In this document: positions 1-48,552 of the stretch, piece by piece
How positions within the stretch are numbered: the first letter of the stretch is position 1
Layout: each line of letters begins with the position of its first letter
NCBI GenBank assembly: GCA_009773315.1
Contig: WRPE01000021.1
Coordinates: forward strand, 1 to 48,552
Direction: 5' to 3'
DNA from: Syntrophaceae bacterium
Lineage (GTDB): Bacteria > Desulfobacterota > Syntrophia > Syntrophales > Smithellaceae
Length of the DNA stretch: 48,552 nt
The notes under the pieces: generated by a model
Databases searched by the model: none
Told to the model about the DNA's origin: nothing
Seen by the model: only the letters and a program-made list of their open reading frames with translations
Made by a program: the position numbers and the translations under genes

Positions 1-81
1 AACCGCACGAAAAAAATTGCTTGGCAATTCACCACATCAGACGCCCGGATTAAGCTGAAACGCCTTTATCCGAATTTATAA
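1..81 (+). mobile_element. 3' end of an IS630-like transposase (cut by window edge)
   Basis: The first frame is open from the window edge and ends at TAA 79-81. It encodes 26 residues including WQFTTSDARIKLKRLYP, which I recognise from memory as the C-terminal tail typical of IS630-family transposases. Catalytic residues lie outside the window, so activity cannot be judged. The insertion lies only about 50 bp beyond the stop codon of the convergent NRAMP gene; the inverted-repeat end of the element should fall in 82-131, but without the other end I cannot define it. A small palindrome sits at 104-117. Confidence 0.6.
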
Positions 82-131
82 ACGTTACAGGGTACTAGCG
101 ATGCATTGAAGTCAATGAATGCCTGCACAGA

Positions 132-1391
132 TTAGAAAAAAGCAGAGACCACCATCGCGACAGACAGTCCGACCAGGATAATTACGGTTCCCCAGGAAAT
201 AACATTCATCAGCCTGCTATTGACATACTCACCCATGATGCGTTTGTCATTAATCAGAAACAGCATGAAAATTAAGACAAACGGCAGAAGGATTCCATTG
301 ATCACCTGAGAATGAAACATGATGGAGATCAGCGGCACATCCGGCAGGAGGATAATGCCCGCTCCCAAAAAGATCATCAGCGAGTAAAGACCATAAAACT
401 GCGGTGCTTCAACAAATTTTGTATTCAGACTGGATTCCCAGCCAAAGGCTTCACAAATGGTGTAAGCGGTGGAAAGCGGCAGAATCGAGGCGGCAAACAA
501 AGACGCATTGAGTAACCCGAAGGCAAACAAAAGCGAAGCGTGTGTTCCTGCCAGCGGCGCCAGTGCCAGCGCGGCGTCTTTTGCCGTTTCAATCTTGAGG
601 CCGTTTTGAAATAAGGTCACAGCGCAAAGCATGATAATAAAAAAAGCGACAACATTGACGGTGATGGAGCCGAAGATAACATCCATCCGGGCATATTTGT
701 AGCTTTCCGCTTTCAACCCTTTGTCCACGATTGATGATTGTAAGTAAAACTGCATCCAGGGCGCAATTGTTGTTCCAATGATGCCGACAGCCATGGTCAG
801 CATGCCCAAATCAAAATTCATATTCGGCGTTAGTGTCGCCTTGCCGATGATCGCCCAGTCGGGCTTAACCATAAATCCCGACACAATATAAGAAAGGTAA
901 AAGACACAAGCCACGAGAAATGCCTTTTCCACGGTCTTATAATTCCCCTTGGCCACCAGCCACCAGACAAAGAAAGCGCCTGCCGGAACGGAAATATATC
1001 TACTGACTCCGAAGATTTCCATACTGGCGGCAATGCCGGCAAACTCGCAGACTGTGTTTCCCAGATTGGCCAGTAGCAGAATAATCATCAGGTAAAAAGT
1101 AGTCCTTGCGCCGAAACGCTCCCGAATTAGATCGGAGAGTCCCTTGCCGGAAACGACCCCCATCCGGGCGCACATTTCCTGAATAATAATCAAAGCCACC
1201 GTTACAGGGATCAAAATCCACAGAAGACTTAATCCATAATGGGCGCCGGCCAAAGAATAGGTGGTGATGACACCGGCGTCATTATCGACATTGGATGTAA
1301 TGATCCCCGGACCGATGAAGGCAAAAAAGAGACCCACTTTCCATAAGCCGGTCTGCAATAGTTTTTTCCAAAACGTTCTTAATTTTTCCAT
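132..1391 (-). CDS. NRAMP-family (SLC11) transporter with altered metal-site motifs, possibly Mg2+-type
   Basis: A 419-residue inner-membrane protein with about 11 hydrophobic helices, the normal NRAMP length. The first helix starts GPGIITSNVDNDAG: the usual DPGN of helix 1 is replaced by DNDA (residues 36-39), keeping the Asp but losing the Asn. The helix-6 MPH motif is replaced by APW (in TTIAPWMQFYLQ), so the soft-metal-binding Met and the His are lost. In ordinary NRAMPs these residues select Mn2+ and Fe2+ over Mg2+; known Mg2+-transporting relatives (NRMTs) have lost the Met. The gene lies 27 bp downstream of a PRC/MgtE_N/CBS gene on the same strand, which also suggests magnesium. Family assignment is sure; the substrate is inferred. 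Confidence 0.85.
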   Translation of the reverse strand: MEKLRTFWKKLLQTGLWKVGLFFAFIGPGIITSNVDNDAGVITTYSLAGAHYGLSLLWILIPVTVALIIIQEMCARMGVVSGKGLSDLIRERFGARTTFYLMIILLLANLGNTVCEFAGIAASMEIFGVSRYISVPAGAFFVWWLVAKGNYKTVEKAFLVACVFYLSYIVSGFMVKPDWAIIGKATLTPNMNFDLGMLTMAVGIIGTTIAPWMQFYLQSSIVDKGLKAESYKYARMDVIFGSITVNVVAFFIIMLCAVTLFQNGLKIETAKDAALALAPLAGTHASLLFAFGLLNASLFAASILPLSTAYTICEAFGWESSLNTKFVEAPQFYGLYSLMIFLGAGIILLPDVPLISIMFHSQVINGILLPFVLIFMLFLINDKRIMGEYVNSRLMNVISWGTVIILVGLSVAMVVSAFF

Positions 1392-1418
1392 ATTCTCTTA
1401 CCGGTCTAAGCCCACTTC

Positions 1419-2483
1419 TTATTTTCCCAGCTGCGGAGCTACAACTTCTAAGAGATTTTTAAAGATGATTGTACCATGCATCTTTTCATTTTCATCAACG
1501 ACGGGTATGGCCGTTACTGCATATTTGGCAAACTGCTCGGCAATCGTATCACCTTTGTCATCCAGTTTTACCGAAACAACGCGCTCATCCATGATGTCTC
1601 CCAGCTTTTGATCTGCGCCGGCCAGAATCAAATCCCGCAGGCTGATGACGCCTTGCAGACGTTCTTCCTCATCCGTTACATAAACATAGTAAACCAGATC
1701 CGCATCGGCTGCCTCCCGACGAAATTCATCCAAGGCTTCCCGGACCGTCGTTTGCGGATGGAAGCTCAGGTAAGACGTCGTCATCATACCGCCTGCTTCC
1801 TGTTCCGGATGGGCCATGAGTTCCTTGACGTCATCGGCAATATCCTTTTCCATCTCCTTTAAAATGCCCTCCGCCTTGGCTTTCGGCAGATCTCCGATCA
1901 AGTCGACCGCTTCGGAAAGAGACATTTCCTCGATAATATCTGACGCTTTTTCTGAGTTGAGATCGTTAATCAGGCTGACTTGAATTTTCGGATCCGTCTC
2001 TTCGAGTGCTTCCGCTGCGGTTTCGACGTCCAGCGCCTGAAATACTGCGGAGCGCTGCTTAATATCGAGCTCTTCGAGAATATCCGCCAGATCAGCCGGA
2101 TGGATTTGACTCAACCGGTTTTGGGCTACATTCAACCGTAAAAGATCCGGCGAACTGAGCGGCTGGGTAAATTTCCAGGGAATAAGATGATTGGGTAATT
2201 TGTAATCAAACAACCCCTGCAAAATAGCGTCGAAAACTTTAATCAAACCGATACGGCGGATCAAGCCGCGAAAGCCGACATCCACGTGAACAAGATGAAG
2301 ACCATGTCGCGTCTTCAGAAACTGAAGATCATTGCCCCGTCTAATTTTGGCGCCATCCGTATCAACCACCTGCTTATCCAGAAGGGCATCTTTGAGCAGC
2401 ACCTCCCCTTCTCTTAAATGAAGCGCTGATAAATCCTGGATGGATGTTACGGAAACAGAGATGGTTTCATCCATGTCCACCAC
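1419..2483 (-). CDS. Soluble MgtE N-domain plus CBS-pair protein (3' part of a frame-split gene)
   Basis: This frame encodes a linker region, a helical MgtE_N superhelix (about residues 110-220, with repeats such as LEELDIKQRSAVFQAL and EEMSLSEAVDLIGDLP) and two CBS domains (about 220-350). It has none of the MgtE membrane helices, so it is a cytosolic regulatory module rather than a channel. In MgtE these domains sense intracellular Mg2+. The first possible start (GTG) lies inside what should be the middle of a PRC-barrel domain; the missing N-terminus is encoded in another frame at 2447-2680. Joining the two by a single -1 shift at the A7 run (2509-2515) gives a coherent protein of about 420 residues reading NPVVLPWNDVVDMDE across the junction. 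It probably regulates the NRAMP-like transporter downstream. Confidence 0.75.
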   Translation of the reverse strand: MVDMDETISVSVTSIQDLSALHLREGEVLLKDALLDKQVVDTDGAKIRRGNDLQFLKTRHGLHLVHVDVGFRGLIRRIGLIKVFDAILQGLFDYKLPNHLIPWKFTQPLSSPDLLRLNVAQNRLSQIHPADLADILEELDIKQRSAVFQALDVETAAEALEETDPKIQVSLINDLNSEKASDIIEEMSLSEAVDLIGDLPKAKAEGILKEMEKDIADDVKELMAHPEQEAGGMMTTSYLSFHPQTTVREALDEFRREAADADLVYYVYVTDEEERLQGVISLRDLILAGADQKLGDIMDERVVSVKLDDKGDTIAEQFAKYAVTAIPVVDENEKMHGTIIFKNLLEVVAPQLGK

Positions 2484-2680
2484 ATCATTCCAGGGGAGGA
2501 CGACAGGATTTTTTTCTGGGCAGATCTGAATATGATGCCGGTAACAATTGGATAAGGCTCTACAAACTCCGCGGTTAAATCATAAACGCGGCCCAATGTT
2601 TCGCCCGTGGCGCCAACAATATTTCTTCCCAGGATTTTGCTTAGAAACAAAAAAACCTGAGGTTCGCGATTAATCGCCAT
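2447..2680 (-). CDS. PRC-barrel-like N-terminal part of the split MgtE_N/CBS gene
   Basis: ATG 2680 follows a clear GGAGG ribosome site. About the first 57 residues (to SAQKK) resemble the first half of a PRC-barrel domain: SKILGRNIVGATGETLGRVYDL. After the lysines the frame degenerates into SSSPGMMWWTWMKP and stops, whereas the adjacent frame continues naturally into the MgtE_N/CBS protein. The break lies in seven consecutive A's (coding strand). It could be a sequencing or assembly error, a real mutation, or slippage on the A run; the sequence alone does not decide. There is no M-box-like structure in the 125 bp upstream. Confidence 0.7.
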   Translation of the reverse strand: MAINREPQVFLFLSKILGRNIVGATGETLGRVYDLTAEFVEPYPIVTGIIFRSAQKKILSSSPGMMWWTWMKPSLFP

Positions 2681-2804
2681 AGGTATTTCCTCCAGGTTGT
2701 CGATCTATATCAGCTATTATTTTCAAAGGAAAGCGTTTATGATTTTTTGCCATGGCATCAATACAGCGACGCTGTAAGGAGAGGAGCAGGCGTCATTTAG
2801 TATT

Positions 2805-4115
2805 TTAATCTTTTAGGGCTAAAGGGGGGGCTGGGGGGATTTTTTTACTGCCCTCGTAAAGTTCGTATTCGAGCAGGCGGCATTCGATCTCGCCGTTGTA
2901 AAATGTCAACCGCCTTTTCGTGCGCAGGCCAACTTTTTTAACGACGTCCAGATTGCCGGTGAAAATATAGCCGCGATAGCCCCGGCTGATGCTTTTGAAA
3001 AAATCGCCGCAGCCCTCGTAAAGCGTCTCCAAGCGTTGCAGGGTGCTGGGGTTGTTGCTTTTATGGGCAATGTCGGCGGCTTTGCGGAGAATGACTTTCT
3101 GTCCCGGCGCGATCTCTTTTCTGCGGATGGGCGAAGACGTCTTAATTTTTAAAGGTTCCATGCGTTCTCCGTAGGGAGGATTCATCATGATGACGCCGCC
3201 GCCCCCCGGTGTGGCTGTCTTTTCAAAAGGACAGGTCATAAATTCGATCAGGTGATCCACTCCCGCTGTCTTCGCGTTTTGGCTTGCCGCCTGCACCGCT
3301 TGCGGGTCAATATCCGTGGCAATGATTTTTGCCGGTAATGTTTTTTGGGAGTCATTACGGGCTTTTTTGCGCAGGTCCTGCCACAATTCGTAAGGAAAAT
3401 CTTTAATGTACATGAAGCCGTAATTGTTGCGCCCCAGCCCCGGTGCGCGATGCAGCGCCATCAGGGCCGCCTCGATAGCTAACGTGCCACTGCCGCACAT
3501 CGGGTTGACAAAGGGTGTTCGGCCCCGCCATCCCGTAGCGGCAATCAGCGCCGCCGCCAGGGTTTCCTGCATCGGCGCCGCCAGCGGAATCTTGCGGTAC
3601 CCGCGCATGGAGAGACGGTCTCCGGAGGTGTCGATATAAACCATCGCCTGATCATTGCGCCAGTAAACGTGAATAACGGCCTTGTCTTTTTCCGGGCCGG
3701 AATCCGGCCGGATGCCTGACTTTTCTCGAATCCGGTCAACGATGGCGTCTTTGGCCTTGAGGTTGGCATAGCGGGAATCGGTAACCAGCGGATTATCAAC
3801 GATGGACGTGACGCAAACATAAGCCTTTGGCCCGGAGTCGGAGAGGAGCGTTTCCCAGGGGATGGCGTTGATGTGTTCATAAAGAGCGCCGGGAGAGATG
3901 ACTTTGAATATTTGCAGTTGATACAAGACGCGCTGGGCTGTTCGCAAATGAAGGTTCAGCTGCATGGTATCGGTGAGCGTTCCTTCGGTTTGAATGGCCG
4001 TGTCAATTTCATGCAGGACCGGAAACCCCAATGCTTCAATTTCCGCCTTCAAATAAGGCGCAACACCCTTCGGGCAGGTGACCAGTATTCTGTTTTTCTT
4101 ATTCCAGATCGACAT
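2805..4115 (-). CDS. THUMP-domain 23S rRNA guanine-N2 methyltransferase, RlmL-like
   Basis: About 436 residues. An N-terminal THUMP/ferredoxin-like region (about 1-160, with the LRTAQRVLYQL segment) precedes a Rossmann SAM-methyltransferase domain with a VNPMCGSGTLAIEAAL SAM-binding loop and the catalytic MNPPYGER motif. This architecture matches the RlmL/YpsC family, which methylates guanine N2 in 23S rRNA (G2445 in E. coli). I chose ATG 4115 because AAAGG lies 8 nt upstream and the family normally begins with a short charged segment; a further upstream ATG at 4151 adds 12 unlikely residues. It follows proB by about 105 bp on the same strand. The RlmK-type second methyltransferase domain of the E. 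coli fusion is absent. Confidence 0.85.
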   Translation of the reverse strand: MSIWNKKNRILVTCPKGVAPYLKAEIEALGFPVLHEIDTAIQTEGTLTDTMQLNLHLRTAQRVLYQLQIFKVISPGALYEHINAIPWETLLSDSGPKAYVCVTSIVDNPLVTDSRYANLKAKDAIVDRIREKSGIRPDSGPEKDKAVIHVYWRNDQAMVYIDTSGDRLSMRGYRKIPLAAPMQETLAAALIAATGWRGRTPFVNPMCGSGTLAIEAALMALHRAPGLGRNNYGFMYIKDFPYELWQDLRKKARNDSQKTLPAKIIATDIDPQAVQAASQNAKTAGVDHLIEFMTCPFEKTATPGGGGVIMMNPPYGERMEPLKIKTSSPIRRKEIAPGQKVILRKAADIAHKSNNPSTLQRLETLYEGCGDFFKSISRGYRGYIFTGNLDVVKKVGLRTKRRLTFYNGEIECRLLEYELYEGSKKIPPAPPLALKD

Positions 4116-4221
4116 GGTGCAACCTTTAACACAGGATGTGGTAATTGGCAATCGATGACTGACTTCTTGATTTCAGGCGCGTTTTTGCGCAAGTTGTTGG
4201 ACAAGATTCTATGCTATCGGT

Positions 4222-5379
4222 TCAGCTTTTGATTCTCTTTGTATCGCCGGTAATGACCAGGTTGTCGCGATGAATCACTTCATCATAATCTTTGTGACCC
4301 AGAACGGAGAAAATCTGCGGTGTTTTCAAACCCAGAATTTTGCGGATGTCGCTGGCGCTGTAATTGACAAGCCCCTTGGCCAGCAGATTACCTTCGCCGT
4401 CCATGCAGTGAACGGGATCGCCTGTGTCAAACTCTCCTTCCACGGCGCTAATGCCGGAGGGCAAGAGGCTCTTGCCTTTGTCCAGTAGAGCCTTTTTTGC
4501 GCCGTCATCGATGATCAATCGGCCTCGCGGACGCAAGGTATTGGCGATCCAGTATTTTTTGCTGTTGAGCCGGGAGGTTTGCGGTAAAAACAGCGTGCCG
4601 ACTTCCTTTCCGGCCATAATATCCGAAAGAATTTTCTTTTTTTTGCCGGGCGCGATGATGCAGGGAATGCCGATGGAGGTGACTTTTTTGGCCGCGATAA
4701 TCTTGCTTTTCATGCCACCCGTGCCGACAGAAGATGTCTCGGAAGTGGCCATGCCTTCGATCTCATCAGTGATTTCGCAGACCAGTGGAATGAGCTTTGC
4801 TTTTTTGGATTGTGACGGATTGCAATCGTAAAGGCCGTCGGTGGCGGTCAGGTTGATGAATAAGTCGGCTTCGATGATGTTGGCGATCATCGCGGCCAGA
4901 TTGTCGTTATCACCGAATTTGATTTCATCCACGGCGACGGAGTCATTTTCATTGATGATCGGCGTCACGTGCCATTCCATCAGCGTCGAAAGCGTGTTGC
5001 GGATGTTGAGGTATCTTTGTCGATCAGTCAGATCCGAAAGTGTTAATAAGATCTGGGCGACAAAAAGGTTGTTTTTTTCAAAGGCTTTGGAATAAATGCG
5101 CATCAGGCGTCCCTGGCCGACGGCCGCCGCTGCCTGCTTTTCCGGGATGCTCTTGAGCTTTCCTGTGATGTTCAGACGATGTTTGCCCGAGGCAATGGCC
5201 CCGGAGGTGACTAGGACGATGGAGAAGCCTCTGCGCGTCAGGTCGCACATTTCCTGAACCAGGGCATCGATGATTTTCAGATCCAGCCCTTCAGAGCCGG
5301 TAAGCACCGCGGAACCGATTTTAATGAGTATCTTTTTGGTATGCGCCAGTGTCTCAAGACGTTTGCTATTCATGATCAT
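4222..5379 (-). CDS. proB: Glutamate 5-kinase ProB with C-terminal PUA domain
   Basis: 385 residues, the usual length for the two-domain form. An amino-acid-kinase domain (about 1-265) begins with ILIKIGSAVLTG and contains the ENDSVAVDEIKFGDND substrate/Mg2+ segment and the GTGGMKSKI nucleotide loop; a PUA domain (about 285-370) follows. It phosphorylates glutamate to glutamyl-5-phosphate, the first step of proline synthesis, and is normally feedback-inhibited by proline. The start overlaps the end of obg by 14 bp, so translation is probably coupled. proA, often next in this arrangement, is not in the window; an rRNA methyltransferase follows instead. Confidence 0.95.
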   Translation of the reverse strand: MIMNSKRLETLAHTKKILIKIGSAVLTGSEGLDLKIIDALVQEMCDLTRRGFSIVLVTSGAIASGKHRLNITGKLKSIPEKQAAAAVGQGRLMRIYSKAFEKNNLFVAQILLTLSDLTDRQRYLNIRNTLSTLMEWHVTPIINENDSVAVDEIKFGDNDNLAAMIANIIEADLFINLTATDGLYDCNPSQSKKAKLIPLVCEITDEIEGMATSETSSVGTGGMKSKIIAAKKVTSIGIPCIIAPGKKKKILSDIMAGKEVGTLFLPQTSRLNSKKYWIANTLRPRGRLIIDDGAKKALLDKGKSLLPSGISAVEGEFDTGDPVHCMDGEGNLLAKGLVNYSASDIRKILGLKTPQIFSVLGHKDYDEVIHRDNLVITGDTKRIKS

Positions 5380-6388
5380 CCGGGATATCCGTTTTGTTTA
5401 ACAGGGTAACCATTATTTTTATAATTTCCTGTGTTCCAACGCCTGTCACAGCAGAAAACGAATGCAGTATTATCCCCTTTTTTTTGAATCGCGCAACTTC
5501 TTTTTTAACCCGATCTCTTACATAAGGAAGATCAATCTTATTGATGGCCACGATTTGCGGCTTCGCCAGAAGCTCTGGATTGTAATGCCCGAGTTCATCG
5601 TTAATGGCTTTGAAGTTTTTCCACGCATCCACATTTGGTTCCATGGAAATATCAATGATGTGAAAGAGCAAAGACGTTCTTTCCACGTGTTTGAGGAACT
5701 GAATACCCATGCCCAGGCCTTCATGCGCTCCGGTAATCAGACCGGGAATGTCGGCCACAACGAAGCTTCGACTGTCCGCGTATTTGACTACGCCCAGATG
5801 TGGCGTGAGCGTGGTGAAAGGATAGTCGGCAATTTTGGGGCGGGCAGCCGAAACCCGCGAGATAAATGTGGACTTTCCCGCGTTAGGAAAACCGATGAGT
5901 CCCACATCCGCCAGCAGTTTGAGCTCCATCTTGAGCCAGCGTTCCTCGCCTTCGATTCCTTCCTGGGCAAAGCGCGGCGTCTGGTGCGTTGAAGATGTGA
6001 AATGGGCGTTGCCTTTCCCGCCGATTCCGCCTTTGGCCACGATAAAAGTTTGCCCCAACTCAGATAAATCGGCCAGGACTTTGCCGGTTTCAAAATCTTT
6101 CACAACAGTTCCTGGCGGAACAGTTACGATCAGATCTTCAGCGCCATGGCCGGTGCGGTTATTGCCGGATCCGTGTCTGCCATTTTTGGCGATCTGACGC
6201 TGCTGATATTTTAAATCCAGCAGGGTGTGATGGCTTCGATCCGCGCGAAAAATCACATCGCCGCCCTTGCCGCCGTCGCCGCCGTCGGGGCCGCCTTTGG
6301 GAACAAACTTTTCCCGCCGGAAGCTCACGCAGCCCGGACCGCCATGTCCGCCCTTCACAAATATCTTTGCTTCGTCAACGAATTTCAT
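5366..6388 (-). CDS. obg: Obg/CgtA ribosome-assembly GTPase
   Basis: 340 residues. The glycine-rich Obg fold (about 1-158, with repeated GGxGG stretches such as GGHGGPGCVSFRREKF) is followed by the GTPase domain: GFPNAGKST (G1), TTLTPHLG (G2), DIPGL (G3), NKID (G4) and SAVTG (G5). The C-terminal OCT domain seen in some Firmicutes is absent, as usual in Proteobacteria. Obg binds the 50S subunit late in assembly and responds to ppGpp. It lies downstream of rplU-rpmA, the standard order, but a strong hairpin with a T-run separates it from rpmA and probably lowers its expression. Confidence 0.96.
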   Translation of the reverse strand: MKFVDEAKIFVKGGHGGPGCVSFRREKFVPKGGPDGGDGGKGGDVIFRADRSHHTLLDLKYQQRQIAKNGRHGSGNNRTGHGAEDLIVTVPPGTVVKDFETGKVLADLSELGQTFIVAKGGIGGKGNAHFTSSTHQTPRFAQEGIEGEERWLKMELKLLADVGLIGFPNAGKSTFISRVSAARPKIADYPFTTLTPHLGVVKYADSRSFVVADIPGLITGAHEGLGMGIQFLKHVERTSLLFHIIDISMEPNVDAWKNFKAINDELGHYNPELLAKPQIVAINKIDLPYVRDRVKKEVARFKKKGIILHSFSAVTGVGTQEIIKIMVTLLNKTDIPDDHE

Positions 6389-6402
6389 AGGGTATCCAAA
6401 AC

Positions 6403-6429
6403 AAAAAGGCGCTTGATTTAAGCGCCTTT
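6403..6429 (-). terminator. Intrinsic terminator or attenuator between rpmA and obg
   Basis: A perfect 10-bp stem (6405-6414 with 6420-6429; arms AAAGGCGCTT and AAGCGCCTTT) with a 5-nt loop is followed on the minus strand by TTTTTGTTTT. As obg and proB lack an obvious promoter of their own, this is likely a partial terminator that keeps the abundant ribosomal-protein transcript from running fully into obg. Confidence 0.8.
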
Positions 6430-6455
6430 AAAATCTCCAGTATCCAGCTCATTTT

Positions 6456-6710
6456 TTATGAGGCGTAAACGCTGACCTTTTTTCGGGTTTTATCCAGTCT
6501 TTCATATTTTACAACGCCATTGATGAGCGCGAAAAGCGTGAAATCCTTCCCCAATCCGACGTTGTTGCCCGGATGAATTTTTGTTCCTACCTGCCGCACG
6601 ATAATGGACCCGGCGTGAATTTGTTCACCGCCATATACTTTGACGCCGCGTCTTTGCGCATTGGAGTCTCTACCGTTGCGGGAGCTTCCCTGACCTTTTT
6701 TATGTGCCAT
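6456..6710 (-). CDS. rpmA: 50S ribosomal protein L27
   Basis: 84 residues, normal L27 length. It starts [22 protein letters not shown], with the canonical N-terminal arm that reaches toward the peptidyl-transferase centre, and has the conserved [17 protein letters not shown] core. No Firmicute-type cleavable N-terminal extension is present. ATG 6710 is preceded by GGAGG. It lies 12 bp after rplU and is co-transcribed with it. Confidence 0.97.
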
Positions 6711-6722
6711 GATGTCCTCCGC

Positions 6723-7034
6723 TTATATCGAAATCTTCTTTATTTTCATGCTGGTTAACTGCTGGCGATGCCCGGTCTTCTTGCGATAACCCTTACGTCG
6801 TTTCATTTTGCCGATAATCAGCTTCGGGCCTTTTGTCTGAGAGACGACCTCGCCGATCACTTTGGCGCCTTCCAAAAGAGGTTTGCCGATTTTGACAGCG
6901 TTATCACCAGACACCATCAGAACTTCGTCAAAAACAATCTCGGTTCCTTTGTCCCCAGCAAGTTTTTCCACAAACAAAACATCACCCTCGCTGACCTTGT
7001 GCTGTTTTGCTCCTGTTTTTATGATTGCGTACAT
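6723..7034 (-). CDS. rplU: 50S ribosomal protein L21
   Basis: 103 residues, the standard bacterial length. It begins [18 protein letters not shown] and ends with the basic [16 protein letters not shown] segment that contacts 23S rRNA domain I. First gene of the rplU-rpmA-obg-proB unit, with AAGGAT upstream of the ATG and a consensus sigma70 promoter a few tens of bases away. Confidence 0.97.
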
Positions 7035-7066
7035 ATACTTATCCTTAGTTAACGTTAAGAATGAAG

Positions 7067-7095
7067 CTTATAGACAAATCAAGCCTGTTTGTCAA
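7067..7095 (-). promoter_or_regulatory. Strong sigma70 promoter of rplU-rpmA-obg-proB
   Basis: On the minus strand TTGACA (7095-7090) and TATAAG (7072-7067) are separated by exactly 17 bp. The predicted start of transcription would lie about 25 nt before the rplU ATG, a short leader with no room for an elaborate regulatory structure. Confidence 0.85.
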
Positions 7096-7375
7096 TAAAA
7101 TTCAGCTGTCTCATGAACATTTTCCGAAGACATGCTGCAATGGTGTTAATGTGTTTATATTACTAGGATTATTATGTTCCAGGACGGAAGAAGTGAACAC
7201 GATATGGAAAAAAACCAAGCCAGCCGGGGAAGCCTGGCACAAGACAGATGCGGTATTTATTGGACTAATCAAGACAGGTAGGAGGGGGGAATAAATCCGC
7301 TTGCATAAAATAGAATCGAAAATGTAGTATGGGCCGGTAAATCATCCTGGAGATTACACAAGCAGAGGTAGATGG
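7096..7375. other. Divergent intergenic region rplU / mltB
   Basis: I see no convincing gene here. A small plus-strand reading frame (7061-7294) has no ribosome site and overlaps the rplU promoter. A weak plus-strand promoter may serve mltB: TTGCAT 7301-7306, 18-bp spacer, TAGTAT 7325-7330. A modest hairpin (arms GCCAG and CTGGC) lies near 7215-7232. Confidence 0.4.
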
Positions 7376-8245
7376 GTGAAAAAAAAATTCATATACCTGA
7401 TCATCTTAGCCACTTTTTTATTGCTGTCCGCGCCTTTTGGCTTCGCCAGCGAGCCACAACGGCGGTTGGTCGAAGAATTGCTGATTGCGGAAGGACTCGA
7501 TCCGTCCCAAGCGCACAGAATCATGCAGGATTCCCGCGTATTCGTCCGTCCGGATATCGTCATAAAAAACCTTTTCTTTTCCAGTCCGAAAGGAACAGCC
7601 GGGAAACCCGATGTCATGGCGGTTGATCCGCGGCAGATAAAAAAGGGAAGAATTTTTATGAAAGAGAATGCCGATGTTTTATCCGCAGTGGAAAATCTTT
7701 TTGGCGTATCGCCTCGGATCATCACGGCCATTCTAATTATCGAGTCCAAGCTGGGATCCTATCCGATGCCCTATAACGTGGTTAACGCTTACGCCAATCT
7801 GGCCTTTTTGCTGGATCCGGGCTATCTGAAAGAAGTGCAGGATCGTTACGCGGTAGCTTATCCGCAGCTGCTGGACGACGCCACCATCGCCCGATCTAAA
7901 CGAAAAGCGAAGTGGGCGGTAGGCGAGTTGTGTTATCTTGTTCATATCGCCAATCACCTGAACATCGATCCCTTGAGTATTTCCGGGTCATTTGCCGGGG
8001 CACTGGGACCGGCGCAATTTATACCTTCTTCTTTTTGGATTTTTGGTATCGACGGCGACCGGGACGGTATGGCCAATCCCTTTAATATGACGGACGCGAA
8101 CCTCAGCATGGGTCATTATCTAAAGAAACACGGCTGGCGGGAGGATGCTCCCCTTGCGCAAAAGCGCAAGGCGCTCTGGTTTTACAACCGCAGTGACGTC
8201 TACGTGAATACGGTTATGATGATCTATGAACAATTGGGGCGGTAA
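7376..8245 (+). CDS. Periplasmic lytic murein transglycosylase, MltB family
   Basis: 289 residues with a Sec signal peptide (residues 1 to about 25, charged KKK then a hydrophobic stretch, ending GFAS). It has no lipobox, so it is probably soluble rather than anchored like E. coli MltB. The SLT_2 catalytic domain contains the Glu of the IIESKLGSYP motif (E123, aligned with the MltB catalytic Glu) and the conserved GALGPAQFIPSSF and DGDRDGMANPFN motifs. It cleaves peptidoglycan with formation of 1,6-anhydroMurNAc. The start is GTG with GAGG nearby. Monocistronic and convergent with the carboxyltransferase gene, 32 bp away. Confidence 0.9.
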   Translation: MKKKFIYLIILATFLLLSAPFGFASEPQRRLVEELLIAEGLDPSQAHRIMQDSRVFVRPDIVIKNLFFSSPKGTAGKPDVMAVDPRQIKKGRIFMKENADVLSAVENLFGVSPRIITAILIIESKLGSYPMPYNVVNAYANLAFLLDPGYLKEVQDRYAVAYPQLLDDATIARSKRKAKWAVGELCYLVHIANHLNIDPLSISGSFAGALGPAQFIPSSFWIFGIDGDRDGMANPFNMTDANLSMGHYLKKHGWREDAPLAQKRKALWFYNRSDVYVNTVMMIYEQLGR

Positions 8246-8277
8246 AAAAACGTCCCAGAGACACGTGTTCTTTTCTC

Positions 8278-9909
8278 TTACCACGGATCAATGAAAGGAT
8301 GCCGGGCATCCTGCGGTTGCCTTGCGGGCGCTGATTTAAGGCCTCGTATGAGCCACTTGCGGGTATCGGCAGGGTCAATGACCGCGTCGATTTCGAGATA
8401 AGCGGCCATGTTGATGGCTTTTCCTCGTTCATACAACTGGGCAACCAAAAAATCGTAGAGTTCTTCGCGCTTCTGGGGATCTTCAATGGCGGCTAACTCT
8501 TTTTTAAAACCGGCCTTCACTGCGCCTTCCAGCCCCATGCCGCCGAATTCTCCGGTGGGCCAGGCCGCTGTAAAGAATGATTCATGGAATCCCCCTTTGG
8601 CCATGGCCATAGCGCCAAGACCGTATCCTCTGCGCAACACAATGGTGAAATAGGGTACGGTGATGTGGGAGCCGATGACAAACATCCGGCAGACATGGCG
8701 CACCTGCGCACGTTTTTCGATTTCCGGCCCGACCATGAAGCCGGGTGTGTCGCAAAGAGACAAAATTGGCAATCCATGCGTATTACAAATTTGCATTAAG
8801 CGAGCCACCTTGTCCGCGCCTTCCGCTTCAATAGCGCCGGCCATGTGCATGCAGTTATTGGCGATAATCCCGAACGGACGGCCTTCGATTCGAAGTAATC
8901 CCGTGACCATGCTGAGGCCGAACTTGGGTTTGAGTTCCAGAAACGAATCCGTATCGGCGATGGCTTTGATGACGTTGCGGACGTTGTAAGTGCGCTTGCG
9001 GCTTTCCGGGATCAGTGTGCGCAATCGGAGAGGGTCGCCGGCTTCCCATGACGATGTTGCGCCTTGGAAATAGGACAGATATTTTTTTGCCGTGGCGACC
9101 GCTTCCACATCGTCTTCCACTTCAATATCAACCACGCCGTTTTGCGTCTGCACGTCCATCGGGCCGACGTCCTCCGGCTTGAAAACACCCAGGCCTCCGC
9201 CTTCAATCATGACCGGGCCGCCCATGCCGATGTTGGAGTTCTTCGTGGCAATGATCACATCACAGCAGCCCAGGAGTGCCGCATTTCCGGCAAAGCAGAG
9301 CCCCGATACAACGCCGACAACCGGTACGCGACCGCTCAGACCAGCGAATCCGCCAAAAGTTGATAGGTCCAGTCCCGCTACCATAACGCCTTCCGCGTCA
9401 ACGTCACCGGGCCTTCCGCCGCCGCCTTCCGCGAAGAAAACCAGCGGCAGATGCTGTTCATGCGCCAGATGCAACATGCGATCCATTTTTTTATGATTGA
9501 AAAACCCCTGAGTGCCGGCTAGCACAGTGTAGTCGTAGGCCATGACCATACAACGCGCCTTGTCTTCGGGGAAAAGCGAGCCGTTGACTGATCCGATACC
9601 GGCGATCAGGCCGTCGGTCGGGGTTTTGCTGATGAGGTCGTCCAGCGACCGGCGTCCGCGTTGCGCCGCAATGGCCAGAGCGCCGTATTCGATAAAACTG
9701 TCTCTATCGTACAGGTCTTCGATGTTGGTTCGGGCCGTGCGTTGATTCTTTTCCTGTCTTTTCGCCACCACAGCGGGGCGATGCTCATCAAGGCCAAAAG
9801 CATGTCGACGGATTACCTCGGCAAGGTCAGGGCGTATGGGATTGTTTTCGTTTTGTTGTGCCTCGGCAGGTTTTGATGCCACCTTGTCTTTTTCCTGATT
9901 TGTTTTCAT
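8278..9909 (-). CDS. Acyl-CoA carboxylase-type carboxyltransferase (beta subunit)
   Basis: 543 residues covering both crotonase-like halves of the biotin-dependent carboxyltransferase family (PccB/MccB/GcdA type). Visible signatures are the N-half GGGGRPGDVDAEG and SGLCFAGNAALLGCCD and the C-half CDTPGFMVGPEIEKR with RRGYGLGAMAM. The enzyme moves CO2 between carboxybiotin and an acyl-CoA. No biotin carboxylase, biotin carrier or Na+-pump subunit is nearby, so direction (carboxylation or decarboxylation) and substrate are open. ATG 9909 has GGGAG upstream; 105 bp separate it from the CoA-transferase before it, where a TATAAT-like element could be an internal promoter. Last gene of the LIV/CoA-transferase operon. 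Confidence 0.85.
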   Translation of the reverse strand: MKTNQEKDKVASKPAEAQQNENNPIRPDLAEVIRRHAFGLDEHRPAVVAKRQEKNQRTARTNIEDLYDRDSFIEYGALAIAAQRGRRSLDDLISKTPTDGLIAGIGSVNGSLFPEDKARCMVMAYDYTVLAGTQGFFNHKKMDRMLHLAHEQHLPLVFFAEGGGGRPGDVDAEGVMVAGLDLSTFGGFAGLSGRVPVVGVVSGLCFAGNAALLGCCDVIIATKNSNIGMGGPVMIEGGGLGVFKPEDVGPMDVQTQNGVVDIEVEDDVEAVATAKKYLSYFQGATSSWEAGDPLRLRTLIPESRKRTYNVRNVIKAIADTDSFLELKPKFGLSMVTGLLRIEGRPFGIIANNCMHMAGAIEAEGADKVARLMQICNTHGLPILSLCDTPGFMVGPEIEKRAQVRHVCRMFVIGSHITVPYFTIVLRRGYGLGAMAMAKGGFHESFFTAAWPTGEFGGMGLEGAVKAGFKKELAAIEDPQKREELYDFLVAQLYERGKAINMAAYLEIDAVIDPADTRKWLIRGLKSAPARQPQDARHPFIDPW

Positions 9910-10014
9910 ATTATGGATGCTCCCGTGTTGGTTGTATACTCATTATAGTATTGGTCCACCCGTCTTCTTGCTTGTCGGGCCGGACGGTTTCGATGTTTCC
10001 GATGTTATAATTAT

Positions 10015-11364
10015 TTATTTTTTGACTAGTCCATATTTTTCAAAAACATAGTCATTATCTTCGCCGATATTCGCAGAAATCCATTTCACCCTGAGGGGCG
10101 TTTTAGTCATCTTCCCGGTTGTAGGCAATGTCACGATCCCATAGGAGGGATGGGCGATTTTCGGAAAAGTCCCGCGTGTTTGCCAGTGTTCTTCCTGAAG
10201 GACTTCATCAGGCGTCATCATTTTCGTCGTGACGGGAAGTCCACCGCCCCGCCATTTGGAGCCGGCTGCTTTGACGCTGTAAGATGCAAATTTTTCGTTA
10301 ATCTGTTTGTAGGTAAATTTACTGACGGCTTTCTCCACCACGCTGTTGAGTTCTTTGACCTTTTCGACATCATCCGTGATCCGGTCGAGGAGCGTTTTCC
10401 ATTCTTCTTCGATTTTCCATTGGCCCAGAAGTTTTAGGGCCGCACGAAAATCCTGATCGCGGAAGCAGGCAATGGCTACATAACCATCCTGGCACTTGAA
10501 GAATCCATATGGGCACAGCCCGTAATCAAGCGTTCCGTAGCGAAGCCTCGGTTTCTTCCACACATAGCCGATCGTTGGGGGAAATCCGACACAGGACGCG
10601 TAGGCGTCGGCCGTAGCGATATCAATCATCTGTCCTTCACCTGTCCGGCGCTTGAAGAAAGAGGCAACCAGCCCGCCGCAGGCCGCTCCAACCGCGGAGG
10701 TGTATCCGGCAGCATAAAACCCGGCGCGGGTCGGCCAATTATAAGGTTCCGGCGCATCCGGAAGGTCGCCGACCAGCGCGGCAAGACCCGACTCCGCCTG
10801 CGAGGTCAGGTCTGTCCAGGGCATCTCGGCCATTTCTCTGCCTTTGGCCGTGTAATGCCCGTAAGGCGAAATGGCGATATAGATGAGACCGGGATTAAGT
10901 TCCCGCAATTGCCGGTAGCCGATTCCCCAGGCATCCATCTGGCCTGGAGCATAGGTTTCAATGAGTATATCAGCCCGTTTGACGAGGCGTTTGAGATTGC
11001 CCTGGTCTTCGGGGCTTTCCAAATCCAGGGTGATCTGGCGTTTGTTACGGCTTTCCATCAGGTAGGGAATGCCGACGCCCTTCACATTGGCCCCGTAAGG
11101 GCTCATGATGCGCGATGGATCTCCTTCCGGAGGCTCAATATTGATAACCTCTGCGCCGGCTTCGGCCAGAAAACTCGCGGTGACGTTTCCGGAAAAATTA
11201 GCGTAACTCAGATCGAGGACCATCATATCATCCAGGGCTTCCGGCTTTCCTTCGGAGGTGGTCAATTGCGTTAGAATATTTTTCCAGTCGGACAGTTTGG
11301 ACGCGCCTTTTTTCTGCAGGTATCTTGAATAAACTCGCTCTTTAATGGTCCTCACCTCCTTCAT
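10015..11364 (-). CDS. CaiB/BaiF family III CoA-transferase, subunit lacking the catalytic Asp
   Basis: About 449 residues with the family III fold: MVLDLSYANFSGNVTASFLAEAGAEVINIEPP near residue 48 and YGHYTAKG near 168. Where active members have a Gly-Asp followed by a small-residue helix, this protein reads PYNWPTRAGFYAAG (Thr/Arg about residues 212-213), so the nucleophilic Asp that carries the acyl-anhydride and glutamyl-type intermediates seems absent. It is coupled to the second CoA-transferase gene just upstream and is probably its non-catalytic partner, as in the two-subunit BbsEF-type enzymes. ATG 11364 has no ribosome site; a perfect AAGGAGGTGA lies inside the frame before an ATT at 11346, which may be the true start. 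Confidence 0.8.
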   Translation of the reverse strand: MKEVRTIKERVYSRYLQKKGASKLSDWKNILTQLTTSEGKPEALDDMMVLDLSYANFSGNVTASFLAEAGAEVINIEPPEGDPSRIMSPYGANVKGVGIPYLMESRNKRQITLDLESPEDQGNLKRLVKRADILIETYAPGQMDAWGIGYRQLRELNPGLIYIAISPYGHYTAKGREMAEMPWTDLTSQAESGLAALVGDLPDAPEPYNWPTRAGFYAAGYTSAVGAACGGLVASFFKRRTGEGQMIDIATADAYASCVGFPPTIGYVWKKPRLRYGTLDYGLCPYGFFKCQDGYVAIACFRDQDFRAALKLLGQWKIEEEWKTLLDRITDDVEKVKELNSVVEKAVSKFTYKQINEKFASYSVKAAGSKWRGGGLPVTTKMMTPDEVLQEEHWQTRGTFPKIAHPSYGIVTLPTTGKMTKTPLRVKWISANIGEDNDYVFEKYGLVKK

Positions 11365-12700
11365 AATTAAACATTCTATCCTTGGACAGGTCGTGGTAGA
11401 TCGGCGGTCTCTGACCGACCCGATAATCCCAGGTGCCCACGACCCGTTCTTTTTCCAGATCCTTAATCTGATCCTCCGTCAATCCCAGAATTTTCTTGAA
11501 GACGTAGCGGTTATGATAGCCGAGCGGACGGGTCAGCCATTTGATTCTGCCCGGTGTCTTGCTGAGCATGGCGATCGGTCCTTCCACGAGCAGCTTTTTA
11601 TACATGTCATCTTCAAACAGAATTGCGCTGCCCCTTTCCTCGCGCCATTTGTCCTGGCTGATCTGCACGTCGTCCATGACTTCTGCTGCGGCAAACCGGT
11701 GCTTCTTGGCCAATCCGGACAATTCCTGCACGTCCTTGGTGATGACCCATTCCTCAAGAACTTTATTCAAGGCCAGCGCATTTTCGCGTTTGAGCCGGCT
11801 TGCGGCTTTTTTATAGGTATCGTTCTCGGCAAGGTCCTCGCGGCTGAGGGCTTTGCAAAACGATTGAAATTGCTTATCCGTGGCAATGGCGACGGCCACA
11901 AATTTTCCGTCACGCGTTTTAAATATCCCCGAGGGAGACATGGTCGGGTCCATGTTGCCGGTGCGCCCCAGGCTTTCACCGGTGGCGTCGTGGTACGTGA
12001 AATGACTGAGTGTCCGCATCAGGATTTCCGCCTGACAGCCGTCGATATACTGTCCCTCTCCGGAGCGTTCCCGGTAGTTGAGGGCAATGAGGATGAGCAT
12101 GGCCGCGTAATAAGCCGGGAAAAAATCACCAAAAAAATCGGGAACCTTAAAATATTTATCGGTGTCCGGATGACCGGTGACCGACAGGACGCCGCTTGCG
12201 CCCTGAGCCAAAAGATCCCATCCCGGAGCGTACCTGCGCGGGCCGAATTGCCCGTAAGTGCTGAGGCTTGCGTAAATGACTTTCGGATTGATTTTGCTCA
12301 CCTGGGAATAACCGATGCCCCAGGCTTCCACCGTTCCGGAGGTGAAATTTTCGATGATGATGTCGGCTTTTGCGGCCAGTTGCAGAATCAGATCCTTGCC
12401 TTTTGGTTTTTTAACATCAATGCCGACGAAATATTTACCGGGATTGATGAAATGCCAGAGAGGGTTGGAATGCTTCCAGTACTTGCCCCAGTAAGTTCCG
12501 CCCCGCCAGTAGTCTCCCTGGTTGGGGACTTCCACCTTAATCACTTCGGCACCATACTGCGCCAGGGTCTTTGCCGCCGTCGGCCCGAAAATCATATGGG
12601 ACAAATCAAGCACTCGAATGCCTTTGAGTGCTTCCGCCTTTTTGTCGATGTCTTCTCGGGCAAAAAGCTTGTCTGTAAAATTAAAATAATCTTTAGTCAT
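11342..12700 (-). CDS. CaiB/BaiF family III CoA-transferase, catalytic subunit
   Basis: 452 residues. It has the typical LKGIRVLDLSHMIFGPTAAK start (about 26-45), VIIxNF-like loop (IIIENFTSGTVEAWG) and YGQFGP motif. The active-site segment FFGDFFPAYYAA keeps the Gly-Asp (D192), so this member should be able to transfer CoA between carboxylic acids. It starts 2 bp after livF and overlaps the next CoA-transferase by 3 to 23 bp depending on that start. Together the pair probably activates the acid imported by the Liv proteins, using succinyl-CoA, acetyl-CoA or a product CoA-thioester as donor; the substrate is unknown. Confidence 0.85.
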   Translation of the reverse strand: MTKDYFNFTDKLFAREDIDKKAEALKGIRVLDLSHMIFGPTAAKTLAQYGAEVIKVEVPNQGDYWRGGTYWGKYWKHSNPLWHFINPGKYFVGIDVKKPKGKDLILQLAAKADIIIENFTSGTVEAWGIGYSQVSKINPKVIYASLSTYGQFGPRRYAPGWDLLAQGASGVLSVTGHPDTDKYFKVPDFFGDFFPAYYAAMLILIALNYRERSGEGQYIDGCQAEILMRTLSHFTYHDATGESLGRTGNMDPTMSPSGIFKTRDGKFVAVAIATDKQFQSFCKALSREDLAENDTYKKAASRLKRENALALNKVLEEWVITKDVQELSGLAKKHRFAAAEVMDDVQISQDKWREERGSAILFEDDMYKKLLVEGPIAMLSKTPGRIKWLTRPLGYHNRYVFKKILGLTEDQIKDLEKERVVGTWDYRVGQRPPIYHDLSKDRMFNYEGGEDH

Positions 12701-12702
12701 TA

Positions 12703-13407
12703 TTACATTCCTATATAGGCTTTCTTGACCAGTTCGCTGTTCAGCAGAAATTGACTTGTTCCTGTGAGAACGATGTGACCGTCCTGCAACACATAGCCTC
12801 GGGTGGCAATTTCCAGGGCATAAAGCGCATTTTGTTCCGACAGGAGCACGGTAATTCCATTAGCGGGGAAGGTTTTGATAACATCGTAAATCTTTGACAT
12901 GATGAGCGGGCTTAGCCCCAAGGAAGGCTCATCGATCATCAGCAGTTTCGGTTGGGACATCAATCCGCGGGCAATAACCAGCATCTGCTGCTCGCCTCCG
13001 CTCATCAGACTGGCCCGTTGGCCGGCGCGCTCTTTCAGGATGGGGAAGAGGTTACAGACCTTCTCCATCATTTCCTTCCTTTTTTTCCAGGCCTTTTTCG
13101 TGCTGGCTCCCATCAGCAAATTTTCCTTCACGGTCAGATAAGGGAAAATTTTCCTTCCTTCGGGAATCTGGGATATGCCTTGTTTGACGATGTTATCGGA
13201 GGACTCCTTTTGGATGTCTTCACCCAAAAACGAGATGGTTCCTGTTTTGGCGGGCAGAACCCCCGATATATTGTTGAGCAATGTTGTTTTCCCCGCGCCG
13301 TTCGCGCCCAGGAGGGCGACAATCTCTCCTTGATTGATCTGTAGATTGACGTCGTGAAGGACAGGAATCACGCCATAGGCGGCGTTCAGGTTGTTAATGC
13401 TGAGCAT
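12703..13407 (-). CDS. livF: Branched-chain-type ABC transporter ATPase LivF
   Basis: About 234 residues, one complete ABC domain: Walker A GANGAGKTT, signature LMSGGEQQM, Walker B LLMIDEPSLGLSP and the LivF-type ending with ATRGYVLQDGHIVLTGT. ATG 13407 was chosen because GGAGG lies 5 nt upstream and the family begins MLxxxxLxAxYG; the longer frame adds eight residues overlapping livG. Its start overlaps the end of livG by 14 bp, indicating coupled translation. With LivG it powers the LivHM permease. 'Branched-chain amino acid' is only the family name; members also import aromatic and short-chain acids, urea and amides. Confidence 0.92.
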   Translation of the reverse strand: MLSINNLNAAYGVIPVLHDVNLQINQGEIVALLGANGAGKTTLLNNISGVLPAKTGTISFLGEDIQKESSDNIVKQGISQIPEGRKIFPYLTVKENLLMGASTKKAWKKRKEMMEKVCNLFPILKERAGQRASLMSGGEQQMLVIARGLMSQPKLLMIDEPSLGLSPLIMSKIYDVIKTFPANGITVLLSEQNALYALEIATRGYVLQDGHIVLTGTSQFLLNSELVKKAYIGM

Positions 13408-14128
13408 GACGGCCTCCCAGATAGGCTTCAATGATTTTGGGGTCCGAGGTCACTTCCCGAGGCGGACCTTCTGCGATCTTTTTGCCGTATTGAAGAACGA
13501 CAACCCGTTGGGTCGCATTCATGATGATTTTCATGACGTGTTCGATCCACAAAATGGTAAAGGCAAACTGTTCCTGAGCACTCCAGATCATATCCAGCGC
13601 CCGCGACGCCTCCGTCGGATTGAGGCCGGCCATGACTTCATCCAGAAGCAGTAGCTTCGGTGTGGTAGCCAGCGCCCGGGCCAGTTCCAACATGCGCAAT
13701 TCATAGAGATTCAAATCACGCGCCAGGGTGTCCCGCTTGGAGAAGAGCCCCACGAATTCCAGATAGTAGGAAGCCTCCAGGGCCGCATCGGGAACGCTCA
13801 TGTTGGGACGATGCTTCCCGTTTAAGACGCCGACCATCACCCCGGCCAGGGCGGTCATGGATTCGAAGGGCTGGGGGATCTGATATGTCCGGGAGATGCC
13901 GAGCCAGCATATTTTATGGCTGGGAAGCCCTGTGATATCCGTTCCGTCAAAGCGGATCGTCCCGTGATCGGGCTTGTAAATGCCGCAGATCAGGTTTAAC
14001 ATCGTGGTTTTTCCGGCGCCGTTAGGCCCGATTAAGCCTACAACTTCACCCTCGGCAACGGAAAAGCTGACGTCGCTCACAGCGGCAAGCCCACCAAAAT
14101 TTTTCGATACAGTCGTTATCTCCAGCAC
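13394..14128 (-). CDS. livG: Branched-chain-type ABC transporter ATPase LivG
   Basis: 244 residues. Walker A GPNGAGKTTMLNLICG, a LivG-specific insertion around ISRTYQIPQPFESMTALAGVMVG, a degenerate signature LYELRMLELARAL in place of LSGGQ, Walker B LLLLDEVMAGLNP with Val instead of Pro after the Glu, and a C-terminal EAYLGG tail. The weakened signature (no SGG) is unusual for this family and may make one composite ATP site less active, but LivF retains a full set. Lies 4 bp after livM and overlaps livF. Confidence 0.9.
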   Translation of the reverse strand: MLEITTVSKNFGGLAAVSDVSFSVAEGEVVGLIGPNGAGKTTMLNLICGIYKPDHGTIRFDGTDITGLPSHKICWLGISRTYQIPQPFESMTALAGVMVGVLNGKHRPNMSVPDAALEASYYLEFVGLFSKRDTLARDLNLYELRMLELARALATTPKLLLLDEVMAGLNPTEASRALDMIWSAQEQFAFTILWIEHVMKIIMNATQRVVVLQYGKKIAEGPPREVTSDPKIIEAYLGGRHAQH

Positions 14129-14132
14129 AGTG

Positions 14133-15176
14133 CTATTCTCTCCTTACATGCAGTTTTGGAAAATAATCCCGGGGACGCTTTTTCTTATAGAGGCCCCACA
14201 GTCCTTCTCCACGGGGAAGAAAAACTATCAGTGCAATCAGAATCAGAGGGAACACGAAGTAGTTCACGGGACCGAGCCCCCTGAGAGAATCTTCGAGAAT
14301 GGAGATCAGATAAGCCCCGGGAATCGCGCCATAGAGAAAAGCTCTTCCCCCGACAATGACGATGATCAGGATCTTCGTCATAAAATCCAGAGGAAGATAG
14401 GTTACGCCGGCGAAAGTGCGGAAGGTGTGGACGATGAACCAGCCGGCGATTCCGGTCAGGATGGACGGCGCTACGTAAAAGAAGATTTTGTAAGCATCCA
14501 CTCTCACGCCCATCATGCGGGCGACGTTTTCATTTTCGTTGACCGCTGCCATACTGATCCCTATCCGCGAGCGTACCGTCCGGTCGCAGAAGAGGAGATA
14601 CGTCAGCATCAGAAACAGGGAAAGATAGTAATAAGCAATGTAATTCCAGGAAACCTTTTCAAATGTCAAAAGCGGACTCATGCCCACGAGACCCACTTCT
14701 CCGCGGAAGAGATCTCCCCAGATGTAGGTGACATCCAGAAAAGTCAGCGGCAGAATCAAGGTAATAAGCGAAAAATAAAGTCCTTTGGCAATCAGGGTGG
14801 TCGGACTCAAAGCGAGCGCGATGACTGCACAGACGGTAATCGTTGCCGCAAGCGTCATGGCGGGACTCCAGCCGAAATGGAGGTTCAGCAGGGCGGCTGT
14901 GTAACCGCCGATTCCCAGGTAGAGCTGCGGACCGAAATTGACCCGACCGGTTCCCAGCATCTGAAGCGCCAGGGGAATAGCAATAGCCGCGTAAAGATTG
15001 GCCGTGGTGAACATGGTCAGGATGTGCGGATAGGAACGGACGAATAGGGGCAGCATCAGCAGAATACTGATGCCGATAATCGGATTTCTCCAGTAACGCG
15101 GTTCAATCACCCATTCCGTTTTCTTGTCCCGCCAGCGGGCGACAATGCGATCGCGGCGTAATTCAAAGTTTACCAT
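14133..15176 (-). CDS. livM: Branched-chain-type ABC permease LivM
   Basis: 347 residues with about ten hydrophobic helices. The N-terminal cytoplasmic part (1-28) is charged. LivM hallmarks are ALQMLGTGRVNFGPQLYLGIGGYTAALL and the coupling segment RSRIGISMAAVNENENVARMMGV, which contacts the ATPases. It overlaps livH by 7 bp. Forms the channel with LivH in the inner membrane. Confidence 0.92.
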   Translation of the reverse strand: MVNFELRRDRIVARWRDKKTEWVIEPRYWRNPIIGISILLMLPLFVRSYPHILTMFTTANLYAAIAIPLALQMLGTGRVNFGPQLYLGIGGYTAALLNLHFGWSPAMTLAATITVCAVIALALSPTTLIAKGLYFSLITLILPLTFLDVTYIWGDLFRGEVGLVGMSPLLTFEKVSWNYIAYYYLSLFLMLTYLLFCDRTVRSRIGISMAAVNENENVARMMGVRVDAYKIFFYVAPSILTGIAGWFIVHTFRTFAGVTYLPLDFMTKILIIVIVGGRAFLYGAIPGAYLISILEDSLRGLGPVNYFVFPLILIALIVFLPRGEGLWGLYKKKRPRDYFPKLHVRRE

Positions 15177-16045
15177 AAGGTCTCTCCTGCAAAAATACCC
15201 CCGCGACGATATATCATCACCACCAGCGTGACGATTAAGGCGGCAAGCCCCATGAAGCGGGACACAAAGATGAAGCTGACCGAGGCATGGATGAATCCGA
15301 TCAGGTAAGAAGCCACAATGCTTCCCTTGAGATTGCCTAGACCCCCGAGAATGGAGATCAGCATTGCGGTCATCAGGAGGGACGCGCCCATGAATGGATC
15401 AACGCCCCAGAAAGGCGCGATCATAATCATACAGATGGTCGGGGGGATCACCGAGAGGATCATGGCCAGATAGTACATCCGGTTGACATTCGCCCCCATG
15501 AGCAGGGCTGCCGGCAGGTTCTGACTGATGGCCCGGATGACCAGGCCGACTCTTGTTTTCATGAACCACAGCACATAGATTGCCGTCACCAGGATTCCCG
15601 CCAGCGCGGCAAGAATCATCTGGTAGGCAATGGTGACACCGCCGATGGAGAGGACGTCGTCAATGATCGTCGAAGGAATGCTGACGCCGGCCGTGACAGG
15701 ATATAAATAGTTGGCCAGATGGGCGACGGCAAGAAAAATGAGAATCGAGACGGTCAGGAGAACTTCCTCCTCTTCCATGTAGCGTTGAAAAACGCCTTTG
15801 TAAAAGATAATAAGAGCGAAAACGCACTGGACCAGAAACATGAGCAGGATGCTGGGCACAAATCCCAAGTGCGCGTCCTCCATAAAGAACCAGGTGACAT
15901 AAGCGGCCAGAATAAATACTACACCGTATCCCAGATGAAAGATACGGAGCACCCCGCAGATGAGCGAGAAGCCAAGGGATATCAGGAGGTAGATGGAACC
16001 CCAAATGACCGTGTAGATAATAATCTGCAGAAGGATATTACTCAT
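15170..16045 (-). CDS. livH: Branched-chain-type ABC permease LivH
   Basis: 291 residues and about eight helices. It has the LivH start YLLISLGFSLICGVLRIFHLGYG and the coupling loop KTRVGLVIRAISQNLPAALLMGANVNRMY followed by the SILGGLGNLKGSIVASYLIG motif. It starts 160 bp after the binding-protein gene; between them lies a hairpin that may set the ratio of binding protein to permease. Confidence 0.92.
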   Translation of the reverse strand: MSNILLQIIIYTVIWGSIYLLISLGFSLICGVLRIFHLGYGVVFILAAYVTWFFMEDAHLGFVPSILLMFLVQCVFALIIFYKGVFQRYMEEEEVLLTVSILIFLAVAHLANYLYPVTAGVSIPSTIIDDVLSIGGVTIAYQMILAALAGILVTAIYVLWFMKTRVGLVIRAISQNLPAALLMGANVNRMYYLAMILSVIPPTICMIMIAPFWGVDPFMGASLLMTAMLISILGGLGNLKGSIVASYLIGFIHASVSFIFVSRFMGLAALIVTLVVMIYRRGGIFAGETLW

Positions 16046-16158
16046 AGGGTCCGCGCCCCCTTTATATTATCTGAAATTGCCGGGTATGAGGCAAATAATG
16101 TTGAAAAAACTGCGACACCGGATCACCCTGACCAAAAACGAATGAAGAGTTTTGATAT

Positions 16159-16199
16159 CGGGGAATCCGCGCGAGCCTTTGCCCGCAGCGGATTCTCCG
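16159..16199 (-). terminator. Stem-loop between binding-protein gene and livH (attenuator or mRNA-stabilising)
   Basis: Arms 16159-16170 (CGGGGAATCCGC) and 16188-16199 (GCGGATTCTCCG) pair over 12 bp with one mismatch around a 17-nt loop. There is no following T-run on the minus strand. It lies 6 bp after the stop of the binding-protein gene. In ABC operons such hairpins commonly protect the upstream mRNA 3' end, giving excess binding protein; that role is inferred here. Confidence 0.55.
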
Positions 16200-16205
16200 T
16201 ACGGG

Positions 16206-17468
16206 TTATTTTCGCAAATCCTTCGGTGCCTTGTAATCAGCCATTTTATACTTCAGGGGGTAGATGACTTTCATTTCACCATCCTGCCACTGGACGATAG
16301 GCGTTACGTACTTGGGTGGGGGAAGGTTGTAATGGTATTTCGCGTCCCAGCCGATGGTGCCCAGAACAGCCACTTCTTCAACCTGCTCCAATTGTTTAAT
16401 CAGATTGTCAATGTTACCCGTTCCGCCGGCTTTTTCGATGGCTTTCTTGAAACCGTATATGGTGTCGTAGGTTGTGTGGGAACCGAAGATAGGACCGACC
16501 TTATAATTTTTTACCAGATTATCCATGAAGGGAATCGTCTTGGGTGTGATGGCCACTCTGACCAGAGAAGACCCAACCATAATGCCGTTTACTTTACCTT
16601 CCGTCATTTTCCAGATCGGAGGCATGCCGGCGAGCCCTCCCCAGATAAATACGGGGATATTTCGCGCACTCGATTGAGCCCATTGTTTAACAAAAGCCGG
16701 TTGATCAATGTAACCGACGGCACAGTCGATGAAATCGGCTCCGGATTTGGCGATTTCTTCAAAGATAGGGTTAAACATCTTCTGATCGAGAGACGTGGTT
16801 GTCTCATAAACGACATTGACTCCCTTTCCCTTATAGATGGCCGCCAGGGATGGAGAAACGTTGGGAATGCCTTGACGCAGGGGTTTGGTCCACTCCATGT
16901 CTTCATATAGAATGGCCACTTTTTTGATTTTGATCTGGTTCTTGAAGCAATCGATGTTATCGGGCGCCAAAATCTTCAGATAATTAGTAGAGATGGCATA
17001 ATATGTCTGGAAGCCGAACCGGTATTTTTTATAGTTGTCGCGCACGCGATGCCAGATGTCGTCTCCGGAACCGATCGTGCTGAAGAAGATGTGCGGGTAT
17101 TCGGGAAACAGCTCCGCTCCGATCTCCATGCCGGCTACACCCATTTCCACTTTTTCCCCGATGAAGACAGCCAGTACCCGGTCGTTCATGACCAGTTTTT
17201 TGTAAATTTCAACGGCTTTGGGAATTTCTCCTTTGGTGTCTTCGACGATCAGTTTGATTTGTCGTCCGTTAATGCCGCCCGCTTGATTGATTTCATCAAC
17301 GGCCATCGCCGCTGCAGCCTTGGCGCTTAGTGAAAAGGGAGCAGACATGTTCCCCATGAAGCCGATTTTGATTGGCCCGGTTGTGTCTGGGCTCGCCGCC
17401 CAGACTCCTGTGGTGATCAGCAGAAAAACTAAAACCATTGCGGTAAACAGATGTATCTTTTTCATCAT
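16206..17468 (-). CDS. LIV-type periplasmic substrate-binding protein
   Basis: About 420 residues. A Sec signal peptide (MKKIHLFTAMVLVFLLITTGVWA, cleaved near residue 24) is followed by a Peripla_BP_6 fold: GPIKIGFMGNMSAPFSLSAKAAAAMAVDEINQAGG, then IYKKLVMNDRVLAVFIGEKVEMGV. I chose ATG 17468 because GGGAGG lies 4 nt upstream; the longer frame from 17537 would place residues across the promoter. It is the first gene of the Liv/CoA-transferase/carboxyltransferase operon and would deliver the ligand to LivHM. The ligand cannot be predicted from residues I can see. Confidence 0.9.
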   Translation of the reverse strand: MMKKIHLFTAMVLVFLLITTGVWAASPDTTGPIKIGFMGNMSAPFSLSAKAAAAMAVDEINQAGGINGRQIKLIVEDTKGEIPKAVEIYKKLVMNDRVLAVFIGEKVEMGVAGMEIGAELFPEYPHIFFSTIGSGDDIWHRVRDNYKKYRFGFQTYYAISTNYLKILAPDNIDCFKNQIKIKKVAILYEDMEWTKPLRQGIPNVSPSLAAIYKGKGVNVVYETTTSLDQKMFNPIFEEIAKSGADFIDCAVGYIDQPAFVKQWAQSSARNIPVFIWGGLAGMPPIWKMTEGKVNGIMVGSSLVRVAITPKTIPFMDNLVKNYKVGPIFGSHTTYDTIYGFKKAIEKAGGTGNIDNLIKQLEQVEEVAVLGTIGWDAKYHYNLPPPKYVTPIVQWQDGEMKVIYPLKYKMADYKAPKDLRK

Positions 17469-17535
17469 GCTTCCTCCCTTTATTTTAAGTATTTTTCTGA
17501 TAAAAACGCCATTCCCGTAAAACTCTATAACAAAC

Positions 17536-17565
17536 ACTATACAAAACTAAGTTACCCGGTGTCAA
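17536..17565 (-). promoter_or_regulatory. Sigma70 promoter of the Liv/CoA-transferase operon
   Basis: On the minus strand TTGACA (17565-17560), an 18-bp spacer and TATAGT (17541-17536). This places the transcription start about 60 nt before the binding-protein ATG. An imperfect AT-rich palindrome (about 17566-17579) abuts the -35 box and could be an operator for the divergent TetR. Confidence 0.75.
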
Positions 17566-17679
17566 TGAAAAATATTTTCTAGAGGGAAATCTTCATAAGG
17601 GCCTATTAAAAAAAAATAGAGTCGAATTCCTCAAGGTGCACGAGCAAATCATGTTCCTTCAATTTTTTTCTTATTATGA

Positions 17680-17709
17680 TTGACAAAAGAAACTCCTTGC
17701 CAATATAGT
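17680..17709 (+). promoter_or_regulatory. Sigma70 promoter of the tetR gene
   Basis: TTGACA (17680-17685), an 18-bp spacer and TATAGT (17704-17709), the same hexamers and spacing as the divergent operon promoter about 115 bp away. The distance to the tetR ATG is about 47 nt. Confidence 0.75.
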
Positions 17710-17756
17710 GAGTCATCAATAGCACATATATCGACTCTTGTATAGAAGGCATAGAA

Positions 17757-18401
17757 ATGAAAGTCAAGGATAAGAGTGACCACAGAACAGCAAAAGGCAA
17801 TAAAAAAAACCTTGTATCTGAATCACGGCAGCAGATTCTGGACGCGGCCCTTGGGCTGTTTGCACAAAAGGGATATGCCGCGACAACCATACGGGAAATC
17901 GTGGATACGGTGGGAATAACCGCGCCCTCCCTTTATTATTACTTCGGCAACAAGGAAGGTCTCTACAGGGAGCTCATGCAGACCTATTCTGCCAAGATCG
18001 ATTCGGTGCTGGAGTCGCATTTGCACACATCCGAATGCGCGAAAAACCGATTGAAAGACCTTGTCGACAAGATCTTTCTCCGTGTCATTGAAGACAAGAA
18101 TTTTTTTCGGTTGATGTTTACCATTTACTATGGCCCGTCTAATGGCGCGCCCTATTGTGATTTCATTTTGTATCATGTGAAGATTCACGCAGCGATTAAA
18201 AAAATTATTGAAGACGGCATCGCAGCCAAGGAATTTCAACCAGGCAATTCAGGACACATGACCTGGATCATCAGGGGCGTGGTTCAATTGGCCATGGAAG
18301 AGCAAATCAAAGATGATCGGGAAAAAATAGACCGGCAGAGATTGCAGAAGATTCTCGATCTTATTGTGGATCGTTTCGGCAGACCGCCTTCAATCGCCTG
18401 A
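17757..18401 (+). CDS. TetR/AcrR-family transcriptional regulator
   Basis: 214 residues. The N-terminal helix-turn-helix (about 22-70) is textbook TetR: SRQQILDAALGLFAQKGYAATTIREIVDTVGITAPSLYYYFGNKEGLY. The C-terminal ligand domain contains the MFTIYYGPSNGAP segment and is otherwise divergent. It is divergent from the Liv/CoA-transferase operon with matching promoters, so it is likely a repressor relieved by an acyl-CoA or acid intermediate, and probably autoregulated. The ATG has GAAGG upstream. The gene is followed at once by a truncated dehydrogenase tail, so its original downstream partner has been lost. Confidence 0.9.
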   Translation: MKVKDKSDHRTAKGNKKNLVSESRQQILDAALGLFAQKGYAATTIREIVDTVGITAPSLYYYFGNKEGLYRELMQTYSAKIDSVLESHLHTSECAKNRLKDLVDKIFLRVIEDKNFFRLMFTIYYGPSNGAPYCDFILYHVKIHAAIKKIIEDGIAAKEFQPGNSGHMTWIIRGVVQLAMEEQIKDDREKIDRQRLQKILDLIVDRFGRPPSIA

Positions 18402-18498
18402 AGAAAATGCCGGGTGGGTGGCCTGTCTCGCATCGGAAGAAGTCGGAAGCATCACCGGACAGGCTTTCAGAATCGATGGCGGCATGGTGATGGGGTAA
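18400..18498 (+). pseudogene. C-terminal relic of a short-chain dehydrogenase (SDR)
   Basis: Overlapping the tetR stop in another frame, codons to TAA 18496-18498 read AGWVACLASEEVGSI then TGQAFRIDGGMVMG. This is the standard ending of SDR-family oxidoreductases (FLASxxxxxITGQxxxVDGG). The remaining roughly 220 residues, including the nucleotide-binding and YxxxK motifs, are absent and tetR occupies their place. It has no start codon or ribosome site of its own. This marks a deletion or recombination junction. Confidence 0.8.
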
Positions 18499-18743
18499 AA
18501 TTATTCGCAGTGACCGGCAGACATATTAAGAATGATGGTCAGTTGATTATCTTCAATAATATTGACTGCATCATAAGTTAAAAAATCATTACTTCTGTGC
18601 ATCAGGGCTGCTGAATGTTATTCTGATGTTGACATGTTTTGCTTTTTGAGTCAATGAAGTCAACATATGCAGAGATGGGGGATGGTCTAATCATTTCTCG
18701 GAGCTATAAAGAACAATAACTAAAGAAAGAGGAGGGACTAAGA
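18499..18743 (+). other. Leader region of the orphan binding-protein gene with an inverted repeat
   Basis: No gene seen. TGTTGAC (18627-18633) and GTCAACA (18659-18665) form a perfect 7-bp inverted repeat with a 25-bp gap, which could be a regulator site. TTGACA at 18629-18634 has no convincing -10 at the right distance. Confidence 0.35.
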
Positions 18744-19985
18744 ATGAAGTATCTGAAGGTGATGGTTTGTTTGGTTGCTGCTGTTTTTTTCATGTCATGG
18801 GCGGGAAATAGTAAGGCTGATGAAATTGTCATAGGTTATACCGGTCCGCTCAGTGGCGTGGCAGCGGAATACGGGCAGGATATCCTAAGCGGTGTTGATA
18901 TGGCTGTTAAGGACATCAATGCAGCCGGTGGAATTACGGTTGGCGGGAAGAAATACACATTTAAACTTGAAAGACTTGATGACCGTATTGACCCCACGCA
19001 AGCGGTTAATAACGCCCGTCGTTTCAAGTCGAATAAAGCTATCGCGGTTTTCAATGGTGTTTTCAATACGCTCGCTCCCATGATGAAAATCAATGAGGAA
19101 AAGGGCAACGAGTTCATCGTGATGGCCTATACCAGCACCCCAAAGGTAACGGAGATGGGCAATAAATTGGTGGTAGCCACTACAGTTGATTTTACCACCT
19201 ATGTTCATGTCTTTGCCGATTGGGCGTTTAAAAAGGGATGGAAGAACTGCGCCATGGTTGTCACTCTGGGCGCCTATGGCGATGAGTGGAGAAGTGCATT
19301 TAAAGAATATTGGATAAAGAAGGGCGGCGTCATTACCACAGATAAGCCGGCTAATTATTTCACGGAAACAGACTTTTCTGCTCCGCTCGCTGCCGCCATC
19401 GCCACCAAACCGGATGTCATGCTGATCGGCGGACCTTCAGCCACAACGGCACTGGTGATTGAACAGGCCAGAAGCATGGGCTTCAAAGGTGGTTTTATTA
19501 TGGTCGATCAGGCCAAGCAGGATTACATTGCTAAATTACTCGGAGGCACCAAGGTAATGGGCAATCTGATTGGTACAGGTGGAGTCGTGAGTGTTCCATT
19601 CCCTGGTGCAACAATTTTCGAAAAGAGATATCCTGAACAGTACAAGAAAATGGTCACATGGGAGTGCGCCCTCAATTACACAGCCATGCATGCTCTGGCT
19701 CGTGCAATCGAAGCCTCAGGGACAGTTGATGATGTATATAAGATTCGTGATGCATTTCCCACGGCACTGGCTAACGGGTTGCTGGGTGATAAATTCCCCA
19801 ATGAAGTGTTTGGCATCGAGAAATCCGGACGTATGCATGTTGCAGCATCCACCCAGACTATTACGAATGGAAAATCCGATCCATCAACACTCTACGTTTG
19901 GTGGCCAAAGACCCAAAAAGAATTTGATCTAGTTAAGAAACGGTCAACGGCAAAACAAAATGAGAGCATTTGGATGAGGTTTTAA
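18744..19985 (+). CDS. Orphan LIV-type periplasmic substrate-binding protein
   Basis: 413 residues. Signal peptide 1 to about 25 (KYLKVMVCLVAAVFFMSWAGNSKA), then the Peripla_BP_6 fold beginning EIVIGYTGPLSGVAAEYGQDILSGVDMAVKDINAAGG. It is only distantly similar to the binding protein at 16206-17468, so it is not a recent duplicate. GAGGAGGG lies 7 nt before the ATG and a strong terminator follows. No permease or ATPase genes accompany it; it may use the LivHMGF system nearby or a distant one, giving that importer a second ligand. Confidence 0.88.
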   Translation: MKYLKVMVCLVAAVFFMSWAGNSKADEIVIGYTGPLSGVAAEYGQDILSGVDMAVKDINAAGGITVGGKKYTFKLERLDDRIDPTQAVNNARRFKSNKAIAVFNGVFNTLAPMMKINEEKGNEFIVMAYTSTPKVTEMGNKLVVATTVDFTTYVHVFADWAFKKGWKNCAMVVTLGAYGDEWRSAFKEYWIKKGGVITTDKPANYFTETDFSAPLAAAIATKPDVMLIGGPSATTALVIEQARSMGFKGGFIMVDQAKQDYIAKLLGGTKVMGNLIGTGGVVSVPFPGATIFEKRYPEQYKKMVTWECALNYTAMHALARAIEASGTVDDVYKIRDAFPTALANGLLGDKFPNEVFGIEKSGRMHVAASTQTITNGKSDPSTLYVWWPKTQKEFDLVKKRSTAKQNESIWMRF

Positions 19986-20018
19986 TGTCAGCTAAAAATA
20001 AATAGACTCAAAGACTAC

Positions 20019-20047
20019 GAAAGGACAGGGGGTTTCCCTGTCCTTTC
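20019..20047 (+). terminator. Intrinsic terminator of the orphan binding-protein gene
   Basis: A perfect 12-bp stem (20019-20030 with 20036-20047; GAAAGGACAGGG arm) and 5-nt loop are followed by TTCTTTT on the plus strand, 33 bp after the stop codon. Confidence 0.9.
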
Positions 20048-20108
20048 TTCTTTTAGTCGAATTATCCCGTAAGCGAAGCTTGCAGGGATTAATGACACCA
20101 CAATGCAT

Positions 20109-21317
20109 TTAATTACCGGCAACCAATATCACACTTTTTTTTCGGAGCGCTTCAATTTCTTCCTGTTTGTAGCCGATTTCTTGCAGAATGGATTTTGTGT
20201 CTTCTCCCAGAGCGGGCGATGGTCCGGAGGGCTGGGCCGGTGTGGCGGAGAATTTCAGGGGAACGCCAATGCCCTTGATCTTGCCGCAGACCGGATGCGC
20301 TTGTTCGTAAATCATCTGCCGCGCCTGCATTTGCGGGTCTTTTTCAACTTCTGAAATATCCAGTACGGGCGTCAGGCAAATATCCAAGTTTTTCGTTGCG
20401 ACCATCCATTCATCCCTTGTCTTGATTCGGAAAAGAGCGGCGATCTCTTTGCGCAGGTGATCAGCCTCTTCTCCCATCACCAGATGTTTCTCCAGCCACT
20501 CAGGATGACCGGCCATTTCGCAAAATATTTTCCAGAACTTGGCCTCCAGCAGGCCCAAAGCAATATATTTGCCGTCGGCGCATGGATAAACGCCATAACA
20601 GGCCAACCCTCCGGAAAGGGGCGGCTCTCCCGGCGCAAAGGTTATTTTGGTCGCCTGATAATGTGCCATCTGCAGGGTCATCAGCGGAAGGACGGCATCC
20701 AGCATGGCGACATCGACTCTTTGACCCTGGCCGGTTTTTTCTCTCGTCCAGAGGGCTGTGAGACAGCCAATCATGGACATATAGGCGCCACCCGCCACAT
20801 CACCAAGTTGAGGGCCGGGGAGGACGGGACCTGTTTGGGCTAAGCCGGTTGTCGACAGGATTCCCGCGTATCCGATAAAATTGATATCGTGTCCGGCATC
20901 CCTGGCATAAGGCCCGTTCTGGCCGTATCCGGTGAGCGAAATATAGATAATATCAGGCTTCAACCGCTTTGCTGCTTCATAGCCAATGCCTTGTTCATCC
21001 AGCACGCCGGGTCGGAACTGTTCGATGACAATGTCCGCCGTTTTCAAAAGAGAGAAGAAAATATCAACGCCCTCTTTTGTTTTTAGATTCAGGGCCAGAC
21101 TGCGCTTAGAGCGGTTAACGGCGATAAAGCCTGCGGATTCCGATTCCAGATAGGGAGGATAGGATCGCATATAGTCCGGCGCGTTCATGTCTTCAATCTT
21201 GATGACATCGGCCCCCATGTCGGCCAGCATCATCGTACCCAGAGGTCCGGGATAAAGCCGGGTAAGATCAAGAATGCGGATGCCCTGCAAAGGGCCGTTT
21301 TGAGGCTTTCTTTCCAT
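20109..21317 (-). CDS. CaiB/BaiF family protein, alpha-methylacyl-CoA racemase-like
   Basis: 402 residues. It starts GIRILDLTRLYPGPLGTMMLADMGADVIKIE, the family III N-terminus. Both residues that act in alpha-methylacyl-CoA racemases are present: His143 in the AGHDINFIGYAG motif and Asp173 in QLGDVAGG. It is therefore likely a racemase of 2-methyl-branched acyl-CoAs, although CoA-transferase activity is possible since Asp173 is also the transferase nucleophile. It differs strongly from the two CoA-transferases at 10-12.7 kb. It lies 66 bp after the ATP-PPase gene with a large hairpin between, and is convergent with the orphan binding protein. Confidence 0.85.
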   Translation of the reverse strand: MERKPQNGPLQGIRILDLTRLYPGPLGTMMLADMGADVIKIEDMNAPDYMRSYPPYLESESAGFIAVNRSKRSLALNLKTKEGVDIFFSLLKTADIVIEQFRPGVLDEQGIGYEAAKRLKPDIIYISLTGYGQNGPYARDAGHDINFIGYAGILSTTGLAQTGPVLPGPQLGDVAGGAYMSMIGCLTALWTREKTGQGQRVDVAMLDAVLPLMTLQMAHYQATKITFAPGEPPLSGGLACYGVYPCADGKYIALGLLEAKFWKIFCEMAGHPEWLEKHLVMGEEADHLRKEIAALFRIKTRDEWMVATKNLDICLTPVLDISEVEKDPQMQARQMIYEQAHPVCGKIKGIGVPLKFSATPAQPSGPSPALGEDTKSILQEIGYKQEEIEALRKKSVILVAGN

Positions 21318-21332
21318 GATTCGATTTCTCCG

Positions 21333-21375
21333 GCTGTGGCGGGAATTTCCCTTTTGAGAAAATTCCCGTCACAGC
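21333..21375 (-). terminator. Large stem-loop between ATP-PPase and racemase genes
   Basis: Arms 21333-21348 and 21360-21375 are complementary over 16 bp with one mismatch, around an 11-nt loop. It begins 8 bp after the ATP-PPase stop. There is no T-run, so it may be a weak or Rho-assisted terminator, an RNA-stabilising hairpin, or an intergenic repeat. Confidence 0.5.
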
Positions 21376-21383
21376 TTTCCGGC

Positions 21384-22352
21384 TTAAATTGCCTCGATTG
21401 TGGATGTCGGTTTAGACGTGATGTTGTAGGTGACGCTGACGACTTCCGGTATGTCTTTGGTTATTTTCGCGGCGATCTTTTCCAGCACATCAAAAGAAAG
21501 CCGGGTAGGTCTGGCGGTGCGCGCATCTATGCTGTTCCAGCAGCGGATTTCAATCTGATTGCCGAAAACCCGCTTGTTATTTCTCATGCCGGTTACGCGA
21601 TCTTCATGCAGAATGGCCAGATACTGAAACGCCTTCACGTTTTTGAGCGCTGCTTCGGTAATGGCGGTTGCTTTTTTGACCAGAGCGATTTTGGCGGGCG
21701 TGACTTCGCCGATCACGCGGGCGGCCAGCGCCGGTCCGGGAAAGGGTATCCGGTCGAACATGCCAATCGGTAGTCCCAGTCCAGCTCCGACTTTGCGCAC
21801 ACCGTCCTTGCGCAACTCGATGAGCGGTTCCAGAATTTTATAGCCGAACGCTTTTTGCGGATCGATGCCCAGTTGTTCAAAGACATTGTGCTGCCGTTTA
21901 ATTCCCGCGACGGTTTCATCCACATCCGTCAGAATGGTGCCTTGGAGAAGGTAGTTGGCCTTACTCTTGACAACCAGCTTGCCGAAAACGTTTTTATAGA
22001 AAGTTTGCGTGATGGCTTCTCTTTTTTCTTCGGGATCCGTGAGTCCTTTAAGAGCGGCAAAAAACGCCTTGGACGCGTCCAACACTTCCACTTTTATGCC
22101 CAGCTTTTTAAAGGCGGCCGCCACTTTGGCCGGTTCTCCTTCCCGCATAATCCCATTGTCGATAAAATAGGTTTTGAGTCTGTTGCCGAGCGCTCTGTGT
22201 CCCAGTGCGGTGACGACCGACGAATCGACGCCGCCCGATAAGGCGTTGATGGCCAATCCATCGCCAACGGCTTCCCGGATAGCGCGAACTTTATCATCAA
22301 TAAATTTTTCCACATTCATGTTGCTTGCTTTGATTTCTTTCATCTTGATCAT
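21384..22352 (-). CDS. Stand-alone GMP-synthetase-like ATP-pyrophosphatase (no glutaminase domain)
   Basis: About 322 residues, equivalent to the ATP-PPase and dimerisation domains of GuaA. The PP-loop ALSGGVDSSV, the YFIDNGIMREGE and KANYLLQGTILTDVDE segments and the FPGPALAARVIGE motif are GMP-synthetase-like. The usual N-terminal glutamine amidotransferase is missing. The C-terminus, normally near-invariant (SKPPATIEWE), reads SKPTSTIEAI, and the VES-D-MTA segment reads WNSIDARTA, so substrate binding may differ. ATG 22352 was chosen for the AAGGAG 5 nt upstream. It could be the synthetase subunit of a split GMP synthase or an amidating paralogue with another substrate. Divergent from the hisF-like gene. 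Confidence 0.8.
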   Translation of the reverse strand: MIKMKEIKASNMNVEKFIDDKVRAIREAVGDGLAINALSGGVDSSVVTALGHRALGNRLKTYFIDNGIMREGEPAKVAAAFKKLGIKVEVLDASKAFFAALKGLTDPEEKREAITQTFYKNVFGKLVVKSKANYLLQGTILTDVDETVAGIKRQHNVFEQLGIDPQKAFGYKILEPLIELRKDGVRKVGAGLGLPIGMFDRIPFPGPALAARVIGEVTPAKIALVKKATAITEAALKNVKAFQYLAILHEDRVTGMRNNKRVFGNQIEIRCWNSIDARTARPTRLSFDVLEKIAAKITKDIPEVVSVTYNITSKPTSTIEAI

Positions 22353-22562
22353 GGCGACTCCTTTTATAAATGGAATGGTTTGCAAAATTGTTTAAACGAA
22401 ATTGCTTTGCGTTTCAAGTATTAAAGAAGAAAAGGACAAAATGGTTGCCTGGATGGCGTGTTTTGAATATTTTGGTTGTAAATTTGACGAGTTCGGTTTA
22501 AAAATCTGCAGTGCCGTGGCGAAACCGGTCAAATTATTTATTTATTCTGAAAGGAGATTTTT

Positions 22563-23324
22563 ATGGAACCGATCAAAATCATGCCATGTCTGGATATGAA
22601 AAACGGACGGGTTGTTAAGGGCGTTCATTTTGTCAATATAAAAGAAGCGGGTGATCCGGTGGAGAACGCCGCATTTTATCAGGTCGAAGGTGCGGATGAA
22701 CTGGCCATGCTGGATATTGCAGCCACGCTGGAAAACCGCAAAACACGTCTGGAATGGGTCAAGAAGGTTTCGGCTGTGTTGAGTATTCCCCTGACGGTCG
22801 GTGGTGGCATTTCCTCGATTGAAGATATCGAAATGGTATTGGGCGCCGGAGCGAATAAGGTTTCCATGAACAGCGCGGCGGTGAAAAATCCAGATCTGGT
22901 GAAACAGGCGGCTAAGAAATACGGGTCGGATAAAATCACTGTGGCCATTGACGCGAAAAGAAATGCGGCGATGCCTTCCGGTTTTGAACTGGTCGTGTCC
23001 GGTGGCACACTGCCCATCGCCAAAGACGCAGTAGCCTGGGCCAAGCAGTGCCAGGAACTCGGCGCGGGTGTGATTTTGCCTACCAGCATGGATGGAGACG
23101 GCACCAAGGCGGGCTATGACATCCCCTTTACCAAGGCCATCTCTTCCGTTGTCACGTTGCCGGTGGTGGCCTCCGGCGGCGCGGGCAAACTGGAAGACTT
23201 CTACGAGGCGGTTGTCGAAGGCGGCGCATCTGTTTTGCTGGCCGCTTCAGTCTTTCATTTCCGGATGCTCAAGATTCAGGACGTCAAGGATTATCTGAGG
23301 GAAAAGGGGCTTACCGTTGCCTGA
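22563..23324 (+). CDS. HisF-like TIM barrel (imidazole glycerol phosphate synthase cyclase homologue)
   Basis: 253 residues, the full HisF length. Both catalytic aspartates are in place: D11 (MPCLDMKNGRVVKG) and D130 (VAIDAKR), as are phosphate-binding GGG and SGGAGK loops. Three otherwise conserved sites differ from the classic enzyme as I recall it: V170 where the ammonia-gate Glu stands (GAGVILPTS), P173 for Leu, and G178 for Arg in SMDGDGTK. No hisH or other his gene is nearby. AAGGAG lies 6 nt before the ATG. It may be the genuine HisF, or a paralogue building another ring or amidine-type product. Divergent from the GuaA-like ATP-PPase, 210 bp apart. Confidence 0.85.
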   Translation: MEPIKIMPCLDMKNGRVVKGVHFVNIKEAGDPVENAAFYQVEGADELAMLDIAATLENRKTRLEWVKKVSAVLSIPLTVGGGISSIEDIEMVLGAGANKVSMNSAAVKNPDLVKQAAKKYGSDKITVAIDAKRNAAMPSGFELVVSGGTLPIAKDAVAWAKQCQELGAGVILPTSMDGDGTKAGYDIPFTKAISSVVTLPVVASGGAGKLEDFYEAVVEGGASVLLAASVFHFRMLKIQDVKDYLREKGLTVA

Positions 23325-23407
23325 TGGGTCAGAATCCACTTGTCTCAAATTTTCAATATGATTTGTGCTGTCAAAGGAAAATAATATGAGCAGAATAGGC
23401 GACCTCT

Positions 23408-23769
23408 GTCATCGCGGTGTACATTCAGGAAGAAATGCTTGAGGCTATATCAAAGCGGGCCTTGGGCGCTGGTTTTGCGCACCGGATTACTCCGCAACTG
23501 GCCAGTCCGGTTTCTCTAAATGTCACGGTCCTGGCCGATTTTATTCTGGCTTTCTGGATGGCGCACGAGGTGCCGGATCAGAGAGATTCTTTGCGCAATT
23601 GTACGCGGTCTTGAAAGATGACGGCAAATTTCTTCTGGCGGAACCCAAACTGCATGTTTCCAGGCCACAATTCGATACTGCGATCGGCACGGCGCAAAAG
23701 GCCGGGTTCCGGCTGTTGGATCGTCCATTGGTTTCTCTGAGCTTAGCCGCCTTGTTTGCGAAACGCTAA
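23408..23769 (+). pseudogene. Frameshifted, N-truncated SAM-dependent methyltransferase relic
   Basis: Codons from 23408 read VIAVYIQEEMLEAI, then LADFILAFWMAHEVPD, and in another frame RFFAQLYAVLKDDGKFLLAEPK to TAA 23767-23769. These segments are consecutive motifs of one class I methyltransferase. The glycine-rich SAM-binding loop before VIAV is missing. The frame breaks near 23578-23582; restoring a single G (CAGGAGAGA for CAGAGAGA) would give HEVPDQERFF, the expected sequence. A possible original start with AAAGGA (ATG 23386) is in a third frame. The gene is clearly dead. Confidence 0.85.
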
Positions 23770-23940
23770 AAAGGCACAACGTGTTAGCCGTTTTATTTTC
23801 TCGCTTCGATCAGAGACCCATTGATGAATTTATGGATGATGTCTTGAAAACGGGATCATTAATCTATATGTTAGTGACAATGGTGGCATCAGGCTTCCAG
23901 GCTAAAGGAATAAATGAATCTGTCTGTTGAGGGGACATGT

Positions 23941-24378
23941 ATGGTATTGATAAAAAGTCGTATGTGGGTATGGATAGTCTTCCTGCTGCTGCCTTTTCTG
24001 GCCGGGGCAGCCGAGTATGATACGGGCGTACAGGGAAAGGTCATCCTTCAAGCGGAGATGACGAGCAACGGTGATCCCATTGCTTATCTGAAAACAGACC
24101 ATCCCAAAATAACGGTCATGACCGTGGATATCGCGCCGGGTGCTAAAACGGGTTGGCACAGCCACTCTGTCCCGGTATATGCTTATGTGATGTCTGGTCA
24201 TCTGACGGTGGAAATAGAGGGCGGAAAATCGGCTGCGTTCAAGGAAGGCGATGTCATCATTGAGGTCGTCAACACCCGTCATAACGGGACCAATAATGGT
24301 AAGATTCCGGTCAAGCTCGTTGTTTTTTATACTGGCGGAAGGGATATTCCCAATGTGATTAAGGCTGACAAACCCTGA
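23941..24378 (+). CDS. Periplasmic small cupin-domain protein
   Basis: About 145 residues. A signal peptide (residues 1 to about 24, WVWIVFLLLPFLAGAA) precedes a single cupin barrel with the motif-1 metal ligands in GWHSHSVPVYAYVMSGHLTVE and a shorter motif 2 near VVNTRHNGTNNG. I chose ATG 23941 since GAGGGG lies 6 nt upstream; the longer frame from 23914 disrupts the signal peptide. It likely binds a metal and a small periplasmic ligand; the reaction cannot be told. It stands alone between a dead methyltransferase and a repeat-rich gap. Confidence 0.75.
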   Translation: MVLIKSRMWVWIVFLLLPFLAGAAEYDTGVQGKVILQAEMTSNGDPIAYLKTDHPKITVMTVDIAPGAKTGWHSHSVPVYAYVMSGHLTVEIEGGKSAAFKEGDVIIEVVNTRHNGTNNGKIPVKLVVFYTGGRDIPNVIKADKP

Positions 24379-24395
24379 TCTTGTCGCCCGTATCT

Positions 24396-24544
24396 CGTCA
24401 CTCGTCACTCGTGAAGCGTGAAGCGTAGGGAACGGTCAGACTTAATCTGACCACCTGATGACCTGAAGGTCACGCGAGGTGGCACGATGTCACGTGTATT
24501 CGGGCGTCTGTTCGCTATAGATTGGTTCTGAACGACGCTTCACG
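24396..24544. repeat. Heptamer tandem tract and palindromic intergenic repeat
   Basis: A run with 7-nt periodicity (units CTCGTCA, CTCGTCA, CTCGTGA, AGCGTGA, AGCGTAG) occupies about 24395-24429. The unit-containing sequence CGTGAAGCGT (24410-24419) recurs inverted at 24535-24544 (ACGCTTCACG); the left arm has one extra GAAGCGT unit. Between them lie GTAGGGAACGGTC (24425-24437), found again inverted at 46873-46885, and a small hairpin GGTCAGActtaaTCTGACC. No coding potential seen in 24379-24635. Confidence 0.6.
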
Positions 24545-24635
24545 ATCCACGTTCTTTCTTCCTTCTCCGATCATTTTGGCGAGCACTCTTTTCTTTCTGC
24601 CGATGATGAAACCTTCCGGCAAAAATGTAATTAAC

Positions 24636-24664
24636 TTTACAAGCTTATCGCCTTATGCTATGAG
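24636..24664 (+). promoter_or_regulatory. Sigma70 promoter of yebC-ruvCAB-queH
   Basis: TTTACA (24636-24641), 17-bp spacer and TATGAG (24659-24664), about 44 nt before the yebC ATG. No LexA-like box of a type I recognise overlaps it. Confidence 0.6.
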
Positions 24665-24707
24665 GCAAAAAATATGAAAGATTATCTTTTTTCAGGAGAA
24701 AGACAAT

Positions 24708-25457
24708 ATGTCCGGCCATTCCAAATGGAGCACCATCAAACGGAAAAAAGGGGCGATTGACGCCAAACGCGGTAAAATATTTACCAAAATTATCAAGGAA
24801 ATCACTTTGGCGGCGCGTCTGGGCGGCGGCGATGTTGAAGGCAATTCTCGTCTAAGGCAGGCGGTCATGGCAGCCAAAGAAGAAAACATGCCCAAGGATA
24901 ATATCGACAGGGCAATCAAAAAGGGCACTGGCGGTGGCGACGGTGCGGCGGCTTATGAAGAAATCACTTATGAAGGCTACGGCCCGGGCGGTGCGGCGGT
25001 TATCGTCGATGTGATGACGGATAATAAAAACCGAACCGTCGCGGAGATTCGTCACATCCTTTCCAAGCACGGCGGCAATCTGGGTGAAAACGGCTGCGTG
25101 TCCTGGATATTCACAAAAAAAGGGAGTATCGTGATTGATAAAAAGCTTATCGGCGAAGACGAGCTGATGGAGCTTGCGCTGGAGGCCGGAGCGGAAGATG
25201 TGAAGGTAGAAGATGGTGAATACGAGGTTATTACGGAGCCGGCGGCTTTTGAAACAGTAAAAAAAGTTATTGACGCGAAAGGCATCAAACATCTGGAAGC
25301 GAGTATCAGCATGATTCCTTCTAATACCGTGAAGCTGGATGCAGGCAAGGCAGAGTCCATGCTGAAATTGATGGAGAAGCTGGAAGACAACGATGATGTG
25401 CAGAATGTTTACTCCAATTTTGACATCGATGAAGATGTCATGGAAAAGTTGAGTTAG
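24708..25457 (+). CDS. yebC: YebC/PmpR (TACO1) family protein
   Basis: 249 residues, the standard length. The signature start [23 protein letters not shown] and the [11 protein letters not shown] and [14 protein letters not shown] motifs are intact. Members are DNA-binding regulators or, in more recent work, translation factors that relieve ribosome stalling at proline runs. Its place directly before ruvC is the common bacterial arrangement. AGGAG lies 9 nt before the ATG; the gap to ruvC is 35 bp. Confidence 0.95.
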
Positions 25458-25492
25458 GAAACAAGACTGATTTTTTAACGAAAGCTGATATT

Positions 25493-25972
25493 TTGCGAAT
25501 CTTAGGCATCGATCCCGGAAGCCATGTGACAGGTTATGGCGTGATTGATAAAAGCGGCAATTATCTGCGTCATGTCGGTCATGGTGAAATTAAACCTCGT
25601 AAAGATTCACTTTTGTCTGAAGTATTAATGCATATCTATTCACAACTCTGCGCGGTCATTGTTGAAACAAAGCCGCAAGCGGTCGCTTTGGAAAATATTT
25701 TCTATGGTAAAAATGTCCGCAGTCTGATCCGACAGGCCCAGGTCCGGGGCGTGGTGATTTTTACTTGCGCAGACCATGGTATTCCCGTTTTTGAATATTC
25801 ACCGCTGGAAGTTAAAAAGGCGGTTGTCGGTTATGGCCGGGCGGAAAAACGCCAGGTGCAGATGATGGTGAAGGCTATCTTGAAGCTAGATGCCCTCCCG
25901 CCCGCGGACGCAGCGGATGCGCTGGCTGCTGCGATCTGCCAGGCTAACTTTTTAAAGGAGCAGCCCCTCTGA
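25493..25972 (+). CDS. ruvC: Holliday junction resolvase RuvC
   Basis: 159 residues. RNase H-like nuclease with the four expected acidic residues: Asp7 in ILGIDPGS, Glu in ALENIFYGKN, and the DAADA pair near the C-terminus (ADAADALAAAICQAN). It cuts Holliday junctions held by RuvAB. The start is TTG with only a weak purine-rich site, suggesting modest translation. One base separates it from ruvA. Confidence 0.96.
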   Translation: MRILGIDPGSHVTGYGVIDKSGNYLRHVGHGEIKPRKDSLLSEVLMHIYSQLCAVIVETKPQAVALENIFYGKNVRSLIRQAQVRGVVIFTCADHGIPVFEYSPLEVKKAVVGYGRAEKRQVQMMVKAILKLDALPPADAADALAAAICQANFLKEQPL

Positions 25973-25973
25973 T

Positions 25974-26582
25974 ATGATCGCCCTATTATCCGGTAAAATT
26001 GCTTACAAGGGAATTTCTCACATTGTGGTGGATACACACGGTGTCGGCTATCGCGTCTTTATTCCACTAACAACTTTTTATGAGCTTCCTGAGGCGGGGG
26101 AATCGGTGACCTTGCATATTCATACGTCCGTTAAAGAGGACGCGATTCACTTATTCGGTTTCTACACGTTGCAGGAACGCGAACTTTTTCAGATGATGAT
26201 TTCCGTCAGCGGCATCGGGCCGAAAGTGGCCATGAATATTCTTTCGGGCATTTCATCCGCTGAACTGCTCGAGGCAATCTGTGGGGGCAATCTGGCTAAA
26301 TTGATCACCATTCCCGGGATTGGCAAGAAAATGGCCGAGCGCTTAATTTTGGAGCTCAAGGAAAAAGCCATTAAAAAAATGGCGTCGGATCAGATTCCGG
26401 TCACGGATGTCAAACAAAAACGAAACGATATGATACGGGAAGACGTGCTTTCCGCGCTGGTCAATTTAGGGTATAAGGCCAACGCCGCAAGGGATGCCCT
26501 TGATAAAATTGCGCGCGATGCAGAAGGAGAGCAGGCGATGGATCAGCTCTTGAAAAAAGCATTAAAAATTCTTGCGGGCTGA
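25974..26582 (+). CDS. ruvA: Holliday junction DNA helicase subunit RuvA
   Basis: 202 residues with the three RuvA domains: OB fold (1-64, MIALLSGKIAYKG), tandem helix-hairpin-helix DNA-binding repeats (SVSGIGPKVAMNIL and TIPGIGKKMAERLILELK) and the C-terminal RuvB-binding helical domain (about 155-202, VLSALVNLGYKANAARDAL). It binds four-way junctions as a tetramer and loads RuvB. Confidence 0.96.
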   Translation: MIALLSGKIAYKGISHIVVDTHGVGYRVFIPLTTFYELPEAGESVTLHIHTSVKEDAIHLFGFYTLQERELFQMMISVSGIGPKVAMNILSGISSAELLEAICGGNLAKLITIPGIGKKMAERLILELKEKAIKKMASDQIPVTDVKQKRNDMIREDVLSALVNLGYKANAARDALDKIARDAEGEQAMDQLLKKALKILAG

Positions 26583-26607
26583 TACGGGCCTGATCAGGTA
26601 GGAAATT

Positions 26608-27636
26608 ATGGATGGCCATCTTAAAAATTCGTTAATCAATCCGGTGTGTGCCGAAGACGAAGGATCTCTGGAAAGTACTTTACGTCCGCCCAAGCTTACC
26701 GATTATGTCGGCCAGGACAAGGTGAAAAGCAACCTGTCGATCTTTATTGAGGCGGCCAGGAAGCGACGTGAGTCGCTTGATCATGTCCTCTTATACGGCC
26801 CGCCCGGTCTTGGTAAAACAACGCTGGCCTATATTATTGCCAGGGAATTGGGTGTGGATATTAAGGTGACCTCCGGCCCGGTAATCGAACGTCCGGGAGA
26901 TTTGGCGGCGATTTTGACGAACATGCAAGAGCATGAAGTGCTGTTTATCGATGAAATTCACAGGCTTTCTCATGTTATTGAAGAAATTCTGTATCCGGCC
27001 ATGGAAGATTTTCATATTGATATTTTAATCGGACAGGGGCCGTCAGCCCGGTCGATGAAGCTCGATATTCCGAAATTCACGCTCGTGGGCGCGACCACAC
27101 GAGCGGGATCTCTGACCTCACCGCTTCGTGACCGTTTCGGCATGCACTTCCGTCTCGAATTCTATTCACCGCAGGAGCTTTCCGTGATTGTCCAGAGGTC
27201 AGCCAGGATTCTGGGCGTCTCACTTACCGGCACTGGCGCGGAAGAACTGGCCACGCGCGCGCGCGGTACGCCCCGCATCGCCAACCGGCTGCTCAAGCGT
27301 GTCCGCGACTATGCGGAAGTGAAGGGCGACGGAACCATTGATGGGAAAATCGCCTGCGAGGCACTGGATGCTTTTGAAGTGGATCATAAGGGTTTTGATC
27401 AAATGGATCGCAAACTGCTTCTGGCGTTGATTGAAAAATTCAACGGCGGACCGGTCGGCGTGGAAAGTCTGGCGGCGGCAATCGGTGAAGAGAGAGTCAC
27501 CATTGAAGATGTTTATGAGCCTTACCTGATTCAGGAAGGCTATCTGCAAAGAACAGCGCGGGGCCGGATGGCCTGCACCAAAGCCTATGAGCATTTTGGT
27601 CTCAAGGCGTCGGGCGCTCAAAAGGATCTGTTTTAA
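26608..27636 (+). CDS. ruvB: Holliday junction branch-migration ATPase RuvB
   Basis: 342 residues. AAA+ motor with Walker [11 protein letters not shown], Walker [11 protein letters not shown], sensor 1 LVGATTRAG, Arg-finger segment RDRFG and a C-terminal winged helix ([17 protein letters not shown]). ATG 26608 follows GGTAGGAA. It pumps DNA through the RuvA-junction complex during recombinational repair. Confidence 0.97.
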
Positions 27637-27656
27637 TCCAAGGGGGCATTGGTTCT

Positions 27657-28184
27657 ATGAAACTGCTCATGCATATCTGCTGCGGACCTTGCACGATCTA
27701 TCCGCTTAAGGAATTGAGAACGTACGGTCATGACGTGACCGGCTTATTTTACAATCCCAATATCCATCCTTATCTGGAGTTCTCGCGCCGCAAACAAACG
27801 CTTCAAGACTATGCCGAAAAAATCCTTTTAAACGTCATCTGGCCGGAAGGTTATCTTCTGGAAGAATTCTTAAGTCAGGTGGCTTCCCGGCCCGAAGACC
27901 GGTGCATTTATTGCCTGACTGACCGTTTAAAATTCACGGCCCTACATGCAAAAAAAGAAAATTATGACGCCTTTACGTCCACGCTGCTCTACAGCCGATA
28001 TCAGAAACATGATCTCATCAGGCAGATTGGCGAGACTCTGGGGCTTCAGTTTGGAATTCATTTCCACTATGATGATTTCCGCAGCGGCTGGAATGAAGGC
28101 ATCAGGATTTCCCGGGAGGTGGGGATGTATCGTCAGCCTTATTGCGGTTGCATTTATAGTGAAAAAGAAAGATTCTATAAATAA
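27657..28184 (+). CDS. queH: Epoxyqueuosine reductase QueH
   Basis: 175 residues of the DUF208 family, the non-cobalamin epoxyqueuosine reductase that finishes queuosine synthesis at the tRNA wobble base. The conserved cysteines are present: HICCGPCTIYP (C8, C9, C12), EDRCIYCLTDRL and QPYCGCIYSE, which bind an Fe-S cluster and a second metal. It is the last gene of the ruv unit, 20 bp after ruvB. The final cysteine cluster and GWNEGIRIS motif match known QueH proteins. Confidence 0.92.
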   Translation: MKLLMHICCGPCTIYPLKELRTYGHDVTGLFYNPNIHPYLEFSRRKQTLQDYAEKILLNVIWPEGYLLEEFLSQVASRPEDRCIYCLTDRLKFTALHAKKENYDAFTSTLLYSRYQKHDLIRQIGETLGLQFGIHFHYDDFRSGWNEGIRISREVGMYRQPYCGCIYSEKERFYK

Positions 28185-28335
28185 ATCATTATCTTCCGGC
28201 GCATGGTCTCCCTTTTTGCCATGTGTGTTGTTTTGGACACAAGAGTAACCGATCATTAGAGGGCCGTCCGAAAGTACTCTGATAAAATATCAATCAACAC
28301 CAATAGTTGCTTAATTTATGGCCAGCGTCAATGTT

Positions 28336-28344
28336 TGGTATAAT
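28336..28344 (+). promoter_or_regulatory. Extended -10 promoter of lpxC
   Basis: TGG immediately before a perfect TATAAT (28339-28344) gives an extended -10 element; no good -35 lies 17 bp upstream. It is 42 nt before the lpxC start. The 28185-28335 stretch otherwise shows no gene or clear terminator. Confidence 0.55.
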
Positions 28345-28385
28345 TATTGCTAAACATATGATTCAGTCTAAAGTAAAGGTTAAAT

Positions 28386-29318
28386 ATGCATTTACAGCGC
28401 ACGCTGAAAAAAGAAATTTTTTGTTCTAGTATCGGTTTGCATACAGGCCGTAAGGTTAACATGATGGTTAAACCGGCCCCTGTCGATACCGGCATTATTT
28501 TTATTCGTAAGGATCTGCAGGATGCCAGGCCGATTCCAGCTGATTTCAATATGGTTTGCGATACAACACTGGCCACTTCTCTGGGAACTGATGGTGTTAC
28601 GGTTTCCACCGTGGAACATATTTTATCGGCTTTCAGCGGAATGGGGCTCGATAATGCCTTGATTGAACTCGATTCTTTTGAAGTGCCGATCATGGACGGC
28701 AGTGCCCGCCCGTTTGTCAATATGCTCAAAGAGGTGGGGACACGGCCACAAGGTAAATCAAAAAAGATGCTGGTCATTAAAAAACCTGTTTCCGTAAAAG
28801 ATGGAGAAGGAAGCGCCATGCTCCTGCCTTCCGATGAGTTTAAAATAACGTATGAAATTGATTTTACTCACCAGGCGATCGGCAGGCAATCTTACAGCGT
28901 TATATTTTCCGATAAAAACTACGAAGACAACATTTGCAGCGCAAGAACGTTTGGTTTTTTAAAGGAAGTTGAATTTCTGCAGGCCAAGGGGCTGGGGTTG
29001 GGGGGATCGCTGGATAATGTGATTATTCTCGACGATGAAAAAATCATCAATAAAGACGGCCTGCGAATGCCTGACGAATTTGTCAAACATAAAATTCTCG
29101 ATGCCATTGGTGATTTGTTTTTACTGGGCATGCCGATTATCGGCCATTTTGTGGCGCATAAATCAGGCCATCGCCTGAATAACCTTTTATTGCGGGAACT
29201 CATGCGCCATGAGAACAGTTGGGAGATTATCACTGCTGGATATGATCAAAAGCAGTCAGCAAAATTCAGATCCTGTAAGATTCCACCCTTTACTACTCTG
29301 GATCCCGTGCCGATTTGA
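28386..29318 (+). CDS. lpxC: UDP-3-O-acyl-N-acetylglucosamine deacetylase LpxC
   Basis: 310 residues, normal length. Zn ligands are visible as His78 (STVEHILSAFSG), and the H-x-x-x-D pair in KHKILDAIGDLFLLG; the catalytic His lies in HKSGHRLNN. The EVPIMDGSARPF and RTFGFLKEVEFL motifs are canonical. It carries out the first committed step of lipid A synthesis, so this organism makes LPS. AAAGG precedes the ATG. Confidence 0.96.
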   Translation: MHLQRTLKKEIFCSSIGLHTGRKVNMMVKPAPVDTGIIFIRKDLQDARPIPADFNMVCDTTLATSLGTDGVTVSTVEHILSAFSGMGLDNALIELDSFEVPIMDGSARPFVNMLKEVGTRPQGKSKKMLVIKKPVSVKDGEGSAMLLPSDEFKITYEIDFTHQAIGRQSYSVIFSDKNYEDNICSARTFGFLKEVEFLQAKGLGLGGSLDNVIILDDEKIINKDGLRMPDEFVKHKILDAIGDLFLLGMPIIGHFVAHKSGHRLNNLLLRELMRHENSWEIITAGYDQKQSAKFRSCKIPPFTTLDPVPI

Positions 29319-29554
29319 GGCTTTAAAATCATCGATGTCTTGAGCGTCCTAAATTAACCTTGATTTTTATCGACAGGTTACCTAATATAATTCATTAAAA
29401 AATTGGCAGCGTTGAAATCGTCTTTGCGGTAATTTTGCCGCGACTGAAAGCTTTGGCCGGAAACCAGGGTAAACTGAATGTGCTTTTTGCCGACGCCGAT
29501 TGACGTTTGGCGGGAGAGAAATGCACTTATACTTATAGAAAGAAAATGGTTTGT

Positions 29555-30139
29555 ATGAAAAATTATTTGGGTTCTGGCGGGAGGGTGTTTTACATTTACT
29601 TATTCATGATGATTCTAACGGTCGCCACGCCGGGTACGGCAAAGGCGGATATGAAACCCCGAATGGTTGATATTTTAATAACAAGCAGTACGGAAAACGT
29701 GCTTTTATACGCCAGACTGGTTGATTGTTTTAAAACAGAAATGGAATCTGCTATTTTAGCCGGCGTTCCCGCCGTTTTTACGCTTCATTTGGATGTCTAT
29801 CAGGAAAGGTCCTATCTATGGAATAAACACATTGTCAGTAAAGAAATTCGCCGCACCATCAAATATGACAATTTGAAAAAAATATTTTCGATTACCACAA
29901 ACGGCAGTAGTCAGCCGGTGATTTTTCCGGATTTTGAAAGCGCGCAAAAAGGCATGGCGGATTTGAATGGAATTTCCGTGATTCCTATTTCGTATTTGTC
30001 CAAAGGCAATAACTACTACGCTGAGATCAGGGTTAAAATTGATAAAGTGCGGTTGCCTTTCAATATGGAATATGTATTATTCTTTGTCTCCTTGTGGGAT
30101 TTTGAAACACCGTTGTATAAAATAAGATTTTCCTATTAA
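29555..30139 (+). CDS. DUF4390 envelope protein upstream of NtrY
   Basis: About 194 residues. A signal peptide or N-terminal anchor (GGRVFYIYLFMMILTVATPGTAKA) is followed by a beta-rich domain with features of the DUF4390 family, including IRRTIKYDNLKKIFSI and FNMEYVLFFVSLWDFETPLY. Members are nearly always encoded just before an NtrY-type sensor kinase, as here (43 bp), which suggests that it senses or modulates the kinase from the periplasm; the function is unproven. The start is uncertain: ATG 29555, ATG 29546 or TTG 29507, none with a strong ribosome site. Confidence 0.75.
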   Translation: MKNYLGSGGRVFYIYLFMMILTVATPGTAKADMKPRMVDILITSSTENVLLYARLVDCFKTEMESAILAGVPAVFTLHLDVYQERSYLWNKHIVSKEIRRTIKYDNLKKIFSITTNGSSQPVIFPDFESAQKGMADLNGISVIPISYLSKGNNYYAEIRVKIDKVRLPFNMEYVLFFVSLWDFETPLYKIRFSY

Positions 30140-30182
30140 TTGGCAATCTCACAATCTGCGGGAAAGTTGATCTCATTCACTG

Positions 30183-32405
30183 ATGAAAATTAAAAATAAA
30201 TCCAGAAGAGCCTACCTTGATGAAAGAGAATTAAGAAAGCGCCGGCGTGAACGTATTCTCATGCTGGTTGTCGGCTGCCTGGCGATTGTTTTTACAATCC
30301 TGGCCAGTCAGCTTTCTTCCCGAACGGAACTGCCGATATCGGCCAACATTCTGGTTTATGGCCTGACCAGTATCAATATTATCCTGATCCTGCTTCTGCT
30401 TTTTCTTATCGTCCGCAATATTTTTAAATTATTTTCCGAGCGCCGCAAGGGCGTCATCGGGTCCAAGTTGCGCACCAAATTGGTTGCCGCGTTTGTCGGT
30501 TTGTCTCTTGTTCCGACTATTTTACTTTTTTTATTTGCCATTAATTTTCTTTCCTACTCCATTGAGTTCTGGTTCAACATTAAAATCGGTGATGCCTTGA
30601 GCCGGTCGCTGGAAGTTGCCCAAGTGTACTACACGCAGGCGGAGGAATTGGCCAAGTTTAACGCCCGCCAAATCAGTGTGGATATTACTAAAAACCGTCT
30701 CTATGAAGCTGGGAGAGCCGATTATCTTAATAGCTTGCTCTCACAGCGCCAGAAGAGTTACAAGGTTGGAAGGGTGGAGGCCTATTTTGATTTTAATGAC
30801 AAAAGCAACATCTTTGCCGACGCTGAAAATCCCTCCTGGACACCCGTTGATCTGTCGCCGAAAATGCTGGAAGATATTTATTCCGGAAAGGAAATATCAA
30901 CGGTGGTTTCTACCAGTGCAGGGGAGGCGATTGTTGGCGTCGCACCGGTTTTTTCTTATGCCGTTGAAACGGAAGTCATTGGCCGTGTTTCCGTCAGTTA
31001 CAACGTTCCTCAGAAATTTGTTAATAAGCTGCGGAGCATTGCCGACGCCTCCGAACAGTACGGGCAGATCAAACTCTTAAAAAATCCAATTAAATTTAAT
31101 TACGTTGTAACTCTGTCGATTGTAACCTTGGTGATTATCTTTCTGGCGACATGGTTTGGTCTGTCACTTGCCAAGAGCATCACGAATCCCATTCAAGATC
31201 TCGTATCGGCGACCAACAGAATCACTCAGGGTGATCTGACGAGCCGCATTGATATCGAGGCTGATGATGAAATCGGGCTTCTGGTCAAATCATTCAACCA
31301 TATGACGGATGATTTACAGAAAAGTAAAACCGGTTTGGAAGAGGCCAATATCTCTCTGGAAGAACGGCGTAAATACATGGCTGCTGTTTTACGCAATGTT
31401 TCTGCGGGGGTTATTTCGGTCGATAAAAACGGCATGATTACAACCATTAACCGTGCCGCAGAAGCGATGTTTGAGATTGACGCCTCTCAATTTCTTTTCC
31501 GTAATTATCGTGAGCTTTTGCATGACGAACATCTGCTTCTGGTGGATACCTTTCTGCAGGAAATGAAGGATAACCATGACCGAATCCTGGAGAAGCAGCT
31601 GGAACTGGCACTACGGGATAAGGCATTGACAGTGCTGCTGACCTTGACAACGATTGAGGATGAAGAAGGCAATGATTCCGGTATCGTCGTGGTGTTTGAA
31701 GATCTGACGGCATTGCAGAAGGCGGAACGCGCCGCGGCCTGGCGGGAAGTGGCCAGACGCATGGCGCACGAAATTAAAAATCCGCTCACGCCCGTGCAAC
31801 TTTCCGCGCAAAGGCTTCAGCGTAAATACGGAGACAAATTGGGCGAGGATGGCTCGGTCTTTAAGGAATGCACGCAGACCATCATCGATCAAGTGGAAGT
31901 ACTCAAAAATCTGGTTAATGAATTTTCCCGCTATGCGCGCATGCCCGTGACGACGCTTGTCCCCAATGATCTCAATGCGGTTGTGTCCGAGGCCGTAACG
32001 CTTTTTGTAGATGCGCATAAGGATATTAATTTTGAATACCGTCCGGCTGAAGGCTTGCCGAAGTTCAATCTGGATGCCGAACAGATCAATAGGGTCATGA
32101 TTAATCTGCTGGATAATTCCGTCGCTTCCCTTCATAAGAAAACAGGGCATATCGGGGTTATTATCCGGTATGATGAGCCGCACAAGAAAGTAATCGTTGC
32201 CGTTGCCGATGACGGCGCCGGTGTACCGGCAAGCTATAAGCAGAAAGTATTTGAGCCGTATTTTTCAACCAAGAAGGCGGGAACAGGGCTTGGGCTGGCT
32301 ATCGTTAGCTCAATTATATCGGATCATAAAGGTAAGGTCAGCGTCAGTGACAACTATCCGACGGGAACGATCGTTTCTTTTCAGTTGCCGGTTACGGAAG
32401 TTTAA
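30183..32405 (+). CDS. NtrY-type membrane sensor histidine kinase
   Basis: 740 residues. Three helices in the first about 130 residues, a periplasmic or extracytoplasmic segment (about 140-295) and a fourth helix (FNYVVTLSIVTLVIIFLATWFG) lead into a HAMP domain (KSITNPIQDLVSATNRITQGDLT), a PAS domain (about 400-510), HisKA with the phospho-accepting His529 (MAHEIKNPLTP) and HATPase_c (INLLDNSVAS, DDGAGVP, GTGLGLAIV). NtrY/NtrX systems control nitrogen, redox or envelope genes depending on the organism. Placed between lpxC-DUF4390 and its response regulator, it may tie envelope state to sigma54-dependent transcription. Confidence 0.92.
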   Translation: MKIKNKSRRAYLDERELRKRRRERILMLVVGCLAIVFTILASQLSSRTELPISANILVYGLTSINIILILLLLFLIVRNIFKLFSERRKGVIGSKLRTKLVAAFVGLSLVPTILLFLFAINFLSYSIEFWFNIKIGDALSRSLEVAQVYYTQAEELAKFNARQISVDITKNRLYEAGRADYLNSLLSQRQKSYKVGRVEAYFDFNDKSNIFADAENPSWTPVDLSPKMLEDIYSGKEISTVVSTSAGEAIVGVAPVFSYAVETEVIGRVSVSYNVPQKFVNKLRSIADASEQYGQIKLLKNPIKFNYVVTLSIVTLVIIFLATWFGLSLAKSITNPIQDLVSATNRITQGDLTSRIDIEADDEIGLLVKSFNHMTDDLQKSKTGLEEANISLEERRKYMAAVLRNVSAGVISVDKNGMITTINRAAEAMFEIDASQFLFRNYRELLHDEHLLLVDTFLQEMKDNHDRILEKQLELALRDKALTVLLTLTTIEDEEGNDSGIVVVFEDLTALQKAERAAAWREVARRMAHEIKNPLTPVQLSAQRLQRKYGDKLGEDGSVFKECTQTIIDQVEVLKNLVNEFSRYARMPVTTLVPNDLNAVVSEAVTLFVDAHKDINFEYRPAEGLPKFNLDAEQINRVMINLLDNSVASLHKKTGHIGVIIRYDEPHKKVIVAVADDGAGVPASYKQKVFEPYFSTKKAGTGLGLAIVSSIISDHKGKVSVSDNYPTGTIVSFQLPVTEV

Positions 32406-32437
32406 TCTATAGATAAAAGTGAAGTCGAGTGAACCTT

Positions 32438-33808
32438 ATGAATGAAACCATTCTTGTTGTAGATGATGAAGTCAGTATCTGCCAGTCGCTGAAAGCTATC
32501 CTGGAGGACGAAGGTTATCAGGTGCTGGTGGCGGGCAGCGGTGAAGAGGCGATTAAGATTGTGGCCGAGGAAATGCCGCAGCTTGTTCTGTTGGATATCT
32601 GGTTGCCTGGCATCGATGGTCTGGAAACACTCAAAGCCATCCATGCCGCTCATCCGAATGTATTGATCATCATGATGTCCGGTCACGGCACCATTGAAAC
32701 AGCGGTAAAGGCGACCAAGCTCGGCGCTTTTGACTTCATTGAAAAACCCTTGTCGCTGGATAAAGTGATTATTCTGGTGGGAAACGCGCTCAACGTGGTT
32801 CGCCTGGAAGAAGAAAACGTTTTATTAAAACAAAAAGTATCACATCAGTTCGAGTTGACCGGAACCAGTCCGGTTATTGCCGAACTCAAGGAAATGATCG
32901 GCATCGTTGCGCCGACCAACGCCTGGATCCTGATCATGGGCGAAAACGGGACAGGAAAGGAACTGGTGGCGCGCTCCATTCATCATTTAAGTCGCCGGTC
33001 GCACAAACCCATTGTGGAAGTTAACTGCGCGGCGATACCCGAGGAACTGATCGAGAGCGAATTATTCGGGCATGAAAAAGGCGCCTTTACCGGCGCGACA
33101 GAAAAAAAGCGCGGTAAATTTGATCTGGCCCATGAAGGAACCATTTTTCTTGATGAAGTTGCGGACATGAGTCTCAAAGCGCAGGCAAAGATTTTGAGGA
33201 TTTTACAGGAGAAAAAATTCGAACGAGTCGGCGGCAATAAAGTCATCGATATGGATGTACGGGTTCTGGCCGCGACGAATAAAGATCTGGAAAAAGAAAT
33301 GGAGGCGGGTCGATTCCGTCAGGATCTGTATTACCGTCTGCATGTTATTCCGTTGCGCGTGCCGCCGCTCAGAGACAGAAAAGAAGATATTCCTTTTCTG
33401 ATGGGACGTTTCCTTCACGACTTTGCCGCGAAAGAAGGTCAGCAGCCGAAGACCTTGACAGACGGGGCTCTGGAACAATTAATGGCGCATAACTGGCCCG
33501 GCAATGTCCGCGAATTGAAAAATATTATTGAAAGACTGATTATTATGACGCCGTCCAATGAAATCAAAGCGGATGATATTCCTGAACTCAATATGAAAAC
33601 AGAGCAAAGCACTTTGACACCGGAGGCGTCTACCATCAGTGATTCTTTAAGAGACGCCAGGCTGGATTTTGAAAGGCAATTTATTATTAAAAAACTTGAA
33701 GAATACGACGGTAATATTTCTAAAACAGCCGAAGCCATCGGTCTGGAGCGCAGCAATCTGCATAAAAAACTCAAGAGTTTGAAGGTAGGAACGAAGGACG
33801 AAAAATAA
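32438..33808 (+). CDS. NtrX-type sigma54-dependent response regulator
   Basis: About 456 residues. Receiver domain with the phospho-Asp in LVLLDIWLPGID (residue 53 from ATG 32438), AAA+ domain with Walker A GENGTGKELVARSIH, the sigma54-contacting GAFTGA loop, Walker B IFLDEVADM, and a C-terminal Fis-type helix-turn-helix (GNISKTAEAIGLERSNLHKKL). It is therefore a true sigma54 activator, partner of the kinase just upstream. A GTG at 32429 is an alternative start; neither has a strong ribosome site. A heptamer-rich palindrome follows directly. Confidence 0.93.
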   Translation: MNETILVVDDEVSICQSLKAILEDEGYQVLVAGSGEEAIKIVAEEMPQLVLLDIWLPGIDGLETLKAIHAAHPNVLIIMMSGHGTIETAVKATKLGAFDFIEKPLSLDKVIILVGNALNVVRLEEENVLLKQKVSHQFELTGTSPVIAELKEMIGIVAPTNAWILIMGENGTGKELVARSIHHLSRRSHKPIVEVNCAAIPEELIESELFGHEKGAFTGATEKKRGKFDLAHEGTIFLDEVADMSLKAQAKILRILQEKKFERVGGNKVIDMDVRVLAATNKDLEKEMEAGRFRQDLYYRLHVIPLRVPPLRDRKEDIPFLMGRFLHDFAAKEGQQPKTLTDGALEQLMAHNWPGNVRELKNIIERLIIMTPSNEIKADDIPELNMKTEQSTLTPEASTISDSLRDARLDFERQFIIKKLEEYDGNISKTAEAIGLERSNLHKKLKSLKVGTKDEK

Positions 33809-33810
33809 TA

Positions 33811-33869
33811 GGCGATCGGCCATGGGCAATAGGCTATGGGGATCATGCTTATCTCTAGCCCATCGCCTC
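33811..33869. repeat. Heptamer-built palindrome between convergent genes (likely bidirectional terminator)
   Basis: Consecutive 7-mers of pattern NGGCNAT run from 33811 (AGGCGAT, CGGCCAT, GGGCAAT, AGGCTAT). The right arm GCCCATCGCCT (33859-33869) is the reverse complement of AGGCGATGGGC; the left arm is the same with one extra CGGCCAT unit inserted. It sits between the ntrX stop and the stop of the convergent flippase-like gene and could end both transcripts. Confidence 0.6.
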
Positions 33870-33870
33870 T

Positions 33871-34845
33871 TTATTTATTCATCTGTTTCGTCATATCCGC
33901 AATGGATAATTTGTTGAAGGGTAGAAAGATTACGCCCAGGACGATCAGAATAATCATGGACAGGAAGTGATAGACAAGGGCGAAGGAAAAACCTTCCGGT
34001 TTGGCAATGCCGAATAGACTCAATCCCAGAATACAGGCATAATGCCAGTTGCCGATAAAACCCGGTGCGGTGGGGATCGCGATGCCCGCGATCAAAATCA
34101 CCATGACCACGAAGGCTGCCAGAATCGGCAGGCCAAAGCCGAAGGCCAAGAGAAGAGTATAAATCGCGGCGACATCCACAAGCCAGACCACAGCGGATAA
34201 AAATAATAAATATAGAAGCCTTTTCACGTCGGTGATCACTTGAAAACCATCAATAAAATGGTGGATCACGTTATGGACTTTTTGCGAAAGCTTTCCGGGC
34301 AGCAGCCGCAAAATCCGGTCGATGATTTTAACGGCTGTTTCTCTGCGCCAGACTAATCCGATCATACAGGCGATCATCAGCATGGTCATCATAAAAAAAA
34401 GGATGCCGGATTTAATCATCCAGGACGGTAAATCCTGCAGGACGAGAACAGCAATGGTAATGGTCAGCACAGCAAGGCTGTCCAGCACTCTTTCCACAAT
34501 GACTGTGCCGAGCGCTGAAGACATTGTAATGGAGCTTTTTTTCGCGATCAGATAGGGTCTGGCCAGTTCGCCAATACGGGCTGGAATCGCGGCGATAGCC
34601 AGAAAACCGACGCTGGTTACGGCAAAGAGGGTAAACTGAGGGATCTTTTCCAGTGGCTGCAGGATAATCCCCCAGCGGTAGGAGCGCAAAGCCTGCATCA
34701 AAATGATAAAGAAAAGAGATAAGACGACATAACCCAGGTGGATTTTCTTCAGGTGAGCAATGGTTTCATGAAAGTTGATTCCCCGAACAGAGAAGTAAAT
34801 CAGCACAACGCCAAGCACAATGCCGAAAATGAGTTTCTTATTCAT
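33871..34845 (-). CDS. Flippase-like membrane protein, LPG-synthase TM-region (UPF0104) family
   Basis: 324 residues with about eight helices. The family motifs RSYRWGIIL (about residue 54), PARIGELARPYL and ERVLDSLAVL are present, as is PTAPGFIGNWHYA near the C-terminus. This is the integral-membrane portion shared by MprF flippases, without the lysyl-transferase domain; relatives are suspected lipid or glycolipid flippases or glycosylation partners. The substrate is unknown. It is the last gene of a minus-strand group after the lipoprotein gene, 39 bp away. Confidence 0.85.
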   Translation of the reverse strand: MNKKLIFGIVLGVVLIYFSVRGINFHETIAHLKKIHLGYVVLSLFFIILMQALRSYRWGIILQPLEKIPQFTLFAVTSVGFLAIAAIPARIGELARPYLIAKKSSITMSSALGTVIVERVLDSLAVLTITIAVLVLQDLPSWMIKSGILFFMMTMLMIACMIGLVWRRETAVKIIDRILRLLPGKLSQKVHNVIHHFIDGFQVITDVKRLLYLLFLSAVVWLVDVAAIYTLLLAFGFGLPILAAFVVMVILIAGIAIPTAPGFIGNWHYACILGLSLFGIAKPEGFSFALVYHFLSMIILIVLGVIFLPFNKLSIADMTKQMNK

Positions 34846-34884
34846 GAGGATGCCAAGCCGGGCCCTTGTTTTAGTTGCGAAAAA

Positions 34885-35289
34885 TTAAATTTTGGCCAGG
34901 TGTTCAGCAATTTTGTCGTGGAGAAGCTGGGATGATAGTTTGTTGCCAAGCAGTCCCACGCGAATAGCGACAGAGGTTTGATTTTTTGCCCGATAGGTAA
35001 TTTCAAACTTTACCTTTTCGTCGTTGATCACCGTCGAGATTTTACCCTGAGCGATTTCTTTTACAGGCTGAACTTCGGTGCCGCGCATATCGGCGACCGT
35101 TTTTTCACAAGCGCTCCACACTTTATTGAAAGAAGCGAAGTAATCTGTTTTGAGTTCGCCGTTGATATAAAAATAGGTTCCCGTGCCGGCGCCGACTGCT
35201 GCGCCGCCTACGACCAGAGCTGTGGCGCAACCGGAAAAAAGAAAAAGAACAAATAGGCAGACGATGAAACGATATTGATGATTTTTCAT
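34885..35289 (-). CDS. Small DUF3568-like lipoprotein
   Basis: About 134 residues. A lipoprotein signal (FIVCLFVLFLFSGC, lipobox FSGC) is followed by a glycine/alanine-rich stretch (ALVVGGAAVGAGTGTYFYINGELKTDY) and an alpha/beta domain. This resembles DUF3568-type lipoproteins of Deltaproteobacteria. ATG 35289 was chosen for GGAGGAG 5-6 nt upstream; the longer frame begins before the signal. No role can be assigned; the residue after Cys is Ala, so outer-membrane sorting is likely. Confidence 0.75.
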   Translation of the reverse strand: MKNHQYRFIVCLFVLFLFSGCATALVVGGAAVGAGTGTYFYINGELKTDYFASFNKVWSACEKTVADMRGTEVQPVKEIAQGKISTVINDEKVKFEITYRAKNQTSVAIRVGLLGNKLSSQLLHDKIAEHLAKI

Positions 35290-35360
35290 ATTTGCTCCTC
35301 CAAGCCATTCGATTAGGCTCATTTTAAACATATTGCCGGGTGGATTGCAACTCTATTATG

Positions 35361-36422
35361 TCACGATCTGAGTTTTTCAAATTCATGCAGGAGTTCTTCC
35401 TGCTTTTTTGTTAACTCCGTTGGAATCTGCACAAAGACTTCGATGATCTGATCACCCCGACCGTATCCCTGCAAATGAGCGATTCCTTTGCCTTTGAGAC
35501 GGAACGTGCGGCCGTTTTGGGTACCTCTGGGGATTTTAATTTTTTCAGCTTCTTCTAATGTTGGCACGGCAATGGTACTGCCAAGCGCTGCCTGAACAAA
35601 AGATATGGGAACGCGGCAGATAATATCATCACCCGAGCGAACAAAAAAATCATGGTCCTCCACCTGCAAAAAAACATACAAATCACCACTGGGACCGCCT
35701 TGATCTCCCGCTTCGCCTTCGCCGCGCAGGCGCAAACGGGAGCCGGTTTCCACACCGGCGGGAATTTTCAACTCGACCGTTTTACGCTGCTGTTCTTTAC
35801 CCGCGCCGCGGCACGTATGACAGGGTTTGGTGATAAATTTGCCATGGCCGTGACAATGGGGACAGGTGGAACTGATGGTGAAAAAACCACTCGATTGAGT
35901 GACTTGGCCTCTTCCGTGACAGGTTGGGCAGGTGGAAGGAGAGGCGCCGGGCGCCGCGCCCGTTCCCTGACATTCATGGCAGGTGTATAGTTTTTCCAGA
36001 TCGATCGTGGTGGTCAGCCCGAATGCCGCGTCGAGAAAAGATATTTTCAGGTCATAACGCAAATCAGCGCCGGCACGGGCTGCCTGTCGTGTCCGTCCAC
36101 GTCCCCGTGCGTGGCCAAAGCCGAATACATCTTCAAAAATGTCGCCGAAACTGGAGAAAACATTGTCAAAACCACTGAAACCCTGGAAACCGGTGTTGCT
36201 TAAACCGGCGTGGCCGTATTGATCATAGATTTCTCTTTTTTGTCTGTCGCTTAAGACTTCGTAGGCTTCGGCGGCTTCCTTGAATTTTTCTTCCGCCTGT
36301 TTGTTTCCCGGGTTTTTATCGGGATGGCATTGCATGGCTATTTTCCGGTAATTTTTCTTGAGCTCTTCGTCTGAGACCGTTTTGCCAACGCCCAGAATTT
36401 CGTAATAATCCCTCTTGGTCAT
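35361..36422 (-). CDS. dnaJ: Chaperone DnaJ (type I J-protein)
   Basis: 353 residues. J domain with HPD (residues 33-35, CHPDKNPGN), a Gly/Phe-rich linker ([20 protein letters not shown]), a zinc-finger domain with four CxxCxG repeats ([32 protein letters not shown]), two substrate-binding beta domains and a short tail. It activates DnaK and holds unfolded clients. dnaK and grpE are not nearby, so it may be a second or stand-alone dnaJ. Its ATG overlaps the stop of the preceding small gene (ATGA), implying translational coupling. Confidence 0.94.
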
Positions 36423-36817
36423 GCGCTTTGTTTTACTTCCTCCGCTTTCATCTTAGTCGTAAGCGCGGTTAATAAATTCGCGTTATTGGTTTTCTCCAGA
36501 GCGTGCCTTGCAAATAAATATTTTTTAAGTTCGACGGCCGCTCTGGCGATGTCTTCCCAGTCGGCGTCTCGCAGTTCAATATGCTGCGCCTTGGCCGCGC
36601 CTTGAAAAAGGAATGTGTCGCCGCTGGCGAGTGCGAGATCCTTGATTTTTTGGACGCCGGAATGATGTCCGGCTTTGGCATAGAAGTCCAGAGCATCGGA
36701 AAGCGCACCTGCTTCCAGATATAAATCCCCATAACGGATCAGTGATGCGGCGGGTGTCTTGTCAATATATAATATTTTTTGTTTTAATCGGTAATCCGGC
36801 AGTTTTCTTATGCTCAA
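36419..36817 (-). CDS. Small helical (TPR-like) protein coupled to dnaJ
   Basis: About 132 residues, predominantly helical, with a repeat-like segment [30 protein letters not shown] that resembles a tetratricopeptide pair. No signal peptide or catalytic motif is seen. I place the start at TTG 36817 because AGGAGG lies 6 nt upstream and no site precedes the longer frame, whose start would overlap the purC terminator. The 4-bp overlap with dnaJ suggests that it works with DnaJ, perhaps as an adaptor; this is inference from context. Confidence 0.65.
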
Positions 36818-36831
36818 GGAGTTCCTCCTGA

Positions 36832-36861
36832 AAAAATGACGCCGTGTGGACAAACACGGCG
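36832..36861 (-). terminator. Intrinsic terminator after purC
   Basis: An 8-bp perfect stem (36840-36847 with 36854-36861; CGCCGTGT / ACACGGCG), 6-nt loop, followed on the minus strand by ATTTTTTC. It separates the fmt-rsmB-MBL-purC unit from the dnaJ group. Confidence 0.85.
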
Positions 36862-36904
36862 TAATGTAATAACGGTTCGGCTTGTGTCAATGGTCCCAAA
36901 AACA

Positions 36905-37786
36905 TTATTGTACCAGGCGGGAGAACGCCTCCTCATATTTTACCTTGGTTTTTTCGATAATGTCCGGTGGTAATTCGGGCGCGGGTGGTTTCTGGTTCCA
37001 GTGAAGGGAAAGCAGATAATCACGCAAAAACTGTTTATCAAAACTTCTTTGCGCGCGGCCTTCTTCATATTCATCAGCCGGCCAGAAGCGCGACGAATCG
37101 GGTGTAAGCAATTCATCGATCAGAATCAATTCTTTGCCGATCAAGCCGAACTCCATTTTTGTGTCGGCGATGATAATGCCGGTTTTTATGGCGATGGATG
37201 CCGCCCGCTCATAGATGGCCAGGGATTTTTTGATAACTTTGTCGGTGAGGTCCGTCCCGATAACATCTTCCATTTCGGAATGGGTGATCGGAGAGTCATG
37301 ATCGCCTTCCGGCGCTTTGGTCGTCGGCGTGAAAAGCGGTTGGGGCAGTTTACAGGATTCCTTTAATCCCTCCGGCAGTTTTATCCCGGAAATAGATTGG
37401 TTATGTCGGTAGTCATTCCAGCCGGAGCCGGACAGATAGCCACGCACGATACATTCCACCGGCAGCGGTGTCGCCTTTTTGACCAGCATGCTGCGGCCTT
37501 CCAGACTTTCGAAATAGGGGGCGCATTCCGTGGGAAAATCGGCGGCATCCGTTGATATGATGTGGTTGCCGATAATATCTTCCATCTGTTTAAACCAGAA
37601 GGCGGACATTTTGTTGAGAATCACGCCTTTGCCCGGAATCGGATTGGGCATAATGACGTCGAAGGCCGAAATCCGGTCGGTGGCCACAAGGAGTAAATGA
37701 TCCCTTACGGCATAGAGGTCACGCACTTTGCCGCGGTTGAGGAATTTTAGTTTCGGAAAGTTCGTCTTTGAAATGCTTTTTGTCAT
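36905..37786 (-). CDS. purC: Phosphoribosylaminoimidazole-succinocarboxamide synthase PurC
   Basis: 293 residues, the longer PurC form. Visible motifs are [42 protein letters not shown] and the signature [17 protein letters not shown]. It joins aspartate to CAIR in the purine pathway. Starts 15 bp after the MBL-hydrolase stop and ends with a terminator; no other pur gene is present. Confidence 0.95.
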
Positions 37787-37801
37787 AGGTCGTCTGCTCC
37801 T

Positions 37802-38431
37802 TTAGCGAACTGAGGGGTTATACTTTTTTTCGTGGCCGATGGTGGACGTTGGCGTCCGGCCGTAATTGTGGCCGGGCATAACTTTGGTCTCGTCAGGCAA
37901 CGTGAACAGTCTGGTCTTAATCGCGTTATACATGGTTTGCCAGGACCCGCCGGGCAAGTCGGTGCGGCCGACGGCTTCCACAAAAAGGGTATCGCCGGTA
38001 AAGACATAACCGGCCGTATAAAGACACATGCCGCCGGGCGAGTGACCGGGTGTGTGGATCACTTTCAGTTCAACATTGCCGACGGAAATCATTTGTCCGT
38101 CGCAAACCAGAATATCGGGTGGCGGCGATTGTGTCGCGCCGAACATCCGCAGCATGGCAGCCGGCGTGGAGGTGAGCATGATGGCGTCGCCTTCGTGCAC
38201 AATGATTTTAGCGCCGGTCAGCTTCTGCATTCCGGCGTTGCCGCCGATGTGATCCACGTGGCCGTGCGTATTGACGATGTAGTTGATGCGTAACTTATTT
38301 TTTGCAGCCATTGCAAGAATTTCATGAGCATTGTCTGCCGGATCAATGACCAGCGCGTCGCCGGTGACGGGATCGCCGACCAGATAGGCAAAAACTGCCA
38401 TGTGGCCGACCTGAATTTGTTGAATAAACAT
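37802..38431 (-). CDS. Metallo-beta-lactamase-fold hydrolase, glyoxalase II-like
   Basis: About 209 residues. The metal-binding motif HGHVDHIGG (within NTHGHVDHIGG) and later ligands HTPGHSPGG, FTGDTLF and PGHNYG define a dinuclear-metal MBL hydrolase. It is shorter than glyoxalase II (no C-terminal substrate domain), so a thioester hydrolase of unknown substrate is the safest call. ATG 38431 is set by AAAGGAG 5 nt upstream. A possible promoter lies just before (TTGACG 38490-38485, 18 bp, TAGTTT 38466-38461), but the gene may also be read from rsmB. Confidence 0.88.
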   Translation of the reverse strand: MFIQQIQVGHMAVFAYLVGDPVTGDALVIDPADNAHEILAMAAKNKLRINYIVNTHGHVDHIGGNAGMQKLTGAKIIVHEGDAIMLTSTPAAMLRMFGATQSPPPDILVCDGQMISVGNVELKVIHTPGHSPGGMCLYTAGYVFTGDTLFVEAVGRTDLPGGSWQTMYNAIKTRLFTLPDETKVMPGHNYGRTPTSTIGHEKKYNPSVR

Positions 38432-38491
38432 AACCGCTCCTTTACAAATTATGGGAGCGTAAACTAGCATGATTGTGCTGAATTCGTCAAT

Positions 38492-39835
38492 TTAAATCCG
38501 GCGTCGCAAAACAGCCCCGAAAAAACCATCCGTCGTGTGGTGATGGGGGTAAGTTCTGAAAAAACGACTGTCCTTCAGATGACCGGAAATGGCCCCCGGG
38601 GGGGGCTCGACGGTAAATTGCGGATTATCCATTAAAAATTGCCGGATCACACCATCATTTTCAGCAGGCAGAATAGAGCAGGTACAATAAATCAGGCGCC
38701 CACCATTTTTAACGGCGGCGGAAGCATTTTGTAAAATCGTATTCTGGGTTTTTGAAAGCGTCGGAATGTCAGTGGATTTCAAACGCCACTTGATTTCCGG
38801 ATTGCGCCTGAGCGTGCCTGTGCCGGAACAGGGCGCGTCCACCAGGATATGATCGAATGCATCTACAAATCCTTCAGGTAGAATTTGCCCCAGGTCGGTT
38901 TGTGTGGATTCGATGACGGAAACACCCATTCTTGTCGCATCTTTTGTTAATTGCGCGATTTTTCCCGGATCACGGTCCAGTGCCACAATTCTGCCCGTGT
39001 TTTTCATCAAGGCCGCCAGATGAGTGGTTTTGCCGCCGGAACCCGCGCAGACATCCAGGACGCTTTCACCGCTTCGGGGGTCGACCAGATGTGAAACCAG
39101 CTGTGCCGCTTCATCCTGGAGCCGTAAAAGGCCTTCCTTGAAAAAAAACGTTTTCTGAACGGGCCGGGGGGTATCGGATAGGATGATGCCGTCGGGTGAA
39201 AACCGTGTCGGCTCGCAACTGAAATCCTCGCTTTTAAGTTTTTGAGCCAGGTCTTCGCGTGAAGCTTTCAATGTGTTTACACGGAGAGTCAGAGGCGGCA
39301 ATTCATTGTTGGCTTGACATAACGCTATTGTTTCTTCCTGGCCGAAAATATTGATCCAAATTTTGACCAGCCACGGCGGATGGGAATAAAACGCCGCGAT
39401 ATGTTCCGCCGGATTTTTCTCTAAAGAAGGGAAATAAATTTTATCCGTGTTGCGCAGATAGCTTCGCAACACGGCATTGACTAATCCGCCGGCCCCCGGG
39501 TTGATTCGTTTGGCGATTTTGACCGCTTCATCCACCACGGCGAAGGCCGGCAGCCGGTCGCTGAATTTAAGCTGATACAGGCCGGTGCGCAGGATATTTT
39601 TAACGCCGTCTTCCATTTTGGCAAAATCGCCGCGATACAGCTGGGCGAGCATCCAGTCCAGATGCCCCTGATGTCGCAGGACACCATATACAAGATGCGT
39701 CAGCAGCCGCCCGTCGGCAGTACCGGAAAGATGCTGCTCATCCAGGCACGCATCCAGCAAGTCTCCGGCAAAAGCTTGACTCTGCGAAATCGAATTTAAA
39801 ATATCCACCGCCTCATGGCGAATTGTTTTTTTCAT
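38492..39835 (-). CDS. rsmB: 16S rRNA cytosine-C5 methyltransferase RsmB
   Basis: 447 residues. An N-terminal NusB-like RNA-binding domain (about 1-135) is followed by the Nol1/Nop2/Sun methyltransferase domain with SAM loop LDVCAGSGGKTTHLA, motif IV Cys in DAPCSGTGTLRRNPE and catalytic Cys in the CTCSILPAEN motif. It methylates C967 of 16S rRNA. It follows fmt on the same strand, the usual bacterial pairing; the 95-bp spacer carries a hairpin and heptamer repeats. Confidence 0.94.
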   Translation of the reverse strand: MKKTIRHEAVDILNSISQSQAFAGDLLDACLDEQHLSGTADGRLLTHLVYGVLRHQGHLDWMLAQLYRGDFAKMEDGVKNILRTGLYQLKFSDRLPAFAVVDEAVKIAKRINPGAGGLVNAVLRSYLRNTDKIYFPSLEKNPAEHIAAFYSHPPWLVKIWINIFGQEETIALCQANNELPPLTLRVNTLKASREDLAQKLKSEDFSCEPTRFSPDGIILSDTPRPVQKTFFFKEGLLRLQDEAAQLVSHLVDPRSGESVLDVCAGSGGKTTHLAALMKNTGRIVALDRDPGKIAQLTKDATRMGVSVIESTQTDLGQILPEGFVDAFDHILVDAPCSGTGTLRRNPEIKWRLKSTDIPTLSKTQNTILQNASAAVKNGGRLIYCTCSILPAENDGVIRQFLMDNPQFTVEPPPGAISGHLKDSRFFRTYPHHHTTDGFFGAVLRRRI

Positions 39836-39878
39836 GTTAAACCTTATAGTTCGTGGCTCATGATTGATAGCCTTAAGT

Positions 39879-39934
39879 CCGGCATGCGCCGGATTCCATG
39901 CTTCGCATTCCCCCTTCAGTCTTCAGTCTTCAAC
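39879..39934. repeat. Hairpin and heptamer tract in the fmt-rsmB spacer
   Basis: TCCGGC (39879-39884) and GCCGGA (39889-39894) form a compact hairpin with an ATGC loop. Next to it CTTCAGT, CTTCAGT, CTTCAAC (39914-39934) run in tandem and overlap the fmt stop codon. The same 17-nt start of this tract occurs at 48149-48165. Confidence 0.55.
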
Positions 39935-40868
39935 CTAATACGCTTCCCTCTTTAATTCGGTACCCGCGCAGAAAGTCGCCAATCAGCATTCTCTTTTTTC
40001 CGGCTAACTGGACGTCTTTTAAAATCACGAAGCCGTCGGAGGCCGCAACCGGTAGACCTGATGCGCTGGGGGCGCCAATGGCGCCGGGGTGCTGGATGAT
40101 TTCCGCAGGCAGAGCATCCGCCGAAAAAATTTTGAGTGCTTGCCCTTCCAAAGATGAATAGGCCGCGGGCGTCGGACTCAGGCCGCGGATGAGGTTAACG
40201 ATATTTGTTACGCTGTCGTGCCAGTTGATTCTGCCTGTTTCCTTGGTCAGTCGGGGGGCGAAGGTGACCTGGTTTGTGTCTTGAGGTTGTCGGCAGGCAA
40301 TGCCGTTTGCCACTTGGTCGATGGTTTGAAGAAGCAGTTCAGCACCCAGTTTAGCCAGACGATCATGCAACTGACCGAAGGTTTCATCAATGGCGAGCGG
40401 CGTTTCTTCCTGTGCTAGGATATCGCCGGAATCCATTCCTTCATCCATAAGCATAATCGTCATGCCGGTTTTCATTTCTCCGCGAATGATGCTCCAGTTG
40501 AGCGGCGCTGCGCCCCTGTATTTGGGCAAAAGTGACGGGTGGATGTTGAGGCATCCCCGCTTCGGGAAATTGATGATGGCTTGAGGAAGAATCTGACCGA
40601 AAGCTGCTACGACAATCATATCGGGACTGATCGAATAGAGCGTTTCCAGAAAAGCCGGATCGTTCACTTTCAACGGCTGTAAGACCGGTAGGCCGAATTC
40701 TTGCGCCAGAATCTTTACCGGCGGGGCGACCTCTTTTTGCCCTCGTCCCGCGGGACGATCCGGCTTTGTCACGACCGCGATAATCGGGTAATGACTATTA
40801 TGCAGCATTTCCAGGGCAGGGAGGGCGAAAGCCGGTGTGCCCATGAAGAGAATGCGTAGTTTGGTCAT
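39930..40868 (-). CDS. fmt: Methionyl-tRNA formyltransferase
   Basis: 312 residues, typical length. The formyltransferase domain starts LRILFMGTPAFALPALEML and has the catalytic region LNIHPSLLPKYRGAAPLNW followed by DEGMDSGDIL; a C-terminal OB-like domain binds tRNA. It formylates initiator Met-tRNA with 10-formyl-THF. First gene of fmt-rsmB-MBL-purC; def, often beside fmt, is absent. Confidence 0.95.
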   Translation of the reverse strand: MTKLRILFMGTPAFALPALEMLHNSHYPIIAVVTKPDRPAGRGQKEVAPPVKILAQEFGLPVLQPLKVNDPAFLETLYSISPDMIVVAAFGQILPQAIINFPKRGCLNIHPSLLPKYRGAAPLNWSIIRGEMKTGMTIMLMDEGMDSGDILAQEETPLAIDETFGQLHDRLAKLGAELLLQTIDQVANGIACRQPQDTNQVTFAPRLTKETGRINWHDSVTNIVNLIRGLSPTPAAYSSLEGQALKIFSADALPAEIIQHPGAIGAPSASGLPVAASDGFVILKDVQLAGKKRMLIGDFLRGYRIKEGSVLG

Positions 40869-40896
40869 GATGTTACGTCCTTATCAATTTTCTTAA

Positions 40897-40925
40897 CCTA
40901 TATGGAAATAACAAGAATGTGTCAA
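40897..40925 (-). promoter_or_regulatory. Sigma70 promoter of fmt operon
   Basis: On the minus strand TTGACA (40925-40920), 17-bp spacer and TATAGG (40902-40897), about 29 nt before the fmt ATG. Confidence 0.8.
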
Positions 40926-40963
40926 GAATTACCCGTGACTGGTGGTTTTTTGATAAATTCCTA

Positions 40964-40992
40964 TTGTCAATTTCAGTTTCATGTTTTATATT
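40964..40992 (+). promoter_or_regulatory. Sigma70 promoter of the tandem helical-protein genes
   Basis: TTGTCA (40964-40969), 17-bp spacer and TATATT (40987-40992), about 62 nt before the first ATG. It is divergent from the fmt promoter, with about 40 bp between the two -35 boxes. Confidence 0.7.
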
Positions 40993-41054
40993 AAAAACAA
41001 AGAGCATAACATCACGCTACGCTAGGTGGATTTTTTCACGAAAGGAGATGAAGC

Positions 41055-41513
41055 ATGAAGACATACGCCATTAAGTATGTAGAGTTGGCCGAGCAGCACG
41101 CGGAGAAGATGGCTAAACGATGGGCAATGGATGTGCAAAACAATGTCAGGACAAAAAAATATAAGGAGCTGGATGAAGAGAGCATCATCAACCAAGGTGT
41201 AAAATTTTATCAGAATTTCAGTAAAATGTTCGCCGATGAAAAAATCGGCGAAAGCGCGTTGAAATATTTTCGTACTTATACTCAGGAAAGTTTCGCCATG
41301 GGCATTCCCATGGATGAGGCGGTCTACGCACTTATTCTCTTGAGAAGGCATATCTGGTTATATGCTGAGTTCCAGACGATCTTCAGCTCCGGCCTCGACC
41401 AGCGGCAGGCCCTGGACACCTTAAGCCGAACCATTTTGCTTTTTGATTATGCGGTGTATGAAGTGACTAAGGAATACCAGGAGTTGATGAAAAAAGGAAA
41501 AGGCAAAAAATAA
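41055..41513 (+). CDS. Small all-helical protein of unknown function, first of a tandem pair
   Basis: 152 residues, soluble, no signal peptide. Shares with its neighbour an N-terminal W-A-x-D-V-x-x-N-x-R-T-x-x-Y-K motif (W23) and a C-terminal RRHIWLYAEFQTIF motif (97-110). The pattern (Trp-rich helix, Arg-rich helix, charged C-terminus) recalls the RsbRD_N/globin-like sensor domains that precede signalling modules, but no output domain is attached. AAAGGAG precedes the ATG. It is 47 bp before its paralogue. Not recognised as any characterised protein. Confidence 0.7.
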   Translation: MKTYAIKYVELAEQHAEKMAKRWAMDVQNNVRTKKYKELDEESIINQGVKFYQNFSKMFADEKIGESALKYFRTYTQESFAMGIPMDEAVYALILLRRHIWLYAEFQTIFSSGLDQRQALDTLSRTILLFDYAVYEVTKEYQELMKKGKGKK

Positions 41514-41560
41514 ATCCCGTTTCCCTATAAGCTCAAGCATTGGAGAAAGGAGCATCGTAT

Positions 41561-42016
41561 ATGGTAGAGTCGATTAAGCTGTTAGACGTACTGGAAGCCA
41601 ACATTGATGAAATAGCGGGGCATTGGGCCGCCGATGTCAAGAAAAACAAAAGAACCGTTCACTATAAGGATATTGCCGACGAGAAGCTGGTGCTGCAGGC
41701 CATCAAATTTTACAGCCAGTTGAGAAACATGCTGGTTGTTCCCAATCGTTATGACAAAGCGCAGGAATTTTTCATGCATTACGCGAGAACATGTTATGAA
41801 AATGGCATTCCGCTGCATGAATCCATTTATGCACTAAACATGATGCGTCGCCACATGTGGCTGTACGCAGAATTTCAGGCGATTTTTATTAACGCGATTG
41901 AGCACCATCAGGCGATTGATTCCGTGATGAGAATTATGCTTCTGATTGATCACGCTGTATATGAAATCACACAATACTATCAGGACCGTATCCGTCTGGA
42001 GACGAAACAATGCTAG
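41561..42016 (+). CDS. Small all-helical protein, second of a tandem paralogous pair
   Basis: 151 residues. It aligns along its whole length with the preceding protein: HWAADVKKNKRTVHYKD (from 21), NGIPLHESIYALNMMRRHMWLYAEFQAIF (to 109) and a matching HAVYEITQYYQD ending. The histidines and aromatic residues around RRHMWLYAEF are shared, so a ligand pocket or dimer interface may be conserved. ATG 41561 follows AAGGAG by 8 nt; an upstream TTG frame lacks a site. A strong terminator follows, so the two genes form their own operon. Confidence 0.7.
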   Translation: MVESIKLLDVLEANIDEIAGHWAADVKKNKRTVHYKDIADEKLVLQAIKFYSQLRNMLVVPNRYDKAQEFFMHYARTCYENGIPLHESIYALNMMRRHMWLYAEFQAIFINAIEHHQAIDSVMRIMLLIDHAVYEITQYYQDRIRLETKQC

Positions 42017-42050
42017 GTTAAGTGATTGATTAAAAAGATTGATGCAAGAC

Positions 42051-42073
42051 AACGGCAGGATAATCCTGCCGTT
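42051..42073 (+). terminator. Intrinsic terminator after the tandem helical-protein operon
   Basis: A perfect 10-bp stem (42051-42060 with 42064-42073; AACGGCAGGA arm) with a 3-nt loop, followed by GTCTTATTATAAT. It lies 35 bp after the stop and within the longest possible frame of the MFS gene, arguing for a later MFS start. Confidence 0.85.
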
Positions 42074-42134
42074 GTCTTATTATAATAAACAGCAGGGGCG
42101 AAATATTATCAAGCGGATTAAAAATAGATTTTTA

Positions 42135-43295
42135 ATGCTGCCGCGGGATTTCCGTTTATTTCTGGCCGCTACATTTGTATTTGGATTTTCTCAGAGCATT
42201 GTCGATTCCACCTTTAATAATTTCCTCAACGAGACATTTTTTATCAGCGACTGGCAGCGGGGTTTTTTGGAATTGCCCAGAGAATTGCCCGGATTTCTGG
42301 TCGTCTTTTTCGCTGCGCTTTTCTTTTTTCTGTGTTCGCGAAGGCTGGCGTTTCTTGCCAATCTGCTGTGCGCGTTCGGCATCCTGCTGATCGGCTTTGC
42401 CTCGCCCGGCTTTTCCGTGATGCTTGTCTGGCTGTTTATTTTCAGTGTGGGGCAGCATTTGTTCATTCCGCTCAATCAGAGCATCGGCATGGAACTGGCT
42501 CACGAAGGCCAAAAAGGCCGGAGGCTGGGGCAGTTCAGCGCTGTGGCCAATCTGGCGATGATTCTCGGCAGTTTTTGTATCTTTATGGGTTTTAAGTTTT
42601 TCAATCTTACTTTTCAGATTTCATATATCTTTGCATTTCTCGGATTTCTGACCGTCTCGGTTTTGCTTTACCTGATGACAAAGGACGAGCCTTATTCCGC
42701 CCGCACTAAATTTCAGCTTCGGAAAGAATACAAACTTTTTTACTGGCTCAATATTTTATACGGAACACGCAAACAAATTTTCCTAACCTTTGCGCCCTGG
42801 GTATTGGTGACGGTATTTCATCAGAAGACACAGGTCCTTGCAACCCTTCTGGCAGCAGGCGGACTGATCGGTATATTTTTCAAGCCCATGCTGGGGAAGG
42901 CCATTGATAAATTGGGTGAAAGATTTATTCTGACGGCAGAGGCCGTCGGTCTTGTTTTTGTCTGCATTGGTTACGGTTTTGCCAGAGAGGTATTTACGGA
43001 GACGGCGGCCCTCATCATCGCTTGTGTCTGCTATATTGTTGACCAGCTGATGATGTCCGTGGGCATGGCCAGGGCAACTTACCTCCAGAAAATAGCGGTC
43101 AAGCCCGAAGATGTTACCCAGACCCTGACGATGGGTGTCAGCATCGATCACATCTTTTCCATTGCTGTGGCGCTTCTGGGTGGCGTGATTTGGGTGAACT
43201 GGGGCTACCAGTATGTCTTTTTGATGGGCGCGCTCATCGCCGTATTGAATTTCTTTTCAGCATTGCAAGTTAAAACCAAAAAATGTATCACATAA
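42135..43295 (+). CDS. MFS transporter of unknown substrate
   Basis: At least 387 residues, twelve predicted helices. It starts in or before LPRDFRLFLAATFVFGFSQSIVDSTFNNFL; a cytoplasmic R/K-rich loop (SARTKFQLRKEYKLFYWLN) separates the two halves, and KPMLGKAIDKLGERFIL resembles the second-half MFS loop. Start is uncertain: ATG 42135 lacks a ribosome site, an ATT at 42105-42110 lies 5-10 nt after AGGGGC, and a longer ATG frame would cross the terminator at 42051-42073. Ends 8 bp inside the convergent priA gene. Confidence 0.8.
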   Translation: MLPRDFRLFLAATFVFGFSQSIVDSTFNNFLNETFFISDWQRGFLELPRELPGFLVVFFAALFFFLCSRRLAFLANLLCAFGILLIGFASPGFSVMLVWLFIFSVGQHLFIPLNQSIGMELAHEGQKGRRLGQFSAVANLAMILGSFCIFMGFKFFNLTFQISYIFAFLGFLTVSVLLYLMTKDEPYSARTKFQLRKEYKLFYWLNILYGTRKQIFLTFAPWVLVTVFHQKTQVLATLLAAGGLIGIFFKPMLGKAIDKLGERFILTAEAVGLVFVCIGYGFAREVFTETAALIIACVCYIVDQLMMSVGMARATYLQKIAVKPEDVTQTLTMGVSIDHIFSIAVALLGGVIWVNWGYQYVFLMGALIAVLNFFSALQVKTKKCIT

Positions 43296-45696
43296 AATTT
43301 TCCGGATCGACATCCACCGTAATCTTCACGGCGCTGGTGTCATGTTTCTCCAGAATATCGACGGCGATGGAATGCAGGATTTTGCTGTCGCGGCCTTTGA
43401 TCAGCATCTGTTGGCGGTGTTCTCCTCGAATCTTGGCCAGTGGCGATTCCGATGGACCGATAATTTCAGCGGCGTTTCCGTAACGCGTGGCAAGTCTCCG
43501 AGCCTGTTTGCCGACTTCTTGCGCCGTTTCTATAAGCGCGTCTTTTTTTACGGACGATAGACGAAGATTGATGATGTATCCGAAAGGCGGGTACTGCAAT
43601 GATTTGCGAAACTCTATTTCTTCTTCATAAAACGCCTTGTAATCGTGCGTGCGAGTGTGCTGCAAGACATAGTGCTGGGGATTAAAGGTTTGGATAATGA
43701 CGCGTCCCGCGGCGTCGCCGCGTCCACCCCGTCCCGCAACCTGGGTCAGCATCTGAAACGTTTTTTCCGCCGCGCGGAAATCCGGCATGTTCAGAGACGT
43801 GTCTGCTGAAATGACGCCCACCAGGGTGATGAAGGGGAAGTCGTGTCCCTTGGTGATCATTTGCGTTCCCACCAGAATATCAATTTCTTTTTGTTCCAAG
43901 GCGTAAAGAATTTTTTCCTGAGTGCCCTTCTGGGCGGTGGCGTCCGAATCCATTCTTTGCACCTGCGCTCTGGGAAACAGACTTTCAACTTCCTTTTCCA
44001 GTTTCTGTGTGCCGGTGCCGTAGTTCAGTATCCGGCTGCCCCGGCACTTGGGGCAAAGCGGCATGGCTTTCTGCGCGTAATCGCAGTAGTGGCATTTAAT
44101 GATATTTTCCGCCAGGTGGCTTTTCAGCGCAACGGCACAGTTGGGGCAGCGGAAATTATAGCCGCAGTCGGCGCAGACCAGAAACGTGTCAAATCCACGT
44201 TTATTCAGAAACAGCAGGATCTGCTCTTTTTTACGGAGCGTTTCTCCAACGGCCGTTATCAAGGCATCTGAAAGAATCGGCGTTTTGCCGTGTATCTCCT
44301 TTTGTGCTTTCATGTCGATAATGTCGATGTGGGGTAGGGGTTTGTTATTGATCCGCCGAGTCAGTTCCAGAAGATGGTATTTTGCTGTCCGGGCGTTATA
44401 GTAAGAACGAACCCCCGGTGTTGCTGAGCCGAGCACAACAACCGCTGCGCTGAATTTGGCTTTAACGATGGCCAGATCGCGGCCGTGGTAGCAAAGCCTT
44501 CCATCCTGCTTGTAGGAGGCGTCATGCTCTTCATCGACGATGATCAATTTTAAATCAGGCAGCGGCGCGAAAAGAGCGGAGCGCGCGCCGATGACGAGAT
44601 TGATTTGACCGCGTTTGATTTGCCGCCATTGATCGTAGCGGACGCTCTGGGCAATGCCGCTGTGGATGACGGCGATTTTATTCTCGTCAAACCGACCGGC
44701 GATTCTGGAGATGAGCTGCGGTGTCAGGGCGATTTCCGGAACAAGATACATAGCCGTGCCGCCGTTTTTTAAGACATGTTCGATGGCATTAAGGTAAACT
44801 TCCGTTTTTCCGCTACCGGTGACGCCGTGCAGCAAGATCGGGTGGAATGTATCGGCATTGATGCTGCGGCATATTTCATCGAGGGCGGTTTTCTGTTCGC
44901 TCGAGAGATGAATGCTTTCGCGTGTCCGGCTGATGGTGGATGTCAGTGAGCTTTTGCGGATGATTTCTGCATCGCTGGAGGTCATGACGCCTTTTCCCAG
45001 CAGTTTTTTAACAATGGCGCTGGAGGTCCTGGCCGAAGCAATCAGGTCATTTAATCCCATTGGACCGGAGTTTTTTAGAAAATCAACCAGGGCTTCCTGG
45101 CGGGAAGTCAATTTCAGCGGTTCCCCGGCATCCGGCGCGAGTCGTATAATCTTTTGCGTGCGGATGGCCAGTGATTTATTTTGCTTTTCGCTGAACCTTA
45201 CCAGTCCCGCTAAATGCAGACTGCGCATAACCGTTGCCGCGTTTTTGAGGCCGGAATTTTTTATCAGGTGACCGAGTGCGATACCCTGGGGATATTGGCG
45301 TAAAAAATCCAGAAGCTTTTCCTGTGATTGCGACAGGGCCAGATCCAGAGGTGCCGGCACGGGAACGATCCAGAGAAAATCTTTTTTTTCAGATCCTGAG
45401 GGAATCAGTTCGGCCAGCGTTTTCCCCAGGGGATGGATGAAGTAGTCGGAGATCCATGAATAAAAATTCAGATCGTTGCTGTCGAAAAGCGCTTTGTCAT
45501 CAAGGATTTCGCTAATCGGCTTGATTTTTTCCAGATCGCAGGACGTCAATATGGCGACAATAAAACCGGTGCGTTTTCTGCGGCCAAAAGGGACAAAAAC
45601 CCTTTTGCCGATTAAGGCTTTGGATTGTAGGTTGGCCGGCACGGCATAGGTGAAGAGTTTATCAGCCGGAATGTTGATGGCGACATTTACATACAT
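43288..45696 (-). CDS. priA: Primosomal helicase PriA
   Basis: 802 residues, full length. DNA-binding N-terminal domains (about 1-200), then SF2 helicase motifs: Walker A GVTGSGKTEVYL, DEEH box VDEEHDASYKQ, GSATPGVRS, and motif VI TQVAGRGGRG. Between the helicase lobes eight cysteines in CADCGYNFRCPNC, CHYCDYAQKAMPLCPKCRG bind two zinc ions. It restarts collapsed replication forks. Preceded by dksA and a terminator, so it probably has its own promoter in 45697-45750. Confidence 0.96.
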   Translation of the reverse strand: MYVNVAINIPADKLFTYAVPANLQSKALIGKRVFVPFGRRKRTGFIVAILTSCDLEKIKPISEILDDKALFDSNDLNFYSWISDYFIHPLGKTLAELIPSGSEKKDFLWIVPVPAPLDLALSQSQEKLLDFLRQYPQGIALGHLIKNSGLKNAATVMRSLHLAGLVRFSEKQNKSLAIRTQKIIRLAPDAGEPLKLTSRQEALVDFLKNSGPMGLNDLIASARTSSAIVKKLLGKGVMTSSDAEIIRKSSLTSTISRTRESIHLSSEQKTALDEICRSINADTFHPILLHGVTGSGKTEVYLNAIEHVLKNGGTAMYLVPEIALTPQLISRIAGRFDENKIAVIHSGIAQSVRYDQWRQIKRGQINLVIGARSALFAPLPDLKLIIVDEEHDASYKQDGRLCYHGRDLAIVKAKFSAAVVVLGSATPGVRSYYNARTAKYHLLELTRRINNKPLPHIDIIDMKAQKEIHGKTPILSDALITAVGETLRKKEQILLFLNKRGFDTFLVCADCGYNFRCPNCAVALKSHLAENIIKCHYCDYAQKAMPLCPKCRGSRILNYGTGTQKLEKEVESLFPRAQVQRMDSDATAQKGTQEKILYALEQKEIDILVGTQMITKGHDFPFITLVGVISADTSLNMPDFRAAEKTFQMLTQVAGRGGRGDAAGRVIIQTFNPQHYVLQHTRTHDYKAFYEEEIEFRKSLQYPPFGYIINLRLSSVKKDALIETAQEVGKQARRLATRYGNAAEIIGPSESPLAKIRGEHRQQMLIKGRDSKILHSIAVDILEKHDTSAVKITVDVDPENFM

Positions 45697-45754
45697 GGGA
45701 GTTGATTATCATCTTTGGACAAAAAAGGGAAATGTTGGACACACAAAAAACCGG

Positions 45755-45790
45755 CCATAAAAAAGCCCCGCGGGCGGGGCGTTTTTATGG
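45755..45790 (-). terminator. Strong GC-rich terminator after dksA
   Basis: A GCCCCGC/GCGGGGC stem flanked by A-rich and T-rich arms (CCATAAAAA and TTTTTATGG) forms a 36-bp nearly perfect inverted repeat. It carries a T-run on both strands and so can stop transcription from either side. It lies 14 bp after the dksA stop. Confidence 0.9.
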
Positions 45791-45803
45791 TCATGTGTGG
45801 GCC

Positions 45804-46184
45804 TTATTCGCCTTTGAGTTTTTCGAGCTTTTCCTGTTTGGTTTTACAATCAATGCATTCCGTGGTGACCGGTCTGGCCAACAGCCTTTTTTCGGAAATC
45901 GGTCCCTCGCAGGCCTCGCAAATGCCGTATGTTCCGTCATCAATTCTTTTAATGGCTTCCTGCATTTTTACGATGAGTTTGCGCTCCCGGTCGCGGATGC
46001 GTAACTCAAAGTTCCGATCGGATTCCAGCGAGGCCCGGTCGTTGGGATCGGGAAAATTTTCCTTGCCGTTGGTCATCTCCGTGACGGTTTTACCCGCCTC
46101 ACTCAGCAGCTCATTGATTTTCTGGATGAGCAACTTGCGGAATGCCTCCAGTTTTTCCGGCTTCAAAGTCGTTTGTTTTTCCAA
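45804..46184 (-). CDS. dksA: DksA/TraR-family zinc-finger regulator
   Basis: 126 residues. A coiled-coil N-terminal half (about 1-75, KLEAFRKLLIQKINELLSE) leads to a C4 zinc finger: CEACEGPISEKRLLARPVTTECIDC. The DksA coiled-coil tip acidic pair seems represented by DPNDRAS. DksA enters the RNA polymerase secondary channel and works with ppGpp to adjust rRNA and amino-acid promoters. Start is TTG 46184, with AAGGAG 8 nt upstream. Promoter at 46226-46254. Confidence 0.9.
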   Translation of the reverse strand: MEKQTTLKPEKLEAFRKLLIQKINELLSEAGKTVTEMTNGKENFPDPNDRASLESDRNFELRIRDRERKLIVKMQEAIKRIDDGTYGICEACEGPISEKRLLARPVTTECIDCKTKQEKLEKLKGE

Positions 46185-46225
46185 TGCGGCTACTCCTTGT
46201 CTAGATGATGTTGAAATTGTCGCCC

Positions 46226-46254
46226 TTATTACCTAATGGGGTAATGTTTGTAAA
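46226..46254 (-). promoter_or_regulatory. Sigma70 promoter of dksA
   Basis: On the minus strand TTTACA (46254-46249), 17-bp spacer and TAATAA (46231-46226), about 42 nt before the TTG start. A small direct-symmetry element (TTACCCCATTAGGTAAT) covers the spacer. Confidence 0.6.
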
Positions 46255-46332
46255 GGAAAAAATTTTAACTGAAGAAAATCAATAAAACACTTTTTCCTTT
46301 TAGTAAAGAATCAGAGGGATCATATAAGCTTG

Positions 46333-46818
46333 TCAGTTTCCGGAACAATAGACGGAAATAATTTTATCCACGATATTGGTAGTGGATTTGCCGGCCACTT
46401 CCGGAATAATCGTAACGTATCCGCCCCATTGCTTGATTTCATCGCGTCCGACAACTTTGTCTTCCGGCCAGTCGCCGCCTTTGATCAGGATGTCCGGTTT
46501 GAGGTAGCAAATAATTTCCAGCGGCGTCAGCTCCGTAAATATCGTTACAAAATCAATGCATTCCAGCGCGGCGAGCACTTCCGCTCTTTCTGTTTCGGAG
46601 ACGAGCGGTCTTTTTTCGCCCTTAATCGCCCGTACGGATGAGTCGCTGTTGAGCGCCAGAACCAGGATATCAGCTGTTTTTTTCGCTTCCTTTAAATAAC
46701 GGACATGGCCAACATGCAGAATATCAAAACAGCCGTTGGTGAAAGCAATCTTTTTCCCTTCTTGACGCAGGGCTTCAAGCTTATCCTTTAGAATTTCTCT
46801 ACCCAGTACCTTATTCAT
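46333..46818 (-). CDS. rfaE2: D-glycero-beta-D-manno-heptose 1-phosphate adenylyltransferase (RfaE2)
   Basis: About 161 residues. Nucleotidyltransferase fold with the KIAFTNGCFDILHVGHVRYL start (HxGH motif), NSDSSVRAIKGEKRP and the conserved ILIKGGDWPEDKVVG and GKSTTNIVDKI endings. It makes ADP-heptose for LPS inner core. It is the separate C-terminal function of bifunctional HldE; the RfaE1 kinase is elsewhere. ATG 46818 was chosen for AAAGGAG 5 nt upstream. A palindromic repeat lies between it and comF. Confidence 0.94.
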   Translation of the reverse strand: MNKVLGREILKDKLEALRQEGKKIAFTNGCFDILHVGHVRYLKEAKKTADILVLALNSDSSVRAIKGEKRPLVSETERAEVLAALECIDFVTIFTELTPLEIICYLKPDILIKGGDWPEDKVVGRDEIKQWGGYVTIIPEVAGKSTTNIVDKIISVYCSGN

Positions 46819-46837
46819 GACGACTCCTTTGTATAAG

Positions 46838-46885
46838 GTAGGGAAAGGTCTTGCCACCGTTAGTGTGGTCGCGACCGTTCCCTAC
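46838..46885. repeat. Palindromic intergenic repeat between comF and rfaE2
   Basis: Arms 46838-46850 (GTAGGGAAaGGTC) and 46873-46885 (GACCgTTCCCTAC) are inverted with one mismatch around a 22-nt centre containing GGTCGCGACC. The right arm's complement GTAGGGAACGGTC is also found at 24425-24437, so this is a dispersed repeat. Confidence 0.65.
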
Positions 46886-46891
46886 TACAGT

Positions 46892-47620
46892 CTAAAGCAC
46901 CCTGGCCAGCGTCAGCACCGCCACCTGATTAGCGCCGGCCTTGACCAGCGTTTTAGCGCATTCGTTGATCGTGGCGCCTGTTGTATAAACATCATCAACC
47001 AGGATCAAATTCCTGTTTTGAATTCTTTCCGGTAAAACGGCGATAAAAGCGCCGGAAATATTTTTTTCTCTTTCCTTTTTATCCAGACCTGTCTGCGTTA
47101 AAGTAAATTTGTGCCTTTTTAGCAAGGAAAAATCGACATCCATGCTATATTTCTTCCCTAAGGCGCGGGCTAAAATAAGCGATTGATTAAAACCCCTCTC
47201 TCGCAGACGCTTGATATGCAAAGGGACAGGGACAATGGCATCATGAGTGTCCAGGTTTATGTCGGCAAAATCAAAACCGGCCAATAGACGCGCCAACGCT
47301 GCGCCTGTTGTAATATTGCGTCCGTACTTGAATTGGTGGATTGCATCGAGAATGACACCATCATAGGCGACAGCGGCGCGGGCGGACGTGAACCAGGGTC
47401 TATTTTCCAGACAGGTTCCGCACAGGTGGTTCCCGGAAGGTGAGTCGGGGAATATTATGCCGCAAACCGGACAGCAACTACCGGTGATAAAGGTGATTTG
47501 ACGACGGCATTCGGGACAGAAGACCTCTTGGGGGCCGGAGTCGAGAACCTCAGAGCACGCGAGACAAAGAGGCGGGAAAAGCACATCGGATATTTCATGA
47601 AAAAAATCATTTAAAATCAA
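46892..47620 (-). CDS. comF: ComF-family protein (zinc finger plus phosphoribosyltransferase domain)
   Basis: 242 residues. N-terminal double zinc-finger cysteines (CLACSEVL, CPECRRQITF, CCPVCG, CGTCLENRPW) are followed by a type I PRTase domain with the PRPP loop LILVDDVYTTGAT. Members are linked to late DNA uptake in naturally transformable bacteria; the exact reaction is not settled, and many non-competent species keep the gene. Its start overlaps the rsfS stop (ATGA), so the two are translationally coupled. Confidence 0.9.
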   Translation of the reverse strand: MILNDFFHEISDVLFPPLCLACSEVLDSGPQEVFCPECRRQITFITGSCCPVCGIIFPDSPSGNHLCGTCLENRPWFTSARAAVAYDGVILDAIHQFKYGRNITTGAALARLLAGFDFADINLDTHDAIVPVPLHIKRLRERGFNQSLILARALGKKYSMDVDFSLLKRHKFTLTQTGLDKKEREKNISGAFIAVLPERIQNRNLILVDDVYTTGATINECAKTLVKAGANQVAVLTLARVL

Positions 47621-48012
47621 GCCATATCCTTGGTTAATTTTTTTATTTCGGCGGCGTTTTCGTCAATCTTCATGCGTGGCGCGTCCCACAAGTCTTCCAG
47701 ACCGTAGAATGAGCGGGCCGACTCCTGAAAAACGGAGATGACCACATCATCATAATCCAGCAGAATCCATTCCGCATTGGTTTTACCTTCCACCCCCAGC
47801 GGTCTGATATCTTCTTTCTTGAGATATTCCTGGATCGCGTCGGAAACAGCCTGCACCTGCCGGTCGGTTGCACCCGAGCAGATCAGCAGATAGTCCGTGA
47901 AGGAAGAAGTCTCTTTGACATTCAAAACAACGATATTTTTAGCTTTTTTCTGCAAGACGGCGTTGATGCATAAAAGCAGCCGCCGGGCCGATTCATTTTT
48001 TTTAACTGGCAA
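47617..48012 (-). CDS. rsfS: Ribosomal silencing factor RsfS
   Basis: 131 residues from TTG 48012 (AAGGAG 6 nt upstream). The longer frame from 48126 has no ribosome site and would run through an inverted repeat, so I reject it. The body has VVLNVKETSSFTDYLLICSGATDRQVQAVSDAI, the family signature, and GKTNAEWILLDYDDVVISVFQ. RsfS binds L14 and prevents subunit joining in starvation; its homologue in mitochondria is MALSU1. A hydrophilic C-terminal extension (about 25 residues) lies beyond the usual fold. First gene of rsfS-comF-rfaE2. Confidence 0.92.
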   Translation of the reverse strand: MPVKKNESARRLLLCINAVLQKKAKNIVVLNVKETSSFTDYLLICSGATDRQVQAVSDAIQEYLKKEDIRPLGVEGKTNAEWILLDYDDVVISVFQESARSFYGLEDLWDAPRMKIDENAAEIKKLTKDMA

Positions 48013-48039
48013 AATTAGCTCCTTGAATAGGTTTTTAGA

Positions 48040-48194
48040 CTGACCCCCTTGCAGGGGGCGCGAGGTCGAGGGCTGAAGGTCTATTTTGAGCGTCTTCGAC
48101 GTTTTAATAGTTCTGAATGACGGCATGTTTCACGCCTTTCATCTTAACCTTCAGTCTTCAGTCTTTAGTCTCGCGCCCCCTGCAAGGGGGTCAG
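48040..48194. repeat. 155-bp element bounded by perfect 25-bp inverted repeats with heptamer extensions
   Basis: 48040-48064 and 48170-48194 are exact reverse complements over 25 bp; each arm is itself nearly palindromic (CCCCCTTGCAGGGGG core). Inside each arm follow 7-nt units: two next to the left arm (GTCGAGG, GCTGAAG) and three next to the right arm (complement ACTAAAG, ACTGAAG, ACTGAAG). The element lies just upstream of rsfS and could form a large hairpin in its leader or be a small non-autonomous mobile element; no transposase or target duplication is evident. Confidence 0.7.
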
Positions 48195-48552
48195 CCTTTT
48201 CTTTTCTATGTCACAATTGCAAAGACTTGACAACAGGTCATTTTGAGCTTCATGATCTTCTGCGCACCAAAAGAAAGAATCATCTTTTTGACATCATTTC
48301 AGCCGGATGTATTCATGATTAAAATATTCACTTGATATTTACAAAAGATCTGCCAATATGATTACGTATTATGTCATAAACCACATATAATGGAAATATA
48401 TTGACATGATTTTCCTCGCGTTTAAAGAAAAATTTAAAGATTTTGTGGTTTTCAAGTAACCGTCTTGCCCACCCATCTTTACGTATGCCGCCGGTCGGGG
48501 TATGAGTTTCGCCAGTAGTGAAAGAAGACTTTTTCAACTGGAGGCGGGATGA
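48195..48552. other. Intergenic region at window edge
   Basis: No gene is supported in this 358-bp AT-rich stretch; a minus-strand frame at 48328-48537 has no ribosome site and no recognisable motif. On the plus strand a hairpin (CCAGT 48512-48516 with ACTGG 48537-48541, TGAAA 48519-48523 with TTTCA 48532-48536) is followed by GGAGG and an ATG at 48549, which may be the first codon of a gene beyond the window. Confidence 0.35.

Follow-up and report, generated by a model that had tools for sequence, protein, structure and literature searches.

A probable seven-gene import and CoA-transferase module next to a stand-alone carboxyltransferase in a Syntrophaceae bacterium

In two-subunit class III CoA-transferases, the catalytic Asp is carried by one subunit only. 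BbsEF, the succinyl-CoA:(R)-benzylsuccinate CoA-transferase (PDB ID 9fn0), is built from two related CaiB/BaiF subunits, as is the pair of proteins encoded at the locus described here. The LIV-type organic-acid importers, exemplified by the Rhodopseudomonas binding proteins 4evq and 4eyg, share their fold and five-gene makeup with the importer of this locus. The single-chain long-chain acyl-CoA carboxylases (LCC) carry CT within a longer chain, and Pfam gives BC-BCCP-CT for the fused homologue L051, whereas the carboxyltransferase (CT) reported here is a separate protein.

The locus lies in a window of 48,552 bp, the whole stretch of DNA that was analysed, from a relative of the syntroph Smithella. 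Eight open reading frames, all on the minus strand, were confirmed within positions 8278-17468, and open reading frames and Pfam domains bear out the gene content given in the original prediction, namely, a LIV-type importer (binding protein, two permeases, and two ATPases), two adjoining CaiB/BaiF proteins, a CT, and a divergent TetR. The features are as follows.

8278-9909, minus strand: CT, predicted stand-alone carboxyltransferase of the LCC/single-chain carboxylase family, neighbor of the module (Carboxyl_trans, 257 bits)
9910-10014, minus strand: gap of 105 bp between module and CT, the proposed module boundary (promoter/terminator scan; the corresponding gap of the relative G327 has about 295 bp)
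10015-11364, minus strand: CoAT_B, CaiB/BaiF subunit without the Asp (CoA_transf_3, 258 bits)
11342-12700, minus strand: CoAT_A, CaiB/BaiF subunit carrying Asp192, the putative catalytic residue (CoA_transf_3, 319 bits)
12703-13431, minus strand: LivF-type ATPase (ABC_tran; best NCBIfam model LivF, below cutoff)
13394-14128, minus strand: LivG-type ATPase (ABC_tran and BCA_ABC_TP_C; best NCBIfam model LivG, below cutoff)
14133-15176, minus strand: LivM-type permease (BPD_transp_2)
15170-16045, minus strand: LivH-type permease (BPD_transp_2)
16206-17468, minus strand: SBP, LIV-type periplasmic binding protein whose gene opens the module (Peripla_BP_6, 112 bits)
17526-17565, minus strand: TTGACA-18-TATAGT (17565-17536), a putative promoter, and a TetR-operator-like palindrome (17526-17543) that overlaps it
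17757-18401, plus strand: divergent TetR-family regulator (TetR_N, 69 bits)
18744-19985, plus strand: second LIV-type SBP, beyond TetR, in what appears to be an older CT/TetR neighborhood (Peripla_BP_6, 135 bits)
20109-21317, minus strand: CoAT_C, third CaiB/BaiF protein, beyond TetR, in the same apparently older neighborhood (matches to structure chains 8rmw and 9br7)

By Pfam, the importer has the full LIV/HAAT-type gene set (a Peripla_BP_6 binding protein, two BPD_transp_2 permeases, and two ABC ATPases), and the matching LIV-type NCBIfam models all score below their cutoffs. From SBP to CoAT_B, the intergenic spacing ranges from overlaps up to 160 bp. The SBP start is the ATG at 17468, which is preceded by ggagg; the GTG at 17537 is a mechanical start only.

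Judged by gene order, SBP, LivH, LivM, LivG, LivF, CoAT_A, and CoAT_B appear to be one compact module. Orthologues of this seven-gene module are found in nine further genomes, and the full order is kept in 9 of the 10 genomes with an orthologue (our own included), the tenth being truncated by a contig end. Loci for the gene-order search were retrieved via CoAT_A, whose presence in them is thus by construction; the arrangement is nevertheless not due to chance, because the loci so fetched from other genomes share the same order of importer genes and CoAT_B. The SBP orthologues are 76-98% identical across the seven other genomes aligned. A paralogous module on contig C23 of the same genome has its SBP gene last and no CT adjoining. 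Seven of 13 more distant loci (34-40% identical; crude ORF map) also have CoAT_A and CoAT_B next to each other, without this importer, and the pair therefore appears to be older than the module. Maps were remade by tblastn for most loci, with those of L109, L110, and L114-L126 taken from a crude ORF map. Two other ideas were discarded: a plasmid origin of the module, since the best plasmid record covers only 3% of it, and the idea that two CoAT_A relatives with one TGA each contain selenocysteine or are pseudogenes, since the TGA is the terminal stop.

CoAT_A and CoAT_B look like a true heteromeric pair. They are encoded by two adjacent CaiB/BaiF genes, the arrangement looked for in a two-subunit transferase, and they have the Asp in one subunit only: the putative catalytic Asp of CoAT_A (D192) is invariant in all 14 homologues, and the aligned residue in CoAT_B is never Asp, being replaced in 14 of 14 by Gly (3) or Trp (11). 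Together, the two proteins would make up a heteromeric class III CoA-transferase, with the covalent intermediate on Asp192 of CoAT_A and with CoAT_B as the noncatalytic partner. From knowledge of the family, the CoA donor would be a cellular thioester, e.g., succinyl-, acetyl-, or butyryl-CoA, used by exchange. The conserved seven-gene module and the single Asp support two claims of the original prediction, that a two-subunit CoA-transferase is joined to the importer and that CoA exchange replaces a ligase within the unit.

Compared with 9fn0, CoAT_A matches chain B over chain A (148 versus 89 bits) and CoAT_B matches chain A over chain B (92 versus 79 bits). For both proteins, single-subunit enzymes score above BbsEF: the structures 10uh (169 bits) and 4hl6 (162 bits) outscore 9fn0_B for CoAT_A, and 9br6 (110 bits) outscores 9fn0_A for CoAT_B. 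The two chains are still among the better solved relatives of CoAT_A and CoAT_B, respectively, as a benzylsuccinate- or alkylsuccinate-type hydrocarbon module with a BbsEF-like transferase would have it, but we regard such a module as extremely improbable. The PFL-like (glycyl-radical) family was not found in the whole genome, whose completeness is given as 100%, by a search that was positive in 3 of 14 controls, and a BssA/AssA-type enzyme is therefore missing as well, which disfavors the corresponding hydrocarbon pathway. The pair further differs from BbsEF in being encoded with a LIV importer. The third CaiB/BaiF protein, CoAT_C, gives a near tie between a racemase (8rmw, 204 bits) and a CoA-transferase (9br7, 199.5 bits) and could be either.

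The original prediction was of a single transcription unit of all eight genes that takes up one acid, activates it by CoA exchange, and (de)carboxylates it, with CT acting on the product of CoAT_A and CoAT_B. The genes do share a strand, a gap of only 105 bp separates CT from the module, the scan lists no terminator in it, and the module adjoins CT in all five carriers of this genus; in addition, a gene run in a distant family, L070, unites a LIV importer, a ligase, and CT. Outside the genus, however, none of five orthologous modules adjoins CT, and a search at E 1e-120 gave no CT match in two of these five genomes. The eight paralogous loci read, some of them short contigs, also showed no CT, and the orthologous module is not next to CT in 29 of the family's 34 CT holders. 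The gap itself is about 295 bp in G327, and here it contains one weak promoter-like match (9/12, 9938-9910) that ends at the CT start codon. We consider a single eight-gene unit doubtful, and the placing of CT in one unit with importer and CoA-transferase is left unsupported by these counts and by the CT-free paralogous module of the same genome. Some link between CT and the module may exist, as suggested by L070 and by the slot that the module fills within the genus, which in two sister genomes holds an acyl-CoA ligase.

The surroundings of CT suggest a different history. Twelve loci were read out of the 15 CT holders of the genus, and they comprise five with the module, two with a ligase, two with an empty slot, and three with no TetR beside CT. 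The slot between CT and TetR holds the module in G000, G340, G337, and G327 and, on the CT side of the slot, in G341. It is empty in G325 and G326 and is occupied by an AMP-forming acyl-CoA ligase in G229 and G332, all four having TetR near CT without the module. The second LIV-type SBP is also present in G229, G332, G335, and G340, and the G337 copy is cut off. CT, together with TetR, thus appears to be an older resident of the locus than the module, which fills the slot between them. The import and CoA-exchange cassette would then occupy the place that an activating ligase has in relatives, and it might feed CT; the swap of ligase for module is read from position in a few genomes, and chance insertion would also explain it. 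Placed between the older CT and the divergent TetR, the module probably provides an activated acid, with that TetR as its regulator. As a whole, a seven-gene import and heteromeric CoA-transferase module in the CT-TetR slot, with CT separate and older, is the explanation we hold to be probable, if by no wide measure.

CT itself is 543 residues long and consists of the CT domain only. It matches 4rcn (636 bits) and 5fif (632 bits) over nearly the full length, with the next best at 202 bits, and is assigned by these similarities as a stand-alone CT domain of the single-chain LCC family. Long fused homologues elsewhere have 1103-1585 residues (one, L051, Pfam checked), and when the BC part of the fused homologue is compared with this genome, the top match is a general biotin carboxylase (44%). 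The CT tree contains both stand-alone and fused LCC-type rows and has a midpoint root, which does not give the order of fusion and fission; it has 43 rows, including 5 outgroup and 12 fused rows, with the partial row L037 dropped by length, other fused and stand-alone copies omitted, stops changed to X, and labels taken from open-frame length and identity. A role as methylmalonyl-CoA decarboxylase alpha subunit (mmdA) was rejected, as TIGR01117 gives 227 bits against a cutoff of 998.8 and no OAD_beta membrane subunit was found nearby, the single one of the genome lying on contig C4 by another CT.

The statement that biotin carboxylase, the usual partner of CT, is lacking holds for the operon and fails for the genome, which has two. 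Unexpectedly, none was found in 15 of 34 CT-bearing relatives (near-complete drafts), a result with which a second, protein search agrees except for G318 (found in the first search only) and G304 (found in the protein search only); in G331, CT is a fragment of 348 residues. In our reading, CT is an acyl-CoA (de)carboxylation subunit in its own right and older than the module; it may use the thioester made by the module or a different one, and its biotin partner, if any, would have to be encoded elsewhere in the genome. We also put forward a bolder reading, which we think rather unlikely: stand-alone LCC-type CTs would be BC-free decarboxylases or transcarboxylases for acyl-CoA dicarboxylates, coupled in this genus to an importer and CoA-exchange cassette that displaces an ATP-consuming ligase, giving a syntroph energy-saving uptake, activation, and decarboxylation of a dicarboxylic acid.

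A link to the divergent TetR noted in the original prediction is likely, given a predicted operator at the module promoter. When a matrix was made from the TetR-leader palindromes of four relatives, the module promoter site ranked first among 48,535 window positions, and of 5000 shuffled versions of the intergenic region, 115 reached its score; the initial operator pattern was written post hoc, with the site already seen. The candidate operator scores 12.59 here and a weaker 7.99 in G340, and the palindrome in the leader of TetR itself is degraded here (rank 14).

The module probably imports an organic acid and attaches CoA to it by exchange, without an ATP-consuming ligase; the importer, identified from its genes, would take up a carboxylic acid. 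The SBP model (pLDDT 80.8) has 3h5l as its best PDB match (Z 37.8), and its fold gives no substrate discrimination, all 1000 aligned chains having Z of at least 8. The LIV fold, and Foldseek and VIA matches that include leucine-binding proteins, could point to branched-chain amino acids or keto acids as the substrates, with the CaiB/BaiF pair incidental. We find this improbable, however, as binders of urea, pyroglutamate, hydroxybenzoates, and an oxo acid match about equally well, and the acidic GGDG-loop residue of 4gnr, which we take to bind the amino group of the ligand, aligns with Gly277 of SBP, a position that is Gly in 14 of 15 SBPs and Ser in the other.

In the sister genus g202, the module adjoins TetR2, a 4-hydroxybutyryl-CoA dehydratase-like gene (333 bits to 1u8v), an enoyl-CoA hydratase, and a 3-hydroxyacyl-CoA dehydrogenase. 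A substrate deduced from these neighbors was set aside as a hint only, because six of the seven further loci read also pair TetR2 with the dehydratase in the absence of the module (L279-L284; L285 has the dehydratase without TetR2, and L284 and L285 are from our own genome) and the dehydratase-like family has up to 11 matches per genome.

Should our favored explanation hold, the module would be a portable cassette for import and activation. It would need no ATP for attaching CoA, an advantage to syntrophs short of energy, and SBP would offer a direct handle on the substrate. The CT family raises the question of what CT does in near-complete drafts in which no biotin carboxylase was found. The parts of this system are known and their combination appears to be new; among titles and abstract openings, no paper pairing a LIV importer with a two-subunit CoA-transferase was found. 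One of the nearest likenesses in gene content is L070 of G058, in which importer, acid activation, and CT also occur together (thiolase, LivG, AMP-ligase, LivH, LivM, SBP, LivF, CT, and 3-hydroxyacyl-CoA dehydrogenase), but with a ligase in place of the CoA-transferase, a CT only 36-38% identical, and the thiolase and dehydrogenase in addition. SBP is 16% identical to 4evq and 4eyg (11-21% among the matches listed), and, unlike importers of that type, the importer here has a CoA-transferase pair in the same unit.

The window is the whole of contig C63, one of 86 in a 2.98-Mb genome, and profile searches found in it all eight genes of the original prediction, each in the family named for it. 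Seven of them, on the minus strand, encode a LIV-type importer (a substrate-binding protein, SBP, with LivH, LivM, LivG and LivF) and two adjacent CaiB/BaiF proteins, CoAT_A and CoAT_B; these genes overlap or are separated by gaps of at most 160 bp, and the stand-alone carboxyltransferase gene (CT) lies 105 bp further on. Orthologues of CoAT_A (at least 68%) are present in ten genomes, our own included: 8 of 51 family genomes and two more among 297 genomes of the phylum. The loci were fetched via CoAT_A, and the informative part is the accompanying importer genes and CoAT_B. Gene order across the seven-gene module is identical in 9 of the 10 genomes (the contig of the tenth, G341, starts within LivG). 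CT adjoins none of the five module loci outside the genus: G301, G291 and G192 carry CT on other contigs, and G302 and G303 gave no CT match at E 1e-120.

A paralogous type of module, with CoAT_A at ~54-60% and the SBP gene at the opposite end, occurs in relatives and on another contig of our own genome:

L062 (contig C23), 4916-12378: paralogous LIV and two-subunit CoA-transferase module, SBP gene last

Reading eight paralogous loci (L062, L109, L110, L111, L112, L113, L128 and L247, some of them short contigs) revealed no CT. Because order is conserved among the orthologues and no CT turned up in these eight loci, the recurring unit is the importer plus the CaiB/BaiF pair. On a crude ORF map of 13 more distant loci (34-40%), an A/B pair is adjacent in 7, and this importer is absent there. 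The C23 CoAT_A is nearest, among named loci, to the copy of Smithellaceae bacterium STF1_109 (88% identical), a value inside the 86-92% range of same-genus genomes, which makes it very probable that our organism belongs to the Smithellaceae. In G291, two tandem SBP genes follow the paralogous module (L112).

CoAT_A D192, putatively the catalytic Asp of a class III CoA-transferase, is conserved as Asp in all 14 aligned homologues; the aligned CoAT_B residue is Trp in 11 of 14 and Gly in 3. Among solved structures, chain B of benzylsuccinate CoA-transferase 9fn0 pairs with CoAT_A and chain A with CoAT_B, but single-subunit CoA-transferases outscore both chains, and so these results support a heteromeric character for the pair and do not support a benzylsuccinate function. 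No PFL-like enzyme was found in our own genome. Import with CoA exchange, the central idea of the original prediction, is supported.

Matches to the SBP model (mean pLDDT 80.8) include LIV-type SBPs for many different ligands, at roughly equal strength. In a HMMER alignment, SBP Gly277 falls at the acidic residue of the 4gnr GGDG loop, and the position is Gly in 14 of 15 SBPs and Ser in one. If that acidic residue binds the ligand amino group, as we presume, the substitution speaks against an alpha-amino acid. In genus g202 a 4-hydroxybutyryl-CoA-dehydratase-like gene and beta-oxidation genes come after the module, a hint of a hydroxy or unsaturated fatty acid as substrate, although parts of this cluster occur without the module too. 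Such dehydratase-like (HpaB/AbfD) genes are strongly expanded family-wide, for example at L278, with up to 11 matches per genome. One copy (L242:12407-13870) retains the residues aligned with CxxxC and HxxxxxxC of 1u8v, presumably the cluster ligands.

A palindrome in the leader of the divergent TetR gene is common to four relatives in which the module is absent from this position, and a symmetric matrix built from those four sites alone has its best whole-window match at the putative promoter of the module:

17526-17543: palindrome match, overlapping the -10 region of the putative module promoter

When the 288-bp intergenic region was shuffled with dinucleotides preserved, 115 of 5000 shuffles did at least as well. 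The corresponding site reaches 14.0 in G337 and 12.3 in G327 but no more than 8.0 in G340; in the window itself, the TetR leader has a degraded palindrome. Control of the module by TetR thus has moderate support.

The nearest solved relatives of CT are the single-chain long-chain acyl-CoA carboxylase (LCC) 4rcn (636 bits) and 5fif (632 bits), followed by methylmalonyl-CoA carboxyltransferase 12S at 202 bits. LCC is described as active on C2 to C16 acyl-CoAs (PMC6491548). In distant phylum members the homologue is an open frame of 1103-1585 aa; the one checked, L051, is BC-BCCP-CT. Within the family CT is mostly stand-alone, and G327 and G334 also have fused second copies. A 43-row tree groups 23 of the stand-alone rows together (support 88/91) and places three elsewhere, while the 12 fused rows make up a group of their own (90/84). 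Two genus g3 genomes have a nitronate monooxygenase-family gene directly upstream of CT:

L253, 879-1769: assigned by Pfam
L045, 9014-9904: assigned by an N-terminus resembling the L253 copy

Our own genome has two biotin carboxylases (BC): one on C23 adjoins a PYC_OADA-biotin protein, resembling a two-subunit pyruvate carboxylase, and a BC-BCCP protein on C60 adjoins another CT. The only OAD_beta of the genome, on C4, is accompanied by a further CT. The CT of the run may possibly share a biotin carrier. BC (PF02785, which detects 13 of 14 controls) was not found in 15 of 34 CT-bearing family genomes versus 7 of 17 without CT (Fisher p 1.0), and CT presence and BC absence are therefore unlinked. 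Seventeen CT holders are listed with completeness of 95% or more and contamination of 5% or less; five of them gave no BC (G326, G331, G030, G310 and G313), and all of these except G331 also gave no OAD_beta. The four in which neither was found, listed as 95-100% complete, carry the stand-alone LCC-type CT, at loci L043, L252 and L257 in the three other than G313. The assemblies are drafts, which makes the absences provisional, but an ordinary carboxylase role fits this pattern poorly.

CT is found in 34 of 51 family genomes, and the module adjoins it in five. The older CT neighborhood in our genus reads MltB-CT-(slot)-TetR-SDR-SBP2-CoAT_C-GuaA, eroded to varying degree. Two genes near TetR belong to it and are here in relatives without the module as well:

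18744-19985: second LIV-type SBP (SBP2), transporter genes not adjoining
20109-21317: third CaiB/BaiF gene (CoAT_C)

Twelve loci were read from the 15 CT holders of the genus. The slot holds the module in five (G000, our own, with G340, G337, G327 and G341, the last seen on the CT side only) and an AMP-forming acyl-CoA ligase in two (G229, G332), and it is empty in two (G325, G326); no TetR adjoining CT was found in the other three (G067, G334, G335). Since slot contents vary and adjacency is confined to the genus, CT is the resident gene and the module arrived, or was retained, beside it. Two sister genomes have a ligase in this position, which suggests that activation of the acid in one and the same local pathway may have passed to the module here.

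The original prediction joined all eight genes in a single pathway; its import and CoA exchange are supported, and a single pathway that includes CT is possible but not as probable as a module of seven genes with a resident CT next to it. An independent combination of LIV importer, ligase and CT is seen in G058, from a distant family:

L070, 342-11363: thiolase-LivG-AMP-ligase-LivH-LivM-SBP-LivF-CT-3-hydroxyacyl-CoA dehydrogenase

This run shows that such combinations exist elsewhere too. In the window, what is new is the combination of its parts, not the individual parts.
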